Source of the DNA: Veillonella sp. T11011-6 | GTDB lineage: Bacteria > Bacillota > Negativicutes > Veillonellales > Veillonellaceae | Length of the DNA: 64,000 nt | Reading direction: 5' to 3' | Assembly (NCBI RefSeq): GCF_002959755.1 | Contig: NZ_PPCW01000004.1 | Location: forward strand, 186,001-250,000 | Shown here: positions 1-64,000 of the stretch, one piece after another | Numbering within the stretch: position 1 is the first letter of the stretch | Layout of the letters: every line of letters starts with the position of its first letter | Translations under genes and position numbers: made by a program | Notes under the pieces: model-generated | The model's database searches: none | Seen by the model: the letters and a program-made list of their open reading frames with translations, nothing else | What the model was told of the DNA's origin: nothing

Positions 1-291
1 ATTATCATGACATTTGTAGGCTCTATCGCCTCCCTTGATCTAGTATGGAATTTAGCCGATTTATTCATGGCTTTCTTAGTATTAACTAATATTAGTTCCA
101 TCGTACGTATGGGTCGTACTGCAGGTCTTGCTCTTGAAGACTATATTAAACAACGCAAGGCAGGCATCGAAACACCTGTATTTAACCGTTCTGTTCTTAA
201 TCATACATACGGTATCGTATGGTGGGGTGACGGTCAAACTACAGACTCTTCTGTACCTCCTACTCCAGTGGAAGATACAGTGGAAAAATAA
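1..291 (+). CDS. Sodium:alanine/glycine symporter family (AGCS), C-terminal fragment
   Basis: The reading frame is open from the first base, so this is the 3' end of a gene that starts outside the window. The visible 96 residues hold one hydrophobic segment containing VWNLADLFMAF, followed by a soluble tail ending in a Pro/Thr/Val-rich stretch. That final segment resembles the last transmembrane helix of the AGCS family, inner-membrane carriers that import alanine or glycine with sodium. A Rho-independent terminator follows directly. The substrate cannot be told from this fragment. Family assignment is from the last helix only, so moderate confidence. Confidence 0.6.
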   Translation: MIMTFVGSIASLDLVWNLADLFMAFLVLTNISSIVRMGRTAGLALEDYIKQRKAGIETPVFNRSVLNHTYGIVWWGDGQTTDSSVPPTPVEDTVEK

Positions 292-306
292 AATATATTC
301 TCTTAT

Positions 307-349
307 GAGGCTGGTGAAAGTATCTTTCACCGGTCTCTTTTTATTTTTT
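307..349 (+). terminator. Rho-independent terminator after AGCS gene
   Basis: An 8-bp stem GGTGAAAG / CTTTCACC (313-320 with 324-331) around a 3-base loop is flanked by weaker pairing and followed by a T-rich tract. It begins about 16 bases after the symporter stop codon. Confidence 0.8.
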
Positions 350-426
350 GTAAAAGTATCCATTTATACTGTAAAAACTACGATTTATGTCTAACTCTTC
401 GAGTGACTATTATCACAGTAAACATC

Positions 427-471
427 TATATTCTATACACTTTTTGAGCATTAAAAACTATAGAATATATT
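427..471 (+). promoter_or_regulatory. Inverted repeat overlapping a possible gdhA promoter
   Basis: A perfect 11-base inverted repeat, TATATTCTATA (427-437) and TATAGAATATA (459-469), brackets a possible -35 TTGAGC (444-449), and its right arm overlaps a possible -10 TATATT (466-471; 16-base spacer). It could be an operator for glutamate dehydrogenase about 100 bases downstream. The promoter call is weak; the repeat is plainly visible. Confidence 0.35.
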
Positions 472-571
472 TATAAAATTAGAAAGGGTATTCTGTATAC
501 AATGTCGAATACTTCAGTATGTGTAAAATTAGCAAGACTTCATTTAATCTTATATACAGGAGGTCATTATT

Positions 572-1828
572 ATGAGCGGTTATAATCCTTATGAAAACAT
601 GCTAAATACGTTAGATGTAGCAGCCGAAAAGCTGGGCTATACTCGTAGTGAATACGAAGTATTACGCCATCCTGAACGAGAACTAAAAGTAGCTGTACCA
701 CTTCAACTAGATAATGGTGAAGTTCGCGTATACGAAGGCTATCGTTGCCAACACTCCACATTACGTGGTAGTGCTAAAGGCGGTCTTCGCTTCCATCCAG
801 ACTCCGATGAAAACGAAGTTCGTGCATTGGCTGCTTGGATGACTATTAAAAATGCTATCGCTAACATCCCTTACGGCGGTGGTAAAGGCGGTATCAAAGT
901 TGATCCTAAAACTTTGAATCCTCGCGAATTAGAACGCTTGACTCGTAACTTTGTACGTCGTATTGCGCCTATCATTGGTGTTAATACTGACGTTCCTGCA
1001 CCAGACGTAAATACAAATGCGCAAATCATGAGCTGGATTGCTGACGAATACAGCACATTGAAAGGCGAATGGAGCCCTGGTATCGTTACTGGTAAACCTA
1101 TCGAAGTAGGCGGTTCCTTAGGCCGTAATGAAGCGACTGGCCGTGGCTGTCTCATCGCATTACAAAGCTACCTAGCTAAGAAAAACTTAGATATCAAAAA
1201 CCTTACTGTAGCTGTTCAAGGCTTCGGTAACGTAGGTTCTGTAGGTGCTCGTCTTATCGCTCAAGCAGGCGCTAAAGTTGTTGCTATCGGTGACGTAAGC
1301 GTTAATATCTACAATCCTAATGGTATTGATGTAGAAAAAGCATACGAATATGCTAACTCTCATGGTCGTTCCCTTGAAGGTTACAGCGAACCAGGCATGA
1401 CTACAATTGGACCTCAAGAGTTATTAGCTCAACCAGTTGATGTATTGTACATGGCAGCTCTTGAAAACCAATTGAACAAAGACAACATGGAAAACATCCA
1501 AGCTAAGATCATCTTGGAAGGCGCTAACGGCCCTACTACTAATGATGCAGATAAATACTTCTATGAAAAAGGTATCGACATCATCCCTGACGTTCTTGCG
1601 AACGGCGGCGGCGTAGTTGTATCTTACTATGAATGGGTACAAAACAAAGCAAGCTTCTACTGGACTGAAGAAGAAGTTAACGAACGGTTAACTAAGAATA
1701 TGCAAAATAGCTTTGAAGCAGTTTGGGAAATGCAACATAAATACAATGTACCACCTCGTCAAGCAGCGTACATGGTTGCCCTTGAACGCCTCGTAGTAGA
1801 AACTAAATGGCGCGGCTATAACTGCTAA
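572..1828 (+). CDS. gdhA: Glutamate dehydrogenase (Glu/Leu/Phe/Val dehydrogenase family)
   Basis: Cytoplasmic enzyme that interconverts glutamate and 2-oxoglutarate plus ammonia, linking amino-acid catabolism and nitrogen assimilation. The 418-residue length is typical of the hexameric short form. The catalytic lysine lies in YGGGKGGI (residues 101-108), followed by DVPAPDVNT (120-128) and GRNEATGRG (184-192). A Rossmann nucleotide-binding motif GFGNVGS is at 207-213. An AGGAGG-type ribosome site sits 8-9 bases before the ATG. The gene is a single transcription unit closed by a strong terminator. Cofactor preference (NAD or NADP) is not decided here, though the compact form and motif resemble NAD-type enzymes. 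A branched-chain dehydrogenase is less likely given the length. Confidence 0.92.
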   Translation: MSGYNPYENMLNTLDVAAEKLGYTRSEYEVLRHPERELKVAVPLQLDNGEVRVYEGYRCQHSTLRGSAKGGLRFHPDSDENEVRALAAWMTIKNAIANIPYGGGKGGIKVDPKTLNPRELERLTRNFVRRIAPIIGVNTDVPAPDVNTNAQIMSWIADEYSTLKGEWSPGIVTGKPIEVGGSLGRNEATGRGCLIALQSYLAKKNLDIKNLTVAVQGFGNVGSVGARLIAQAGAKVVAIGDVSVNIYNPNGIDVEKAYEYANSHGRSLEGYSEPGMTTIGPQELLAQPVDVLYMAALENQLNKDNMENIQAKIILEGANGPTTNDADKYFYEKGIDIIPDVLANGGGVVVSYYEWVQNKASFYWTEEEVNERLTKNMQNSFEAVWEMQHKYNVPPRQAAYMVALERLVVETKWRGYNC

Positions 1829-1857
1829 TCCTTTCAACCTCCATAACATTTAGCCAT

Positions 1858-1898
1858 AAAAAAGGCGTAAGCTCATTTCGAGCTTACGCCTTTTTGTT
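1858..1898 (+). terminator. Rho-independent terminator after gdhA
   Basis: Stem AAAGGCGTAAGCTC pairs with GAGCTTACGCCTTTT around a 5-base loop and ends in a T tract. The A-rich left side lets it also serve the convergent queT gene. Confidence 0.9.
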
Positions 1899-1913
1899 TG
1901 ACTATAAATCTTT

Positions 1914-2405
1914 TTATTTGAAAGCACCTAATAAAGCAGCCATGCTAGGACGGCTGATCAAAGCTTTCACCAATACAGAACCAAGAACGGCAGGAATTGT
2001 TTGACCTACGATAAGGTTCAATACCAATGGCCAGTATGGAAGGCCTAGTAATGGGCTGAGCCATAATGGTACACAGAGCGCTGGCACAAAGATGATTGGC
2101 AAAATTGCCCACCACGCACTGAGGCCCATCTTGCGCATGCAAACGATGATACCTGTTGTTAAGATACCAACGCCAAAGCCACCTACCATATCAAGGATAC
2201 CAAGGCCGCCGAATAAGAAGTTAGAAATGAGGTTGCCAATCCCCATGGGAATCACCAAGAACGGAAAGGCATAAGCAAGTGCATATAATGATGTTGCTAT
2301 ACGAATTTGATACGCCCCGAAGGAAACGCTTTGCGTTAAATAGAGTACAACGATGTACAATGCCACAACCATGGCAGAAATAGTCAATTTACGTGTAGTA
2401 ATCAT
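1914..2405 (-). CDS. queT: QueT-family queuosine-precursor ECF transporter S component
   Basis: Small very hydrophobic membrane protein (163 residues, about five or six helices) of the QueT family. These are substrate-binding S components thought to import queuosine precursors such as preQ1 using a shared ECF energizing module, which is not in this window. The segment YQIRIATSLYALAYAFP and the Gly-rich FGGLGILDMVGG are the family-like parts. The ATG at 2405 is chosen because GAGGAGGTG lies 7-8 bases upstream; a start ten codons earlier would put that site inside the gene. A preQ1-I riboswitch with a terminator precedes it, which independently supports the substrate class. The neighbouring minus-strand queC is a separate unit of the same pathway. 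Confidence 0.88.
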   Translation of the reverse strand: MITTRKLTISAMVVALYIVVLYLTQSVSFGAYQIRIATSLYALAYAFPFLVIPMGIGNLISNFLFGGLGILDMVGGFGVGILTTGIIVCMRKMGLSAWWAILPIIFVPALCVPLWLSPLLGLPYWPLVLNLIVGQTIPAVLGSVLVKALISRPSMAALLGAFK

Positions 2406-2423
2406 AACACTCACCTCCTCAAA

Positions 2424-2452
2424 TAAAAAAAGCATGGCAAAACTACCATGCT
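2424..2452 (-). terminator. Riboswitch expression-platform terminator upstream of queT
   Basis: On the minus strand AGCATGGT pairs with GCCATGCT around a short loop and runs into seven or more Ts just before the queT ribosome site. It sits 3' of the preQ1 aptamer, so ligand binding can decide read-through. Confidence 0.8.
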
Positions 2453-2470
2453 AAAAATGCTTATGAATTT

Positions 2471-2510
2471 CCGTAGTTTTGTTTAGAGACAGGATGGTTT
2501 CAAACTGTCT
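2471..2510 (-). promoter_or_regulatory. preQ1-I riboswitch aptamer controlling queT
   Basis: Read on the minus strand, AGACAG...CTGTCT forms the P1 hairpin with a loop containing AAACCATC. It is followed by the A-rich tail AAACAAAACTACGG, which docks into the P1 loop as an H-type pseudoknot in this class. Spacing and tail match the preQ1-I pattern of the Bacillus queC leader closely. A terminator follows 18 bases downstream, then queT. The expected effect is to shut off transporter synthesis when preQ1 is plentiful. Confidence 0.75.
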
Positions 2511-2568
2511 TATTTAGTTGTGTCCTTATAATATCATATATTTTCGATATTCACAAGTTATGGGAAGA

Positions 2569-2778
2569 TTAAAGCGGCTTGTTACAGTAACTGCTATTGT
2601 TGTGTTGTTGGCAAGGACGGGGTGTCAGAAAATACCTTTCCTCATCGCTCCACTGGCGAACCGGTCATCGGCCTAGGGCCTCGACCTGCCAAAGTCGCTC
2701 TTTGAAAAGGTATTTTCTTCCACTCCAAATTTAGCAAATCAATATTACGGATACTTGTAAATCAAAAAGCCGCTTTAA
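2569..2778. repeat. 210-bp nested palindromic intergenic element
   Basis: Outer 12-base arms TTAAAGCGGCTT (2569-2580) and AAGCCGCTTTAA (2767-2778) enclose inner arms GAAAATACCTTTC (2628-2640) and GAAAAGGTATTTTC (2704-2717, one bulged A). The 63-base core at 2641-2703 is clearly more GC-rich than its surroundings and has no reading frame of note. It lies between the queT leader and the end of queC. It may be a mobile palindromic repeat or a folded RNA. Confidence 0.5.
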
Positions 2779-2999
2779 CTCAGCATCCTACACATGATAA
2801 ATAATATAAAATATATGACTCATCAAAGCGACTCAACTAGCCTAAGCCAGTTAAGGTGATTTAGTGACGTACAAGTCCGCCTTGCATCACATATACCTGC
2901 TACTCTATTAGAATATATGTAAAGTAGCCGCCTAAAAGGCGACTACTTGTCTAAGCCAGTTTATAGGTGTTGTAGAGATGAGGATTATAGAGCCGAGTG
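2779..2999. other. Non-coding stretch 3' of queC
   Basis: I see no gene here. The heptamer AAGCCAG occurs twice (near 2845 and 2953). The hairpin AAGTAG-CGCC / GGCG-CTACTT at 2922-2948 is the likely queC terminator on the minus strand, although its T tract is short. Confidence 0.4.
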
Positions 3000-3689
3000 T
3001 TATAGTGCCGGGTCCTCTACGCCGTTAGCGCGGAATGCCTCGGCTCTGTCGATGCAGGTGCCACAGTGTCCGCATGGTTTGTCGCCGCCTTCGTAGCAGG
3101 ACCAGGTTAGGTGGTATGGTACGCCGAGGCGTAGGCCTTCTTTTACGACGTCTGCTTTGTTGTGGTTGATGAATGGTGCTTCTAATGAGCATTCTTTACC
3201 GGATCCTTCAAAGATGGTATCACCCATAGATTTATAGAAGTGTTCAGTACAGTCTGGGTATGCATTGCCAGCTGCATCATCGCTATGGGCACCGTAGTAG
3301 ATGTAGCCACAGTCTAAAGAGAGTGCCAAGGATGCAGCGGCAGATAGGAATAGACCATTTCTAAACGGTACATAAGTGCTAACAGTACCCTCTCCTTCGG
3401 CTTCTTGTTGTTCCTTATAAGAGCCTTGAGGGATTTCTTCAGTGGATTGAGCTAATAAAGAGCAATTACTGAAGGCAAATAATTTCGTAACATCTATCGT
3501 TTTACCTTCAATTCCATAATAACCGAGGATTGATACAGCGGCTTCCAATTCTTTACTATGTTTTTGACCATATTGAATCGATAGTGGTACGACATTGTCT
3601 TTACCAAATCTTTCAATAGCGAGCGCTAAGCATGTAGTACTATCAACACCGCCGCTAAATAATACGACAGCCTTCTGTTTTTGAGCCAT
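3000..3689 (-). CDS. queC: 7-cyano-7-deazaguanine (preQ0) synthase
   Basis: QueC converts 7-carboxy-7-deazaguanine to preQ0 with ATP and ammonia in the cytoplasm, a step of queuosine tRNA modification. The 229-residue protein opens with the PP-loop ATPase motif SGGVDSTT at residues 12-19. It ends with a zinc site of the form C-x8-CGHCGTC near residues 202-215. The ATG at 3689 is chosen because AAAGGAG lies 6-7 bases upstream; a start five codons earlier would overlap that site. No queD, queE or queF is adjacent. Unlike queT, no preQ1 aptamer is visible upstream. Confidence 0.93.
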   Translation of the reverse strand: MAQKQKAVVLFSGGVDSTTCLALAIERFGKDNVVPLSIQYGQKHSKELEAAVSILGYYGIEGKTIDVTKLFAFSNCSLLAQSTEEIPQGSYKEQQEAEGEGTVSTYVPFRNGLFLSAAASLALSLDCGYIYYGAHSDDAAGNAYPDCTEHFYKSMGDTIFEGSGKECSLEAPFINHNKADVVKEGLRLGVPYHLTWSCYEGGDKPCGHCGTCIDRAEAFRANGVEDPAL

Positions 3690-3759
3690 ATTATCTCCTT
3701 TCAACTATTACAACAGCCCCATCCGTAGATGAGGCTGTGCTTTTATATTCACTGAAATT

Positions 3760-4515
3760 TTATAGATCAATTACCAATTCTACTGGGCAGTGATCAGAGC
3801 CAAAGATTTGTTGATGAATCTTTGCTTCTTGAATCTTATCGTCAAGGCGCTTGGATGTGATGAAATAGTCAATTCTCCATCCTGTATTCCGTTCACGAGC
3901 TTTACCCATATAAGACCACCAGCTATATTCTTCAATAGCATCTGGGTATAGATGGCGGAATGTATCTGTGAAACCAGCACCTAAGAGTTCTGTCATTTTT
4001 GCACGTTCTTCATCAGAGAAGCCTGCATTTTTACGGTTTGTCTTAGGGTTTTTAAGGTCAATTTCTTGGTGAGCTACGTTAAGGTCACCACAGAGAATGA
4101 CTGGTTTTTTCTTATCTAATTCTAGTAAATAGTTACGGAATGCGTCCTCCCAAGCCATACGGTACTCAAGACGTGCTAATTCACGTTGGCTATTTGGTGT
4201 ATAGCAGCATACTAAATAGAAGTTTTCATATTCAGCAGTGATAACGCGACCTTCTTGATCGTGTTCTTCAATGCCAATACCGTTAGTTACAGACAATGGT
4301 TTAATGCGTGTAAATACTGCTGTTCCACTGTAGCCTTTTTTCACAGCACTATTCCAGTATTGCTCATAGCCTGGTAATTCCAAAGAAATTTGATCAGGTT
4401 GTAATTTTGTTTCTTGTAAGCAGAAAATATCCGCATCCAATTCGTTAAAGGATTCCATAAATCCTTTTGTTACAGCGGCGCGTAGGCCGTTTACATTCCA
4501 AGAAATTAACTTCAA
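3760..4515 (-). CDS. exoA: Exodeoxyribonuclease III / AP endonuclease (Xth family)
   Basis: DNA repair nuclease of the endonuclease/exonuclease/phosphatase fold that cuts at abasic sites and trims 3' ends. The 251-residue length is typical. Diagnostic motifs are WNVNGLRA near residue 6, the metal-binding Glu in CLQETKLQ near 35, CGDLNVAH near 140-147, and the C-terminal GSDHCPV. The start codon is TTG, supported by AAGGAG about 8 bases upstream and by alignment of the N-terminal MKLISWNVNG with the family. It reads in the same direction as queC but is separated by about 70 bases containing a hairpin. Confidence 0.93.
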   Translation of the reverse strand: MKLISWNVNGLRAAVTKGFMESFNELDADIFCLQETKLQPDQISLELPGYEQYWNSAVKKGYSGTAVFTRIKPLSVTNGIGIEEHDQEGRVITAEYENFYLVCCYTPNSQRELARLEYRMAWEDAFRNYLLELDKKKPVILCGDLNVAHQEIDLKNPKTNRKNAGFSDEERAKMTELLGAGFTDTFRHLYPDAIEEYSWWSYMGKARERNTGWRIDYFITSKRLDDKIQEAKIHQQIFGSDHCPVELVIDL

Positions 4516-4707
4516 TTCGTACTCCTTATTCTAATAGGGCTAAACATACTGATATATTTTGTGAAAGCCTCTATTTTAACCATGTTCTTATATTGCAAAA
4601 ATTTCCTTATGTATACTAGTAATCATAATATTTTATATAGTGTAATACAGCTTAGCTTAACTAAACTTAACTATACTACAACTTAAACATAACTAAGCTA
4701 TTCATTA

Positions 4708-4932
4708 CTACTTTTTGTGTTTTTTTGCATGTCTTGCTTCTGCACGAGCTTTTCGAGCATTCTCATTTGCTCTCAAGTCACTTTCACGTTTTTCACGGAA
4801 ATAATTTGCCGCTGTAGACAAAACGAGAATTACCAATACAGTCACATTAAACATGCCTGGACCGAAGGTATAGATGTGATAACACAAATAGCCAAAAGCA
4901 ACAAGGGTTAGTAAATGTTTTAAAATATTCAT
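4708..4932 (-). CDS. Small membrane protein with basic C-terminal tail
   Basis: I do not recognise a family. The 74 residues form two predicted transmembrane helices (about 4-21 and 27-44) followed by a highly charged tail rich in Arg, Lys, Glu and Ala that ends in HAKKHKK. A GCAGGAGG ribosome site precedes the ATG. The gene starts 13 bases after the sulfurtransferase stop, so the two are probably co-transcribed. No function can be inferred. The tail may form a short cytoplasmic helix. Confidence 0.6.
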   Translation of the reverse strand: MNILKHLLTLVAFGYLCYHIYTFGPGMFNVTVLVILVLSTAANYFREKRESDLRANENARKARAEARHAKKHKK

Positions 4933-4945
4933 TTGGCCTCCTGCA

Positions 4946-5764
4946 TTATCTTAATGTTTCTACACCAGTCTTAAGTGGGAACCCATCATAGGTTACCCAG
5001 TCACTAGAACTACCAACATATAAGGCAGACTCAAGCCCTACCTCACTCATAGTCAATAACGCATTACAAGCCGTTACCCCTGAACCACAATAGGTCACAA
5101 CAGGTCTATTTTGGTAAATTTCATTATAATACTGGGATTCTAAATCTTTTACAGACTTAGGACCATCTGCGGTATAGCCACTTTCATAAAAATGATTAAC
5201 AGCACCAGGAATATGCCCAGTCATACCATCCATCGTATCTACTTGAGACCCATCGTAACGATACGGCGCACGAGCATCAATGATAACATGATCCCCGCTT
5301 TCACTAGCCTTGAGAACCTCATCACGGCTCATAACCATATGAGTTTGCAATTCATAGTTGAAAACAGTTGGTTCTGTAGGCAACGGAGTAGGATCTTTAG
5401 TAAGAAGATGACCTTCCTTAACCCAACGTTCAATACCACCAGACAACACGCGCACATCAGACAACCCCATGTAGCGCAAAGTCCACCAGAGGCGCCCCGC
5501 CAAGAAGAGCCAAGAATCATACACAACAACCTTGGAGTCACGAGTAATACCATAAGACTCAAAGGTATGAGCCAATTGCTCCATATCTGGCAATGGATGA
5601 CGACCGCCATGTTGTCCCAAAGGACCTGTTAAATCTTTATCTAAATCTACTGGAAAAGAACCCTTAATATGACCTTTTTTATAATCTTGATAACCGCGGG
5701 CATCTAACACGATGACCTCATCGAGACAAGCTAATAATTCTTTAGGAGTGATGAAATTTGACAT
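4946..5764 (-). CDS. sseA: Thiosulfate/3-mercaptopyruvate sulfurtransferase (two rhodanese domains)
   Basis: A 272-residue protein with two tandem rhodanese domains. The N-terminal, inactive one (about 1-125) contains VVVYDSWLFLAGRLWWTLR. The C-terminal, catalytic one (about 150-270) carries the persulfide-forming cysteine at about 226 in CGSGVTAC. CG[S/T]GVT is the loop typical of 3-mercaptopyruvate sulfurtransferases, while thiosulfate-specific rhodaneses usually have CRKGVT. The reaction transfers sulfur from mercaptopyruvate to a thiol or cyanide acceptor. AAAGGAG precedes the ATG. It probably forms a two-gene unit with the small membrane protein downstream. Confidence 0.87.
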   Translation of the reverse strand: MSNFITPKELLACLDEVIVLDARGYQDYKKGHIKGSFPVDLDKDLTGPLGQHGGRHPLPDMEQLAHTFESYGITRDSKVVVYDSWLFLAGRLWWTLRYMGLSDVRVLSGGIERWVKEGHLLTKDPTPLPTEPTVFNYELQTHMVMSRDEVLKASESGDHVIIDARAPYRYDGSQVDTMDGMTGHIPGAVNHFYESGYTADGPKSVKDLESQYYNEIYQNRPVVTYCGSGVTACNALLTMSEVGLESALYVGSSSDWVTYDGFPLKTGVETLR

Positions 5765-5919
5765 ATGTACTCCTTTCTATGATTATATCGAAAAATACAA
5801 ATTTGATAATATTATTATATAACGATATGTAACTATGGACAATGAATATCAAAATATAATTTGAATAATACTCATATATGTGCAAATACGACTTTAATAT
5901 TCATAGTATCCTACTCCAA

Positions 5920-5958
5920 AATAAAGGGTACGTCTATATAACTATAGGCGTACCCTTA
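5920..5958 (-). terminator. Terminator of the zinc-ribbon membrane protein gene
   Basis: Inverted repeat AAGGGTACG(T/C)CTAT...ATAG(G)CGTACCCTT (about 5924-5957) is followed on the minus strand by a TTTATTTT tract. It lies just after the stop of the 5979-6431 gene. Confidence 0.75.
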
Positions 5959-5978
5959 TATATATTAATGTAATTCAA

Positions 5979-6431
5979 TTATAAAAGAAAAGAATTTCCA
6001 CAACGTAAACATACATATGTATGCTCCCAGTCACGACGTAATACTGGATAAGTGTCTCTATTCCAAACATATCGTTGATATGTTTTATATATTAACAACG
6101 CATATGCACCAAAATAAATAATTAGAGAAGCCTCATGCTTGCTTAGCCCTGAGATCCAAAGCAACAATACGAGACCAAATTGAATGGCAATCCACCACTT
6201 TAAAATATATGTAACAATTGATTTTTTCATTGGTGGTTTTGCCATCATAGAAAGTGCTGTTTGTTGCGTACCTACTGTATTACCAATACCAACACCAACT
6301 CGACCGCCGGCACCAATACCTACACCTGTAGTTACACCATTTACATTGGAAAAACCACCAGCATAAGCAATATTATAACTTTGGATATTTTCTGATTGGC
6401 AATATGGACATACGTATGCATTCTCGCTCAT
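5979..6431 (-). CDS. Membrane protein with N- and C-terminal zinc ribbons
   Basis: No named family recognised. The 150-residue protein has a CPYC pair near residues 8-11 and a matching CLRC near 142-145, which could together form one zinc ribbon or two half-ribbons. Between them is a Gly/Val-rich linker (about 25-55: VGIGAGGRVGVGIG), then two transmembrane helices (about 85-100 and 104-117). AGGAGAGA precedes the ATG. It stands alone with its own terminator. The layout resembles small zinc-ribbon membrane proteins whose roles are unknown. An RNA- or protein-interaction role is only a guess. Confidence 0.55.
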   Translation of the reverse strand: MSENAYVCPYCQSENIQSYNIAYAGGFSNVNGVTTGVGIGAGGRVGVGIGNTVGTQQTALSMMAKPPMKKSIVTYILKWWIAIQFGLVLLLWISGLSKHEASLIIYFGAYALLIYKTYQRYVWNRDTYPVLRRDWEHTYVCLRCGNSFLL

Positions 6432-6526
6432 AATTCTCTCTCCTACTGTATCTCAAATTATTATAATCGTTTATATCCTACTTACTGTTAATGAGAAAGT
6501 AATGAGAGTCACATTATTTTTAATGT

Positions 6527-6560
6527 TAAAAAGTCTCTATCGTAGATAGAGACTTTTTCG
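6527..6560 (-). terminator. Terminator of the helicase-Nudix unit
   Basis: Near-perfect stem AAAAAGTCTCTATC / GATAGAGACTTTTT (6529-6558), with T tracts on both strands, lies about 50 bases after the Nudix stop codon. Confidence 0.85.
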
Positions 6561-6609
6561 TAATTAAAAGATAACTTTATAATATTTTTTAAATGCTTTT
6601 ACTGAAACA

Positions 6610-7014
6610 TTATAAACGTTTATAGATCGCATCTACTGCTTCAATATCAGCTGGCAACCAATCTACAGTGTATAAGGTATCTTTTGAAAGCCATTTCGCT
6701 GCTTCGTGTTCTAATAGAGTAATGTCAGAATCATTTACCAACGAGCATAAATAGCAATGCATAGTTAAATCAAACTTCTCATATCCTGTATATTCGACAG
6801 TAATAATATGTTCTTGAACAGCAATTTCTGCTTTCAGTTCTTCTTGAATTTCTCGTTTGAGTGCTACCTCATGAGCTTCACCAGGCTCAATCTTACCACC
6901 TGGGAATTCCCAACCGTCTTTTAGATCACCATAACCACGTTGAGTAGCTAATATAGTATTACCTTTTTTAATAATTGCTGCTACCACTTCTATATGTTTT
7001 CGTTGTTCACTCAT
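6610..7014 (-). CDS. Nudix hydrolase (MutT-like)
   Basis: A 134-residue Nudix hydrolase that probably cleaves nucleoside diphosphates linked to another moiety, for example 8-oxo-dGTP. The Nudix box is complete: GGKIEPGEA...REIQEEL at about residues 39-60, with the two metal-binding Glu residues of the REXXEE core. The preceding segment VVAAIIKKGNTILATQRGYG is like MutT/CTP pyrophosphohydrolases. The ATG is 6 bases from the stop of the upstream helicase gene, and its AAGGATA ribosome site overlaps that stop, so the two are translationally linked. Substrate specificity cannot be read from sequence. Housekeeping MutT and a partner of the helicase are both possible. Confidence 0.85.
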   Translation of the reverse strand: MSEQRKHIEVVAAIIKKGNTILATQRGYGDLKDGWEFPGGKIEPGEAHEVALKREIQEELKAEIAVQEHIITVEYTGYEKFDLTMHCYLCSLVNDSDITLLEHEAAKWLSKDTLYTVDWLPADIEAVDAIYKRL

Positions 7015-7020
7015 ATATCC

Positions 7021-9924
7021 TTACCCATTAATAATATAATCATAAATATCATCCCGTACTGGAACTTCGAGCTCATACTCTAATTCTACTGCCATTGTAC
7101 CATTTGCCATAAAAATTTCTTTAGCCCGTTCTTGACCAGTAGAATGGATGGGACCTAAATAATAAAACTCTTTAGATTCTTCATCATCCTTATTCTTTCT
7201 CATAAATAAGTGCATAGCAACACCTAACGCATCAGCATTAAATGCAGTCTGCACATCATCAGAAGAAAAAGATCGTTTATTTTTAGAAATAGCTTTTAGT
7301 AATCCAGGATTTTCAAATCTATCTTCATATTTAATAGTATCTTGAATATCATCTGCTTTGTGATAATTGATAAATACAGGATACGTTTTTGTTTCCTTAT
7401 GGAATTTATATCCTCCAATATTTAGTGGCACTTCATTTTGAGGCCATTCTAATAATTGGCATACTTGTTCATAAGTATACTTTTCGTACAAAGCAAATGG
7501 AGTATTGGGATAGATATTGCTTTTATATTTATCATCAAACTGTTTCAAACCATAGGTAACAAGCTCTTGCACATGTGCTTTAAAATTACTATCTTCTAAT
7601 GCATCTTTAAATACTTGGGATATTCCGTAACAGCCATTAGATAATTCAATAAATACACTATCTTCAAATGTTTTTTGAGCGGCTTTAACACCAAACTGAT
7701 TGGTCATCACATTAATAAGATTGATTCGTCCATGCTCAGATAGTTCTACATTATAAGAATTTGAAAGCTCATGAGATACATAGGTAATAACATCATGATG
7801 TCCGTCTAGTAAAGCTTGTAATACTAAAAGATCTCGAGCACGTATTCCTGTCGTTAATTTTTGTGATATAAAATGTAACATTCGCTCTTGAACTGGTGTA
7901 AATGATATATCATAATCCTTATCTTTGATTTTTATCAAAAAATTATGATAGGACTTAAATTTATTAAAAATTCGGCTTACATCAATAGAACCATGCTCTG
8001 CAAAATCCGAAATTTTAGGAATACGACCTAATTTAAAGCGCAAGTTAAAATAGGCTTCCTTAATCAATTTCATATCAGAAAACTTAGCAGTATCAATGGA
8101 TTCATAAATACGTTGCTTTGCAATTTTATCAAAATGTACTGTTGAACTACCTGGGATAATGCGATTCCCCGCTTGTACATATCGACGTAATGTATCTTTG
8201 TTATAACTTCTATCACCAGATAAAGCCAACGGAATCATAAAGTTATTTGTATAATTACCTATAAAATCTAAGATAACTACATACTCTTTATCTTCAAACT
8301 TACGGAGACCACGCCCCAACTGTTGAATAAATACGATTGGACTTTCAGTTTGACGAAGCATGATAACTTGATTGATTTCAGGGATATCGACACCTTCATT
8401 AAAGATATCTACAGTAAAAATGTAGTCTAATTGCTCACTAAGTCTACCTTCATAGTCGCCAGTACCGGTTAATCGAGCAATAGCTTTTTCTCGAGTTTCT
8501 TGACTATCTTCACCAGTTAGACAGATCGTACGATAAATACCACGTTCGTTAAAAGCATCAGATAGTTCTTTGGCCTCAACTCTATTACTGCAGAACACAA
8601 GTCCTTTTACTCGACTCCCACTATGACCAAAGTAACGAATCTTTTCAATAATCTTATCGACTCGCTCTTTTGTAGATAAATTAGAGAAAGATACCTCCAT
8701 ATCTGATAGGTCTTCTTGAGTATCTACCCATAAGTCACTAATCCCAAAATAGTGGAATGGACAAAGTAAATCTTCTTCTAAGGCTTGTTGTAACCGAATT
8801 TCATAAATAATATTATGGTCAAAAAGCTCATACAAATCGTATCCGTCAGTCCGCTCAGGACTCGCTGTCATACCTAATAGAAATTCTGGTTTAAAATAAT
8901 CAATAATACGTTGGTAACTATCAGATCCTGCACGATGTACTTCGTCAATAATAATACAATCAAAAGACTTTGGATCGTATTGTTTCATTACATCGTCGCG
9001 CCCCATCATCTGCATAGTAGAAAAGACGTGTGTAGCGTTATACATCTTAGCATGTCCAGATACGAGTCCAAAGTGAATAGAACTATCATTAAAAACACGT
9101 TCAAAACTTTTAATCGCTTGTTTTGCAATCTGTTCACGGTGTACTAAGAATAATATTCTTTTCGGATTCATTTCACGCATAGCAAATGCGGCTGCATAAG
9201 TTTTCCCCGTACCTGTCGCAGAAATTAAAAGCCCCCTTTTAGCGTTATTAGCTCTCAATTCATTGAAATTATTAATAAACTGCTCTTGCATGCTATTAGG
9301 TTCTAATTGTACTAACTCTACTTTTCTAAACTGTTCAGCAATATTCTTTTGTGAAGTATGATCTGGTCGTACCCATCGAGGCCTATACCAAGGAATAAAC
9401 TCTTCATAGGGAATGGCAAACTCGGAATTCCAATATAAATCAAACTCTTCCGTAATCTCACGTGCATATGTATCATCGCAATGGGCTTCAGAACGGGTAT
9501 TCCACTCTCGATTTTTCTTTAATGCGTTAATCGTTAAATTGGAACTGCCGACTATAATCTGGTAAGATTCATCCTTTTTAAAAATGTAGCCCTTTGTGTG
9601 AAAACCATGGTTACTCCCCTGAGTCGTACAGTACACCTTTAAATCAATGTTATTTAAACTTCCTAAATCTTCCAAAACTTTTGGACTATTAAAACCAAGA
9701 TAATCTGTCGTTAACACACGACCATGTACTCCACGTTCTTCTAGTTCTTTAAGAATTGGTTTTAATGTTAGTAGGCCTTCTGGTGTTATAAACGCTACAG
9801 ATATTAAAAACTCATCACAATTGCGCAAGCCATCTTCAATAGCAGATAGCACATTGCGCCCTTCCCCGTTTGCAATGAGTTCTGAAGACGTAGCAAAATT
9901 AAGCAAACGATTCGATTCTGACAT
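7021..9924 (-). CDS. PLD-nuclease / superfamily 2 helicase / DUF3427 protein
   Basis: A 967-residue cytoplasmic DNA- or RNA-processing protein in three parts. Residues about 20-150 are a phospholipase-D-like nuclease domain, with H109-x-K111 and GSSNLT at 126-131. Residues about 205-560 are a superfamily 2 helicase: ATGTGKT (236-242), IIIDEVH (about 324-330), MTASPERTD, and QQLGRGLRK as motif VI. The C-terminal part, about 690-960, matches the DUF3427 type with YTYEQVCQLLEWP and LNIGGYKFH. A single HKD motif implies a dimeric nuclease. Such proteins are linked to nucleic-acid repair or defence, but the target is unknown. It is followed 6 bases later by a Nudix gene. Intact and full length by family standards. 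Confidence 0.88.
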   Translation of the reverse strand: MSESNRLLNFATSSELIANGEGRNVLSAIEDGLRNCDEFLISVAFITPEGLLTLKPILKELEERGVHGRVLTTDYLGFNSPKVLEDLGSLNNIDLKVYCTTQGSNHGFHTKGYIFKKDESYQIIVGSSNLTINALKKNREWNTRSEAHCDDTYAREITEEFDLYWNSEFAIPYEEFIPWYRPRWVRPDHTSQKNIAEQFRKVELVQLEPNSMQEQFINNFNELRANNAKRGLLISATGTGKTYAAAFAMREMNPKRILFLVHREQIAKQAIKSFERVFNDSSIHFGLVSGHAKMYNATHVFSTMQMMGRDDVMKQYDPKSFDCIIIDEVHRAGSDSYQRIIDYFKPEFLLGMTASPERTDGYDLYELFDHNIIYEIRLQQALEEDLLCPFHYFGISDLWVDTQEDLSDMEVSFSNLSTKERVDKIIEKIRYFGHSGSRVKGLVFCSNRVEAKELSDAFNERGIYRTICLTGEDSQETREKAIARLTGTGDYEGRLSEQLDYIFTVDIFNEGVDIPEINQVIMLRQTESPIVFIQQLGRGLRKFEDKEYVVILDFIGNYTNNFMIPLALSGDRSYNKDTLRRYVQAGNRIIPGSSTVHFDKIAKQRIYESIDTAKFSDMKLIKEAYFNLRFKLGRIPKISDFAEHGSIDVSRIFNKFKSYHNFLIKIKDKDYDISFTPVQERMLHFISQKLTTGIRARDLLVLQALLDGHHDVITYVSHELSNSYNVELSEHGRINLINVMTNQFGVKAAQKTFEDSVFIELSNGCYGISQVFKDALEDSNFKAHVQELVTYGLKQFDDKYKSNIYPNTPFALYEKYTYEQVCQLLEWPQNEVPLNIGGYKFHKETKTYPVFINYHKADDIQDTIKYEDRFENPGLLKAISKNKRSFSSDDVQTAFNADALGVAMHLFMRKNKDDEESKEFYYLGPIHSTGQERAKEIFMANGTMAVELEYELEVPVRDDIYDYIING

Positions 9925-10151
9925 AATAGACTCCCCATATAATGAATACTATACTTGCTATTATACCAGCCGCAGCTGCAGCGTCTAGGAAAATATATTT
10001 TTATACAAAATAACTTGTTTCTATAAAGCTCTTCTAATGTTATTCATCTATAAATCGCGAATTATAAATATTAATATATGTTCACATCAAATAATTTCAT
10101 CTATTCCTTATGATTCTCTGCTCTATACGTCTTTTTTGGGACGTAAGTTTA
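9925..10151. other. Intergenic region between divergent genes
   Basis: AT-rich spacer between the helicase gene and the DUF3829-like gene. Apart from the promoter annotated next to it, I see no gene, repeat or structured RNA. Confidence 0.4.
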
Positions 10152-10160
10152 TGATATAAT
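10152..10160 (+). promoter_or_regulatory. Extended -10 promoter for the DUF3829-like gene
   Basis: TGATATAAT, an extended -10 (TGn plus the TATAAT consensus at 10155-10160), lies about 80 bases before the TTG start. No good -35 is visible at 17 bases, as is common for extended -10 promoters. Confidence 0.5.
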
Positions 10161-10238
10161 GTAACTAATTACTCTAGGGGCGTAGTGCGCCCAAATGGAT
10201 CCAATAAGAGTTAGTGTGTTTTCAAGGAGCGTGCGCAG

Positions 10239-11174
10239 TTGAAAAAGGGATACATCAAGTTAATAGCAGCTGTTGTGCTTGGCATTGCTATTATCGGTGG
10301 TGGGATCTACGGGGTGTATACACTCTTGTCATCCAATACAACGACAATTTTATATCGATCAACCGTTGACGACAAAATCAACGCTATCCGTCCTTACATT
10401 GTCGCATTAGACACATATAATTCATATAGTGTAGCCTATGCTAACCAATTACAACCAACTCTTGAAGAGTTGCGTAATGGGTCCCATAACACGACCATAA
10501 CATTGCCAAAATATAAGGACCTTAAAACAGCTTTAGAGGCTGCAAAACAAGATAGTCCAACTCCATACGAAGATGTAAACCAATCGACTAATGATGTATT
10601 AGCGATTCTAGACCAATTAATTCCGGTTGCAGATCAATTGCAAGCCTATTATGTAGAGCGTCGTTTCGAAAAAGATAATTTCAAAGGTAGCGATGAATTA
10701 GCTGCACAATATGTACCACTAGCTGAACAATTCTATGCTACATACAATGCGTTAGATTTAGCCTTAGATAATCGTAATAATGAGCTCTATACAGAGCGCA
10801 TGAACGAGTATCAAGGGGAAAAACGTGAAAATGCAGTTAACTTTATTGAGTTAAATCTCATGACTGCCCAAACAATTGACCTTATCGATCCAGATGGAAA
10901 TACAGATACCCAAAAGGTCGAAGCAAACTTGCAACAAATTACACAACGTATTAATAAATTGCAACCTGGTACTACATCAGAAACACAAAATGCAGTACGT
11001 GAGTATCAAGACTCTGTGAAAGAGTTTGTTGCAGAGGCTCGTAACTATATCATCATCAACTCTTCCTACGGCGAAGCATATACACAACTATTTATTAAAT
11101 ATAACAAAATGGTTGGTAAAGCAAATGTCGTAAATATGGCAGAACTTGATGCAACAGATCAAAAGAAAAAATAA
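10239..11174 (+). CDS. Membrane-anchored DUF3829-like protein
   Basis: A 311-residue protein with one N-terminal transmembrane anchor (about 6-30, IAAVVLGIAIIGGGIYGVYTLL) and a long, mostly helical extracytoplasmic part. The pattern of conserved Tyr/Asn near DKINAIRPYIVALDTYN and the later YYVERRFEKDNFKG resemble the DUF3829 (YiiG-type) family, whose function is unknown. No lipobox is present, so it is anchored rather than a lipoprotein. The start is TTG, chosen for AAGGAG 9-10 bases upstream and for keeping the Lys-rich N-terminus. Single-gene unit with an extended -10 promoter and a strong terminator. The family call is tentative. Confidence 0.65.
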   Translation: MKKGYIKLIAAVVLGIAIIGGGIYGVYTLLSSNTTTILYRSTVDDKINAIRPYIVALDTYNSYSVAYANQLQPTLEELRNGSHNTTITLPKYKDLKTALEAAKQDSPTPYEDVNQSTNDVLAILDQLIPVADQLQAYYVERRFEKDNFKGSDELAAQYVPLAEQFYATYNALDLALDNRNNELYTERMNEYQGEKRENAVNFIELNLMTAQTIDLIDPDGNTDTQKVEANLQQITQRINKLQPGTTSETQNAVREYQDSVKEFVAEARNYIIINSSYGEAYTQLFIKYNKMVGKANVVNMAELDATDQKKK

Positions 11175-11183
11175 GAACAATAC

Positions 11184-11220
11184 AAAGAGGACCTACTTAT
11201 ACAGTAGGTCCTCTTTTTTA
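11184..11220 (+). terminator. Rho-independent terminator
   Basis: Stem AAAGAGGACCTAC / GTAGGTCCTCTTT with a 6-7 base loop and a T tract lies 10 bases after the stop of the DUF3829-like gene. It also separates it from the convergent binding-protein gene. Confidence 0.9.
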
Positions 11221-11295
11221 TCCATCTGATTCTATTATTTTGTTAGTTATTATATTTTAAATCACTAAATACTAAATACCGAGAAATAACTTACA

Positions 11296-12849
11296 TTATT
11301 TACGCTTCAAATCTTTCGTAATGATGTAGTATTCTGATGGAGATATTTTGATATCATCAATATGTTTATTTCCTACAATATTAATCTTAGGGTATCCAAG
11401 GAATAATGCTACAGAGTCATCAAGCATCAATTGTTGTGCATTGATAACTGCATTTCTGCGTACCACTGGATCATTGGCGCTTTCACCAAGAGTTAACAAT
11501 TCATCAAAACGTGGATTAGAGAATCCAGAACCATTCGTTTCAGAACCTGTTCCCCAATATTGTTTCAAGAACCATACTGGTTGTCCTGTATTGGCCGTTA
11601 CTACACTAGAGATTAACATATCGTAATCGCCGGACTGCGCTAATGTGTCAATCACTGCATAGTCTACAATCTTGATGTGTAAATCTACACCGATTTTCTT
11701 ATAGTCTGCTTGTAATGCTTCTGCATATAATGGCAATTCAGGTCGAGATGTATACGCATAGAAATCTAGCACTAGATTTTCGCCATCTTTATCGACAATG
11801 CCATCGCCATTCGTATCTACGTAACCTTCTTGTTTCAACAAGGCTTTGGCACGTTCCACATTGTAGCCATTAGGGTCCCGCAATTGATTAAATCCATAAT
11901 CAATAGATGGTGGCAATGGAGCCTTACCAGCGATAAATGTATCCTTCATCAAGTTCTTCGCATAGGACTCACGATCTGCTGCTGCAATGAGAGCCGCTCG
12001 AAGATTAGCATTTTTGAGCTTTCCTTTTTGACTCATACGAACGAATACATCTCTAAGAGATGACTCTTCATAGATTGTAAAGTTCTTATCGTTTTGGAAG
12101 ATGCTGTATTCACCAGGACCAATGCTAATAGCCATATCTACATCGCCTGCTTGTAGTGCCATAGCACGCGTATTCGCATCGTTAATAGAAGGAATTTCAA
12201 CCTTGGCAAAACCAGCTTTACCATCCCAGTAATTTTCATTTCTAGCGAGCTCAGCCCGTTCCTTTGTAAAGGATTTCACCACATAAGGACCTGTACCGAT
12301 TGGGCCTTCCTTCGCTATATCACGACCATTTGCCTCAGCCGTTACATCCATAATCAAGAATAATGGATCCCCCAACAAGTTTGGCAAATTATAATAGGGT
12401 TTATCAGTCTTAATGGTAAGCTCTTGTCCATTAGCTGTCATTTCTGTGTAGTTAAAGAATGACTTAGCTCGTTTACTCTTAGCAAAGGTTCTTTCCAAGG
12501 ATGCTTTTACAGCCTCTGCTGTAAGAGGATTACCATTGGAGAACTTAACCTTATCGTTGATGGTGAAAGTCCAGCTCATCTTATCATCGCTTTGTTTCCA
12601 TGATGTTGCCAACCATGGTGTAGCATTCATATGGTCATCAAATTTTATGAGTGTTTCACCAACACCATATCGCACAACGGCCCAACTAAAATAATTTTCC
12701 GTTGGTTCTAATGTACCAGCAAAGCTAATAGCCCCTACCTTTAATACATCATTAGATGAATTAGATGATTGATTCATACAACCTACAGTACTAAGCAATG
12801 TGACACCAAGAGTCATGCCAATTAATAAAGCCTTACGCAGTCCTTTCAT
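11296..12849 (-). CDS. Second lipoprotein substrate-binding protein, nickel/peptide ABC type
   Basis: SBP family 5 (NikA/DppA/OppA type) periplasmic binding protein of 517 residues with a lipoprotein signal: MKGLRKALLIGMTLG..., lipobox LSTVGC, lipidated Cys24. It is a close paralog of the binding protein at 14768-16336. Both share DVLKVG near the start, RYGVGET, GPIGTGPYVVKSFTKERAE, and an NTGQPVWFL / NTGDPIWFL match. It lies beyond the terminator of the five-gene importer operon and has its own promoter, so it is a separate unit. It probably feeds the same permeases with a related ligand. The ligand could be a metal chelate or peptide; the promoter operator favours metal. AGGTG precedes the ATG. 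Confidence 0.85.
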   Translation of the reverse strand: MKGLRKALLIGMTLGVTLLSTVGCMNQSSNSSNDVLKVGAISFAGTLEPTENYFSWAVVRYGVGETLIKFDDHMNATPWLATSWKQSDDKMSWTFTINDKVKFSNGNPLTAEAVKASLERTFAKSKRAKSFFNYTEMTANGQELTIKTDKPYYNLPNLLGDPLFLIMDVTAEANGRDIAKEGPIGTGPYVVKSFTKERAELARNENYWDGKAGFAKVEIPSINDANTRAMALQAGDVDMAISIGPGEYSIFQNDKNFTIYEESSLRDVFVRMSQKGKLKNANLRAALIAAADRESYAKNLMKDTFIAGKAPLPPSIDYGFNQLRDPNGYNVERAKALLKQEGYVDTNGDGIVDKDGENLVLDFYAYTSRPELPLYAEALQADYKKIGVDLHIKIVDYAVIDTLAQSGDYDMLISSVVTANTGQPVWFLKQYWGTGSETNGSGFSNPRFDELLTLGESANDPVVRRNAVINAQQLMLDDSVALFLGYPKINIVGNKHIDDIKISPSEYYIITKDLKRK

Positions 12850-12908
12850 TTACACCTATCCTTTTCCTATATATCTATATGTATATCACTTCATATGAGC
12901 ATATTTTA

Positions 12909-12940
12909 ATTATACCCATGGGGGTATATTGCTTAGTCAA
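12909..12940 (-). promoter_or_regulatory. Promoter with CsoR/RcnR-like operator in the spacer
   Basis: Minus-strand -35 TTGACT (12940-12935) and -10 TATAAT (12914-12909) are separated by 20 bases, longer than normal. The spacer and the -10 edge hold a 7+7 inverted repeat, TATACCC-4-GGGTATA (12911-12928). TACCC...GGGTA dyads are operators of CsoR-family copper sensors. A 19-20 base spacer holding a dyad is also typical of MerR-family promoters. Drives the binding-protein gene ending at 11296. Confidence 0.55.
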
Positions 12941-13026
12941 CTATACTATATATTCAGTGTTAACACAATCTTTTTTAAGAAAAATTTCGATATATTTGCA
13001 TGTATGTGAGAATAGCTTTGTAAACG

Positions 13027-13064
13027 AAAAAATAGCAGTTAGCCATTTGGCTAACTGCTATTTT
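13027..13064 (-). terminator. Terminator of the importer operon
   Basis: Stem AATAGCAGTTAGCC / GGCTAACTGCTATT with a 4-base loop runs into an A/T tract (Ts on the minus strand). It lies about 85 bases after the last ATPase gene and ends the five-gene operon before the second binding-protein promoter. Confidence 0.88.
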
Positions 13065-13149
13065 ATATACCTATTATTTTCCTACTATAGTAAGCGATTC
13101 ATCTCAGACAGTGCCTATAGTAAAAGCACTGATACATTATACTGAAACC

Positions 13150-13965
13150 TTATGCTTCTTTAGTCGCTTCTTCTAACGTAAGCGGCTTATGATCTTTACC
13201 AATTTCAAAGATAGAGCTCAACAGAACCTTCGTATAAGGATGTTTTGCATCTGCTAAATGGAATGCATCTAGCTCTTCAACAATAGCACCTTTATACATA
13301 ACCACTACCTTATGGCACATGGTACGAATGAACGCAATGTCATGCGCAATGAATAGGTATGTTAAGTTTTTCTTCTTTTGTAAACGCGCTAATAGGTACG
13401 CGATAGAGTCCTGTACAGAAACGTCTAGAGCACTTGTTGCTTCATCTAGCACAAGAATTTCCGGTTCCAGTACGATGGCACGGGCAATGGCCACACGTTG
13501 GCGTTGGCCCCCAGACATTTCATGAGGATAGCGATGCATGAACTCACGAGGTAGGTCTACCATCTCAAGATAGTCACCAGCTATTTGTTCTTCTTTGCCC
13601 TTTTCAAGAAGCCCAAAATTGTATAGCGGTTCGAGGATGATATCCTTTACCTTCATACGTGGATTGAAGGCTGCTGATGGATCTTGGAATACCATTTGAA
13701 TCTTCTTGCGGTACTCTTTCGTTTGCTCAGAGTTCATATGTTGGATTTCTACGCCATCTACATAAATCTCACCTTCCGTAATCGGAAGCATCTTCATGAT
13801 CATACGAACCAATGTAGTTTTACCAGAGCCAGATTCCCCTACAATCCCAAGGGACTCGCCTTTTTCTAAGGTGATATTAATACTCTTACACGCTTCGAGC
13901 TCACCACCAGTAGGAAGTGGGAATCGTTTACATACATTTTTTAATTCTACAGCGTAGTTAGTCAA
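13150..13965 (-). CDS. Nickel/peptide-type ABC transporter ATPase (second)
   Basis: Cytoplasmic ATPase subunit (271 residues, DppF/NikE type) that powers the importer. It has Walker A GESGSGKTT, the ABC signature SGGQRQR and Walker B VLDEATSALD. The start is placed at TTG 13965: AAGGAGG lies 8 bases upstream and the reading frame then begins MTNYAVEL, a normal ATPase N-terminus. The longer frame from 13998 would place the ribosome site inside the gene. This start overlaps the previous ATPase gene's stop by 8 bases, so translation is coupled. It pairs with the ATPase at 13958-14755 as a heterodimer. Confidence 0.88.
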   Translation of the reverse strand: MTNYAVELKNVCKRFPLPTGGELEACKSINITLEKGESLGIVGESGSGKTTLVRMIMKMLPITEGEIYVDGVEIQHMNSEQTKEYRKKIQMVFQDPSAAFNPRMKVKDIILEPLYNFGLLEKGKEEQIAGDYLEMVDLPREFMHRYPHEMSGGQRQRVAIARAIVLEPEILVLDEATSALDVSVQDSIAYLLARLQKKKNLTYLFIAHDIAFIRTMCHKVVVMYKGAIVEELDAFHLADAKHPYTKVLLSSIFEIGKDHKPLTLEEATKEA

Positions 13966-14755
13966 TGTAACGACCTCCTTCCAATGTTGGTACAGCATCT
14001 TTTAATTGTTTCGTATATTCATTAGATGGGTTTTCTAAAATATCTTGCGGTGTGCCAGCATCAACAACACGGCCCTTTTTCATAACAATGATATAGTCGG
14101 ACATATAGGCCGCTACACCAAGGTTATGCGTAACCATTACGATAGCAGAATTATGCTCTTTAGCAAGTTCTAGCATTTGCATAACTACTTGAGATTGTGT
14201 TGTTACATCTAAAGCAGATGTAGGTTCATCACCAATTAATAACGCAGGATCCAGCGCTAATGCCATAGCAATGCCCACACGTTGGCGTTGACCGCCGGAT
14301 AACTCATGTGGATAACGGCGCAATATATCTGCCCCATTAGGGAGAGAAACAGATTCTAATAACTCAATTGCTCGTCGATCACATTCATCATTGGTAATTT
14401 CTATATGAGATTTAAATAATTCTCTAAACTGTTTACCAATGCGAACTATTGGGTCTAAAGCACTACCACTATCTTGGAAAATCATGGCCATGTCTTTACC
14501 ACGTATAGCTCTCCATTCAGACTTAGATAGGGTGCGAAGGTCTTGACCATTAAAGAGCATTGTACCATCTGTGACCTCACCACCTATAGGCAATAAACCC
14601 ATGAGGGCCCGGATCACGGTAGTTTTACCGGATCCAGATTCCCCTACAATGGTCAATACCTTACCGCGTTCCAAGGTAAAGTTTACATCCATAACAGCAG
14701 GCACACCTTGGTACGCGATGTTAAGGTTCTCTACAGTTAGTATGTTTTCTGCCAT
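13958..14755 (-). CDS. Nickel/peptide-type ABC transporter ATPase (first)
   Basis: ATPase subunit (265 residues, DppD/NikD type). It has Walker A GESGSGKTT near residues 37-45, signature SGGQRQR near 155, and Walker B GDEPTSALD, the GDEPTSALD form typical of the D subunit. AAGGAG lies just before the ATG. It is in an operon with two permeases and a binding protein upstream and the partner ATPase downstream, with an 8-base overlap. Together they form a complete nickel/peptide/opine-type importer. Whether the substrate is cobalt, nickel or a chelate is inferred from the riboswitch, not from this subunit. Confidence 0.88.
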   Translation of the reverse strand: MAENILTVENLNIAYQGVPAVMDVNFTLERGKVLTIVGESGSGKTTVIRALMGLLPIGGEVTDGTMLFNGQDLRTLSKSEWRAIRGKDMAMIFQDSGSALDPIVRIGKQFRELFKSHIEITNDECDRRAIELLESVSLPNGADILRRYPHELSGGQRQRVGIAMALALDPALLIGDEPTSALDVTTQSQVVMQMLELAKEHNSAIVMVTHNLGVAAYMSDYIIVMKKGRVVDAGTPQDILENPSNEYTKQLKDAVPTLEGGRYID

Positions 14756-14767
14756 TATAGCTCCTTA

Positions 14768-16336
14768 TTATTTTGTAATTTTATTAGTAATCCAGTAGTA
14801 GTCACTTGGGTACATGACAGCACCTTTCAAGTAAGAACCAGTAACGATATTAGTTTTAGGGTAACCTAAGAACAATGCAGCACCATCATTCATCAATAAT
14901 TGTTGAATTTGAATTGCATAGTCACGACGTTTTGCAGGATCAAATTCAGTTTCAGCAGCATCTAACAATTGGTCAACTTGTGGATTGGAGTAACCAGAAC
15001 CGTTTTGAGGGTTGGAACCATCCACATTAGTATGCCAGTAGTTAGCTAAGAACCAGATTGGATCGCCTGTATTAGCAGTTACGATGTTGGAGATAAGCAT
15101 ATCATAGTCGCCATCTTGACCCATTTTATCAATCAAGTTATAGTCAACTGTTTTGATTTTCATGTCGATACCCACTTTTTTAAGGTCTGCTTGAACAGCT
15201 TCTGCATAAAGTGGTAATTCTGCACGAGAATTATATACTACGAAGTCAAATGTCAATGGTTTGCCATCTTTATCAAGGATGCCGTCCCCATCAGTATCTT
15301 TCCAACCATCTTCTGCTAATAATTGTTTAGAACGTTCAGGGTTATACGCATTAGGATCTTTCAAATCTTTGAAGCCATAGTCCATGGATGGTGGAATTGG
15401 TGCGGAACCAGGAATGAATGTACCTTTTAACAATACATCAGCATAGTTTTTACGGTCTGTTGCAGAAATAACTGCAGCACGTACTTTGTCATCACCAAGA
15501 ACACCTTTTTGGTTAATACGAGCCAATACGACACGAAGAGATGCGATTTCATCTACTTTGAATTTATCATTGCCTTGGAATAAACCAATTTCACCAGGAC
15601 CGATGTTAACAGCCATATCTACGTCGCCAGATTGTAAGCTCATAGCGCGAGTATTAGGGTCATCGATGGAAGGAATTTCTACAGTTTTAAATGGTACTGT
15701 ACCATCCCAATAGTTTTCGTTAGCAGCCATCTCAGCACGTTCTTTTGTGAAAGATTTAACTACGTATGGACCTGTACCAATAGGACCTTCCTTCGCAAAG
15801 TTACGGCCATCTTTTTCAGATTGTACATCAACGATTAGGAATAACGGATCCGCTAAAAGGCCAGGCATATTAGGATATTCTTTTGTTGTATGAATAACTA
15901 ATTGTTGACCATTAGCTTCCATAGAGTCATATTCGAAGAATGTTTTTGCACGATTGGATTTTTCAAAAGCCCGTTCGATAGATGCTTTAACTGCTGCAGC
16001 ATCAACTTTTTTACCATTAGAGAATTTCACCTTATCATTGATTGTGAAAGTCCACGTTTTATGGTCTGGGGATACTTCCCATTTAGATGCAATCCATGGT
16101 TGAGGTTTCATTTGTTCGTCAAACTTAGCCAATGTTTCGCCTACACCATAGCGCATAACAACCCATGCGAAGAAGTTTTCTGTAGGTTCTAATGTGGATG
16201 CAAAGTTAGTTACACCAACTTTTAAAACATCCTTATTAGCAGCACCACTATTATCAGAGCCGCAACCAGCGATGAAGGAACCCATCATTACAATGCTAAG
16301 ACCTGCTAAGAGGGCTTTTTTCCAAGATTTTTTCAT
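14768..16336 (-). CDS. Lipoprotein substrate-binding protein of the importer
   Basis: SBP family 5 binding protein (NikA/DppA type), 522 residues, tethered outside the inner membrane. The lipoprotein signal is MKKSWKKALLAGLSIVMMG with lipobox SFIAGC. The start at 16336 is chosen because AAGGAG lies 8-9 bases upstream and it opens a clean signal peptide; the longer frame has no signal. The mature protein begins near a Gly/Ala/Ser linker, followed by DVLKVGVTNFASTLEPTENF. Strongly paralogous to the 11296-12849 protein. Third gene of the operon whose leader is a cobalamin riboswitch. NikA-type proteins bind nickel or cobalt chelates, DppA types dipeptides; residues do not settle which. Confidence 0.87.
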   Translation of the reverse strand: MKKSWKKALLAGLSIVMMGSFIAGCGSDNSGAANKDVLKVGVTNFASTLEPTENFFAWVVMRYGVGETLAKFDEQMKPQPWIASKWEVSPDHKTWTFTINDKVKFSNGKKVDAAAVKASIERAFEKSNRAKTFFEYDSMEANGQQLVIHTTKEYPNMPGLLADPLFLIVDVQSEKDGRNFAKEGPIGTGPYVVKSFTKERAEMAANENYWDGTVPFKTVEIPSIDDPNTRAMSLQSGDVDMAVNIGPGEIGLFQGNDKFKVDEIASLRVVLARINQKGVLGDDKVRAAVISATDRKNYADVLLKGTFIPGSAPIPPSMDYGFKDLKDPNAYNPERSKQLLAEDGWKDTDGDGILDKDGKPLTFDFVVYNSRAELPLYAEAVQADLKKVGIDMKIKTVDYNLIDKMGQDGDYDMLISNIVTANTGDPIWFLANYWHTNVDGSNPQNGSGYSNPQVDQLLDAAETEFDPAKRRDYAIQIQQLLMNDGAALFLGYPKTNIVTGSYLKGAVMYPSDYYWITNKITK

Positions 16337-16485
16337 GTAAAATCTCCTTGTACCATTACATATAAACATAAAACATACACATCATGACCACTACAATCTA
16401 CAATAGTCATAATGGAAAAACCTTATTACCGCCTATTTATATAACAACTTTCACAACACAACCTATAAATAAGCATCACACGTAA

Positions 16486-17307
16486 CTAACCTTGGTTCTT
16501 AGGATCCACTACGTCCCGTAAGGAATCAGACCAAAGGTTAAAGATAGCAACTACGATAAGAATGGACATACCAGGGAAGGCCATCAGCCATGGACTGGTT
16601 TGTAAATATTGACGACCTTCGTTGAGCATAAGGCCCCATTCTGGTGTTGGCGGTTGAGCACCAAAACCTAAGAAGGATAGACCTGCTACTTCAATCATGA
16701 TAGCCCCAATATCAAGTGCACCTGTTGTAACAACAAGAGGAAGGATATTGGGAATGATATGACGTCTTAGAATAGTCGTTGTAGAGGCCCCCATCATGAC
16801 AGCCGCCGTTACATACTCTTCACCGCGAACTTTCAACGTCATAGACCGTACAAGACGAGCATATTTTGCCCAACCAACTACAGATAGCGCTATAATCGTA
16901 TTCACAATGCTACCACCCAAAATACCAGCAATGGCAATGGCTAATACTACACCCGGGAAGGATAGCATAATGTCCGCAAGACGCATGAGGACCATTTCGA
17001 TTTTCCCGCCGAAATAACCAGCTACGGCACCGATAATAGTACCAATGCTTACCATGATAACAACGATACTGACACCCATAAACAAGGATAACTGTGTACC
17101 ATAAATGATGCGAGACAATACATCACGACCAAGCTTATCTGTACCAAACCAATGTTGACTACTTGGCGCTTGTAATGCTTGACTCAGATTTGAGCTAAAA
17201 GCATCACCCGGAGCAAGCCATGGTGCAAATATAGCTATGAGAACTACCACAATCATCAAGGCACTGTAGAAAGAGAACAATTTATGTTTTTGAATAAATT
17301 CTGCCAT
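16486..17307 (-). CDS. Nickel/peptide-type ABC permease, NikC/DppC type
   Basis: Inner-membrane permease of 273 residues with about six helices and the binding-protein-dependent transport loop RHIIPNILPLVVTTGALDIGAIM. The N-terminal periplasmic insertion with SQHWFGTDKLGRDVLSRIIYG is characteristic of DppC/NikC subunits. The ATG overlaps the stop of the partner permease by one base (TAATG), indicating translational coupling. A 149-base gap follows before the binding-protein gene. No terminator is visible there. Confidence 0.88.
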   Translation of the reverse strand: MAEFIQKHKLFSFYSALMIVVVLIAIFAPWLAPGDAFSSNLSQALQAPSSQHWFGTDKLGRDVLSRIIYGTQLSLFMGVSIVVIMVSIGTIIGAVAGYFGGKIEMVLMRLADIMLSFPGVVLAIAIAGILGGSIVNTIIALSVVGWAKYARLVRSMTLKVRGEEYVTAAVMMGASTTTILRRHIIPNILPLVVTTGALDIGAIMIEVAGLSFLGFGAQPPTPEWGLMLNEGRQYLQTSPWLMAFPGMSILIVVAIFNLWSDSLRDVVDPKNQG

Positions 17308-18245
17308 TATGCTCTCTCCCTTTTTAATCTAGGGTCTAACAAGATATATGACGCATCAACTAATGCATTAATACACATATATGCTAAGGCAACCCACAAC
17401 ACAAAACCTTCGATCAATGGATAGTCGCGCATGGTAATGGCATATACTGCCATATTCCCAAGGCCAGGCCAGGAGAATACCATTTCAATAACTGCAACAC
17501 CGCCTAATAACCAACCGATAACAACACCCAGTATAGTGATAAGTGGTAATACTGCATTAGGCAAAATATGACCGAATAAAATTTTCATCTCACTCACACC
17601 ACGAGCACGTGCGCCGATAACATAATCCTTTTGCATTTCTTCAAGAATAACGAGACGAACTTGGCGCATGTACTTGGACCCGACTACAACAGCTAATGTA
17701 ACGGCTGGTAGAATTACACCGATAGGAGTTACACGAGAAGATGCAATAGGAACAAGTCCTAATTTAAGGCCAAAGATATAAATCAGTACAAGGCCTAACC
17801 AGAATGATGGCATAGACACGCCTACAAAGGAAGCAACGCGCAACAGATAGTCGATCCATTTGTTTCGATTTAAGGCGCTTATAATCCCTGCCGGCAATGC
17901 ATAAAGCAATGTAAATACTAATGATGTACCTGCTAACATAACTGTCCCTGGCAAAGCCTCCAACATACGATCTACAACAGGCTTTTTAGCAGAGTAACTC
18001 ATCCCTAAGTCACCTTGTGCAGCATTCACAACCCAGTTTGCATATTGCACTATAAACGGTTTATCTAACCCAAGCTGAGCTCGAGTTTCATCGATAAGCT
18101 CCTGAGACACGATAGTATCTGCCGTTTCTAGTAACATCGTAACTGGATCGCCTGGTGCTAAATAAGTGAGACAAAATGTTAAAAAAGTAATGCCAAACAG
18201 TGTAACAATGAATTGACCTAGCTGTTTAGCAAAGCGTTTGCCCAT
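17307..18245 (-). CDS. Nickel/peptide-type ABC permease, NikB/DppB type
   Basis: First gene of the importer operon, a 312-residue permease with about six helices. Family traits: LAPGDPVTMLLE near residue 30, LGLDKPFIVQYANWVVNAAQGDLG in the N-terminal half, and the cytoplasmic ATPase-coupling loop ARGVSEMKILFGHILPNAVLP. It lies about 100 bases downstream of a Rho-independent terminator and cobalamin aptamer, so its expression should fall when adenosylcobalamin is plentiful. Heterodimer partner of the next gene. Confidence 0.9.
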   Translation of the reverse strand: MGKRFAKQLGQFIVTLFGITFLTFCLTYLAPGDPVTMLLETADTIVSQELIDETRAQLGLDKPFIVQYANWVVNAAQGDLGMSYSAKKPVVDRMLEALPGTVMLAGTSLVFTLLYALPAGIISALNRNKWIDYLLRVASFVGVSMPSFWLGLVLIYIFGLKLGLVPIASSRVTPIGVILPAVTLAVVVGSKYMRQVRLVILEEMQKDYVIGARARGVSEMKILFGHILPNAVLPLITILGVVIGWLLGGVAVIEMVFSWPGLGNMAVYAITMRDYPLIEGFVLWVALAYMCINALVDASYILLDPRLKRERA

Positions 18246-18344
18246 AGGCGCCTCCTCCTATACTCTCTAAATACTACAATAATCTAAATGAACAACTAAT
18301 ATGCTTATCTCTCCCGATATAGCAGAGGTGCATATAGGAAAACG

Positions 18345-18373
18345 ACAAAAAAGGTTAGTCCACCTGACTAACC
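18345..18373 (-). terminator. Cobalamin riboswitch expression-platform terminator
   Basis: GGTTAGTC / GACTAACC stem (18353-18360 with 18366-18373) and a six-T tract on the minus strand lie between the aptamer and the first permease gene. It is the likely switch that ends transcription when cobalamin is bound. Confidence 0.85.
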
Positions 18374-18408
18374 TAAATTAAGTATAGTATGTACAATACC
18401 ATATATTT

Positions 18409-18565
18409 AGAGCAGGCTTTCTGACTCATGATTCATCGCAATATTTCGGCCTTCCCAGTTTCCCAGTGACCCTATAATGAAACCTTGCTCCTCATTACAG
18501 CTATTTGCATAGTATGGGATTTACACCCATTTTCCTCTTTTACGCTCGGTGAATACCGACACTCA
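18409..18565 (-). promoter_or_regulatory. Cobalamin riboswitch upstream of the ABC importer operon
   Basis: On the minus strand the order of conserved elements fits a cobalamin aptamer: GGAAAATGGGTGTAAATCCC, GAGGAGCAAGG, GTCACTGGGAAACTGGGAAG (the box region) and the closing AGTCAGAAAGCCTGCTC. These occur in the expected order and spacing over about 155 bases. A terminator hairpin and then the permease gene follow. This places the importer under cobalamin control, which in known systems marks cobalt or cobalamin-precursor uptake. Confidence 0.9.
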
Positions 18566-18626
18566 CTAGTTCATTCATTTTTATCGATTATAAATATACT
18601 ATATTAATATTATGTTTACAATACAT

Positions 18627-18643
18627 ATACCCCTTAGGGGTAT
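18627..18643. promoter_or_regulatory. CsoR/RcnR-like operator before the riboswitch
   Basis: The perfect dyad ATACCCC-TTA-GGGGTAT lies about 60 bases upstream of the aptamer. A plausible minus-strand promoter, TTGTAA then TATATT with a 17-base spacer, lies between the two. The dyad matches the operator found before the second binding-protein gene (12911-12928), so both units probably share one regulator. Confidence 0.55.
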
Positions 18644-18919
18644 TCGTACATCGTAGATTTTCAATGTAATTTTTATACTAATAAAAATTATCGATTACTG
18701 AACAAGTCTCTATTTATGTATAAACCCATACAAATCACTTTATATATATGATTTTTTCCGTATTAACTGTATCCAACTGTATATATATTAATTATTATTA
18801 TAATGGTAATTTTCTCATGAATTTTTTTTATACATACCGAAAAAACTCTTAATCACTTTAGCAACTATCAATTATTTATAATCAATAAAATCATAATTAA
18901 TAAGTTTGATTAATATACC
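18644..18919. other. AT-rich intergenic spacer
   Basis: Very AT-rich stretch between the importer promoter and the potE terminator. I find no reading frame, RNA or repeat that I can support. Confidence 0.4.
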
Positions 18920-18953
18920 AAAAAGAGGCTGTTACTAAGTAACAGCCTCTTAT
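18920..18953 (-). terminator. Terminator of potE
   Basis: Stem AAGAGGCTGTTACT / AGTAACAGCCTCTT with flanking A and T tracts, about 20 bases after the potE stop on the minus strand. Confidence 0.88.
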
Positions 18954-18971
18954 AAGACGAGAGTTATTTAA

Positions 18972-20303
18972 TTAATCGATACTTTGTTGTAAGCGGTGTG
19001 CTCTGCGTGTATCCCACGCTTTACGCAAAACATAGATCACGAAACCGATGCTTACCGCTACTGCACTACCTACCATAGCATCAAAGCCACATGCGTAGAT
19101 TGCATACAAGCAGTAGATAACGCCTGCGCCGAACAGGTAGTTGGAACGTTTAATGCGGCTTTCAGCTACACCAGCCATACGCATCATTGTAGGTACTGCC
19201 AAGATGCACAATACATACGGTACTACGTTAGTTACAACAGCTAAGTTTACTAAGATTTCAAATTGTTCACGCAAGGAGTCGCTTGCAGTGAACAAAGTAA
19301 GTAATGTTTCAACAGCGAGTAAAATGAATACGCCACGAACAGGAGCGTCTTTGCTATTTACACGAGCGAATACTTTAGGGAAGTAACCGTGTTCCGCTGC
19401 GCTTTTGAATACGCGAGACAATGTGAATTGCCAGCAAAGTAAAGCGCCAAAGCAAGAAATAACCATAGCAGCCATAACGATGTTTGCAATTGTATCATTG
19501 AACATGTATACGAATGTCAAACCGAATGGTGCGTTAGAATTTAATAAGTCAACGTTAGGAACGATACCGGCCATAACGTTTGTGGACAAGATGTAAATCA
19601 CCGCCACTGCTAATGTACCCGCAACAGTTGCAATAGGTACGTTTTTCTTTGGATTCTCAACAGCATCAGCATTAGCCGCTGCGGACTCAAACCCTAGGAA
19701 GCCCCACAAAGTGAGGGAAATGGATTGTTTTACTGCATCGTAAAACGGAAGATCATTTGGGTTCCATGCCGCCCAATAGATAGACGGATCAAACCAATAC
19801 CAGCCGATTGTACCGATTAAAAGAACCGGAACAATAGAGCCCCAAATAGTCATATTGCTGAGTCGACCTGTGAAGCGATTACCACGGAAGTTCAAAATCG
19901 CTGCAAACCACAAGAGCACAATTGTTACTTGGCTTGTTTGTGTTGCATTAAGGTCAACACCAAAGAAAGCTGCGCCATAACCTACGGCAGAAACCGCGAT
20001 GGCGATATTAGCAATGATGAGAGATATGCTGTAAGCATAGCTCGCCATAAAATGTCCAGTTTTACCGAAGCGGTGTTCTGCATAACCGCCCATGCCCCCT
20101 TTATTTTGGGAGAACATACCCGCTTGAGCAAAAATATACGCTAGTAAAAGCGCACCCACAGCTGTTACGAGCCAAGATAAAACTGAAATAGTACCAACTT
20201 GAGCCAAATTAGTTGGTAACATAATGATCCCAGCTCCTAGCATATTGGCTGCTACCATTGTGGTTAGCTGGAATACAGACATTTTTTTAGCGGTGGTTTT
20301 CAT
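18972..20303 (-). CDS. potE: Putrescine:ornithine antiporter / putrescine transporter
   Basis: APC-family inner-membrane carrier, 443 residues, about twelve helices. It matches PotE closely at several long stretches that I recognise, e.g. NMLGAGIIMLPTNLAQVGT near residue 20, GGMGGYAEHRFGK near 70, VENPKKNVPIA near 215 and STNVMAGIVPN near 240. PotE imports putrescine or exchanges ornithine for putrescine. It usually works with ornithine decarboxylase, which is not in this window. AAAGGGG lies before the ATG. It is a single-gene unit. Cadaverine/lysine or agmatine antiporters are related alternatives. Confidence 0.85.
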   Translation of the reverse strand: MKTTAKKMSVFQLTTMVAANMLGAGIIMLPTNLAQVGTISVLSWLVTAVGALLLAYIFAQAGMFSQNKGGMGGYAEHRFGKTGHFMASYAYSISLIIANIAIAVSAVGYGAAFFGVDLNATQTSQVTIVLLWFAAILNFRGNRFTGRLSNMTIWGSIVPVLLIGTIGWYWFDPSIYWAAWNPNDLPFYDAVKQSISLTLWGFLGFESAAANADAVENPKKNVPIATVAGTLAVAVIYILSTNVMAGIVPNVDLLNSNAPFGLTFVYMFNDTIANIVMAAMVISCFGALLCWQFTLSRVFKSAAEHGYFPKVFARVNSKDAPVRGVFILLAVETLLTLFTASDSLREQFEILVNLAVVTNVVPYVLCILAVPTMMRMAGVAESRIKRSNYLFGAGVIYCLYAIYACGFDAMVGSAVAVSIGFVIYVLRKAWDTRRAHRLQQSID

Positions 20304-20749
20304 GTATCAATCCCCTTTCGAAAGGTGAATTTTTTCTCGTCCATAATTCACTTAAATATAATATACCGCTAAGTAAATTCAGTTCGTGCTGTGATGGGCT
20401 TGAATGTGAATTTACCGTTGTTATTCTTATTACGAATTAAATAATAACACCTATGAACCCAAAATGAAAGTACTTTATTGGCGGACAAGCATTATTACAC
20501 GAATTGAATAAATTATAGTTAATTTATCATCTAAAACGAACAGAACTCATTTTAACAATGACAGGGTATATTTTTACCCCATTTTATTCTGTGTATATAT
20601 GTAATTTTTACTATCTATCATGATTATAGTGTCGTAGTACAAGACTATTGTTTTCGAGCAGTCCACTGTATACGTACATAAATTTACACCATTTTAATAG
20701 TAATTTATCAATTAGAATAACGCTTTTCTAGAAATTATCTATCATTCAA
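20304..20749. other. Intergenic region upstream of potE
   Basis: Low-GC, no supported gene. A GGGTA...TACCC pair near 20565-20580 is in the opposite orientation to the importer operators, so I do not call it one. Confidence 0.4.
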
Positions 20750-20750
20750 A

Positions 20751-20825
20751 TAAAAAAATCGATATACACATAAGCTTAAAGGTTAATATAAAGCGCTTTA
20801 ACATAAGACTTATATGTATATCGAT
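20751..20825 (-). terminator. Long hairpin terminator of argGH
   Basis: Arms ATCGATATACACATAAG (20758-20774) and CTTATATGTATATCGAT (20809-20825) pair with one mismatch. A smaller AAAGCGCTTT palindrome sits in the loop, and on the minus strand the stem ends in seven Ts. It lies about 100 bases past the argH stop. Confidence 0.7.
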
Positions 20826-20922
20826 CTTAAATTTTCAATGTCACAAGTAACGATTACTCTGAATGTTACTCTTATACAGGATGTGGCCCTAAATCAAAAC
20901 ATTAGGCTTATTACTAAAGCAG

Positions 20923-22350
20923 CTATGCTTGCACAGATTCAACAATTGCTTTCCACTGAGCAATTTGTTTTTCCTCTCCGGCGATAACAGCTTTACCATT
21001 GTTACGTTGTCTTTCCACACATTCTGGAGCTGTACCAGAGTAGTTATTACGTCCTGCTACACAGGCTTCGATGGAAATAGCATCAAGGATATCTGCATCG
21101 AAGTGATCAGAGATAGCTTTGAAATCCTCAACAGATAAATCAAGTAATACGCAGCCTTTTTCAATGCAATGATGTACAGCATTACCTACGATTTCGTGAG
21201 CTTCACGGAATGGAACGCCTTTTTTCGCAAGGTAATCGGCCATATCTGTAGCATTAGAGAAGTCATCATCGAGGACAGCTTTCATATGCGCCCCATTGAC
21301 CTTCATACCGCGGACCATAGCCGCATTAATGGACAATGCAAAGTGTACTGTATCGATAGCATCAAAAATGCCCTCTTTATCCTCTTGCATATCTTTATTA
21401 TATGTAAGTGGCAAGCCTTTTAATGTAGTTAATAAACCTAACAAGTGGCCATAGGTACGACCTGTTTTACCACGAACAAGTTCACATACGTCAGGATTTT
21501 TCTTTTGTGGCATAATGCTAGAGCCTGTGCAATGAGCATCATCGAGTTCAATGAAGTTAAACTCATTGGTAGACCACAAAATCAATTCTTCGCTAAGGCG
21601 GCTCAAGTGCATCATCACAAGAGATGCAAAGGACAAGAATTCAACTACATAGTCACGGTCGGATACGGCATCCATACTATTTTCGTAAATACGGGAGAAG
21701 CCTAAGAGCTTTTGCGTATACGTTTGATCAATACCATATGTAGAGCCAGCTAATGCACCTGCACCAAGTGGCATAATATCCGCATGTTTGAAGACCATCA
21801 ACAAACGATCAAAGTCCCGTTCTAGCATGGAGAAATACGCCATCATATGATGACCAAATAATACAGGTTGAGCACGTTGTAAATGTGTATAGCCAGGCAT
21901 GATAACATCGCTGTATTTTTCAGCCGTTTCGATGAGAGCCTTTTGCATATCTACGATAAGCTCGCCCATTTCTACAACAGCTTTACGAACGTACATATGT
22001 AAATCCACTGCACATTGGTCATTACGGCTACGGCCCGTATGTAAACGACCACCTGCCTCACCAATGTCATCAGTTAAACGTTTTTCAATATTCATATGAA
22101 TATCTTCAAGAGCTACGGAGAATGGGAACTCTCCTTTATCGATTTGGCCTTTAATCTTTGTTAAGCCCCCTACAATAGCGTCCCGATCTGCGTCGGAGAT
22201 AATATTTTGTTTTGCCAGCATAGTCGCATGTGCTTTACTACCTGCAATATCTTCGGCGTACATCCGCGCATCAAAAGCGATAGAGGATGTAAAATCCTCT
22301 ACCGCTTTATCAGTGCCTTTTGTGAAACGCCCGCCCCACAATTTAGCCAT
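20923..22350 (-). CDS. argH: Argininosuccinate lyase
   Basis: Last step of arginine biosynthesis: argininosuccinate to arginine and fumarate. It is a tetrameric cytoplasmic enzyme of the fumarase/aspartase superfamily. The 475-residue length and the signature [12 protein letters not shown] (near residue 280) identify it, with TGRSRNDQ near residue 105-112 as the conserved N-terminal motif. The ATG overlaps the argG stop by one base (TAATG), so argG and argH are translationally coupled. Fumarate released here can enter the succinate-producing pathway typical of the organism group. Confidence 0.96.
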
Positions 22351-23561
22351 TATTTACCTGCCTTTTCTTTCATCAATGCATTAATTTTAAGAGGTAAACC
22401 GAACAAGTTGATGAAACCAGCCGCATCAGCTTGGTTGTATACATCATCTTCTTCGAATGTTACGAAATCTTCGCTGTACAAGGAGTATGGAGAAGTTGCA
22501 CCAGCAGAGATAATGTTGCCTTTGTACAATTTAAGTTTTACTTCACCAGTTACAGTTTTTTGAGTTTCATCAACGAATGCTTGCAAAGCGTTCATCAATG
22601 GTGCGAACCACATGCCATCGTATACAAGTTCAGCGTATTTGTTAGCAATAAGTTCTTTGTAGTGGTATGTAGCTCTGTCGAGGCAAAGGTATTCAAGTTC
22701 TCTGTGAGCATACATGATGATGGATCCACCTGGGTTTTCATAAACGCCACGGGATTTCATGCCTACCAATCTATTTTCAACGATATCTACAACGCCTACG
22801 CCATAGTGTGCACCGATTTCGTTGAGTTTTTCTAACAATTGTAATGGAGTACCTTCTTGGCCATCTACCGCTACAGGTACGCCGTCTTTGAAGGATACAG
22901 TTACATAACCAGCTTCGTCTGGAGCTTGTTCAGGAGTATGTGTTACCAAGTACACATCATCTTTAGGAGCATTTGCTGGATTTTCAAGATCGCCGCCTTC
23001 ATGGGACAAATGCCATACGTTTTGGTCCATGGAATATGGATGGGATTTCGTAGCTACAACTGGAATATCATGTTTAGCTGCATATTCCATGCAGTCTGTT
23101 CTGGATTTCAAATCCCATTCTCTCCAAGGAGCGATGATTTTCATATTAGGAGCCAATGCTTTGATAGCAAGTTCGAAACGAACTTGGTCATTACCTTTAC
23201 CAGTCGCACCGTGAGCAATTGCATCAGCACCTTCTTTTTTAGCAATATCTACAAGGATTTTACCGATTAAAGGTCTAGCGAAGGATGTACCTAATAAATA
23301 TTTACCTTCATAAACTGCACCAGCTTTTACTGTTGGCCATACATAATCTTTTACGAACTCTTCTTTAGCATCAACGATGTACGCTTTAGAAGCACCAGAT
23401 TTGATTGCTTTTTTCTCAACTGCATCATAATCCTCAGGTTGACCTAAATCTACGCATACGGCGATAACTTCAGCGCCATAATTTTCTTTTAACCAAGGAA
23501 TGATAACGGATGTGTCTAAACCACCAGAATATGCGAGTACTACTTTATTTGCTTTACCCAT
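22350..23561 (-). CDS. argG: Argininosuccinate synthase
   Basis: ATP-dependent joining of citrulline and aspartate to argininosuccinate. The 403-residue protein opens with the P-loop [10 protein letters not shown] at residues 9-18. It continues with GTSFARPLI and GNDQVRFE, both typical. GAGGTG precedes the ATG. First gene of the argGH operon. An extended -10 promoter with an ARG-box-like sequence just downstream suggests ArgR control. Confidence 0.96.
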
Positions 23562-23585
23562 GATAACACCTCATAAAAAACTTAC

Positions 23586-23620
23586 TATGTATTTAAACTC
23601 ATATAATCAATATTATATCA
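23586..23620 (-). promoter_or_regulatory. argGH promoter with ARG-box-like operator
   Basis: On the minus strand TGATATAAT (23620-23612, extended -10) is followed by TATGAGTTTAAATACATA (23603-23586). The latter is an 18-base near-palindrome that differs from the ArgR consensus at two inner positions. It would cover the transcription start, as expected for repression. Confidence 0.45.
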
Positions 23621-23764
23621 GATAATTGTGAAAACACCGTGGCATCTAGCTCAACGGTTACTCCCTCTTTCTGACAAAAAATAGTATACACCTGTATAAT
23701 TATAAATGCAAGCATTATTTTTATTCATTTTAATAATATATTTCGTTTCCGAACTAATCAATTA

Positions 23765-23805
23765 TAAAAAAGCTATATCTAGTAATTTAGCACTAGATAT
23801 AGCTT
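23765..23805 (-). terminator. Terminator of the 232-residue orphan gene
   Basis: AAGCTATATCTAGT / ACTAGATATAGCTT stem with T tract on the minus strand, just past the stop at 23832. Confidence 0.85.
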
Positions 23806-23831
23806 CACTTCTTACGATTATCCGTCTGTCC

Positions 23832-24530
23832 TTACTTGATATCAATAGGTGAAAATTGGTAATCCAAAGCAATCTCGTAGTCAGTTGTTTCAATGGGTTC
23901 TTTTACCCTTCCCACTACCAAAGACTTAATTTCATTTATGATGGAATGAAGATTACTTTGTTCCTCACAGATAATAGCTTCAATACGAACATCTAAATCA
24001 TAAGATCTTGTAATTCTATAATTACCTTTAGAGTAGTCTACATTCTCAAATAGTTCTAATATATTCATCTTAGATATCGCTGCATCAAAAGTATTTATAC
24101 TATTTAAAATATTATGTTTTATCGTTTTATCTACACCAATAATAGTTTGATTACTAATATGGGGAATTTTATCAACGATATATTTTTCTCTTACTTGCAC
24201 CCTTAAAGATTCATCTGCCATTAGAATATCTCTATCTAATGCTTTATCCCAAAAGCAATATCTTACAGCCATACAATCATGTTCATCATCGTAATAAACT
24301 ATCCAGTTTTCTATTTTATTAACATCTGCTTGTTCAATATAAAATATTTCACGAGCATAAGAATCAACAGCAAGTACTTCAGACTTATAGTCTAATCCTC
24401 CAGGTCCTCTTAAATAATAAGATATAAAATTCTCCAATCTAAGCATAGCAAACCTAATAATAGGTTTTGCACCTATATAAATAGATAAATAATTACCTTT
24501 CTCATACTGCTTTAATTCAACATTATCCAA
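23832..24530 (-). CDS. Protein of unknown function
   Basis: I do not recognise this 232-residue protein. It has no signal peptide, no transmembrane segment and no catalytic motif that I can name. It is rich in Ile, Asp, Tyr and Lys and appears soluble. The start is TTG, supported by AGGAG 9 bases upstream. Its codon use is more AT-rich than that of the flanking arg and pts genes, which may indicate recent acquisition or low expression. It is a single-gene unit with its own terminator. The long uninterrupted frame and terminator argue that it is a real gene. Confidence 0.55.
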   Translation of the reverse strand: MDNVELKQYEKGNYLSIYIGAKPIIRFAMLRLENFISYYLRGPGGLDYKSEVLAVDSYAREIFYIEQADVNKIENWIVYYDDEHDCMAVRYCFWDKALDRDILMADESLRVQVREKYIVDKIPHISNQTIIGVDKTIKHNILNSINTFDAAISKMNILELFENVDYSKGNYRITRSYDLDVRIEAIICEEQSNLHSIINEIKSLVVGRVKEPIETTDYEIALDYQFSPIDIK

Positions 24531-24587
24531 TATTTACACTCCTAATAGTTAAAACTCTCTCTAAATGTGTCTATTATTTAATGTAAC

Positions 24588-24630
24588 AAAAGAATCTCTG
24601 TTAGCCAATTACCAATCAACTAACAGAGAT
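24588..24630 (-). terminator. Probable terminator of the glycosyltransferase gene
   Basis: ATCTCTGTTAG / CTAACAGAGAT stem (24594-24604 with 24620-24630), followed on the minus strand by a short T-rich tract. Confidence 0.6.
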
Positions 24631-24648
24631 GTTACTATAGTTATTTAA

Positions 24649-25455
24649 TTATTCGTCCACAAGGCCCAAATCTTGTTTGTATGCATAATCAGCTTCGGCT
24701 TGTGTAATCATACCTTGGTCTACCATTTGTTCGAGCACTAGTTTTTGTCGTGCCTTAGCCCCTTTATAGTTCGTATAAGGATCTAAGTAGGATGGTGCAT
24801 TAGGTAAGGCTGCGAGCATAGCGCTTTGACCTAATGTCAATCGGCTCGGGCTTGTTCCAAAGTAACCATGTGCTGCTTCGTAGATACCGTAGTAATTGTG
24901 ACCATAATATACAGTATTTAAATACATGGTGAGAATTTCTTCCTTCGTGTAGTAATGTTCCATTTCACTCGCCAAGATAGCTTCTTCTATCTTACGGCTC
25001 ATAATGCGTTTTGATGAAAGGAAAAGATTTTTTACTACTTGCTGTGTAATCGTGCTGCCACCCTCTACAGTTTCACCAGCGATGGTATTCGTATAAAAAG
25101 CACGAATGATACCAAGTACATCTATAGCACCATGCTTATAATATCGCTTATCCTCTATGGCGATGAGTGCATTCTTTGTATACTCTGGAATGACATCTCC
25201 CTTTACCCAATGCTCCTTAGAAACACGTTGGTTCAGGGCCGTCTCTACCTTTTCTTTAAAGGTAAATAATCGTATAATACGATCGGTGCGACTAAGGGTA
25301 TCTTCACCTTGTTCTATGCGTTTTTCAACAGTTGTATGCGCGTTGCTTTCACGATCTGTACCTTGAACCCTATGGTATCCATCATATATAAACACGGCCA
25401 GTATCATAACTAGCACAAATACCACTAAGTTTCGAAGGTAGCGAAACACTTTCAT
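24649..25455 (-). CDS. Monofunctional peptidoglycan glycosyltransferase (GT51)
   Basis: Polymerises lipid II into glycan strands on the outer face of the inner membrane. The 268-residue protein has an N-terminal membrane anchor (about 8-26) and one GT51 domain: EDKRYYKHGAID with the catalytic Glu near residue 105, GGSTITQQ, and KIEEAILASEME. It stops soon after the domain with no transpeptidase module, so it is of the MtgA kind rather than a class A penicillin-binding protein. The ATG at 25455 has AGGTG upstream; an in-frame GTG at 25464 is the alternative. Single-gene unit. Confidence 0.85.
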   Translation of the reverse strand: MKVFRYLRNLVVFVLVMILAVFIYDGYHRVQGTDRESNAHTTVEKRIEQGEDTLSRTDRIIRLFTFKEKVETALNQRVSKEHWVKGDVIPEYTKNALIAIEDKRYYKHGAIDVLGIIRAFYTNTIAGETVEGGSTITQQVVKNLFLSSKRIMSRKIEEAILASEMEHYYTKEEILTMYLNTVYYGHNYYGIYEAAHGYFGTSPSRLTLGQSAMLAALPNAPSYLDPYTNYKGAKARQKLVLEQMVDQGMITQAEADYAYKQDLGLVDE

Positions 25456-25645
25456 TGCTTTCACCTATTTCATAAAGGTCCGTAGTATATCCCCATAGAC
25501 AAATTTAAAATCTATTATGTTTTACAGCACCTTATATACATATACAAACACATTGTGTATTAAATGTATTGTATCACATCAATTAAGAAGAGGATATATA
25601 AATCTATATATGTAGATTTAATGCATATTAGGTATACTTATTAAG

Positions 25646-25675
25646 TTGTATTACAAACTTTACATGGAGTATAAT
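25646..25675 (+). promoter_or_regulatory. Promoter of the CsoR-family gene
   Basis: TTGTAT (25646-25651) and TATAAT (25670-25675) with an 18-base spacer, about 40 bases before the ATG. No TACCC...GGGTA operator is visible here. Confidence 0.5.
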
Positions 25676-25714
25676 AATAAGGATGATAAAAAACATGCCC
25701 ATTGGAGGAGTATT

Positions 25715-25993
25715 ATGAAACAATGTATGGATTCAGAAAATCTACATCGTCGATTGCGTAAAATCCTTGGTCAAGTGCAAGCTATTGATCGAATGATTGA
25801 AGAAGACATTCCATGCGAAGATGTGTTGAGCCAAATTAATGCAGCTAAGTCTGCACTACATAAAGTAGGTCAAGTAGTCCTTGAAGGGCATATCAACCAC
25901 TGCGTACGAGATGGTATCGAACACGGTGACGTAGAAAAAACCATTAGCGACTTTACAAAGGCTGTAGAGCGCTTTGCAAACATGGGAAAATAA
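25715..25993 (+). CDS. CsoR/RcnR/FrmR-family metal-sensing repressor
   Basis: A 92-residue all-helical DNA-binding repressor. The start at 25715 is set by GGAGGAG just upstream; a longer frame has no site. It carries the family's metal-ligand pattern Cys34-x24-His59-x3-Cys63. This is the Cys-His-Cys set of copper CsoR and nickel InrS, whereas RcnR has His in the last position. Residue 2 is Lys, so the N-terminal His ligand of RcnR/InrS is not in place, although Cys4 and His11 are nearby. These proteins release DNA on metal binding. No copper exporter or chaperone gene is adjacent. It is the only metal regulator in the window and so a candidate for the operators at 12911 and 18627. Confidence 0.85.
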   Translation: MKQCMDSENLHRRLRKILGQVQAIDRMIEEDIPCEDVLSQINAAKSALHKVGQVVLEGHINHCVRDGIEHGDVEKTISDFTKAVERFANMGK

Positions 25994-26023
25994 GGAAGAG
26001 GCTAAACCGCCTCTTCTTTTTTT
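25993..26023 (+). terminator. Terminator of the CsoR-family gene
   Basis: GAAGAGGC / GCCTCTTC stem (25995-26002 with 26009-26016) and seven Ts directly after the stop codon. Confidence 0.9.
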
Positions 26024-26146
26024 ACTTGAAACTACACGCTAATAGTTTTGTAAATTCGCCATATTAAATTAAAGGTAACATTTAATCAAATCAACCAAAA
26101 CATAAAACATATACAAAAATCATATACATAAAACATATAGATCAAC

Positions 26147-26178
26147 AAAAAAGGACTCTACATTCGTAGAGTCCTTTG
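26147..26178 (-). terminator. Terminator of ptsIH
   Basis: Stem GGACTCTAC / GTAGAGTCC with a 4-base loop and six Ts on the minus strand, shortly after the ptsH stop. Confidence 0.88.
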
Positions 26179-26193
26179 TATTACCACATTGTA

Positions 26194-26454
26194 TTAGTCG
26201 TGGTTAGTTGTTAAGAATTCGCTTAATGCAGTAAGTGCATCGTCTTCGTCAGCACCGTCAGCTGTCAATGTAACGGATGTACCTTTTGTAGCGCCCAAAG
26301 TCAATACAGTTAAGATGGATTTAGCATCAGCTGTTTTGCCGTTAGCAGCGATTGTCAATTTGGAAGCATATTTAGCAGCCAATTGTGTGAAAGCTGTAGC
26401 AGGACGAGCATGTAAACCAGATTCGTTAGTAATTTCTACTGTTAATTCTTTCAT
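26194..26454 (-). CDS. ptsH: Phosphocarrier protein HPr
   Basis: Cytoplasmic phosphocarrier of the sugar phosphotransferase system. It accepts phosphate from Enzyme I and passes it to IIA domains. The 86-residue length is standard. The active His15 lies in GLHARPA, and Ser46 lies in KSILTVLTLG, the site for HPr kinase in Firmicutes. It lies 118 bases downstream of ptsI on the same strand. A terminator follows. Order is ptsI then ptsH, the reverse of the usual ptsH-ptsI layout. Confidence 0.95.
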   Translation of the reverse strand: MKELTVEITNESGLHARPATAFTQLAAKYASKLTIAANGKTADAKSILTVLTLGATKGTSVTLTADGADEDDALTALSEFLTTNHD

Positions 26455-26572
26455 GATAACCTCTTTCTATCTTGATAGGCTGTGCCTATCCCATACGTTC
26501 TAATAGATATATTGTATCAATTTCAAGCCTTTCAATTCAAGTATATTGAAAGTTATTTGCTATACAACAGAA

Positions 26573-28300
26573 TTATAGTAAACCTTTTTCAGCTAGTACA
26601 GATTTAGCATAGTCTGTAATTTCTTCTGCTGTATCCATGGAAAGTGCTTTATTAGCCACATCTTCACATTCTGCTTTAGAAACAGAGCGCAAGATTTTCT
26701 TAATAAGTGGTATAGAAGATGCTGTCATGGAGAATTCATCAAGACCCAAGCCTAATAAGATCATGGTAGCCACAGGATCACTAGCGAGTTCACCACACAT
26801 GCCTGTAAATTTACCTTGTTCATGGCTCGCATCGATAACATGTTTGATAAGACGTAATACGCCTGGATGCAATGGTTGATATAGAGCGCCAATAGATTCG
26901 TTCATACGGTCTACTGCCAATGTATATTGACACAAATCGTTGGTACCAATACTGAAGAAGTCTACGTATTTTGCCAAGATCGGAGAAATAACAGCAGCTG
27001 CTGGTACTTCAATCATAATACCAACCTTAATATCCTTATTGAATTCTTTGCCTTCAGCTGTAAGTTCTGCCTTACATTCTTCAAGCATAGCATTCGCTTG
27101 TTTCACTTCTTCTACGGAAGCGATCATAGGGTACATGATATGAATATCACCAAAGGCACTAGCGCGCAATAACGCACGCAATTGTACTTTGAAGATATCT
27201 GGGCGGTTCAAGGAAATACGAATGGCACGGTAACCAAGGAATGGATTCATTTCCGTTGGCAAATCAAGGCATTTCAACTCCTTGTCACCACCGATATCCA
27301 TGGTACGGATGATAACAGGCTGTCCCTGCATATCTTCTGCAACCTTTTTATATTCTTCGAACTGTACATCTTCTGCTGGCAATTCATCGTTTTCCATGTA
27401 CAAGAATTCTGTACGGTATAAGCCGATACCTTGTGCGCCCATTGTAAGAGCATGTTTAGCATCTTTAGACTTACCGATATTGCCAAATAATTCTACATGA
27501 TGACCATCTGTAGTCTTAGCTTCAAGATTGGCAGATTCGCGTAGGCGTTTTAATTCCTCTTGGTAAGCAGTAGCTTGATTTGTATATTCAGCCCAATCCG
27601 CATCAGATGGATTTGTTTCGACAATACCATCTGTACCAAGTACAACGGCTTTCTCGCCATCAACAAAGCCTTCAATATCACCAACGCCCATAACGGCAGG
27701 AATTTCCAATGTACGTGCCATGATAGCCGCATGAGATGTAGGGCCACCAGCAGCTGTTACAATGCCTTTTACAACATTTTTATCTAGAGATGCCGTATCG
27801 GATGGTGCTAAATCATGAGCTACTAAGATAACCTCCCCAGAAATATGGGATAAGCCACGAGGGTTCATACCTAACATGTTGCGCATCAAACGATCACCGA
27901 TATCTTTGATATCTGCGCCGCGTTCGCGCATGTATGGATCTTCCATACCGAGGAAGATATTGGCAAAGGTTTCAATGGTTTGAGCTGTAGCCGCTACAAC
28001 ATTAGTATGGCTAGACTCAACGAGGGATTTAATACCATCAGATAAAGATGGATCTTGAGCAATTTGCATATGTGCTTCAAAAATAGCCGCCTCTTCAGGG
28101 CCCATTTCTTTCAAAGCCTTTTGACGGATTGTATCCAATTGTTTTAAGGTAGATGCCATAGCAGCAGCAAACTTACCAATTTCCGCTTCGACCTGACCCT
28201 CTGCTACAGTGTAATCAGGAATGACAATTTCCTCTTGAATATATCTATATACATTGCCTACTGCAACGCCACGAGATCCAGAAATCCCTTGAATTCGCAT
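26573..28300 (-). CDS. ptsI: PEP-protein phosphotransferase, Enzyme I
   Basis: Takes phosphate from phosphoenolpyruvate and gives it to HPr, in the cytoplasm. The 575-residue length is typical. The phosphorylated His190 sits in GGPTSHAAIMAR, and the C-terminal PEP-binding part contains IGTNDLCQYTLA. A ribosome site with AAAGAGG precedes the ATG. It lies upstream of ptsH. The only IIABC protein in this window is the fructose one at 31928-33910, so the three probably work together. Confidence 0.96.
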   Translation of the reverse strand: MRIQGISGSRGVAVGNVYRYIQEEIVIPDYTVAEGQVEAEIGKFAAAMASTLKQLDTIRQKALKEMGPEEAAIFEAHMQIAQDPSLSDGIKSLVESSHTNVVAATAQTIETFANIFLGMEDPYMRERGADIKDIGDRLMRNMLGMNPRGLSHISGEVILVAHDLAPSDTASLDKNVVKGIVTAAGGPTSHAAIMARTLEIPAVMGVGDIEGFVDGEKAVVLGTDGIVETNPSDADWAEYTNQATAYQEELKRLRESANLEAKTTDGHHVELFGNIGKSKDAKHALTMGAQGIGLYRTEFLYMENDELPAEDVQFEEYKKVAEDMQGQPVIIRTMDIGGDKELKCLDLPTEMNPFLGYRAIRISLNRPDIFKVQLRALLRASAFGDIHIMYPMIASVEEVKQANAMLEECKAELTAEGKEFNKDIKVGIMIEVPAAAVISPILAKYVDFFSIGTNDLCQYTLAVDRMNESIGALYQPLHPGVLRLIKHVIDASHEQGKFTGMCGELASDPVATMILLGLGLDEFSMTASSIPLIKKILRSVSKAECEDVANKALSMDTAEEITDYAKSVLAEKGLL

Positions 28301-28493
28301 ATGTGTTCCTCTTTCTATTACGATAAACTACATTACTCTTTATTTTATCATTTCTACGGTAAACAATAAAGTAATAGAGCCCTATATATCCGCCTTTCAG
28401 GTTGTCCCACGTGGGTTAATTTTTACCTCATGTTCATATTTCTCAACCGTCTTAATACGTACTATAACAAGTACTTTAAAAGGAGGTCATTTT

Positions 28494-28520
28494 TTGCTTG
28501 TTTTTACTTTAATTTTATAA
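28494..28520 (+). other. Possible 8-codon mini-ORF behind a strong ribosome site
   Basis: AGGAGG (28481-28486) is ideally spaced before TTG, followed by seven codons and TAA (predicted peptide MLVFTLIL). It lies upstream of the dapF promoter, so it is probably not part of that leader. It may be a remnant or a regulatory peptide. Weak evidence. Confidence 0.2.
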
Positions 28521-28549
28521 AGTTACACCCCATAATTGAAAGCCATTTA

Positions 28550-28616
28550 TGATATAATAATATAGAATATATAATAATATACATATGAGACTTTCACGGG
28601 CTTCATGGTGAAAGTC
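28550..28616 (+). promoter_or_regulatory. dapF extended -10 promoter and leader hairpin
   Basis: TGATATAAT (28550-28558) is an extended -10. The short leader contains a 9-bp hairpin GACTTTCAC / GTGAAAGTC (28589-28597 with 28608-28616) without a T tract. It then leads to the ribosome site AGGAG before the dapF ATG. I see no known amino-acid riboswitch here. Confidence 0.45.
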
Positions 28617-28638
28617 TTACTTATTGATAGGAGACTTT

Positions 28639-29472
28639 ATGAAATTAACAAAAATGCATGGTCTTGGCAATGATTTTATCCTCTTTGCCGACCCTCAAGG
28701 TGCTAACAAGGACTATACTGATTTAGCCATTCGCCTTTGCGATCGTCGTACAGGCATTGGCGCTGATGGTTTAGTTATTGTTGTACCATCTGACACATGT
28801 GATGTACGCATGCGCATCATCAACTCCGATGGCAGTGAAGCTGAAATGTGCGGCAATGGTATTCGATGCTTTGCCAAATACGCTTACGAACACGGAGAAA
28901 TTACAAAAGAAACTTTCACCATCGAAACATTAGCCGGTGTTATGAAGCCAACCTTAACCATCGAAAATGGTGTGGTTACACTAGTAACAGTAGACATGGG
29001 CAAGCCATTCTTTAACAGTAAAGATGTACCTATGAATGTAGACATGGATAAGGTCATCGACGTAGACATTGATGTAAATGGCGAAACTGTAACAGTGAGC
29101 TCTGTATTGCTCGGTGTACCGCATACAGAGGTTTACGTAGAAGATATTACAAACGCCCCTGTTACGACACAAGGTCCAATCCTTGAAAAACACGATGCAT
29201 TCCCATCCAATACAAATGTTAACTACATTGAAGTAGTAAACGACAAACACATCAAGGTTCGCACATGGGAACGCGGTGCTGGCGCTACACTAGCATGTGG
29301 TACAGGCTCTTGTGCCTCTGCCGTTATGTCCTTCGAAAAAGGCTTAACAGGTCGCGAAGTAGACGTAGAACTTTACTTAGGAACATTGCATATTTCATAC
29401 TTGGAGGATGGCACGGTGCTCATGACAGGCCCTGCTGAGGAAGTCTTCGAAACAGAACTTCCTATCGATTAA
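28639..29472 (+). CDS. dapF: Diaminopimelate epimerase
   Basis: Interconverts LL- and meso-diaminopimelate for lysine and peptidoglycan synthesis. The 277-residue protein has the two catalytic cysteines, Cys71 in EAEMCGNGIRC and Cys220 in GATLACGTGSC. HGLGNDF at residues 7-13 is the family N-terminus. The ATG at 28639 is chosen because AGGAG lies 7-8 bases upstream; the frame five codons longer lacks a site. Probably co-transcribed with the antiporter that follows one base later. Confidence 0.95.
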   Translation: MKLTKMHGLGNDFILFADPQGANKDYTDLAIRLCDRRTGIGADGLVIVVPSDTCDVRMRIINSDGSEAEMCGNGIRCFAKYAYEHGEITKETFTIETLAGVMKPTLTIENGVVTLVTVDMGKPFFNSKDVPMNVDMDKVIDVDIDVNGETVTVSSVLLGVPHTEVYVEDITNAPVTTQGPILEKHDAFPSNTNVNYIEVVNDKHIKVRTWERGAGATLACGTGSCASAVMSFEKGLTGREVDVELYLGTLHISYLEDGTVLMTGPAEEVFETELPID

Positions 29473-29473
29473 G

Positions 29474-30871
29474 ATGAAGTGGTTACAACTCATATTAAAT
29501 GCGTTTCTAAAGTATCAACAAGGCCGTTCACTGATGCCGAAAAATACAGAGCCCCTCTTAGGCTTACTCCTATCCATACTCGTCATCATCATCGCCGTAG
29601 CCAATAGCATTGCCATCGGTTACGCCTTGATTGTAGTATGGTGCATTATGGCTTATGTGTTCTACCGCAAAGGGTACCAACCAAAGGAACTACTAAACCT
29701 ATCATGGACAGGTGCTAAAACATCTATTGTAGTGATGCAAATATTCCTGCTCATCGGTTGGCTCATCGCCATGTGGCAAGCGGCAGGTATTATACCTATG
29801 ATTATCGCCACAGGCATCGACTTGATTGATCCTTCTATCTTTATCGCTTGTGCCTTTTTATTAACAGCACTGGTGAGCATGCTATTAGGAACTGCCCTTG
29901 GCACTGTGGGTACCATAGGTATTGTACTCATTACGATGGCAAAAGCCGGTAACATTCCAGAAAATATCGTAGCAGGCGCCATCATTGCTGGCGCTTACTT
30001 TGGTGATCGGAACGGGCCTTTATCGTCTAGCGCCTCTCTCGTAGCGACCTTAACGCATACAAAGGTATCGACCAACATCCCTATTATGTTTAAAGATGGT
30101 CTACCAGCACTTGTTATTTCCACAGTGCTCTACCTAATACTATCGCAGTGGTTCCCTCTCAACTATGCAAATAGCTTACTGTCTGATACGATTCACTTTG
30201 TGTTCAACATCGATTGGACTTTGTGGATTCCTGTAATCATCGTCATTGGTCTATTGCCTTTGAAAGTATCTATCCGTTGGCCTATCGGCCTTAGTGCATT
30301 AGTAGCGGCAATTCTAGCTTATACCAATCAGGGAGCTACCCTTTCTGATTTAGGCTGGTATACCTTAACAGGCTTTGAACTACCACATTATAATCCACTA
30401 GCAGATATCATTCACGGCGGCGGCTTACAAACGATGTTCATCCCTACCCTTTCCATTTTTATGGCAACTGCCATTTCTGGCATGCTCGAAGGGGTTGGCT
30501 TCTGGAACGATGTGAGACAGCTATTAGAACGAGCGAAAACACGAAGTGATGTATTTGCGGCAAACGTAGGTCTCGCCTTTTTAACAGGTGCTGTAGGTTG
30601 TAGTCAAGCTATTGCGGTGGTGATGACCCACTCTATTATGCGCATTACCTATGCACAGAGAGGCATTCAAGATGAAGATGTGATGCTCGACTTTGAAAAC
30701 AGCGGCATTCTCATTGCTCCATTACAACCATGGAACATCGCTGCTTATGTACCTGTAGTTATGATGGGTACTAGTACAGCTGGCTATGTACCATTCGCCT
30801 TCTTCCTATACCTCGTACCACTCCTATACTGGTTACGACTACGGAATCAAGATCAACCAATTATACGTTAA
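29474..30871 (+). CDS. NhaC-family Na+/H+ antiporter
   Basis: Inner-membrane antiporter of 465 residues and about ten to twelve helices. The pattern VGTIGIVLITMAKAGNI followed by GAIIAGAYFGDRNGPLSSSASLVA is characteristic of the NhaC family. Members exchange protons for sodium, or sometimes malate or lactate (MleN). The ATG at 29474 starts one base after the dapF stop but lacks a clear ribosome site. An in-frame ATG at 29534, giving MPKNTEPLLG, is a possible alternative with AAGG about 10 bases upstream. Substrate (sodium only, or organic acid exchange) is uncertain. Confidence 0.82.
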   Translation: MKWLQLILNAFLKYQQGRSLMPKNTEPLLGLLLSILVIIIAVANSIAIGYALIVVWCIMAYVFYRKGYQPKELLNLSWTGAKTSIVVMQIFLLIGWLIAMWQAAGIIPMIIATGIDLIDPSIFIACAFLLTALVSMLLGTALGTVGTIGIVLITMAKAGNIPENIVAGAIIAGAYFGDRNGPLSSSASLVATLTHTKVSTNIPIMFKDGLPALVISTVLYLILSQWFPLNYANSLLSDTIHFVFNIDWTLWIPVIIVIGLLPLKVSIRWPIGLSALVAAILAYTNQGATLSDLGWYTLTGFELPHYNPLADIIHGGGLQTMFIPTLSIFMATAISGMLEGVGFWNDVRQLLERAKTRSDVFAANVGLAFLTGAVGCSQAIAVVMTHSIMRITYAQRGIQDEDVMLDFENSGILIAPLQPWNIAAYVPVVMMGTSTAGYVPFAFFLYLVPLLYWLRLRNQDQPIIR

Positions 30872-30960
30872 TTATAAAATCAATCGAATTTACGCTAATT
30901 ACAAAATCAATCAAATTTACACTAATTACAAGATTAACCAATCATAGGCTAATTAAATTT
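30864..30960 (+). repeat. 27-bp tandem repeat between nhaC and fruK
   Basis: Three complete and one partial copy of a 27-base unit, starting at 30864, 30891, 30918 and 30945. Each copy opens with a form of TACGCTAATTA. The first two copies differ at only three positions and the third is more degenerate. The first copy carries the stop codon of the antiporter gene. It occupies the whole gap before the fruK ribosome site, so it may be an operator array or a slippage product. Confidence 0.7.
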
Positions 30961-30979
30961 ATCTTAAAGGGGAATTTGT

Positions 30980-31894
30980 ATGATTTACACCATTACCTTT
31001 AATCCAGCCCTAGATTATATTGTTCGTCTTGATCAACTCAAGACGGGCACCATTAATCGCACCACCCAAGAGTACGTTCTCGGTGGCGGCAAGGGTATCA
31101 ATGTATCCATCGTGCTCAACAACCTAGGCATGGATACAACGGCACTCGGTTTCATCGCCGGTTTCACAGGGGAAGAAATCGTAACACAACTGAACCAATT
31201 CGGTGTGAAAGAGGATTTCATCCGTCTCCGCGAAGGTTTAACGCGCATCAATGTTAAGGTGAAAGCCTCTGACGAAGAAACAGAAATTAACGGCCGTGGC
31301 CCTATCATCGCAGACGACGAACTAGAAGCCCTCTATAAACAGCTCGATGCATTAACTGAGCAGGATACATTGATCCTTGCAGGCAGTATTCCTTCTAGCT
31401 TACCAAGCGATATGTACGAACTCATTATGGAGCGCTTACAACATAAAAATATTCGCATTGTCGTAGATGCTACAAAAGATTTGCTTACACGGGTCTTACC
31501 TTATAAACCGTTCTTAATTAAACCTAACAATCACGAGCTTAGCGAAATCTTTGGTCGTACCCTTTCCACAAAGGATGACCTAGTAGAGGCAGCTAAGGCA
31601 TTACAAGAGAAAGGCGCACAACATGTGCTCATCTCCATGGCTGGTGATGGAGCTATCTTAGTAGCTGCTGACGGCACTGTATATACAAGTCCTGCCCCTA
31701 AGGGTACACTCGTAAACTCCGTAGGCGCCGGCGATTCCATGGTAGCTGGCTTTATTACAGGCTTTGAAAAGACAGGCGACCTACAAGAGGCGCTCTACTG
31801 GGGTATCTCCAGTGGTTCTGCCTCCGCTTACTCTGAAAATCTCGCTACTCTGGCAGAAGTAGAAGCACTACTTTCACAAGTACGAGTTAACTAG
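30980..31894 (+). CDS. fruK: 1-phosphofructokinase
   Basis: PfkB/ribokinase-family kinase that phosphorylates fructose 1-phosphate to fructose 1,6-bisphosphate. Its 304 residues begin MIYTITFNPALDYIV with GGGKGINVS near residue 36, and end with the catalytic motif GAGDSMVAGF near residue 250. The location directly before a fructose PTS gene separates it from tagatose-6-phosphate kinases. AAAGGGG precedes the ATG. No FruR regulator gene is next to it. Confidence 0.92.
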   Translation: MIYTITFNPALDYIVRLDQLKTGTINRTTQEYVLGGGKGINVSIVLNNLGMDTTALGFIAGFTGEEIVTQLNQFGVKEDFIRLREGLTRINVKVKASDEETEINGRGPIIADDELEALYKQLDALTEQDTLILAGSIPSSLPSDMYELIMERLQHKNIRIVVDATKDLLTRVLPYKPFLIKPNNHELSEIFGRTLSTKDDLVEAAKALQEKGAQHVLISMAGDGAILVAADGTVYTSPAPKGTLVNSVGAGDSMVAGFITGFEKTGDLQEALYWGISSGSASAYSENLATLAEVEALLSQVRVN

Positions 31895-31927
31895 TTTTCT
31901 ATTTTATGTGCATCAAGGAGTACACAT

Positions 31928-33910
31928 ATGAAAATCACTGATTTATTAAAACCTCAATCCATTCTACTGAATGCAGATCCAGTAAGTAAGGCCGATGCCA
32001 TTTACACCTTAGGTGAATTAATGGAAAAAGGCGGCAACTTATCTGATAAAGCAGAATACTTAAAAGCTGTTTTCGCTCGTGAAGAATCTGGTTCCACAGG
32101 CCTTGGTGATGGTATCGCTACACCACATGCTAAATCTACAGGTGTAAAAGAAGCCGGCCTTGCCGCTATGGTCGTACCTAATGGTGTTGATTTCGAAGCC
32201 CTCGACGGTCAGCCATCTCGCTTATTCTTCATGATTGCTGCACCAGAAGGCGCTGCCGATACCCATGTAGAGGTATTGAGCAAATTAGCAACTATGGTCA
32301 TTGATCCAGACTTCAAAAACGCTTTAATTCAAGCAGGTACTGTAGACCGCTTCTTAGAGCTTATCACGGCTAAAGAAGACGGCAACTTTGATCCATCTGT
32401 AGAAGGCTTTATTAAACAACCTGAAACTCAAGAAGCACCAAGCATCACTGAAGCTATTGAAGAAAAAGCTACAGAAGCTATCGAAAAGGTGGCTCCTAAA
32501 ATTTCTGTAGACAATCCTCACTATGAAGTATTAGCCGTTACAGGTTGTCCTACAGGCATCGCCCACACCTACATGGCTGCTGAGTCCTTAGAGCGGAAAG
32601 CTAAAGAAATGGGCATTTCCTTAAAAGTAGAAAAGAACGGTGCATCTGGCGTAAAAGATGCGCTTACAGCAGAAGAAATCGAACATGCAAAATGCATTAT
32701 CGTCGCTTCTGACCGCCAAGTAGAAATGGCTCGCTTCGATGGCAAACCTATGATTCAAACTAAAGTTGCGAATGGTATCAACAAAGCAGAGGAATTATTG
32801 CGTGAAGCTACAGCTGGTACAGCACCTGTATACCACGCATCTGCTGCTGACCGCGAATCCGCTGAAATCGCTGCTAGCGCATCTGACAGTGTAGGCCGTC
32901 AAATCTACAAACACTTGATGAACGGCGTATCTCACATGTTGCCATTCGTTATTGGTGGCGGTATCTTGATTGCCCTTGCATTCTTATTCGATACATTTGA
33001 TCCTGCAAACCCTAAAAATTTCGGTTCCGGCACCCCTTTATCTGGCTTCTTAATGCAAATTGGTGGTGCATCCTTTGGTTTCATGTTGCCAGTATTAGCT
33101 GGTTACATCGCTATGAGTATTGCTGACCGCCCAGGTCTTGTAGCTGGTTTCGTTGGCGGCTTATTAGCTAACCAAGGTGGCTCTGGTTTCCTTGGCGCAT
33201 TGATTGCCGGCTTTGCAGCAGGTTATTTAGTATTATTAGTTAAGAAATTAGTATCTGGTTTGCCTCAAGCATTAGAAGGTACAAAACCAGTACTCTTCTA
33301 TCCTGTACTAGGCGTATTGTTCATCGGTCTCGCTATTACCTTCGTAATCAACCCTCCTGTATCTGCACTTAACCACTGGTTAATGGACTCCTTACAATCC
33401 ATGGGCACTACTAGCCGCGTATTGTTAGGTCTTATCTTTGGTGCTATGATGTCCGTTGATATGGGCGGTCCTGTGAATAAGGCTGCTTACGTTATCGGTA
33501 CAGGTGCTCTTGCGACTGGCGAATATGGTATCATGGCTGCTGTAATGGCAGGTGGTATGGTTCCACCATTGGCAATCGCTCTTTGTACTACATTCTTCCC
33601 TAGCCGCTTCACAGAAGCTGAACGTAAATCTGGTATCACAAACTACATCATGGGTCTTTCCTTCATCACAGAAGGCGCTATCCCATTTGCAGCTGCCGAT
33701 CCAGTTCGCGTATTACCAGCTTGCATCATCGGTGCTGGTACAGCTGGTGCGTTATCCATGTTCTTCGAATGTACACTACATGCTCCACACGGCGGTATCT
33801 TCGTAGTTCCAACAATCGGTAACCCACTTCTTTACCTTGCATCCATTGCAATCGGCTCCGTTATTGCTTGTATCATCTTGGCACTATTAAAACCAAGCCT
33901 AAAAAAATAA
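31928..33910 (+). CDS. fruA: Fructose PTS transporter, IIABC
   Basis: Imports fructose as fructose 1-phosphate across the inner membrane. The 660-residue protein has domains in A-B-C order: IIA at about 1-150, with active His in GIATPHAKS; IIB at about 195-295, with active Cys in TGCPTGIAHTYMA; IIC at about 325-655 with roughly nine helices, containing GGPVNKAAY. It follows fruK by 33 bases, with a separate GGAG ribosome site. It depends on EI and HPr encoded at 26-28 kb. A terminator follows. Confidence 0.94.
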   Translation: MKITDLLKPQSILLNADPVSKADAIYTLGELMEKGGNLSDKAEYLKAVFAREESGSTGLGDGIATPHAKSTGVKEAGLAAMVVPNGVDFEALDGQPSRLFFMIAAPEGAADTHVEVLSKLATMVIDPDFKNALIQAGTVDRFLELITAKEDGNFDPSVEGFIKQPETQEAPSITEAIEEKATEAIEKVAPKISVDNPHYEVLAVTGCPTGIAHTYMAAESLERKAKEMGISLKVEKNGASGVKDALTAEEIEHAKCIIVASDRQVEMARFDGKPMIQTKVANGINKAEELLREATAGTAPVYHASAADRESAEIAASASDSVGRQIYKHLMNGVSHMLPFVIGGGILIALAFLFDTFDPANPKNFGSGTPLSGFLMQIGGASFGFMLPVLAGYIAMSIADRPGLVAGFVGGLLANQGGSGFLGALIAGFAAGYLVLLVKKLVSGLPQALEGTKPVLFYPVLGVLFIGLAITFVINPPVSALNHWLMDSLQSMGTTSRVLLGLIFGAMMSVDMGGPVNKAAYVIGTGALATGEYGIMAAVMAGGMVPPLAIALCTTFFPSRFTEAERKSGITNYIMGLSFITEGAIPFAAADPVRVLPACIIGAGTAGALSMFFECTLHAPHGGIFVVPTIGNPLLYLASIAIGSVIACIILALLKPSLKK

Positions 33911-33977
33911 TGGTGAAAGCTAGTATAATACTAGTAGATATAGCAAAACGTACATATGCTAAATAAGTACATATAGC

Positions 33978-34015
33978 AAAAGGACTAGAACTCCTAGAGT
34001 TCTAGTCCTTTTCTT
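33978..34015 (+). terminator. Terminator of fruKA
   Basis: AAAAGGACTAGAACTC / GAGTTCTAGTCCTTTT stem with a short loop. It can act on both strands, serving the convergent gene at 34024 as well. Confidence 0.88.
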
Positions 34016-34023
34016 ATGTAACA

Positions 34024-34602
34024 CTATCGGATTACATCATCATAAAATACGCCAAATACTTTCTTGAAAACACGATTTGCAACGTGATAACTTTCAAAAT
34101 CAAAGTCTGTAGGTGTTAAGAAGGTTACATGCTCATATCCTTTATAACCTGGTTGTGTAGGTTTTCTTTCACCATGCAACGTGTAATCCTGTTGAGCCTT
34201 AACAGTACCAACAATTCCAGAATCATCCATTTTTATATTCCATATTTCACCTAAATAGAAATCCGGAAATTGTTGTTTAAACTCTGGCATTCTTGCGACT
34301 AAATTCGCAAAGGAGTAATTTAAGTTATAGTCATAATGAATTGTGTATTCTCGAATCAAATTAGACGAAGGTAATACAACATAAATCTTAGCCTCTATAC
34401 TTTTGGTACTGGCACTTGTAGATACATCTTTGACTGTACTCAACTCAATGTACTTACCATCTCCACCACCAGTATCACCTTTAGATATAATATGTTCAAA
34501 ACGACTTGTATCTCGTAATTCAACATTAGAAACGGCTTTCACAGAAGTAAAAGACACGCACCATACGCATAAGATGGCCATAAAAAATAAGAAACGTTTC
34601 AT
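34024..34602 (-). CDS. Secreted protein, paralog 2
   Basis: No known family recognised. The 192-residue protein has a classical signal peptide (MKRFLFFMAILCVWCVSFTSVKA) and a mature part of mixed strands. It is paralogous to the gene just upstream. Both share a region of form R..Y.....YD.NYSF/LA.L, then DDSGI or DESGI, and a following Tyr-rich segment. AGGTG precedes the ATG at 34602; an ATG at 34614 overlapping the upstream stop (ATGA) is an alternative that suggests coupling. Divergent from the secreted esterase gene. Function unknown. Confidence 0.6.
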   Translation of the reverse strand: MKRFLFFMAILCVWCVSFTSVKAVSNVELRDTSRFEHIISKGDTGGGDGKYIELSTVKDVSTSASTKSIEAKIYVVLPSSNLIREYTIHYDYNLNYSFANLVARMPEFKQQFPDFYLGEIWNIKMDDSGIVGTVKAQQDYTLHGERKPTQPGYKGYEHVTFLTPTDFDFESYHVANRVFKKVFGVFYDDVIR

Positions 34603-34610
34603 ATGGCACC

Positions 34611-35192
34611 TCATTTCACGACAATATCATCAAAATGTTGCTGATAAGCAACGACAAACATGGCATCTGCTATGGTAAAGAGATCTTGATCTGAACGACT
34701 ACGGTCAAGCGGTCGTGATTCATGTAGCAATCTAGCTGGGCTATTAACCACAGTTCCATCCCAAGTGTATCGTTTGACCGCTTGTAACTCAATTTGTATA
34801 CCAGACTCATCTTGTGCAGCCTTAATCACAGCATACATAGCTGGCGATGGTTTTACACTCTGCTGGGCTTGTATTAAGCTAGCCAAGGAATAATTCGTAT
34901 CATAGGTAGCAGTCAATTCATATTCCGTAATAGCCCAATCACGAGCACGTTCGTTTACAGAATAAACAGTACCTTTCAATTTATAATGTGGTGCTGCATA
35001 TTCTAGAGACTCTACAGAATAGGTATTTAAAAAGAATACATCCCTATTACTTGAACCATCACCATAAGAATATGTTTTTTCATACACATTTTTAAACTGT
35101 GGTGATCCATTCAACTCATTAATCGATATAGCCTGTGTCTGTATGGTGAAAGTTCCTAGCACCATACACGCTAGTAAAAATTTTCTAAGCAT
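34611..35192 (-). CDS. Secreted protein, paralog 1
   Basis: First of two tandem paralogs; no recognised family. The 193-residue protein starts with the signal peptide MLRKFLLACMVLGTFTIQTQA. The ATG at 35192 is chosen because AAGGAGAG lies 7-8 bases upstream. It ends in a pattern (DAMFVVAYQQHFDDIVVK) matched in the partner's VFKKVFGVFYDDVIR. The two stop/start codons overlap, so they are one transcript. The gene diverges from the 35484 esterase over a 291-base AT-rich gap. Confidence 0.6.
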   Translation of the reverse strand: MLRKFLLACMVLGTFTIQTQAISINELNGSPQFKNVYEKTYSYGDGSSNRDVFFLNTYSVESLEYAAPHYKLKGTVYSVNERARDWAITEYELTATYDTNYSLASLIQAQQSVKPSPAMYAVIKAAQDESGIQIELQAVKRYTWDGTVVNSPARLLHESRPLDRSRSDQDLFTIADAMFVVAYQQHFDDIVVK

Positions 35193-35483
35193 ACTCTCTC
35201 CTTTATAATTGAAAGTCAATCAAATTATCAAAAGCATATCATATATTATGGAAATATGTACATATAATAAAAAACTACTTCAAATCATTAGAAGCAATAT
35301 GTAATATTCTATGCACTTTAAATTTATTTATATTTTCCTAATCTCATCTTCTTTACACCCATCCAGTATTCATCTATATTTTCATAAATTGTACAAATAT
35401 ATCGATTTATGTTAAACTATATAAATATAAATAAATTTTAAAATTATAAATTATTATTTGAAATCTAGTTCGGAGAGTAATTC
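35193..35483. other. Divergent AT-rich promoter region
   Basis: A very AT-rich gap between the secreted paralog gene and the esterase gene. Promoters for both must lie here; I cannot assign them with confidence. No RNA or repeat seen. Confidence 0.35.
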
Positions 35484-38400
35484 ATGAAATCATCTAGGAA
35501 ACGTAAGGTTACCGCTGCATTTTTTGCAGCTGCAGCGTTGGGTGGTGTTGCCCACGCAGCCCCTACCCTCAACATGAATGATTTGGTAGGTTCGAACACT
35601 ACCACTGAATCAACGACACAAGGTACTACAAATGTAGCAACGCCAGTCGTGCGACCTATGGCTACTCAGCCTACCCCTGCAACTACACAACCAATAGTTG
35701 TTGCACCACAACAAGCAGCCGTAAGACCTGTACAGGCACAACCAATGGCTCCAGTTCGCGTAGCACCACCGCAAATGGTTCCTACACAAGCACAACCGGT
35801 AATGCAAACACAACAAGTTATGCAACCAAGTGCTACCACACAAGCGGCTCCAAAGGTAACACCTTTAATTCCCCGTGTACGTCCAGTACCGGTAAACGAT
35901 ATCGCAAAAGCTTTATCTGATCAACAAAGAGCCGTTTCACAGCCACAATATGTTGTTAATAAACAAACTAATGCTGTAATGGAACCAACATTGGCTATGC
36001 ACAGCTTGATGAATGTACAACGTAAAACAGAACCTGTTACAGTACAAAAACAAGTTGATGGCAAACAGCAAGTACAAACGACGCAAGTGGTACGTACGCC
36101 TGTAATGGTCCAACAAGAATCTACAACACCTTTAGTGATTGCTAATACAACTCAAACTAAAGCCGTTGTAGCCAAACAAAGATTAACTATTCGCGATATT
36201 CAACGTGCAGAGCGTGAACGATTAGCTCAACTAGCAGCTGAAGAAGCAGCACAACAATCAAGTGCAAATCAAGTTGATCAGCAAATGGTTGCACAAAAGC
36301 AAGCTGAAGCACAGCGCCAAGCGGCTATTCTAGCAGAGCAACAACGTCAAATGGCTATGCAGGCAGAACAGCAACGCTTAGCACAACAACAAGCCGAACA
36401 ACAAAGGTTAGCCGATCAACAAGCTGAAGCTCAACGTCAAGCTGCTATGCAAGCGGAACAACAACGTTTGACTGCTCAACAAGTTGAGGCTCAACGCCAA
36501 GCGGCTCTAAGAGCTGAGCAAGAACGTATTGCCGCGGAGCAAGCTGAACAAGCTCGTATCGCAGAAGCTCAACGTCAAGCTGCAGAACAAGAACGTCTTC
36601 GTATCCAAGAAGAACAACGCCGTATTGCAGCGCAACAACAAGCGGAACAACAACGGTTAGCGGCTCAACAGGCTGAAGCTCAACGCCAGGCTGCTTTAAA
36701 AGCTGAGCAAGAGCGTATCGCTGCTGAGCAAGCTGAAGCTCAACGCCAAGCTGCTATCCAAGCTGAACAGCAACGCTTAGCAGCTCAACAAGCTGAGGCT
36801 CAACGTCAAGCTGCTCTAAAAGCTGAACAAGATCGTATTGCTGCTCAACAAGCTGAAGCTCAACGCCAAGCTGCTTTAAAGGCTGAGCAAGAACGTATTG
36901 CTGCTGAGCAAGCTGAGGCTCAACGCCAAGCGGCTTTAAAGGCTGAACAAGATCGTATCGCTGCTGAGCAAGCTGAAGCTCAACGCCAAGCTGCTTTAAA
37001 AGCTGAACAAGAGCGTATCGCGGCTGAGCAAGCTGAAGCTCAACGTCAAGCTGCTTTAAAAGCTGAACAAGAACGTATCGCTGCTGAGCAAGCTGAAGCT
37101 CAACGCCAAGCAGATTTAAAAGCGGAGCAAGAACGTATTGCGGCTGAAGCAGCTGCGCGCCAACGTGCAGAAGCTGCTGCTAAAGCTGAAGCTGAGCGTC
37201 AAGCTGCTCTAAAAGCTGAACAAGATCGTATTGCTGCTCAACAAGCTGAAGCTCAACGCCAAGCTGCTTTAAAGGCTGAGCAAGAACGTATTGCTGCTGA
37301 GCAAGCTGAGGCTCAACGCCAAGCGGCTTTAAAAGCTGAACAAGAACGTATCGCTGCGGAAGAAGCTACTCGTCAACGTGCAGAAGCTGCTGCTAAAGCT
37401 GAAGCTGAGCGCCAAGCTGCTCTAAAAGCTGAACAAGATCGTATTGCTGCTCAACAAGCAGAAATGGCAAGACAAGCTGCTATCAAAGAAGAGCAAGAAC
37501 GTTTAGCTGCCGAACAATTAGCAAAAGAAGAAGCTGAAGCTGCTGCTAAGGCTCAAGCTGAGGCAGAAGCAAAAGCTAAAGCCGAGGCAGAAGCTAAGGC
37601 TAAAGCACAAGCCGAAGCTGAAGCGGCTGCTAAAGCTCAAGCTGAGGCAGAGGCAAAAGCTAAGGCTGAAGCAGAAGCTACTAAAGCTCAAGAAAGCAAA
37701 TTACCTCAATCTTATGTAGATGCACGAAATGAAGCTTCTACAAAAGGTTCTGCTGTAACAGAAGAGAAAAATATTCTATCTCAACCAATGGAACCACCAT
37801 TGCAAGCTGATTCTTCTGCAAAAATTAGCCTTGCCTTCGATGCGAAAAATTATGAGTCCATGTCTACTACAGTAGATAATAAGGAAATCAAATATCGTGC
37901 CTTTGAATATATCCCTTACGTGGCTAATCCTATCGATATCGATCAACAGTACATGAATATCTATGTACCAGAAGAATACTTTAATAATGGCACTGTAAAT
38001 GGTTATAATACGCAAACAGCCCCTATCTTCATGCCAAATGCGGTAGGTGGATACATGCCTAGCCAAGCTATGACGCCTAAAGTTGAGAATGGCAAACCTA
38101 ACAGTGTTCTTTACGCATTATCTCGTGGTTATGTCGTAGCATCCCCAGCTACACGTGGTCGTACAAATAAAGCATCCGATGGCAATTTCATCGGTAAAGC
38201 TCCCGCTGTAATCGTTGACTTGCAAGCTGCCACAGCATACTTACATGCTAACGACTCCACAATGCCAGGTAATGCAAACCGTATTATCACAAATGGTACA
38301 AGTGCTGGTGGTGCCGTATCCTTATTGCAAGGTGCCACTGGTAATAACTCCGACTTCCAACCATATTTACAAGCATTAGGTGCTGCTACAGCAGCTACCA

Positions 38401-39269
38401 ATGTATATGCAGTTTCTGCCTATGCACCTATTACAAATCTTGATGCGGCTGATATGGCATATGAATGGAGCTATAAAGGTATCACTTCTTTCAATAAAGT
38501 AACAATGGGCCAAGGCGAATTGCCTCAAGCCAACGTAGGTGGTAATACAGCTCCTCCGCAACGTACTATACAACGTGTAAACTTGAATGCTGATGATGTG
38601 GCATACTCCAACTTATTAAGTGAACACTTCCCTGAATACGTAAACAATTTACAATTGCGTGATGCCATGGGTCGTGTGTTGAAACTCGATAAGAATGGCA
38701 ATGGTACTTTCAAAAATTATGTGAAAGCATTCATCATCGATGCAGCTAATAAAGCACAAGCTAAAGGTACTGATTTATCTAAACATACATACTTTGTACG
38801 AGATAATAAAACAGGCGCGATCAAAGACATTAACTGGGAAGCTTACAACCAATTTGTGAGCCGTTCTAAAGCACCAGGTGCATTCGATTCCCGTTCTAAT
38901 GACTCTGGCGAAAATAGTCTGTTCGGTACAAGTACTACAGATAATAATCACTTTACCATTACTGCTGCATTACACGATACAACATCTAACCAAGATGTAT
39001 ACGTAGAAAATGCTAAAATCGTTACTATGATGAACCCAATGAACTATCTCGGTTCTCCAGCAGCGACAAATGCACGCTACTATCGTATCCGCTATGGTAC
39101 AGCTGATAGTAATACATCCGTAGCTATTCCATTGATCGTAGGTACACGTGCTCAAAACCTTGGGTACAATGTTGATATGGCAACACCATTTGGTGTAGAC
39201 CATTCTGGAGACTACGATTTAGATGAATTATTCAACTGGATGGATAATATCGTTAAAAACGGTAGATAA
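35484..39269 (+). CDS. Secreted tannase-like esterase with long repeat helix
   Basis: A 1261-residue exported protein in four parts. Residues 1-26 are a signal peptide (AAFFAAAALGGVAHA). About 30-260 is Pro/Gln/Thr-rich linker. About 270-735 is an Ala/Glu/Gln/Arg helical region built of a 20-residue repeat, like a TolA stalk. About 770-1261 is an alpha/beta hydrolase closely like Lactobacillus TanB-type tannase, with MPNAVGGYMP, ANRIITNGTSAGGA and DHSGDYDLDELF. The catalytic triad by alignment is Ser940, Asp1208 and His1240; the Asp-His spacing of 32 residues is the same as in the Lactobacillus enzyme. Tannases hydrolyse gallate esters. No autotransporter or anchor domain is seen. GGAGAG precedes the ATG. 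Confidence 0.88.
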   Translation: MKSSRKRKVTAAFFAAAALGGVAHAAPTLNMNDLVGSNTTTESTTQGTTNVATPVVRPMATQPTPATTQPIVVAPQQAAVRPVQAQPMAPVRVAPPQMVPTQAQPVMQTQQVMQPSATTQAAPKVTPLIPRVRPVPVNDIAKALSDQQRAVSQPQYVVNKQTNAVMEPTLAMHSLMNVQRKTEPVTVQKQVDGKQQVQTTQVVRTPVMVQQESTTPLVIANTTQTKAVVAKQRLTIRDIQRAERERLAQLAAEEAAQQSSANQVDQQMVAQKQAEAQRQAAILAEQQRQMAMQAEQQRLAQQQAEQQRLADQQAEAQRQAAMQAEQQRLTAQQVEAQRQAALRAEQERIAAEQAEQARIAEAQRQAAEQERLRIQEEQRRIAAQQQAEQQRLAAQQAEAQRQAALKAEQERIAAEQAEAQRQAAIQAEQQRLAAQQAEAQRQAALKAEQDRIAAQQAEAQRQAALKAEQERIAAEQAEAQRQAALKAEQDRIAAEQAEAQRQAALKAEQERIAAEQAEAQRQAALKAEQERIAAEQAEAQRQADLKAEQERIAAEAAARQRAEAAAKAEAERQAALKAEQDRIAAQQAEAQRQAALKAEQERIAAEQAEAQRQAALKAEQERIAAEEATRQRAEAAAKAEAERQAALKAEQDRIAAQQAEMARQAAIKEEQERLAAEQLAKEEAEAAAKAQAEAEAKAKAEAEAKAKAQAEAEAAAKAQAEAEAKAKAEAEATKAQESKLPQSYVDARNEASTKGSAVTEEKNILSQPMEPPLQADSSAKISLAFDAKNYESMSTTVDNKEIKYRAFEYIPYVANPIDIDQQYMNIYVPEEYFNNGTVNGYNTQTAPIFMPNAVGGYMPSQAMTPKVENGKPNSVLYALSRGYVVASPATRGRTNKASDGNFIGKAPAVIVDLQAATAYLHANDSTMPGNANRIITNGTSAGGAVSLLQGATGNNSDFQPYLQALGAATAATNVYAVSAYAPITNLDAADMAYEWSYKGITSFNKVTMGQGELPQANVGGNTAPPQRTIQRVNLNADDVAYSNLLSEHFPEYVNNLQLRDAMGRVLKLDKNGNGTFKNYVKAFIIDAANKAQAKGTDLSKHTYFVRDNKTGAIKDINWEAYNQFVSRSKAPGAFDSRSNDSGENSLFGTSTTDNNHFTITAALHDTTSNQDVYVENAKIVTMMNPMNYLGSPAATNARYYRIRYGTADSNTSVAIPLIVGTRAQNLGYNVDMATPFGVDHSGDYDLDELFNWMDNIVKNGR
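36290..37690 (+). repeat. In-frame 60-bp tandem repeats coding a 20-residue helix unit
   Basis: The best units, at about 36640-37160 and 37200-37370, read as variants of AEAQRQAALK-AEQERIAAEQ. Copies vary at E/D and A/Q/I positions. Interspersed variants carry RQRAEAAAKAEAERQ; the end degrades to KAEAEAKAKAQ repeats. The DNA copies are similar enough to recombine, so copy number may differ between strains. Confidence 0.85.
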
Positions 39270-39291
39270 TAACAACTAAATACATACCATA

Positions 39292-39325
39292 ACAAAAAAG
39301 GAGCTATCTAGTAGCTCCTTTTTCT
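39292..39325 (+). terminator. Terminator of the esterase gene
   Basis: AAAAAGGAGCTA / TAGCTCCTTTTT stem with short loop, about 25 bases after the stop. Confidence 0.88.
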
Positions 39326-39344
39326 TATATAAAATTGTAACATT

Positions 39345-39371
39345 AGAAAAAGCCCCTCTACCGAGGGGCTC
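39345..39371 (-). terminator. Terminator of cysK
   Basis: On the minus strand AGCCCCTC-GGTA-GAGGGGCT is followed by four to five Ts. It lies about 50 bases past the cysK stop. Confidence 0.88.
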
Positions 39372-39418
39372 TACTATATCAGGAAAGGCAGATTATTGCT
39401 TTCACTAATCATATTCTA

Positions 39419-40354
39419 TTATACTTCTGGGAATAATGCAGTGGACAAGTAGCGTTCACCTGTATCAGGAAGAATTACTACGATGTTTTTGCCTTTATTT
39501 TCAGGACGTTTAGCCAATTCTTGAGCAGCCCAAAGAGCAGCACCAGAGGAAATACCAACTAAGATACCTTCTGTATGTCCAAATGCTTGAGATGTAGCAA
39601 ATGCATCATCATTAGTTACTTGGATTACTTCATCATAAATGGAAGTATCTAAAGTATCAGGAATGAAGCCAGCGCCTAAGCCTTGGATTTTGTGAGGACC
39701 AGGTTTGCCATTGGACAATACTGGGGAATCAGTTGGTTCAACAGCCACAATTTTTACGTCAGGGTTTTGTTCTTTTAAATAACGACCTGCACCAGTCAAA
39801 GTACCGCCTGTACCAACACCAGCTACGTAGATATCTACTGTACCATCTGTATCTTGCCAGATTTCAGGACCAGTTGTTTTATAGTGAATTGCTGGGTTTG
39901 CTTGATTTACGAATTGACCCGCCTCGATGGCACCAGCTGTAGCTGTTACGATTTCTTTAGCTTTTGCAATAGCACCTTTCATGCCAAGAGAGCCATCAGT
40001 CAACACGAGTTGAGCACCATAGCCAAGCATCAATTTACGGCGTTCGATGGACATTGTTTCTGGCATTACGATTACAACTTTATAGCCAAGAGCAGCACCA
40101 ACAGCGGATAAACCGATACCAGTGTTACCAGATGTAGCTTCTACGATTGTACCACCTGGTTGTAATTCACCAGATTCAACAGCTGCTTGAATAATTGCTG
40201 CAGCAATACGATCTTTAACAGAGCCACCTGGATTAAAGTATTCCAATTTAGCAAAAATATTTGCATCTGCGCCATATTTTTTACCAAAACGTGTAGCTGC
40301 CAACAAAGGTGTTTTACCAATTAATTCAACGAAAGATTTTGCAATATTAGACAT
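39419..40354 (-). CDS. cysK: Cysteine synthase A (O-acetylserine sulfhydrylase)
   Basis: PLP enzyme that makes cysteine from O-acetylserine and sulfide. The 311-residue length fits. Lys47 in GGSVKDRIA forms the PLP Schiff base, and SGNTGIG near residue 70 binds the substrate carboxylate. [15 protein letters not shown] binds the phosphate. The gene is 15 bases from the Rrf2 regulator gene, which reads into it, so they share a transcript; this pairing suggests CymR/IscR-like control of cysteine supply. Confidence 0.95.
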
Positions 40355-40369
40355 AATAGTTACTCCTTA

Positions 40370-40819
40370 TTAAATAGAACCATCCCAATTATCATATTTT
40401 GTATCAAGTTTAGCGTAAGTTCCATCAATTACATCTTGAAGAGTTACGTTTTCTAGATAATCATGAATATAGTTTTGTAATCCTGCCCAGAAACCAACAG
40501 TTCTTTCATTGATTACTGTATCAGTACTCACCCCTTCATCAAGAGTGGAGATGATAGCCATGGATTCTTCCGTGGCAAGCAAAATTTCAATAATAGTGTA
40601 CTCTTTAGGGCTTTTAGATAAGCGATAGCCTCCGTATTTACCACGAATACTATCCACTAGGTTAGCGGCACCCAAACGAGCCACAATACCCTCAAGGTAT
40701 TTCTCAGATATACCTTGTCGTTCTGCAACGGATCGCAAAGAAACCGGTTTATCCTGACCTTGCTCTGCTAAATCGATGAGAACCATCAATGCATAGCGAC
40801 CTTTTGTGGAAATCCTCAT
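40370..40819 (-). CDS. Rrf2-family transcriptional regulator
   Basis: A 149-residue winged-helix regulator of the Rrf2 family. The N-terminal helix-turn-helix reads MRISTKGRYALMVLIDLAE, followed by SEKYLEGIVARL and a wing with SIRGKYGGYRL. It lacks the three clustered cysteines of IscR, so no iron-sulfur cluster is expected, which makes it more like CymR, the cysteine-metabolism repressor that interacts with CysK. The adjacency with cysK fits that. Alternatives are other Rrf2 members; the target is inferred from context. Confidence 0.85.
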   Translation of the reverse strand: MRISTKGRYALMVLIDLAEQGQDKPVSLRSVAERQGISEKYLEGIVARLGAANLVDSIRGKYGGYRLSKSPKEYTIIEILLATEESMAIISTLDEGVSTDTVINERTVGFWAGLQNYIHDYLENVTLQDVIDGTYAKLDTKYDNWDGSI

Positions 40820-41091
40820 ATATCTTGCCTCTCTTTATAAAAGTTAGTGCTAACACACCCCATGTTATAAAACACTCATCCTACTTCATTTATAAAACCT
40901 TGTATATCAATAGGAATTAATTTCATTATAGACCACTAAATTCAAAAATGCAAGAACTTATTTCCTACTTTTACAAAGGGATATTTAAAACCCTTATATT
41001 TATTGGTCTAAGCCTATATTATTGATTTATTTTATTCTATTATTAGACTAGCAATCACACATATCGATACATTAACTATTTTACATAACAC
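40820..41091. other. Intergenic region upstream of the Rrf2 gene
   Basis: Low-GC region presumably holding the Rrf2-cysK promoter, which I cannot pinpoint. No gene or structured RNA seen. Confidence 0.35.
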
Positions 41092-41121
41092 AAAAGGACC
41101 AGCCCGAAGGCCAGTCCTTTT
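41092..41121 (-). terminator. Terminator downstream of ahpC
   Basis: AAAAGGAC / GTCCTTTT stem with an inner GCC / GGC pair around a CGAA loop. It lies about 160 bases past the ahpC stop on the minus strand. Confidence 0.7.
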
Positions 41122-41156
41122 GCGTATAGTTTGTAGTTTGTTATATGAGGTTTACC

Positions 41157-41273
41157 ATGATGAATTGGAGAGGGTTCATCTGGTATTGGGACTTACCGTA
41201 TCGTCAGGAAAACGATGCGCGCCCGTTTTGTCATTTGAGGAGTTGTCTAGATTATTCTAGCGTTTTAGGTTAG
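41157..41273 (+). other. Possible 38-residue ORF antisense to the ahpC 3' region
   Basis: ATG ATG follows a GAGG at 41147-41150 and opens 38 codons to TAG. The peptide is rich in aromatic residues (WRGFIWYWDLPYRQ) and has two Cys. It fills the otherwise unexplained 160-base gap between the ahpC stop and its terminator and is less AT-rich than its surroundings. It could also simply be a long 3' UTR. Not a confident gene. Confidence 0.2.
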
Positions 41274-41281
41274 TTTCTAAA

Positions 41282-41845
41282 TTAGATTTTACCTACGAGA
41301 TCAAGACCTGGTTTCAATGTGTCTTTACCTGGTTTCCAACGTGCAGGGCACACTTGATCACCATGTTTTGCTACGAATTGAGCCGCTTGTACTTTACGAA
41401 CCAATTCTTCAGCAGAACGGCCGATACCCATGTCATGGATTTCAGCTGTACGAACGAAACCTTCAGGATCTACTACGAATGTACCACGGTAAGCCATAGC
41501 GGATTCTTCTTGGAATACATCGAAGAAATCAGCTAATTCATGTTTTTTATCAGCTAACATGTAGTACTCGATTTTATTAATGCTTGGAGAAGCATCGGAC
41601 CATGCTTTGTGAACAAATTCAGAGTCACAAGATACGGAGTAAACTTCGCAACCTAGTTCTTTCAACTCTGCATAGGAGTTTTGTACGTCTTCTAATTCTG
41701 TAGGGCAAACGAATGTGAAGTCTGCTGGATAGAATACGAAGATGGACCATTTGCCCAATACATCTGCAGTACTAACTTTTACTAATTCAGGTTTTTTGAA
41801 AGCATCTAGAGTAAATTCAGGAAGTTTTTTACCAATAATAGACAT
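41282..41845 (-). CDS. ahpC: Peroxiredoxin AhpC
   Basis: Typical 2-Cys peroxiredoxin, 187 residues, reducing hydrogen peroxide and organic peroxides. Peroxidatic Cys47 is in FTFVCPTEL and resolving Cys166 in QVCPARWKPG. No AhpF reductase gene is next to it, so its reductant must be encoded elsewhere. AGGAGG precedes the ATG. I looked for a PerR box upstream and saw none I can support. Confidence 0.94.
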   Translation of the reverse strand: MSIIGKKLPEFTLDAFKKPELVKVSTADVLGKWSIFVFYPADFTFVCPTELEDVQNSYAELKELGCEVYSVSCDSEFVHKAWSDASPSINKIEYYMLADKKHELADFFDVFQEESAMAYRGTFVVDPEGFVRTAEIHDMGIGRSAEELVRKVQAAQFVAKHGDQVCPARWKPGKDTLKPGLDLVGKI

Positions 41846-42011
41846 GTTATGTCCTCCTTACTTGAGTTCTAATGTAACAGTTATATATTATCGGTGTACT
41901 TATCACCAAATCTATATCTATCTTTGTCTATATAATAACAAATATCATTCAAGATTGCAAGTGTTATTTTTAAATTTATCGATATATTTTTCTAACTTTT
42001 TTCGATATAAA

Positions 42012-42054
42012 TAAAAAAAGAAGAAAGATGCTCATTTCTGAGCATCTTTCTTCT
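42012..42054 (-). terminator. Terminator overlapping the end of the small membrane protein gene
   Basis: AGAAGAAAGATGCTCA (minus strand, 42054-42039) pairs with TGAGCATCTTTCTTCT around GAAA. A T tract follows. The 5' arm and the loop lie inside the last codons of the 42032-42247 gene. Confidence 0.88.
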
Positions 42055-42247
42055 TTTGACGTACTACAACCGACTTACTACTCACCGTAGAATGATCAAA
42101 GGCGATTAAGCCTGCTATATTAGCGAGCCCACGTCGCGCCATATGTCCTGTTGTAGACTGTTCTTTACCGGATTTACCATATACGAACTGCTCTAATTTA
42201 AGTGCAGCTAATATAAAGATACCTATAATAGATAAAATGGATCCCAT
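42032..42247 (-). CDS. Small membrane protein following pyrG
   Basis: I do not recognise a family. The 71 residues begin with a hydrophobic segment (SILSIIGIFILAALKL, about 3-18) and end in a basic tail (VVVRQKKKDAQK). It starts 9 bases after the pyrG stop, in the same operon. The terminator stem is built into its last codons, including the stop. Confidence 0.55.
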   Translation of the reverse strand: MGSILSIIGIFILAALKLEQFVYGKSGKEQSTTGHMARRGLANIAGLIAFDHSTVSSKSVVVRQKKKDAQK

Positions 42248-42256
42248 GTCTATTCT

Positions 42257-43879
<1,623 letters not shown>

Positions 43880-43882
43880 CTA

Positions 43883-45616
43883 TTACATTTTTTCCGGAGC
43901 GGAAATACCTAAAATACCCAAGCCTTGACGAAGTACGAGGGCAATCGCTGTGATTAATCCAAGACGAGCTTGTTGCAACGCTGGATCTACGCCAATGATA
44001 CGACCTTGACGGTAGAAGGAGTGGAACATGCTTGCCAAATCGTATAAGTAACGAGCAATACGATGTGGTGCACGATGCTCGGCAGATTGAACTACCTCTT
44101 CTGGATATTCAGCTAATTTCTTAATCAATTCTAATTCCATTTCGCTTGTAAGCGTTGTGAAATCAGTTTCACTATAATCGCCAAATGCGATGCCAGCTTC
44201 ACGCACTTGGTTGTAAATGCTGTGAATACGAGCATGAGCATATTGGATATAATACACTGGGTTATCATTGCTGCGAGATTTAGCCAAGTTAATATCGAAA
44301 TCAAGTTGGCTATCTAGAGAACGCATCAAGAAGAAGTAACGAGATGCATCTACGCCAACCTCTTCAATCAATTCATCTAATGTAACGCTGTCGCCGCTAC
44401 GTTTAGATAATTTAACGAGTTGTCCATCACGGAACAATGCTACCATTTGTAATAACAATACTGTTAATTTATCTGGGTCATAACCAAAGGCAGCCATAGC
44501 CGCTTTAACACGGCATACATAGCCATGGTGGTCAGCGCCCCAAATATCGATCATTTCTTTGAATCCACGATCATATTTATTGCGGTGGTATGCAATATCC
44601 GCCGCCAAATATGTAGGAACCCCATTATCACGGATAACTACGCGGTCTTTATCGTCGCCATAGTCAGTGGATTTCAACCACAAAGCACCGTCTTTTTCAT
44701 ACACTTTACCAAGAGCCTTTAACGCCTCTACGGAGTGATGAATTTCATCAGTTTCATGAACTGTACGTTCAGAGAACCAATTATCGAATGTAACACGGAA
44801 GTTGCTTAATGTTTCTTCTAAGCGAGCTAATTTTTCTTTCAAGCCTTCTTCTTTGAACAAAGCTACACGATCAGCTTCGTTCATAGCATTCAATTTATCG
44901 AAACCTTCGCGTTCAGCAATTGCTTTAGCCGTTTCAATGATATCTGGACCACGGTAACCATTTTCAGGGAACACAAGGGCCCCTTCTGGAATGTCGAAAT
45001 CAGGCATGGAACCGTCTTCGTTGCGCTTAGGTGGGAATACTAATGTAGCACCTTGCAACTCTTGGAAACGGTATTCAATGGAGATAGCCATGTTATCGAT
45101 TTGGTTACCCGCATCATTGATATAGTACTCAGATTGTACGTTGTAACCTGCTGCACGCAACAAGTTTACAAGAGCACTACCGTATGCAGCACCTCGACCA
45201 TGACCTACATGCAAAGGACCTGTTGGGTTCGCACTTACGTATTCAACTTGAATCGTATCGCGCGCACGCAATGGTTGTACACCATATTGATCACCAGCAT
45301 TTAAAATGGCTTTCAACGTATCGTATACCATATCTGATTTCAAGAAGAAGTTAATGAAACCTGCACCAGCAACCTCAGCACGTTCAAGCCAGTCAAAATT
45401 CATATGGCTAATCAAAGCCTCAGCAATAGCACGAGGATTTTGACGAGCTACACGAGCGGATTGCATCGCAATGTTTGTAGAAAAATCACCGAATTCTTTT
45501 TGAGGTGGCACTTCGAGAACGATTTCTGGATATTCACCAGCTGGTAAGCCACCACTGTTAATCGTATCTTGTAATGCCTGTTCAATCCCCGATTTCAGGA
45601 TTTCCTTCATGTCCAT
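43883..45616 (-). CDS. argS: Arginyl-tRNA synthetase
   Basis: Class I synthetase, 577 residues, charging tRNA-Arg. The HIGH-type motif is HVGHGRGAA near residue 131, and the KMSKS-equivalent is KLSKRSG near 395. The C-terminal anticodon-binding DALR domain contains YLYDLASMFHSFY. Its start overlaps the DUF1934 gene by 35 bases, a strong sign of coupling. The synteny DUF1934-argS is also known in Bacillus (ywiB-argS). Confidence 0.96.
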   Translation of the reverse strand: MDMKEILKSGIEQALQDTINSGGLPAGEYPEIVLEVPPQKEFGDFSTNIAMQSARVARQNPRAIAEALISHMNFDWLERAEVAGAGFINFFLKSDMVYDTLKAILNAGDQYGVQPLRARDTIQVEYVSANPTGPLHVGHGRGAAYGSALVNLLRAAGYNVQSEYYINDAGNQIDNMAISIEYRFQELQGATLVFPPKRNEDGSMPDFDIPEGALVFPENGYRGPDIIETAKAIAEREGFDKLNAMNEADRVALFKEEGLKEKLARLEETLSNFRVTFDNWFSERTVHETDEIHHSVEALKALGKVYEKDGALWLKSTDYGDDKDRVVIRDNGVPTYLAADIAYHRNKYDRGFKEMIDIWGADHHGYVCRVKAAMAAFGYDPDKLTVLLLQMVALFRDGQLVKLSKRSGDSVTLDELIEEVGVDASRYFFLMRSLDSQLDFDINLAKSRSNDNPVYYIQYAHARIHSIYNQVREAGIAFGDYSETDFTTLTSEMELELIKKLAEYPEEVVQSAEHRAPHRIARYLYDLASMFHSFYRQGRIIGVDPALQQARLGLITAIALVLRQGLGILGISAPEKM

Positions 45617-46040
45617 GCTCTGTATCCTCCCGCACGTCTATATCTAACTGATTATAAAATTGCCATTCACCTTCGACGGAAATATCATATCCTAAATGAA
45701 CATGACCTACGCCTTCGTGAAAGTCTACTGTTAATTCATGAGTTTTTACGGCCATGTGTAAATCGCCATACGGCGTTTCATACACGGACTCGCGCTCTTC
45801 ACCACGGACGTATTGATGACGCATATTAACCGCCCCTGTACGAAGCAGCACAATTGAATCATCATGGATTTTAATGGTCGTCTTAACCCCATCCATGCCC
45901 GTCACACTAGATTCTTCGTAACGCACATACTGTGTATTACCCTTTTTATGTGACGTGCCAGGGGAAATCAGCTCCACTACGGTATCCTTGCCGTCCATAT
46001 CTCGTTGTACACTTTTTACGGACACTAGAACCCGCTTCAT
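45582..46040 (-). CDS. DUF1934 family beta-barrel protein (YwiB-like)
   Basis: A 152-residue protein whose position directly before argS, as ywiB in Bacillus, and the pattern ISVEGEWQFYNQLDI near the end fit the DUF1934 family, a small lipocalin-like fold of unknown role. The ATG at 46040 is chosen for GGAGG 7-8 bases upstream. The end overlaps argS by 35 bases. Confidence 0.75.
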   Translation of the reverse strand: MKRVLVSVKSVQRDMDGKDTVVELISPGTSHKKGNTQYVRYEESSVTGMDGVKTTIKIHDDSIVLLRTGAVNMRHQYVRGEERESVYETPYGDLHMAVKTHELTVDFHEGVGHVHLGYDISVEGEWQFYNQLDIDVREDTEHGHEGNPEIGD

Positions 46041-46092
46041 TTCGTAACCTCCATGGCAGTAATTAATCATCATATTATACCATAATTAAGGA

Positions 46093-46383
46093 CTATTTTG
46101 CACCCTCAATGAGTTGCAATTTCTTAGTCTTTGTCATCTGTTTTATGGCATATTCTCTACGTTGTGCGTCCTGTTTATTGTAAAAGCTTTCAGAATATAC
46201 CAACGTAACAGGACGTCGCCCCCGCGTATATTTCGCACCGCCTGGAACATGGCCATTATGAGCCTCCATACGACGCTCAAGATCGGTAGTCCACCCACAA
46301 TACAAAGAATCATCTGCACAACGCACTAAATACACATAGTGTCGCTCTTCAGACTTAGCGTCTTTATTTGCCATTTTTCGCAT
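46093..46383 (-). CDS. GIY-YIG domain protein (UPF0213)
   Basis: A 96-residue single-domain GIY-YIG nuclease-fold protein. The motif reads YVYLVRCADDSLYCGWTTDL (near residues 16-35), with Y-x-Y and Y-C-G replacing the classical GIY and YIG. The downstream Arg and Glu (RREYAIKQ) are kept. Function unknown; these proteins are thought to act on nucleic acids. Its start overlaps the cyclophilin stop by 20 bases. Confidence 0.85.
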   Translation of the reverse strand: MRKMANKDAKSEERHYVYLVRCADDSLYCGWTTDLERRMEAHNGHVPGGAKYTRGRRPVTLVYSESFYNKQDAQRREYAIKQMTKTKKLQLIEGAK

Positions 46384-47005
46384 CGTCAGTAATCGGTTCT
46401 AATGTAATGGTATTAATGATTACAGGTTCTACTGGTTTATCATTACGGCCTGTTTTTACTTTACCGATTTTTTCAACTACATCCATACCTTGTACTACAG
46501 TCCCAAAGATAGTGTGTTTATTGTCTAACCAGTCTGTAGGTCCCAAGGTAATGAAGAATTGAGAACCCCCTGTATTAGGGCCACGGTTCGCCATAGCAAG
46601 GACGCCCATTTTATTGAAGTGTAAATCGTTGGAGAACTCATCAGGAATGGTATAACCAGGGCCACCAGCACCTGTACCATCTGGATCCCCACCTTGAATC
46701 ATAAAACCTTCAATAACGCGGTGGAATGTAACACCATTATAGAAACCTTTCTTCACTAGATAATCAAAGTTTTTTACCGTAATAGGCGCCTTAGATCCTA
46801 GCAAACGAACTTTGAATTGACCATAATTTGTATCAAAAATAGCATACTCATCAGCGATTGGCGCATTAGAGAAATTAGGCATGGTTACAGATTCTGCCTT
46901 TACAGTATTACCTTGTGGTTGCTCCCCACTTTTTGTACCACAAGCTGCTGTACCAAGCATTGTAATCCCCAACATTGCGCATAAAGCTAAGCGTTTCCAG
47001 TTCAT
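46364..47005 (-). CDS. Lipoprotein cyclophilin-type peptidyl-prolyl isomerase
   Basis: A 213-residue exported foldase. The lipoprotein signal has lipobox LGTAAC. The cyclophilin domain follows: FHRVIEGFMIQGGDP, the active-site motif that includes the catalytic Arg, then MANRGPNTGGSQFFIT and LDNKHTIFG. It should catalyse proline isomerisation outside the inner membrane. First gene of a minus-strand run to pyrG; start-stop overlaps link the genes. Confidence 0.93.
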   Translation of the reverse strand: MNWKRLALCAMLGITMLGTAACGTKSGEQPQGNTVKAESVTMPNFSNAPIADEYAIFDTNYGQFKVRLLGSKAPITVKNFDYLVKKGFYNGVTFHRVIEGFMIQGGDPDGTGAGGPGYTIPDEFSNDLHFNKMGVLAMANRGPNTGGSQFFITLGPTDWLDNKHTIFGTVVQGMDVVEKIGKVKTGRNDKPVEPVIINTITLEPITDDAKNGK

Positions 47006-47054
47006 AGTTCCCCCAATATATTGTTTATACTAACATGTATGTAAAATTCACATA

Positions 47055-47089
47055 GAAAAGCCGCTCAACCCGTGAGCGGCTCTTTTTTA
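47055..47089. terminator. Bidirectional-type terminator near the cyclophilin/HAD junction
   Basis: AAAAGCCGCTCA / TGAGCGGCTCTT stem with T tracts on both sides. It ends the HAD-gene unit and lies upstream of the cyclophilin gene. Confidence 0.8.
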
Positions 47090-47231
47090 GTATATCATGT
47101 TTTAGAGAAAATTTGGTTTAAATAATTATTAAATTTACCAATTTATATAACCTTATACTTTCAGTTATATATCAGTAATTATTTACCATCAAATTGTTCA
47201 GTTTTTTAGTCTACAATGAGGACATTAGAAC

Positions 47232-48008
47232 TCAATCAATCCACTTGAAATGCTTGCACGCATTATAGATACCGTCCTTATCACAGTCAGTAGTGATATA
47301 ATCAGCTTTTTCTTTTAATTCAAGGCGTGCATTACCCATGGCAATATTAAGCCATTCCGGTCTAAACATGGATAAATCGTTATACCCATCGCCAAATACT
47401 ACGGCTTGATTAGGCTTCATGCCAAAATAATCCAGCATATTACGAATGCCCAAGGCTTTTTCCATTGGTTCATACAAAACACAGCCATCACCATAACGGA
47501 TGAGCTTATGTGTCATATGCTCAATTTCTTTCTCCTCTTCTTCCCCTTCTTTAAAGAATACATAAATCTTGTAAAATTCTTCTACACTATGAAAGTCAAA
47601 ATTAGGGTCTACTGTCGTTTTAAATACATCCCAATTCGGATGCCACTCTAAAATTTCTTTATACGGTGTAATACGTCCTAATTTATTCCTATCTGTTACA
47701 GCCCAAGGAATATTGTGAGATTCTAAATACTCCAAGTACTTAATACACGCATCACGATCCATACCAATCATGGATACTAATTCATTATTAACGGTCACAC
47801 TATGTCCGCCATCTGCTACAAAATCTGTAAGCCCCGCTTGTTCCGCAAAGCGCTTTGCATCTACTTGGATACGGCCTGTCGCTAGTGCTACCCGATGGCC
47901 ACGGCGCTTTAATTCATCTAAGCTATATTGAGCACTGTCAGGGATTTTACCTTCTGGCCATACAGCTAATGTATTATCGATATCGAAAAAGAAAAACTTC
48001 TGTTCCAC
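47232..48008 (-). CDS. HAD-superfamily (Cof-type) hydrolase
   Basis: A 258-residue phosphatase of the HAD family, IIB cap type. Motif I with nucleophile Asp is FFFDIDNTLAV at residues 5-15. Motif II Thr is in ALATGR. Motif IV is VFGDGYNDLSMF near residue 210. These act on sugar phosphates or flavin nucleotides; the substrate is unknown. The start is GTG, supported by GGAGGG just upstream. Preceded by the DUF1653 gene, 8 bases away. Confidence 0.88.
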   Translation of the reverse strand: MEQKFFFFDIDNTLAVWPEGKIPDSAQYSLDELKRRGHRVALATGRIQVDAKRFAEQAGLTDFVADGGHSVTVNNELVSMIGMDRDACIKYLEYLESHNIPWAVTDRNKLGRITPYKEILEWHPNWDVFKTTVDPNFDFHSVEEFYKIYVFFKEGEEEEKEIEHMTHKLIRYGDGCVLYEPMEKALGIRNMLDYFGMKPNQAVVFGDGYNDLSMFRPEWLNIAMGNARLELKEKADYITTDCDKDGIYNACKHFKWID

Positions 48009-48016
48009 AGGCCCTC

Positions 48017-48253
48017 CTAATCACGTCCGCTCATTAGCTTAAACCGTTCTTTTTGTTCTACATCAGGATATTTTTCTTGATCCACATCACTCAAAAACAT
48101 ATCTAGTGGTCGTACATATAAGTCACGTTGATCATATAATTTTTGATACACTACGAACTGTTCACTCGTTTCCGAATGAGTTGCAACATCTAACACATAA
48201 TAGTACATGCCTTTAAAATGACGATATAAGCCACCCTTTACAATTTTTCGCAT
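48017..48253 (-). CDS. DUF1653 family protein
   Basis: A 78-residue protein of the DUF1653 type: GLYRHFKGMYYYVLDVATHSET followed by VVYQKLY and a Met/Phe-rich end. It is a small beta-rich domain of unknown function, possibly ligand- or nucleic-acid-binding. GAGG precedes the ATG. It sits between the Fe-ADH gene and the HAD gene in one probable transcript. Confidence 0.85.
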   Translation of the reverse strand: MRKIVKGGLYRHFKGMYYYVLDVATHSETSEQFVVYQKLYDQRDLYVRPLDMFLSDVDQEKYPDVEQKERFKLMSGRD

Positions 48254-48297
48254 TTATAACCTCATCACATAACATACACAAACGGTTACAAATTATA

Positions 48298-49371
48298 TTA
48301 ATCAAGAGATTCCATATATTGAATAGCCTTAGTCAACATATCTGCAGTAATTTTGTACGGAGATACATCAATATCATGAACAGATGTAGCCTTTTCAACA
48401 ATTTGAGGAATATGCGATGCAGTAAGACCTAACTGTGAAAGTTTAGTAGGCCAACCTAATTCGCGGTATATTGGCAACCACCGTTGTAATTCATCCATTT
48501 GTTGGTCAACGGTTAACAAAATAAGTAAGCCATATGCTACCATTTCACCATGCAAATGGTTTTCTTCTGTTTCTTTATTAGTAACACAGCCATAACATAC
48601 AGCATGAGCCATATTACTATTATATGCCATAGGAACACAACCCGATACAATACCGGTAGTAAAGATAACAGTCATAGCAATGGTATCAAATGCATCACTA
48701 CGTTTTTTAGCTTGACTGTCTTTATAGGCTTGTATACCATGTACTAAAATTGGTTCACTACACATAGAAGCTAGAGTAAGGCCTAACTGAGTATTATAAT
48801 CTTGCTCACGATTACGAGCAGAAAGATGAGTTTCATAGTGTTTTGCAATAGTATCTCCCATTCCCGCCCACAAGTAACGGCTTGGTGCTTCTACGAGAAT
48901 ATCAGCATCAATAAAGCAGTGCACAGGAGGATGATTTACAAAGGCTACGTCATCAAAAGTATGCTCTGCAGTGTATACAGCTGCTACTTCTGACGTTGCA
49001 GCACAAGTAGAGGCAATGGTCGGAATTGTAAAGAATGGTTTATCATCTAACTCTAGAGCTACTACTTTTACCGTATCCATGGCCTTACCGCCACCAACAG
49101 CAAACATAAAGTCCGCATCTTTTACAGAAGCCATTTGTGCAATTTCCTTACCTCGAGAGAAAGTACACTCTCCACCAAAGTGAATAATATCTAGCACTTT
49201 AATCCCTGCTTTATCAAGCACTGGACGAATGTGTGGCAAAGCTTTAGAAAGAGCTGTCTCACCACCGATGATAGCTACAGACTTACCATATAATTTTGTA
49301 AATTTGGGAATAGTGTCGAACACCTCATGACCGCCAAAACTATAACTAGGTAAACAATGAGTACTACGCAT
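48298..49371 (-). CDS. Iron-containing alcohol dehydrogenase family protein (GldA-like)
   Basis: A 357-residue NAD(P)-dependent dehydrogenase of the group III family. GGGKAMDTVK near residue 93 binds the nucleotide, and TIASTCAATSEV follows. Metal ligands are in GMGDTIAKHYE (Asp) and LHGEMVAYG (His). The pattern is nearer glycerol dehydrogenase than butanol dehydrogenase. The actual alcohol is not clear. AAGGAAG precedes the ATG. Probably co-transcribed with DUF1653 and HAD genes. Confidence 0.85.
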   Translation of the reverse strand: MRSTHCLPSYSFGGHEVFDTIPKFTKLYGKSVAIIGGETALSKALPHIRPVLDKAGIKVLDIIHFGGECTFSRGKEIAQMASVKDADFMFAVGGGKAMDTVKVVALELDDKPFFTIPTIASTCAATSEVAAVYTAEHTFDDVAFVNHPPVHCFIDADILVEAPSRYLWAGMGDTIAKHYETHLSARNREQDYNTQLGLTLASMCSEPILVHGIQAYKDSQAKKRSDAFDTIAMTVIFTTGIVSGCVPMAYNSNMAHAVCYGCVTNKETEENHLHGEMVAYGLLILLTVDQQMDELQRWLPIYRELGWPTKLSQLGLTASHIPQIVEKATSVHDIDVSPYKITADMLTKAIQYMESLD

Positions 49372-49465
49372 AAAATCTTCCTTCCTTCATTATCTATATT
49401 CTTATTATACTTATTATAGAAACTTCTACTCACAAAATCAATTTTATATGACAACCCTTAAGACA

Positions 49466-49512
49466 CAAAAAGGTTCTATACTTTCACCAAAAACGAAAGT
49501 ATAGAACCTTTA
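49466..49512 (-). terminator. Terminator of brnQ
   Basis: A 17-bp stem AAGGTTCTATACTTTC-type pairs with its complement around a 9-base loop. A T tract follows on the minus strand, close to the brnQ stop. Confidence 0.88.
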
Positions 49513-49518
49513 ATACTA

Positions 49519-50850
49519 TTATTTATTTTCGGACACGAGCCCTTTATGGATAAGACCTACAATAAAACCGAGTATTGCAAAGCTCACCCAACCCATACCG
49601 GCTGCTTGGAACGGAATATATTGAGTAAATAACCCCTCTAAAGCATCTGGTGCAATACCAGCGGTTTCTAAGCCAGTCATAAGTGCAGAGATCATTGTAA
49701 GACCAATTGTCCATGCATATATACAACGACGACCGCCAAAGACATCGTTAATTAATGCGAGTAAAATGATTACAATTGTCAATGGATACAACAACATTAA
49801 CACAGGAATGGCAGCACTGATGATTGTTTTCAAACCGAACATGCTAAGACCAAATGCTGCTACGGAGAAGATTACTACATATAATTTATAGCTAATCTTC
49901 GGTGTCAACTTATGGAAGTATGTACCACAAGAAGTAATTAAACCGATACTTGTAGACAAACAAGCCAAGAGAACGATAATAGCCAGAATTATTTGTCCAA
50001 AATCACCAAATAAATAGTTAGCACTTGTAGAAAGGACAGGCGCACCTGTATCGAATAGACCAAAACGTTCAACACTAGTAGCACCAATGTTAGCGATAAA
50101 TACATACACAATACCGAGAAGACCTACGGCAATAGCACCAACTTCCATCACGGTTTTAGTAATTACTTCATGATTTGTAGCGCCACTAAGTCGAACAAAG
50201 TCGATAACAAGAATAGCAAATACTACAGAAGCTAACGCATCCATTGTATTATAGCCATCTAAGAATCCTTGTAACACAGCAGTAGGTGCATCTCCATACG
50301 CTGGTTGTGGCAATGGATAACCACCAATTGGCGTAATAAAGGATTTAACAATAAGTAACAAGATAACTAATAATAAAGCTGGAGTTAAAATGTTACCAAT
50401 GCGATTTACAAGCTTGTGAGGGCTAATGGATAACCATAAAGATACACCAAAGAATATGGCGAGGAATATGGGTTCCATATTCATATGCAAGCCTTCAGCA
50501 AATGGCTTGATGGCGATTTCATAAGCCACTGTACCAGTACGCGGTGTGGCAAACATAGGCCCAATACTCAAGTAAAGTGCGATAGTGTATATTAAGCCAT
50601 AAATTGGATGAACACGACTCGCTAACTCTTCAACATCTTTACAAGAGGAGTAGCCCATAGCTACAACACCTAATAGTGGAAGGCCTACACCGGTTAATAC
50701 AAAGCCGAACAAAGCCCAACCCACATTATCACCAGCATGTTGACCTAAGGCCGCTGGGAAGATCAAGTTCCCTGCCCCAAAGAATAGGGCGAATAACATC
50801 ATGCCTATAGCCCAATAGGCACGGGCAGATAATTTATCATTACCATTCAT
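49519..50850 (-). CDS. brnQ: Branched-chain amino acid:Na+ symporter (BrnQ/LivCS)
   Basis: Inner-membrane importer of leucine, isoleucine and valine, 443 residues, about twelve helices. FFGAGNLIFPAALGQHAG near residue 20 is the family N-terminal motif, and TPRTGTVAYEIAIKPF near 110 is well conserved. AAAGGGGG precedes the ATG. Single-gene unit with terminator. Confidence 0.93.
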   Translation of the reverse strand: MNGNDKLSARAYWAIGMMLFALFFGAGNLIFPAALGQHAGDNVGWALFGFVLTGVGLPLLGVVAMGYSSCKDVEELASRVHPIYGLIYTIALYLSIGPMFATPRTGTVAYEIAIKPFAEGLHMNMEPIFLAIFFGVSLWLSISPHKLVNRIGNILTPALLLVILLLIVKSFITPIGGYPLPQPAYGDAPTAVLQGFLDGYNTMDALASVVFAILVIDFVRLSGATNHEVITKTVMEVGAIAVGLLGIVYVFIANIGATSVERFGLFDTGAPVLSTSANYLFGDFGQIILAIIVLLACLSTSIGLITSCGTYFHKLTPKISYKLYVVIFSVAAFGLSMFGLKTIISAAIPVLMLLYPLTIVIILLALINDVFGGRRCIYAWTIGLTMISALMTGLETAGIAPDALEGLFTQYIPFQAAGMGWVSFAILGFIVGLIHKGLVSENK

Positions 50851-50979
50851 AAAAGTAACCCCCTTTAGGTTATATATAGAAATAATATTACTATTATAAT
50901 CCTAACGAGTATATGTATGCAATAAAAATATCCTTATCATGATATATCAGCATAACACTATTCCCGTAAGTAAAAGGGA

Positions 50980-52986
50980 TTAAACATCCGCCTTTTTGAT
51001 ATGAACTTGTACATCGTAGAATGTACTGCCCCAACCTTGATCAGTTGGTCTGTCTGCAGTAAGCGCATTGATAGCTACATTTGGATCACTAGATTGTGAT
51101 TGCCACCACACGCCAAGTGTTACTAATGTACCTCGTTGTACCTCTTCATCGTAGTAACTTTTAATTCTTACACTACCACGATTATTATAGATTTCTACTT
51201 CATCCCCATCATTAATGTTATATACCTTTGCATCTTCAGGATTGATACGAAGTTTCATAAGCTCAGGATCATCAAACTCGAGTTCACAAAAGCTAGAATC
51301 TAAAATACGAATATCGTTCCCTATGATGAGCCAAAACGGTGCATTATCTCCATATGGAGGCAAATAACGAATTAATGGTTCCACATCATTTGGATTATAT
51401 AGCTCTATTTTTCCAGATGGCGTTTTAAAGTCTAATTTATAATTTTCAGGTAATGTCATCTCTACAGGTTCACCTTGTAAGATTACATCTTGATCGACCC
51501 CAGATATACGACTAGATGTACGAACAATTTGTTCTATTAGCTCCCGTTCACTAAGGTTAAAGAATTCATCTTCAAGCCCCATACGTTTAGCTAATTCAGA
51601 AATCACTTGCCAGTTAGAGCGAGATTCGCCAACAGGATCGATTAATTTATAGCCAGTTCCGATTGTATAGTGCCCATAGGAGTTATATATATCGTCATGC
51701 TCTACTGATGTAGTGGCCGGCAACACAATATCCGCATATTTACATGTATCTGTAAAGAACCGTTCATGAACAACCGTAAACAGATCATCTCTCATCAGAC
51801 CGTTTCGCACCACATTTTGATCAGGTGCTGTTATGGCAGGATTACTAGAGAACACATAAAGACTATGCACAGCCGTACCTGATGGATTTGTAAGCATTTC
51901 ACCTAGTTTAATCATAGGCATCAATCGCTTGGCTGGTGCATCGACATCAGCTTGTTGCATTACGTCTTTACCAACAAACTTACTGCCACTTGCACTTGAT
52001 AGCAAACCACCTCCTAAATGTTGCCAAGCACCAACTACAGCAGGTAATGCATTAACCGCACGACAACTCATGGCACCATTTCCATAGCGTGACAATCCGC
52101 TGCCAAGACGAATGAATGGAGCCTTAGCGTTAGCGTATGCATGAGCAAACTCGGTCATACGCTCTACGGAAACGCCACAAAGCTCAGATGCTTTTTCCGG
52201 TGTAAAATCAAGCAACACATCGTTTACAAGCTCATCATAACCTTGTACATGTTTCTTAATAAAATCTATATCTGCTAATCCATCTCGATGAATAATATGA
52301 AGCATACCTAACGCTAAGGCGACATCACTACCAGGTTTTACGTAAATATGTTCATGAGCTTGATTAAAGGTATATGTTTTATGAGTATCTATAATCCAAA
52401 CTCGAGCGCCATTCTTTTTGGCTATATTTACATCATGTAAGATATGAACATCGGTAGCAGTCGCATTAATGCCCCATAAAACAATTAAATCGCTATGTTG
52501 TGCCTCTTGCGGTTTAATGGCTAATGTATCACCGTAAACAGCGCGGAAACCTGCCTGCTTAGCGGGAGAGCAAATACCACGGTCTTGATCTGTCGCCCCA
52601 ATACAGCGGAAAAAGTAATCTGCTGCTGGGCTTTGAATAACTCCCATAGTGCCGGCATAGGAGTAGCGTAAAATACTTTCACTACCATAAGTACTAATGG
52701 TATCTTTAAAATTATTAACAATGATATCTAATGCCTCATCCCAGCTGATACGCACATATTGATCTTCTCCAATACCTTTCTTGCCAACCCGTTTCATTGG
52801 GTACTGTAAACGCAACGGAGAATGAACCACTCGTTCATAATGCGCCATCTTAGGGCATAATGTACCTCTTGTAAAAGCATGATCTTTGTTACCACGAACA
52901 GATACCACTCTATTGTTATCTACCGATACGATTAGACCACATGCATCTGGACAGTCATATGGACATACTGATTTGTATTCTTTCAA
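50980..52986 (-). CDS. Molybdopterin (bis-MGD) oxidoreductase with [4Fe-4S] cluster
   Basis: A 668-residue catalytic subunit of the DMSO reductase superfamily. The N-terminal CPYDCPDAC and a later Cys in GTLCPKM bind a 4Fe-4S cluster. The large central domain and the C-terminal molybdopterin-dinucleotide domain (near 550-665) follow. No Tat signal is seen, so it is cytoplasmic. The start is TTG 52986, with GAGGTG 6 bases upstream; a GTG three codons earlier overlaps that site. No partner subunit is adjacent. Substrate unknown; formate, polysulfide or thiosulfate enzymes are related. Confidence 0.85.
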   Translation of the reverse strand: MKEYKSVCPYDCPDACGLIVSVDNNRVVSVRGNKDHAFTRGTLCPKMAHYERVVHSPLRLQYPMKRVGKKGIGEDQYVRISWDEALDIIVNNFKDTISTYGSESILRYSYAGTMGVIQSPAADYFFRCIGATDQDRGICSPAKQAGFRAVYGDTLAIKPQEAQHSDLIVLWGINATATDVHILHDVNIAKKNGARVWIIDTHKTYTFNQAHEHIYVKPGSDVALALGMLHIIHRDGLADIDFIKKHVQGYDELVNDVLLDFTPEKASELCGVSVERMTEFAHAYANAKAPFIRLGSGLSRYGNGAMSCRAVNALPAVVGAWQHLGGGLLSSASGSKFVGKDVMQQADVDAPAKRLMPMIKLGEMLTNPSGTAVHSLYVFSSNPAITAPDQNVVRNGLMRDDLFTVVHERFFTDTCKYADIVLPATTSVEHDDIYNSYGHYTIGTGYKLIDPVGESRSNWQVISELAKRMGLEDEFFNLSERELIEQIVRTSSRISGVDQDVILQGEPVEMTLPENYKLDFKTPSGKIELYNPNDVEPLIRYLPPYGDNAPFWLIIGNDIRILDSSFCELEFDDPELMKLRINPEDAKVYNINDGDEVEIYNNRGSVRIKSYYDEEVQRGTLVTLGVWWQSQSSDPNVAINALTADRPTDQGWGSTFYDVQVHIKKADV

Positions 52987-53365
52987 AATAAGCACCTCGC
53001 TTATAAATTATATAAACTATAGGATGTATATTTATATTATATTACAGCATCCTCTGTATAAGTGTAACCTTTAATACATTTTCTAACTTTGTAAAGATTA
53101 AGAATACTGCATATATTGCATAACAATACATTCAGTTATCACAATACGTTAATATACTCATCAATATTTTTTATATATAACACTAAACATTTCAAGTTTT
53201 ATCGATATTTATCCATTCTCATTCTTACTCAAAGCCTAAACAGATATACTAATAAGCTCTATAAAAATACTGCAAATCTATAAAAAAATTATGCAACCAT
53301 AACTAAAAGTCATAACCATATAGTTTTAGGTATAATCAGTTGTTTCAGTAACTACCCTAGGAATA
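52987..53365. other. Intergenic region between divergent genes
   Basis: AT-rich, no gene seen. A TATAAT near 53331 could start a longer leader to the lactate/malate dehydrogenase gene, but its -35 is poor. Confidence 0.35.
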
Positions 53366-53381
53366 TGTGACAAACATCACC
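53366..53381 (+). promoter_or_regulatory. CRP/FNR-family-like site upstream of the dehydrogenase
   Basis: TGTGA-N6-TCACC, close to the CRP consensus, is centred about 85-90 bases upstream of the start expected from the promoter at 53426-53454. It suggests control by a CRP/FNR-type regulator. Confidence 0.4.
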
Positions 53382-53425
53382 GGTACGTATGCGTATTTAG
53401 TAATGTGTTTCAGACTGTAAGACTA

Positions 53426-53454
53426 TTCAATCTCACATCTTTCTGTGCTATACT
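53426..53454 (+). promoter_or_regulatory. Promoter of the lactate/malate dehydrogenase gene
   Basis: TTCAAT (53426-53431), a 17-base spacer, and TATACT (53449-53454) with an extended TGC. It leaves a leader of about 100 bases. Confidence 0.5.
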
Positions 53455-53566
53455 GACATTGTCATTTGAGAGGATATAGAGCTCACAAGATATCATTTAA
53501 ATTTCATGATATTTTAGAGTGATGTTACTATATCAGGTACATATTTTCTGAAAAGAGGTTTTAACG

Positions 53567-54706
53567 ATGGCAGACGCAAAAAACACTGTGTTATTCCCTT
53601 ATGAAACATTGAAAAAATTAAGCATGGACGCTTTCCAAAAATTCGGTTTCTCCGAAAAAGAAGCTGACATCATCCAAGACGTACTTTTGACTTCCGACTT
53701 GTTCGGTATTCAAAGCCATGGTATGCAACGTATGGTTCGTTACCACAAAGGTATCACTAATGGCTTGATCAAAATCGACGCAAAACCTGAAATCGTAAAA
53801 GAAACTCCAATTTCCGCAGTTATCGACGGTCATGACGGCATGGGCCAATTGTTGGGTCACATGGCTATGGAAATGGCTATCGAAAAAGCTAAAAAATCCG
53901 GTGTTGGTATCGTATCCGTACGTAACTCCAACCACTATGGTATCGCTGGTTACTATGCCAAAATGGCTTCCGACCAAGGCTTAATCGGTTTCTCTTGTAC
54001 AAACTCCGAAGCAATCATGGTTCCTGTATATGCTCGTAAAGCTATGCTTGGTTCCAACCCTATCGCTTGGACTGTACCTGCTGATCCTGTTGACTTCTTC
54101 TTCGATTGCTCCACTACAGTAGTAACTCGTGGTAAACTTGAAATGTACAACAAAATGGGCAAAGCTACTCCAGATGGCTGGGCTGTTAACAAAGACGGCG
54201 TTCCTTCCACTGACGCAGCTGAAGTATTGGGCAACATCTCCCGTCATGAAGGCGGCGGTATCCTTCCTTTAGGTGGTGCTACAGAAGTTCTTGGCGGCCA
54301 CAAAGGTTATGGTAACGGCATGATTGCTGAATTATTCTCCTCCATCTTGTCTCAAGGCGGTACTTCCAACAAATGTATGGTTGGCGGTAAATCCAACATC
54401 TGCCACGGCTTCATGGCTATCAACCCTGAATTCTTCGGTGACCCAGCTGAAATCAAAAAACACTTCTCCCAATTCTTACAAGAATTACGTGAAGCTCCTA
54501 AAGCTCAAGGTCAAGACCGTATCTACACTCATGGCGAAAAAGAACATGAATCTGTTGCTAAAGTTAAAGCTGAAGGCATCCCTGTACTTAACGGTACAAT
54601 GCTTGAAGTTCAAGACCTTTGCAATGAATTAGGTTTAGACTTCAAATCCTACTTCGGCGATTATGTACCAGAAGCTCCTGCTACAATGTTCAAAGGTAAC
54701 TACTAA
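53567..54706 (+). CDS. Malate/L-lactate dehydrogenase family oxidoreductase (Ldh2)
   Basis: NAD(P)-dependent dehydrogenase of the Ldh_2 family, 379 residues. HGMQRMVRYHKGITNG near residue 50 holds the catalytic His, and NSNHYGIAGYYAKMA near 120 is conserved. ATPDGWAVNKDGVPS fits the nucleotide region. Codon use is strongly biased, as for an abundant enzyme. A lactate permease follows, supporting a role with lactate or malate in fermentation. AGAGG precedes the ATG. Two hairpins end it before the permease. Confidence 0.88.
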   Translation: MADAKNTVLFPYETLKKLSMDAFQKFGFSEKEADIIQDVLLTSDLFGIQSHGMQRMVRYHKGITNGLIKIDAKPEIVKETPISAVIDGHDGMGQLLGHMAMEMAIEKAKKSGVGIVSVRNSNHYGIAGYYAKMASDQGLIGFSCTNSEAIMVPVYARKAMLGSNPIAWTVPADPVDFFFDCSTTVVTRGKLEMYNKMGKATPDGWAVNKDGVPSTDAAEVLGNISRHEGGGILPLGGATEVLGGHKGYGNGMIAELFSSILSQGGTSNKCMVGGKSNICHGFMAINPEFFGDPAEIKKHFSQFLQELREAPKAQGQDRIYTHGEKEHESVAKVKAEGIPVLNGTMLEVQDLCNELGLDFKSYFGDYVPEAPATMFKGNY

Positions 54707-54753
54707 TACCTAAGACCTTACAAAGGCCCTAACGTGGACATGTAGTCAGTAAA

Positions 54754-54800
54754 GAAGGGGACATAAACACTGTTTATGTCCCCTCTCTTATATTTTTTTA
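54754..54800 (+). terminator. Terminator of the dehydrogenase gene
   Basis: AGGGGACATAAAC / GTTTATGTCCCCT stem, 3-base loop, then T-rich tract. A second, weaker hairpin TTAACCTC / GAGGTTAA follows at 54807-54831. Confidence 0.88.
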
Positions 54801-55013
54801 ATCTCATTAACCTCAAAAACCATGAGGTTAAAAAATTTTAAGAGATATATTAATTTTTATGATAAGTTTATCTGTTATTTTATTGTAAGCTTTTATTTTA
54901 ACTGAACTTTTACAACTTAATACAATAGCGATTTACTCATCAATTAAATTGATTAAGCTACATCGTCCTGTTAAGCATATATTTTTATTTTTCTTGAAAG
55001 GATGATTTTAGAA

Positions 55014-56651
55014 ATGAGTGCTATCACCGTTCTATTAGCGCTATCTCCAATCATTTGGTTGATCGTAGCGTTATCCATCTTGAAATTACCTGCATGGCAA
55101 GCAACAAGTGTTGCTGCAATCGGTTCTTTCATCATCGCTATTACAGCATTCCAATCTGACCCATTCATTATGGTCACTGGTGCCCTTGAAGGTGCCGCTT
55201 TGGCAATCTGGCCAATCCTATTAGTTATTACAGCTGCTATCTTCGTTTATAACTTGGTAGTACATACGAAAGCAATGGAAACTATTAAAACAATGCTTTC
55301 TTCTGTAACATCTGATACTCGTGTACTTGCATTGTTACTTGCATGGGGCTTTGGTGCCTTCATGGAAGGTATGGCTGGCTTTGGTACTGCCGTTGCAATT
55401 CCAGCTGCTATGATGGTTGCAGTAGGTTTTGATCCACTAAAATCTATCATCGCATGTCTCGTTGCGAACTCCGTACCAACAACATTTGGCTCCATCGGTA
55501 TTCCAACAACTACTTTGGCATCCTTAACAAACCTTGATCCAAGCCATTTAGGTACATTCATTTCCGTACAATTATTCTTACTTAACCTTATCGCTCCATT
55601 CTTCGTTGTTATGATTATTGGTGGCGGTATCAAAGCGTTAAAAGGCGTATTCCTTGTTACATTACTTTCCGGTTTAGCATTAGCTGTTCCTGAAACTATA
55701 ATCAACGCTGTAATGGGTCCAGAATTATCCGTAATTTCTGCATCCATCGTAATTATGGCAGTTATCATTGGTTGTGCAAAAATTATGCCTCCTAATGATC
55801 CTGAATATGCAGTTAAACAAACTGGCGAAGTTCCTAAAGTTTCTGGTAGCGAAGGCCTTATTGCCGCAATGCCATTCATCTTGATCTTCGTATTATTGTT
55901 ATTAACTTCCAAATTATTCCCTGCAATTAATGGTCCTCTTGCATCCATTAAAACATCTGTACCTATTTACCAAGGCGCTGGTGCAAAACCTTACACATTC
56001 GTATGGATTGCAACTCCTGGTATCATGATCTTCATCGCTGGTATTGTTGGTGGTTTCATCCAAAAAGCAAAAGCTGGCGAAATCTTCGGTACATTGGGTT
56101 CCACAGTTAAAAACTTGAAATTCACATACCTTACAATCATCACAGTTGTTATGACAGCTAAATTGATGACTTACTCTGGTATGACTGCAGATATTGCGAA
56201 AGCAATGGTTGCTGGTACAGGTTCCTTGTATCCTCTATTCGCTCCTATCGTAGGTGCGTTGGGTGCCTTCTTAACTGGTTCCGGTACAAACTCCAACGTA
56301 TTGTTTGGCCCACTTCAAATCGCTGCAGCTCAAGGTTTAGATCCTACAAACTTCGAAGACCTTGGCTTCTGGTTGGCAGCTGTTAACTCCGGTGCAGCTG
56401 GTATCGGTAAAATGTTGTCCCCACAATCCATCGCGATTTCTATTGGTGCCGTAGGTCCTGCTTTGAAAGCATACCTAGAAAACCACAAAGAAATTAACTC
56501 TGAAGAAGCTCACAACTTAGAACATGAAATCGAAGCAAGCGTTATCATGAACAGCGCGTTCAAATACTTCTTGATCTTCATCATTATGCATGGTTGTATC
56601 TCCTTCTTCGGTCAACATTTCATCCATGAAATTCACCACTTCTTCTTCTAA
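55014..56651 (+). CDS. lctP: L-lactate permease (LctP/LldP family)
   Basis: Inner-membrane lactate:H+ symporter, 545 residues, about 13 helices. Motifs are GFGAFMEGMAGFGTAVAIPA (near residue 110), ANSVPTTFGSIGIP, and FLTGSGTNSNVLFG near 425. AAAGG lies 11 bases before the ATG at 55014; an earlier ATG at 55002 is too close to it. Upstream terminators mean it probably has its own promoter, though the tight pairing with the dehydrogenase gene shows a shared pathway. Lactate import is a signature of the group. Confidence 0.93.
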   Translation: MSAITVLLALSPIIWLIVALSILKLPAWQATSVAAIGSFIIAITAFQSDPFIMVTGALEGAALAIWPILLVITAAIFVYNLVVHTKAMETIKTMLSSVTSDTRVLALLLAWGFGAFMEGMAGFGTAVAIPAAMMVAVGFDPLKSIIACLVANSVPTTFGSIGIPTTTLASLTNLDPSHLGTFISVQLFLLNLIAPFFVVMIIGGGIKALKGVFLVTLLSGLALAVPETIINAVMGPELSVISASIVIMAVIIGCAKIMPPNDPEYAVKQTGEVPKVSGSEGLIAAMPFILIFVLLLLTSKLFPAINGPLASIKTSVPIYQGAGAKPYTFVWIATPGIMIFIAGIVGGFIQKAKAGEIFGTLGSTVKNLKFTYLTIITVVMTAKLMTYSGMTADIAKAMVAGTGSLYPLFAPIVGALGAFLTGSGTNSNVLFGPLQIAAAQGLDPTNFEDLGFWLAAVNSGAAGIGKMLSPQSIAISIGAVGPALKAYLENHKEINSEEAHNLEHEIEASVIMNSAFKYFLIFIIMHGCISFFGQHFIHEIHHFFF

Positions 56652-56664
56652 GATTTGGTAACAT

Positions 56665-56699
56665 AAAAAGAACAGCTCTTAATGAGCTGTTCTTTTTTA
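56665..56699. terminator. Bidirectional terminator between lctP and the PepSY gene
   Basis: AAAGAACAGCTC / GAGCTGTTCTTT stem with T tracts on both strands; serves both convergent genes. Confidence 0.85.
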
Positions 56700-56779
56700 T
56701 TGTTATATATTAGGATACTCCCAATAATGCTCCTTAAGGAGTTAATCCACATTGTTACACATTATAAGATCTCAGTCTA

Positions 56780-57064
56780 TTAATAGACCTCTTGCTCTAC
56801 TTCCCATTTTGTAAATGTACCAGTATCTGCATCGATTTCAAAGTCATATTCATAACCATTATAATGAATTTCACCTTCATACTCTAAACGGCCACGATCA
56901 TAATCGCGATTGAACTCAGTTACATTTGCAATCGTTGCACCTGGTACGCGTGCCAATGCACTTTGTACGGCCTCATCAGAACTAATAGCTTCCACTGAGG
57001 ATACTATAGTACTACTCAGGATAGCTACTACAGTCAAAATCAAAGATTTTACCATTTTTTTCAT
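56780..57064 (-). CDS. Exported PepSY-domain protein
   Basis: A 94-residue secreted protein: signal peptide MKKMVKSLILTVVAILSSTIVSSVEA, then one PepSY domain. Typical traits are SSDEAVQSALARVPGATI, YDFEIDADTGTF and KWEVE. The domain is thought to inhibit peptidases or bind metals. The ATG at 57064 follows AGGAGAG; a longer frame would put that site inside. Single-gene unit. Confidence 0.82.
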   Translation of the reverse strand: MKKMVKSLILTVVAILSSTIVSSVEAISSDEAVQSALARVPGATIANVTEFNRDYDRGRLEYEGEIHYNGYEYDFEIDADTGTFTKWEVEQEVY

Positions 57065-57200
57065 ATAATTCTCTCCTACCCACATAAATCAAATTGATAC
57101 TTTTAGATATAAATAATATAACTTATTGTAATCGATGAGAGAAAAGATAGCAAATCATAATTCTTATTAAGAAAAATCTATAGAAATTATCTACTAATCA

Positions 57201-57274
57201 TGTTACAATACATCGTATCAAATAGAAAAAATTAAATGCAGTCTGCGAAGTGCGATTCGCAGGCTTTTATTTTT
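57201..57274 (+). promoter_or_regulatory. Promoter and leader terminator (possible attenuator) of the MFS gene
   Basis: Extended -10 TGTTACAAT (57201-57209) precedes a 9-bp hairpin GTCTGCGAA / TTCGCAGGC (57241-57249 with 57256-57264) followed by TTTTATTTTT, just before the ribosome site AGGAGG. No plus-strand gene lies upstream, so the terminator sits in the gene's own leader. Confidence 0.55.
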
Positions 57275-57298
57275 CCCATTTTAAGATAGGAGGATTTT

Positions 57299-58486
57299 AT
57301 GAATCAAGAAAATTCTGCTAAGGTTTCCTTTATCTTAGTAGTATTCCTTGGCATGTTAACAGCCATAACACCGCTTGCAACAGATCTTTATTTGCCAGCA
57401 TTGCCGATTATGCCTGGCGAATTAAATACAACCGCATCTAATATTCAAATGACCATTGGTATTATGACCTTTGGTGTTGCAGTAGGCCAATTATTTGGGG
57501 GTCCTATTAGCGATACAATGGGTCGTAAATTACCACTCATCGTAGGCAATTTACTATGTGTCATCTCTGGCATCATTTGTGCCTTTGCACCTAGCATCGA
57601 AATACTTTTACTAGGTAGATTCCTACAAGGTTTAACTGGTTCTGTAGGTGTTGTAATCGCCAAGGCTATCGCTCGAGACTTTGCCTCTGGTCAAGAATTG
57701 ACAAAACTCTTTGCCTTACTCATGATGGTTAACGGCTTAGCGCCAGTACTTGCCCCTCTCATAGGTGGCCAATTGCTCTTATTCACTACATGGCGTGTAA
57801 TTTTTGTAATTCTAGCAGTATTCTCTGCTATTCTATTAGCAGGCTCACTTCTATTCCGTGAAAGCTTACCAAAAGAAAAACGTGTTATTGGTGGCGTAGG
57901 TGTAGCAGTAAAAAATTATATTACGCTCATCAAAGATAAACCATTCTTAGGACAAACATTAATCCAATTATTTGCTTTTGGCGGATTTTTTGCATATATC
58001 TCAGGTTCATCCTTTGTATACCAAAATATTTTTAATCTTTCCGCCCAAGAATTTAGCTATCTGTTTGGTATCAACAGCTGTGGTATTGTCTTAGCTAGTG
58101 CCATCAGTAGTCGTGTTAGTAATGTGATAACAGCTAAACAATTACTAACATTCAGCCTGTGGCAACTTACAATCGGTTCCTTACTATTCTTAATTGCCAT
58201 GATTTTCGAATGGTCACTCATTCCTGTAACAACTATCCTATTCTTTACCGTATGTACCGTATCCCTATTCGGATCCGCGTCCTTCTCCATGGCAATGACC
58301 AAATATGGAAAAATGGCCGGTAGTGCCTCTGCCATACTCGGCTTTGCTAGCATGTTTGCGGCAGGCATCGTATCTCCACTCGTTGGTATTGGTGGGGATC
58401 ATACAGGGGTACCCATGGGGATTACAATGCTAGTATGTGCAGTGCTTTCCTTATTGTGCCTATATGGTTTAGTTGAGAAAGAATAA
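57299..58486 (+). CDS. Bcr/CflA-type MFS drug efflux transporter
   Basis: Inner-membrane 12-helix drug:H+ antiporter, 395 residues. TPLATDLYLPALPIM near residue 25 is the Bcr/CflA N-terminal signature. The loop GGPISDTMGRKLPLI (near 68) is MFS motif A, and ARFLQGL-type GRFLQGLTGSVG follows. AGGAGG lies before the ATG. It has its own leader terminator, which could make its expression inducible. Substrates of relatives are bicyclomycin and chloramphenicol; the actual one is unknown. Confidence 0.88.
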   Translation: MNQENSAKVSFILVVFLGMLTAITPLATDLYLPALPIMPGELNTTASNIQMTIGIMTFGVAVGQLFGGPISDTMGRKLPLIVGNLLCVISGIICAFAPSIEILLLGRFLQGLTGSVGVVIAKAIARDFASGQELTKLFALLMMVNGLAPVLAPLIGGQLLLFTTWRVIFVILAVFSAILLAGSLLFRESLPKEKRVIGGVGVAVKNYITLIKDKPFLGQTLIQLFAFGGFFAYISGSSFVYQNIFNLSAQEFSYLFGINSCGIVLASAISSRVSNVITAKQLLTFSLWQLTIGSLLFLIAMIFEWSLIPVTTILFFTVCTVSLFGSASFSMAMTKYGKMAGSASAILGFASMFAAGIVSPLVGIGGDHTGVPMGITMLVCAVLSLLCLYGLVEKE

Positions 58487-58506
58487 TCTATTTTACATTT
58501 GTGTAA

Positions 58507-58652
58507 GTCCCACAATGGGGCCCCTTTACAACAGCATATTTTAGTATATAAATAAGATACCCCTTTCCTTGCTCAGTACTTCGTAAAATCGCTGCGGAAA
58601 GGGGTATCTTATTTATATTAACACTACCTGTGGAGGCGTCCCATTGTGGGAC
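58507..58652. repeat. Nested palindrome A with a conserved core
   Basis: Outer arms GTCCCACAATGGG (58507-58519) and CCCATTGTGGGAC (58640-58652) are perfect. Inner 23-base arms (58546-58568 with 58596-58618) are also perfect. The 27-base loop contains GCTCAGTAC and CGTAAAATCGCTGC, shared in the same order with element B. Lies between two convergent genes. Confidence 0.65.
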
Positions 58653-58742
58653 TTTACAAGCATATTTCAAAATAGATTAATTCTTTAACTCTACAAATAC
58701 CTAGGCACAATAACGGAAAGCTACTGTCCAACTGATTGTAGG

Positions 58743-58822
58743 AAAAAAAGAATACAGCCCTCTCTGCAGCGATTTTACGGAACGTAGTGACGTACTGAGC
58801 CAAGAGAGGGCTGTATTTTTTC
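58743..58822. repeat. Palindrome B with the same core, terminator-like
   Basis: 14-base perfect arms AATACAGCCCTCTC (58751-58764) and GAGAGGGCTGTATT (58804-58817) have A/T tracts on both sides, so this can act as a bidirectional terminator. The 39-base loop, read on the minus strand, contains GCTCAGTACGTCACTACG and CGTAAAATCGCTGC. Its arms differ entirely from those of element A. Confidence 0.65.
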
Positions 58823-58949
58823 TATACTAATAATATGCAGTTGTATCCGGGCCCCATTATAAAATGGAAGCACCTTATCGCTTATTTACAATAGCTCCAT
58901 CGAGTTACAAAACTATTATTTTAGCTAAAATTAGCAATACACTAACTAC

Positions 58950-61900
58950 TTACTCGAACATGGTCGATAGTAGTAGTTTCAAGCGGTTTGCTTGGTTTAC
59001 TGCACTGGAGCCTGGATCGTAGTCGATAGCGGCAATGCGCACGTCTGGGTAGGCAGCGGATAGTGTTTTTACCATGCCTTTACCTGTTACGTGGTTTGGT
59101 AAGCAGCCGAATGGTTGCAAGCATACGATTTGTTTTGCCCCTTTTTCGATGAGGTCGATCATATCGCCTGTGAGGAACCAGCCTTCACCACATTGGTTAC
59201 CAAGTCCGATGAATTGAGCAGCTTCTTTTGCTACTTCTGTCATACGTTGTAGAGGGTCGAAGTGTTTGGACGCCGCTACGGCTTTAGCGTATGGCAATCG
59301 GTAGAGTTCAAGGGCTTCACGAGCCAATGTTCCGAAGAAGCCAGATAGCCATGTACCATCAAGGTGTTTAGCACGGTATGTGCTATCCATTGCGCAGTAC
59401 AAGAAGAAGTCTAATAGGCCAGATGTAACAACTTCGCCACCTTCTTTTTCAATGAGTTCATTGATATGGTTGTTAGCGCTTGGATGGAATTTAACATAAA
59501 TTTCCCCTACGACGCCAACGCGAGGTTTTTGTACATCTTTATTAACCGGCAAGTTATCAAAGTCATGAATGATTTCTTTGATGTACTTATTGTACTGACG
59601 AAGGCTTGCAGATGTAATGTTTTGCTGTAATTTTTTAATCCAGTAATCACATAATGCATCTGTAGAGCCTGGGTTAGTTTCGTATGGACGTGTAGCCAAT
59701 ACACATTGCATGAGGGCATCACCGTAAACAACGGCTTGGATCATACGATGTAAGAAACCTTTTGTCAATTTGAAGCCTGGTTGACGTTCCATATCGCTCG
59801 CATTGAGGGATAGGATTGGTACTTGCTTCATACCAGCATCGATTAAAGCCTTACGCAAGTAACCGATGTAGTTAGTAGCACGACAACCACCACCTGTTTG
59901 GGAGATGATAACAGCCGTTTTATTGATATCATATTTACCAGATAATAGAGCAGACATGAGCTGACCTACAACGATAATCGCTGGGTAACATGCATCATTA
60001 TTGATGTATTTTAAGCCCACTTCAATGTCGTCACGCGTTGGAGCTGGCAACATTTCAAAGTCATAGCCTTCATTTTTGAGGACTGGATCTAAGAGACTAA
60101 AATGCAATGGTGACATTTGTGGCACCAAGATTTTATAAGTCTTACGCATTTCCTCAGTGAACACAACGCGATTATAATCGTACGTTGGTAATTGCTCTTC
60201 CACCACTTCTGGTGCTTCTGGGTTATGATGACGACGCAAGCTACGTTCCATTACGGATTGCAAGGAACGCAAACGGATGGTTACAGCACCAAGGTTTGTA
60301 CCTTCATCAATTTTGAGTAAGGTATGAATTTTATGGTTTGCTGAAAGTATATCTTTAACTTGATCCGCTACGATAGAGTCAAGGCCACAACCGAAGGAGT
60401 TAAGTTCAACGATTTGGAAGCCTTCAGTTCTACTTACGAATTCAGCAGCGCGATATAGACGGCTATGGTAGGACCATTGGTCTACAACACGCAAATGCTT
60501 AATTTCATTACCTAGTGGAGCAACGCCATCTTCCGTAAGAACAGCCATGCCAAGAGATGTAATAAGCTCTGGAATACCGTGGTTAATACCGGAGTCCAAA
60601 TGATATGGACGGCCAGCTAATACGATGGTAGGAATTTGTTCTGCTACGAGGCGAGATACGGTTTTCTTCGTTGTTTCACGGTAAGAAGCCTTACAGTTTT
60701 CTTGTTCTTCCCAAGCTTTTTCTACTGCATTAGCAATATCTTTCTTCTTGAGGTTCAAGAAGTCCAATGCTTTCACAAGAGCAGGAACAAGTGATTTCTT
60801 ATCAGCTAACGGCAAGAATGGTGCATGGAATGGAGTATCCCCTAACACGTCTTGCATGTTGTTTTTAATAAGTTCTGGATAGGAAATAACCATTGGACAA
60901 TGGTAATTATTGTCGCGGCTAAACTCCTTAGGGCCATGTTGAATACAAGGATACCAAACAAAGTCTACCTGTGCATTCGCAAGATCGCGAATATGACCAT
61001 GAACCGCTTTTGCTGGATAGCAAGCTGTATCGGATGGGATTGTATCGATAGCCTTGTTGTATTGGTCCTTCGTTGTGTAATCGGAAAGGATTACTTCATA
61101 GCCAAGTGTATTAAAGAATGTAAACCAGAATGGGAAATCCTCGTACATGTTGAGGACGCGAGGAATACCAACGCGCATTTTACCTTCGAACTCTGGAATA
61201 TTTTTCTTTAAGTAGTAGTCGAAGTAACGACGCAATTTAACGTCTACTAAGTTAGGAACTGCTTTGCGTTCCTCTTGAATCATACCACCTGCACCGCGGT
61301 CACAACGGTTACCCGTTACGTAGGTACGACCATCGGAGAAAGCGTTGATGGTAAGCATACAATTGTTAGAGCAAAGTCCACAATTGCGCATTGTCGTAGA
61401 TACTTGTAAGGAGTTAAGACCGTTGCTATCGAGCAAAGTACTTTTTTCCTTTTGTAACTCTTCTGCTGTTTCAGCTGCAAGAAGGGCCATACCATACGCA
61501 CCCATCAAGCCAGATACGTCAGGACGAATTACCTCTACGCCCATCAATTTCTCGAAGGCACGCAATACGGATTCATTGTAGAATGTACCGCCTTGTACAA
61601 CGATATGATCGCCCAATTCTTTAGGATCTTTTACCTTAAGAACCTTATAAAGGGCATTTTTAATAACAGAGTAAGCAAGGCCTGCTGCGATATCTTGTAC
61701 CGTAGCACCTTCTTTTTGAGCCTGCTTAACTTTAGAGTTCATAAATACGGTACAACGAGAGCCCAAGTCGATTGGCAAGGATGCCAATAAACCTTCCTTC
61801 GCGAATTGGTCGATTGGAATGCGTAGACCGGATGCGAATGTATCGATGAAGGAACCACAACCAGAGGAGCATGCTTCATTCAATACGATATCTTCGATAT

Positions 61901-63203
61901 AGCCATCGCGGACCTTACAGCATTTCATATCTTGACCGCCGATGTCCAAGATAAAGGAAACATCAGGGCAGAAGTAGCGAGCTGCACGATAGTGAGCCAT
62001 TGTTTCTACTTCACCAATATCGATGCCAAGGGCGCGTTTAAGGAACGCTTCGCCGTAACCCGTTACACCAGAATGCGCAATATAAGCGCCTTTTGGTAAG
62101 AGTTCATAAATTTTCTCGATCATTTCACGAGATTTTTCTAATGGTTTACCATGGTTTGGACCATAGTGAGAGAAGATAATTTCCTTATTACTATTGATGA
62201 GAACTACCTTAAGTGTAGTAGAACCAGCATCAATACCAAGGTAACAAGGACCTTGCGCATCTTCAATATTTGCCTTTGGCGTTACTGCCTTAGCATGACG
62301 AGCGCGAAATTCTTCTAATTCTTGTTCATTTTTAAATAGAGGTTCTACACGATCTGTAGCCTCCATAGGAATACCGATGAGGGCACCGATTTCTTTTGTT
62401 AATTGACCAACTGTAATCTCACGACAGTCTTCTTTCATCAAAGCCGCCCCTAAAGCGATGAACAATTCACCATTCTCAGGGATAATGCGATGCGCTTCAT
62501 CTAGTTCTAAGGTATCGCAGAAGCATTGGCGCAATTCAGACAAGAATGTCAATGGACCGCCAAGGAACGCTACATTACCTTCAATTTTATGACCGCATGC
62601 AAGGCCCGCAATTGTTTGGTTTACAATCGCTTGGAATACGGATTTTGCAATATTTTCATGAGATGCGCCTTGGTTTAACAAAGCTTGTACGTCTGTTTTA
62701 GCAAATACGCCACAGCGTGCTGCAATTGGATAAATCGTATCAGCATTCATGGCCAATTGGTTAAGACCAGATGCATCAGTTTGCAATAAAGTCGCCATTT
62801 GGTCGATGAAAGCACCTGTACCACCTGCACAAGAACCATTCATACGGTGTTCTGCCGTTTGACCTAAATAGGTTACCTTCGCATCTTCACCACCAAGTTC
62901 GATGATAACATCAGTTTCTGGATATAATGCTTTTACAGCACGCGTTTCAGCAATAACCTCTTGTACGAATGGAATACGTACTTTATCAGCCATTGCCATA
63001 CCACCAGAACCGGTAATACATACATGAACTTGATCATTTTCATGACCCACTTGAGCCTCTTGGAGCAAGGTATATACTGTGTCCAAAATATTCGCATAAT
63101 GGCGTATGTACTTTTTATACAAATAATTATCGTGTTCGTCTAATAGTACAACTTTAACTGTTGTAGAGCCCACGTCAATACCCATGCGTAGCATGTGTTG
63201 CAT
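58950..63203 (-). CDS. 2-hydroxyacyl-CoA dehydratase activase / dehydratase-like fusion (DUF2229)
   Basis: A 1417-residue cytoplasmic protein. Two activase (BadF/BcrA/HgdC-type, ASKHA ATPase) domains come first: about 5-260, with GSTTVK and CAGGTGAFIDQMA, and about 315-570, with GSTTLK and CSSGCGSFIDTFA. Cys residues in ARCGVF and SRCTVF fit cluster ligands. A four-Cys motif CGLCSNNC near 650 and DUF2229-like part (about 640-860) follow, then a dehydratase/HgdB-like C-terminal part. Relatives reduce double-cubane iron-sulfur clusters with ATP. The ATG at 63203 has GAGAGG upstream. Substrate unknown. No separate dehydratase subunits are adjacent. Confidence 0.85.
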   Translation of the reverse strand: MQHMLRMGIDVGSTTVKVVLLDEHDNYLYKKYIRHYANILDTVYTLLQEAQVGHENDQVHVCITGSGGMAMADKVRIPFVQEVIAETRAVKALYPETDVIIELGGEDAKVTYLGQTAEHRMNGSCAGGTGAFIDQMATLLQTDASGLNQLAMNADTIYPIAARCGVFAKTDVQALLNQGASHENIAKSVFQAIVNQTIAGLACGHKIEGNVAFLGGPLTFLSELRQCFCDTLELDEAHRIIPENGELFIALGAALMKEDCREITVGQLTKEIGALIGIPMEATDRVEPLFKNEQELEEFRARHAKAVTPKANIEDAQGPCYLGIDAGSTTLKVVLINSNKEIIFSHYGPNHGKPLEKSREMIEKIYELLPKGAYIAHSGVTGYGEAFLKRALGIDIGEVETMAHYRAARYFCPDVSFILDIGGQDMKCCKVRDGYIEDIVLNEACSSGCGSFIDTFASGLRIPIDQFAKEGLLASLPIDLGSRCTVFMNSKVKQAQKEGATVQDIAAGLAYSVIKNALYKVLKVKDPKELGDHIVVQGGTFYNESVLRAFEKLMGVEVIRPDVSGLMGAYGMALLAAETAEELQKEKSTLLDSNGLNSLQVSTTMRNCGLCSNNCMLTINAFSDGRTYVTGNRCDRGAGGMIQEERKAVPNLVDVKLRRYFDYYLKKNIPEFEGKMRVGIPRVLNMYEDFPFWFTFFNTLGYEVILSDYTTKDQYNKAIDTIPSDTACYPAKAVHGHIRDLANAQVDFVWYPCIQHGPKEFSRDNNYHCPMVISYPELIKNNMQDVLGDTPFHAPFLPLADKKSLVPALVKALDFLNLKKKDIANAVEKAWEEQENCKASYRETTKKTVSRLVAEQIPTIVLAGRPYHLDSGINHGIPELITSLGMAVLTEDGVAPLGNEIKHLRVVDQWSYHSRLYRAAEFVSRTEGFQIVELNSFGCGLDSIVADQVKDILSANHKIHTLLKIDEGTNLGAVTIRLRSLQSVMERSLRRHHNPEAPEVVEEQLPTYDYNRVVFTEEMRKTYKILVPQMSPLHFSLLDPVLKNEGYDFEMLPAPTRDDIEVGLKYINNDACYPAIIVVGQLMSALLSGKYDINKTAVIISQTGGGCRATNYIGYLRKALIDAGMKQVPILSLNASDMERQPGFKLTKGFLHRMIQAVVYGDALMQCVLATRPYETNPGSTDALCDYWIKKLQQNITSASLRQYNKYIKEIIHDFDNLPVNKDVQKPRVGVVGEIYVKFHPSANNHINELIEKEGGEVVTSGLLDFFLYCAMDSTYRAKHLDGTWLSGFFGTLAREALELYRLPYAKAVAASKHFDPLQRMTEVAKEAAQFIGLGNQCGEGWFLTGDMIDLIEKGAKQIVCLQPFGCLPNHVTGKGMVKTLSAAYPDVRIAAIDYDPGSSAVNQANRLKLLLSTMFE

Positions 63204-63555
63204 AAATACCTCTCTTTTCAAAAACCGTATGACCACACAAGATCATACTCATATTGTGAAAGTAGTACATTTACTATGAAGCTCACATAAAATATACTAA
63301 GCATCTAATTAAATTAGGCGAGGATACACTTTCACAAAAATATCTAATTTTTTAAATATCCTATACATATTATACAACAAATGTAGATAAAATCTATGTT
63401 ATTCTATATTCCAATGAGTTATATGGAATATGACTAAACTTGAATAATACCTCTACATCGAGATAGGATGTAAAAGTTATTATATCATTCTAAGATGAAA
63501 AAAGGTGTACCTAATGGCACATAACCTCAGTAATACTATCTATTCCTATACAAAT
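63204..63555. other. AT-rich intergenic region
   Basis: No gene or known RNA seen; presumably holds the promoter of the activase gene. Confidence 0.35.
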
Positions 63556-63595
63556 AAAAAAGAGGCTTCAATGAAGTCATTAAAGTCTCTTTTTT
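63556..63595 (-). terminator. Terminator of the Fe-ADH gene at the window end
   Basis: AAAAAAGAG(G)CTT... pairs with ...AAG(T)CTCTTTTTT around a CTTCAATGAAG inner palindrome, with T tracts on both strands. Lies 60 bases past the stop at 63653. Confidence 0.75.
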
Positions 63596-63652
63596 CGGTC
63601 TTATATTTTCTAGTTTTAGTATTCAATCTATATAGTACTCAATCTATATAAA

Positions 63653-64000
63653 TTACAATACTTTTTTATATAAACCAATAAGATCATCATGGTTAGCTGG
63701 ATATGGATTAAATCTGTAACACATATCCTCTAGTGCTCTATCTGCCATAAGGTCGAGCTTAGTTTCCGATACAGCTTTATCTACACCAAAGGCTGTCAGA
63801 TTCATTGGACAGTCTAATGTATGTTGCAATGTAACGATAGCTTCTATAAGAGCAGCTAATTTATCCACCTCTGATGCATTATGACCTGCAAAGCCTAATT
63901 TAGCAGATAAATGAGCATATTTTTTAGCTACCGCCGGATTGTGGGAGCAATTAAATCCAATTACATACGGCAAGAGCATACTATTAGCTAGGCCATGAGG
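63653..64000 (-). CDS. Iron-containing alcohol dehydrogenase, C-terminal fragment
   Basis: The frame is open to the end of the window, so this is the last 115 residues of a longer gene. It begins PHGLANSMLLPYVIGFN, the group III alcohol dehydrogenase pattern in which the His of PHG binds iron. A helical tail follows, ending in LIGLYKKVL. It is a different protein from the GldA-like one at 48298. Butanol/propanediol- or lactaldehyde-type dehydrogenases share this region. Substrate unknown. Confidence 0.82.
   Translation of the reverse strand, partial: PHGLANSMLLPYVIGFNCSHNPAVAKKYAHLSAKLGFAGHNASEVDKLAALIEAIVTLQHTLDCPMNLTAFGVDKAVSETKLDLMADRALEDMCYRFNPYPANHDDLIGLYKKVL

Follow-up and report, generated by a model that had tools for sequence, protein, structure and literature searches.

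The 64,000-nucleotide stretch of Veillonella sp. T11011-6 DNA analyzed here (the window) carries a Nik-type ABC operon that probably provides the chief cobalt import route of Veillonella, supplying the metal for vitamin B12 synthesis, and that would be controlled in two tiers. The leader of the operon contains a cobalamin aptamer followed by a terminator, and upstream of its promoter, at a conserved position, lies a box resembling those of CsoR-family metal sensors (Table 1). A box of this kind is associated with csoR and an exporter gene across Clostridia, and a similar element lies over other uptake genes. From these sequence patterns we assign a probability of about 0.45 to the following reading: the CsoR-family protein of the window is a Co/Ni sensor that represses export and activates uptake through nik, exbB and TonB genes, with B12 then attenuating nik.

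Table 1. Features of the nik locus and the csoR gene, in window coordinates.
Feature	Position	Strand	Basis
CsoR-like box ATACCCCTAAGGGGTAT, candidate, upstream of nik -35	18627-18643	-	Sequence likeness; full conserved element about 18644-18615
Weak -35 hexamer TTGTAA	18616-18621	-	TTGT..-17-TATATT in 13/13
-10 hexamer TATATT, predicted	18593-18598	-	Pattern and conservation
Cobalamin riboswitch aptamer, RF00174	18394-18581	-	Covariance model, 69.1 bits
P13-like hairpin of expression platform, UAUGGUAU-UGUAC-AUACUAUA	18383-18403	-	Fold
Intrinsic terminator, then T run, ahead of first gene	18352-18374	-	Hairpin search, fold
Permease, Opp2B/NikB type	17307-18245	-	NCBIfam NF045470, 366.8 bits (cut-off 350)
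Permease, Opp2C/NikC type	16486-17307	-	NCBIfam NF045474, 335.3 bits (cut-off 300)
Substrate-binding protein, NikA-like	14768-16369	-	PF00496, 288 bits; Opp5A_nikA 336.7, under cut-off 600
ATPase, NikD/OppD type	13958-14755	-	Family profiles; under specific cut-offs
ATPase, NikE/OppF type	13150-13998	-	Family profiles; under specific cut-offs
Terminator-like hairpin 3' of fifth gene	13029-13064	-	
Second NikA-like substrate-binding protein	11296-12849	-	PF00496, 269 bits; Opp5A_nikA 345.8, under cut-off 600
CsoR-family regulator	25715-25993	+	PF02583, 90.9 bits (cut-off 22.8); ORF listed from TTG at 25646

The nik operon and its riboswitch

Profile searches confirmed the five-gene Nik/Opp2-type ABC operon proposed in the initial annotation, which runs on the minus strand from 18245 to 13150 and encodes NikB, NikC, a substrate-binding protein (SBP) and two ATPases. 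The interval originally given for it, 11296-18643, also spans a second NikA-like SBP; because a terminator-like hairpin precedes this gene, it may form a separate unit. Both permeases pass the NCBIfam cut-offs for Opp2 nickel-type permeases, and the best matches of the SBPs are nickel-binding structures. However, both SBPs miss the NCBIfam NikA equivalog cut-off of 393 (183.3 and 180.2 bits), and in neither is the stretch conserved around what we take to be the metal-site histidine of E. coli NikA.

A cmscan search of the window returned a single RF00174 match, on the minus strand, well above the gathering score of 31.5 bits and complete over model positions 1-189. The cobalamin aptamer with terminator that had been read from the leader is thus borne out. 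In the fold, an L13-type hairpin (P13-like in Table 1, with kissing to L5 assigned by inspection only) and the terminator precede the first gene, forming an expression platform whose switching is predicted. Eight of the nine terminator pairs have P of at least 0.99 in the free fold, and the terminator fold is favored by 1.9 kcal/mol over the alternative pairing CUAAAU/AUUUAG, a candidate switch. Of the 14 Veillonella genomes, 12 have the aptamer at nik. The host genome has another B12 riboswitch, on a mutA-mutB-like operon (gene names by reading).

A candidate CsoR-like box upstream of the nik promoter

The dyad ATACCCC-TTA-GGGGTAT, reported upstream of the aptamer in the initial annotation, is exact: the window search placed ATACCCCTTAGGGGTAT at 18627-18643, and in the whole 2.05 Mb genome the nik site is the sole perfect TACCCCNNNGGGGTA. 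Shuffles of the window gave 1.3 dyad matches at up to three mismatches, while the real window gave one, with no mismatches; at up to two mismatches the genome held 26 matches against 35 in the control, showing no excess besides the nik site. The dyad stands directly upstream of the promoter-like pair TTGTAA-17-TATATT, which puts the center of the proposed box at about -49. Because promoter-like matches in the nik upstream region are no commoner than in shuffles (2 versus 5.6), the promoter call rests on conservation.

That conservation is extensive but asymmetric. Thirteen of the 14 Veillonella genomes have a related element abutting the weak -35 of nik, and its distance to the -10 is identical in all of them. 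The conserved part is the right arm (TARGGGGTAT) together with its spacing to the -35: across Veillonella nik loci the mean identity of the right arm is 0.94, as against 0.33-0.38 upstream. The full dyad TACCNNTARGGGGTA is found at nik in 10 of the 13 element-bearing genomes, while the perfect ATACCCC-N3-GGGGTAT form occurs in only 3 of 14, and we therefore rejected the perfect palindrome as a conserved feature. The earlier proposal of a cobalt importer under two-tier control, with the dyad as a regulatory feature, accordingly keeps its riboswitch, its CsoR-like box, its layout and cobalt as the likeliest substrate, and gives up the perfect symmetry.

Two genomes depart from the common arrangement: G003 has lost the aptamer and retains the element at nik, and G007, the sole genome of the 14 with CbiM, has neither aptamer nor box at nik. 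G007 has csoR without an exporter orthologue, and a search for a target of this retained csoR found none. Four g4 genomes carry dyads that precede the nik aptamer by about 213 nt, with a different geometry and close to a possible -10; these matched neither the exporter nor the uptake promoter class described below.

Similar elements at other uptake genes

Similar elements lie upstream of all six exbB-exbD-tonB orthologues, where the left arms are degenerate too, and precede two TonB receptors in one genome. The element profile separates these exbB sites clearly: the six orthologues scored 17.4-21.4, whereas 23 of 24 other ExbB loci scored at most 6.7 and one scored 13.3 (30 of 35 ExbB matches had loci and were scored). 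The exact TARGGGGTATRKGT is found at 15 places in the 14 genomes: 11 at nik, two at exbB and two at a TonB receptor. Short patterns at up to one mismatch were not in excess of backward controls (62 versus 98), and a second count gave 16 versus 23 (10 versus 7 within Veillonella); only the places of such short patterns, not their numbers, are informative.

The CsoR-family protein

The product of 25715-25993 belongs to the CsoR family and is its only member in the host genome; 13 of 14 Veillonella genomes have one such gene and G001 has two. The ligand residues C34, H59 and C63 are invariant in all 81 sequences of the CsoR subfamily alignment, as are C4, H11, H62 and H70. The tyrosine before the first ligand cysteine that marks copper CsoR proteins (the GtCsoR chain, csoR2) is absent, its place being taken by Pro33 in 81 of 81. 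The protein also falls below the cut-offs of the RicR model (65.5 bits, cut-off 175) and of the NCBIfam equivalog for E. coli-type RcnR (39.1 bits, cut-off 138). Copper sensing is judged less likely for this protein, given the proline for tyrosine, a different ATPase neighbor and the existence of a separate csoR2, which has the tyrosine, lies beside a CopA-type ATPase in G023 and is present in G001. None of the 14 Veillonella genomes searched encodes NikR, and we rejected it as the regulator of nik for that reason. No autoregulatory box of the searched form was seen near Veillonella csoR. Sequence likeness, together with neighborhood in other genomes, makes the window CsoR and the nik box a candidate pair.

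Exporter boxes beside csoR

The neighborhood evidence came unasked. The element profile, built without csoR-exporter boxes, also matched boxes in tandem at the gene for a P-type ATPase exporter, next to csoR of the 25715-25993 subfamily, just as it had turned up the uptake genes. Outside Veillonella, an exporter ATPase is present in 58 of 74 csoR loci and the box in 46 of 74, compared with none of 74 in the reversed control and one in 664 kb elsewhere. When up to one mismatch was allowed, the 14-mer matched less often than its backward control in nine of ten clostridial genomes, and nine of ten distinct zero-mismatch places were at the csoR locus, as reckoned from coordinates (the exception is G031:C6:1878933). 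We therefore do not claim a wider 14-mer regulon in these genomes.

To compare the two kinds of box, we applied the same promoter geometry script to all sites. Of 56 exporter boxes, 41 lie in the promoter spacer, 14 below the -10 and one upstream, the script allowing a 19-nt spacer; uptake boxes lie upstream of the -35 in 17 of 19. An earlier scoring (promoter score at least 9) had classed three of 45 exporter sites (L212, L213 and L215) as upstream of the -35, but on visual inspection each has TTGACA and a lengthened spacer enclosing the box. The 19 uptake sites come from 21 known ones, exbB sites L154 and L155 lying beyond the script window; nik site L022 was assigned to an equal-scoring alternative promoter, though TTGT..-17-TATATT is present, and one TonB site was assigned to another promoter. 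Exporter boxes are mostly in the opposite orientation to uptake boxes, and their promoters are mostly near-consensus, whereas the uptake -35 is weak. The arms of the nik boxes are spaced one base wider (a 15-mer, against a 14-mer at exporters).

Both kinds of box occur within the genus, in G004, G010 and G001. Only the nik box was found in the host genome, and no box scoring at least 10 was found near a truncated ATPase-like gene of G000.

Discussion

How could a box of a family known for controlling exporters serve an importer? The position and orientation of the box suggest a possible answer, namely activation at uptake genes versus repression at exporters: the nik box is placed where an activator would sit, ahead of a weak -35 and pointing the other way from most exporter boxes. 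We infer that CsoR acts at the nik box and activates there, that the riboswitch has an OFF sense and that the metal is cobalt. In the proposed mechanism, metal-free CsoR would sit just upstream of the weak -35 and turn on nik, would likewise activate exbB-exbD-tonB and the TonB receptors where present, and would repress the P-type ATPase exporter through boxes in or below its promoter. Metal would free CsoR from both kinds of site, turning uptake off and export on; when corrinoid is plentiful, the riboswitch would stop transcription in the nascent nik leader. More tentatively, the protein may be a sign-switching cobalt sensor, repressing the exporter from promoter boxes and activating the riboswitch-gated importer and TonB uptake through a box of reverse orientation at around -50, with the exporter lost or decayed in most Veillonella and the repressor surviving as an uptake regulator.

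Several observations could be read differently. Conservation that covers the right arm and the bases between it and the -35 but leaves out the left arm, an arm spacing one base off that of exporter boxes, and a genome (G007) with csoR yet no element at nik would all be explained if another regulator read the asymmetric TARGGGGTATRKGT at nik, exbB and the TonB receptors, its CsoR likeness being partly coincidence. We consider this rather doubtful, because the full CsoR-like dyad is present at 10 of 13 nik sites, NikR is absent, and a profile not built from csoR-exporter boxes still found them. Nor does the window CsoR seem likely to be a plain repressor at nik, released by metal so that import rises in response to metal, or to some metal other than the cargo. 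The cited passages of PMC7689651 describe CsoR/RcnR proteins as typically de-repressors, the related exporter box is positioned as for repression, and the nik-proximal dyads of g4 overlap what may be a -10. However, metal-induced metal import is physiologically hard to explain, and the upstream, reversed placement of the scored uptake boxes makes such repression quite improbable in our view.

The cargo, too, could be nickel, a metal-chelate or a peptide, with an InrS-like nickel sensor. The permeases pass models named for nickel, the SBPs resemble nickel-binding structures most, and CsoR shares with InrS the proline before the ligand cysteine; but the B12 aptamer on the operon, the absence of CbiM from 13 of 14 genomes, and SBPs that fall under NikA cut-offs and lack the presumed metal-site histidine stretch make this unlikely. 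Least probable is control by the riboswitch alone, with an element that belongs to the promoter and has no regulator of its own, and whose symmetry in three genomes is chance. Although perfect symmetry is indeed that rare and B12 riboswitches precede NikABCDE or nikA in other bacteria (PMC2667541; PMC9600662), G003 retains the element after losing the aptamer, and the element also precedes exbB and TonB genes.

The closest known parallel to the CsoR activation that we favor is InrS of Synechocystis, a CsoR/RcnR-family Ni(II) sensor that, according to part of a review (PMC7055735), controls the exporter nrsD, binds upstream of nik and enhances import genes. The Veillonella protein shares its family, its Cys-x24-His-x3-Cys ligands and its proline before the first cysteine, and the layout of a box at the nik promoter and at an exporter is found at genus level, with related boxes. 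It differs in that the importer also has a cobalamin riboswitch, the metal is probably cobalt, activation is proposed from sequence, and the regulator comes from a clostridial MKQCMD subfamily, which neighbors a P-type ATPase. NikABCDE systems behind a B12 riboswitch in C. tetani and D. hafniense are predicted cobalt carriers (PMC2667541), and the S. ovata nikA riboswitch has been employed in reporters (PMC9600662); these resemble the Veillonella operon in having a Nik-type importer or nikA behind a cobalamin riboswitch, but the cited passages mention no sensor-protein box, whereas Veillonella has a candidate. RcnR and DmeR, repressors of the CsoR/RcnR family responsive to Co and Ni, are described in the cited part of PMC7689651 for metal exporters only, while Veillonella has a similar box at an importer, upstream of the -35. 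H. pylori NikR shows one metal sensor over TonB-linked uptake including exbB/exbD (cited section of PMC7055735), a regulon like that proposed here, but Veillonella has no NikR and its box is CsoR-like.

Cobalt import is commonly under feedback from products such as B12, and the cited passages of a 2021 review state that a protein-based cobalt sensor in control of a cobalt importer had yet to be identified (PMC7689651). Among the matches listed, our literature search showed no report that a Veillonella CsoR acts on nik. The Veillonella nik locus is a concrete, testable candidate for a protein cobalt sensor at an importer, in a human commensal. The csoR-exporter box across Clostridia provides a precise candidate operator for a large regulator subfamily, and if the exporter and importer boxes do belong to one regulator, they would constitute a natural experiment on sign change in the CsoR family.

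Results

The initial annotation had proposed a cobalamin aptamer and a terminator ahead of a five-gene nickel/peptide-type importer operon (nik), and a CsoR-like ATACCCC-type dyad (the element, or box) further upstream. All four are present: the aptamer is matched by a covariance model, the terminator separates it from the first nik gene, and the dyad lies where it was described. In perfect form (TACCCCNNNGGGGTA) this dyad is the only occurrence in the 2.05 Mb genome (G000). The window corresponds to G000:C4:186001-250000.

Features of the nik region and of related loci
Feature	Location	Strand	Remarks
nik operon	window 18245-13150	-	five genes
Cobalamin aptamer (RF00174)	window 18581-18394	-	upstream of nik
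Element	window 18627-18643		upstream of weak nik -35
Second NikA-like gene	window 11296-12849		beyond terminator-like hairpin
Window CsoR	window 25715-25993	+	CsoR family
Cobalamin riboswitch	G000:C1:850100-850271 (L182:7101-7272)	-	strong, 101 bits
Cobalamin riboswitch	G000:C4:448808-448983 (L181:4910-10984)	-	102 bits
Cobalamin riboswitch	G007:C1, L191:1488-3877	+	weak, 65.5 bits; before CbiK-like gene and periplasmic binding protein
ATPase-like gene	G000:C4, L180:2183-2974	-	~263-268 codons
Copper-type CsoR locus	G023:C4, L102:1098-3559	-	box TACCCCTAGGGGGTA upstream
csoR-exporter-importer series	Blautia MAG, L265:8001-15493	+	CsoR box near ATPase start

NikB is encoded in all 14 Veillonella genomes (at least 77% identity in 13, 54% in G007), the element stands upstream of nik in 13, and the aptamer in 12; G003 has lost the aptamer and retained the element, and at the G007 nik locus neither was found. 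In all 13 nik sites the element lies at an identical distance from the -10, and the TTGT..-17-TATATT pair is present. Mean identity among seven representatives is 0.94 in the right arm (TARGGGGTAT), 0.88 around the -10, 0.83 between the right arm and the end of the -35, 0.57 in the spacer and 0.55 in the left arm, falling to 0.33-0.38 in more distant upstream sequence. The full dyad TACCNNTARGGGGTA is kept at 10 of the 13 sites and the left arm is degenerate at 3; the window's perfect form occurs in 3 of the 14 genomes.

From the sequences of the 13 nik sites a profile was built and searched against 28 genomes of the family, with scores computed for the 150 highest-ranking first-look candidates in each. 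Beyond nik it pointed, at lower scores, to exbB-exbD-tonB-TonB receptor operons, to P-type ATPase genes with tandem boxes and, in G013, to two TonB receptors; the remaining weak matches fall in coding or unclear places. With the box matrix, 6/6 exbB orthologues score 17.4-21.4, their left arms being degenerate, and 23 of 24 other ExbB loci score at most 6.7 (the last, 13.3). Exact matches to TARGGGGTATRKGT number 15 in 14 genomes (11 nik, 2 exbB, 2 TonB receptor); with up to one mismatch the total is 62, fewer than the 98 of the backward control. Likewise, exact TACCNNTARGGGGTA gives 16 matches in 53 genomes of the order versus 23 for its backward control. Ten of these are in Veillonella, all at nik (backward control, 7); the six outside comprise four in coding sequence, one at a locus of copA and a second, copper-type csoR, and one in G044, where no gene is listed at the site and the next one is ∼235 nt away. 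Because neither count exceeds its control, the places of the matches, not their number, carry the evidence. TonB/ExbB genes among the putative targets recall H. pylori, where NikR governs exbB/exbD for nickel, according to the part of the source consulted (PMC7055735).

The subfamily of the window CsoR is widespread, with at least 518 stretches encoding a relative, from which 80 loci were retained; residues C4, H11, C34, H59, H62, C63 and H70 are invariant in 81/81 proteins. The exporter ATPase (55-74% identity) occurs at 58 of 74 non-Veillonella csoR loci, mostly directly adjoining csoR (contig ends truncate some loci), and at 0/6 Veillonella loci. TACCNNTANGGGTA or its complement lies within 1 kb downstream of csoR at 46 of the 74; the reversed sequence does so at none, and one occurrence was found in 664 kb elsewhere. 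In g4, a neighbouring genus, csoR and the ATPase are separated by tandem boxes at L096, L097, L099 and L100, and at L098 a contig end precedes csoR. At the csoR loci outside Veillonella, exporter boxes have the C-rich arm first in 56 sites versus 6; nik boxes have the G-rich arm second in 13/13, with one base more between the arms than exporter boxes. Copper-type CsoR proteins (Tyr before Cys) were also seen, next to a CopA-type ATPase in G023 and as a second CsoR in G001 (L046). In the Blautia MAG, csoR is followed on its own strand by a DnaJ-like gene, the exporter ATPase and a nikB-nikC-nikA-like set, so that in a different lineage exporter and importer are neighbours.

CsoR-family repressors usually act on exporters. 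How, then, might such a box serve an importer? One script was applied alike to exporter and uptake loci. The first exporter box (56 loci) lies in the -35/-10 spacer at 41, downstream of the -10 at 14 and upstream at 1, and the best promoter pair fits 11 or 12 of 12 positions in 39; the family's own exporter boxes (n = 11) lie in the spacer (4) or downstream (7). Uptake boxes lie upstream of the -35 in 17 of 19 scored cases, centred at -48.5 to -50.5, with promoter pairs matching 8-9 of 12 positions. As judged from position, such an arrangement would suit a single protein that represses the exporter and activates uptake, for which InrS is a reported precedent in the part of the source consulted (PMC7055735). 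A different geometry is seen in four g4 genomes (G021, G022, G026, G027; L091-L094): ∼213 nt ahead of the nik aptamer stand two dyads ∼23 bp apart, whose ends carry TATAAT-like sequence.

Among the Veillonella genomes, G001, G004 and G010 have an intact ATPase orthologue and G003 has it split in two, whereas G002, G005, G006, G008, G009 and G012 retain a remnant. In G000, G007, G011 and G013 no orthologue is recognisable, the best matches reaching at most 46%. The L180 gene, which has a CPC-like motif, looks like the membrane portion of a P-type ATPase; it is too short for the catalytic domains, has no NCBIfam match at 1e-10, and has relatives in nine other Veillonella genomes. Upstream of the ATPase-like gene, G008 and G011 have a CsoR-like box and G003 a partial form of it.

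Other cobalamin riboswitches were found. Behind the L182 riboswitch we found no convincing protein gene, only terminator-like sequences, a tRNA-Leu and a long mfd-like ORF; it may control a non-coding RNA. Further Veillonella genomes hold matches of ∼98-105 bits. The L181 riboswitch precedes genes that, on reading, we take to be mutA-, mutB- and meaB-like. A mutA riboswitch is described in V. parvula (PMC9600662, in part).

Discussion

Control of Nik by a B12 riboswitch is already known: comparable cases are described for Nik-type importers (PMC2667541) and for nikA (PMC9600662), in the parts of both sources consulted. We favour cobalt as the nik metal because of the B12 aptamer on nik, because V. 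parvula is reported to make the corrinoid CreCba (PMC9600662, in part), and because CbiM is confined, among the 14 Veillonella genomes, to G007, which lacks both aptamer and box at nik. The NikA-like substrate-binding proteins best match nickel-binding proteins yet fall short of the NikA cut-offs, so that nickel or a chelate is a possible substrate. InrS, a CsoR-family protein, is reported to control a nickel importer (PMC7055735); for cobalt, PMC7689651 states that no protein sensor acting on an importer was known. Our literature search, for which subscription papers were mostly out of reach, found no report of the Veillonella case.

We put the probability of any binding of the window CsoR to the nik box at roughly 0.6-0.65. 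The full mechanism, in which it would repress the exporter and activate uptake above a riboswitch tier, is tentative, at slightly under even odds; its weak points are the one-base-longer nik boxes, the degenerate left arms, the g4 dyad geometry and backward controls that are not lower in number. G007 stands apart, in that no target of its csoR was found. Elsewhere the persistence of csoR, which is present in 14/14 Veillonella genomes, despite decay of the ATPase fits a regulator retained for uptake.
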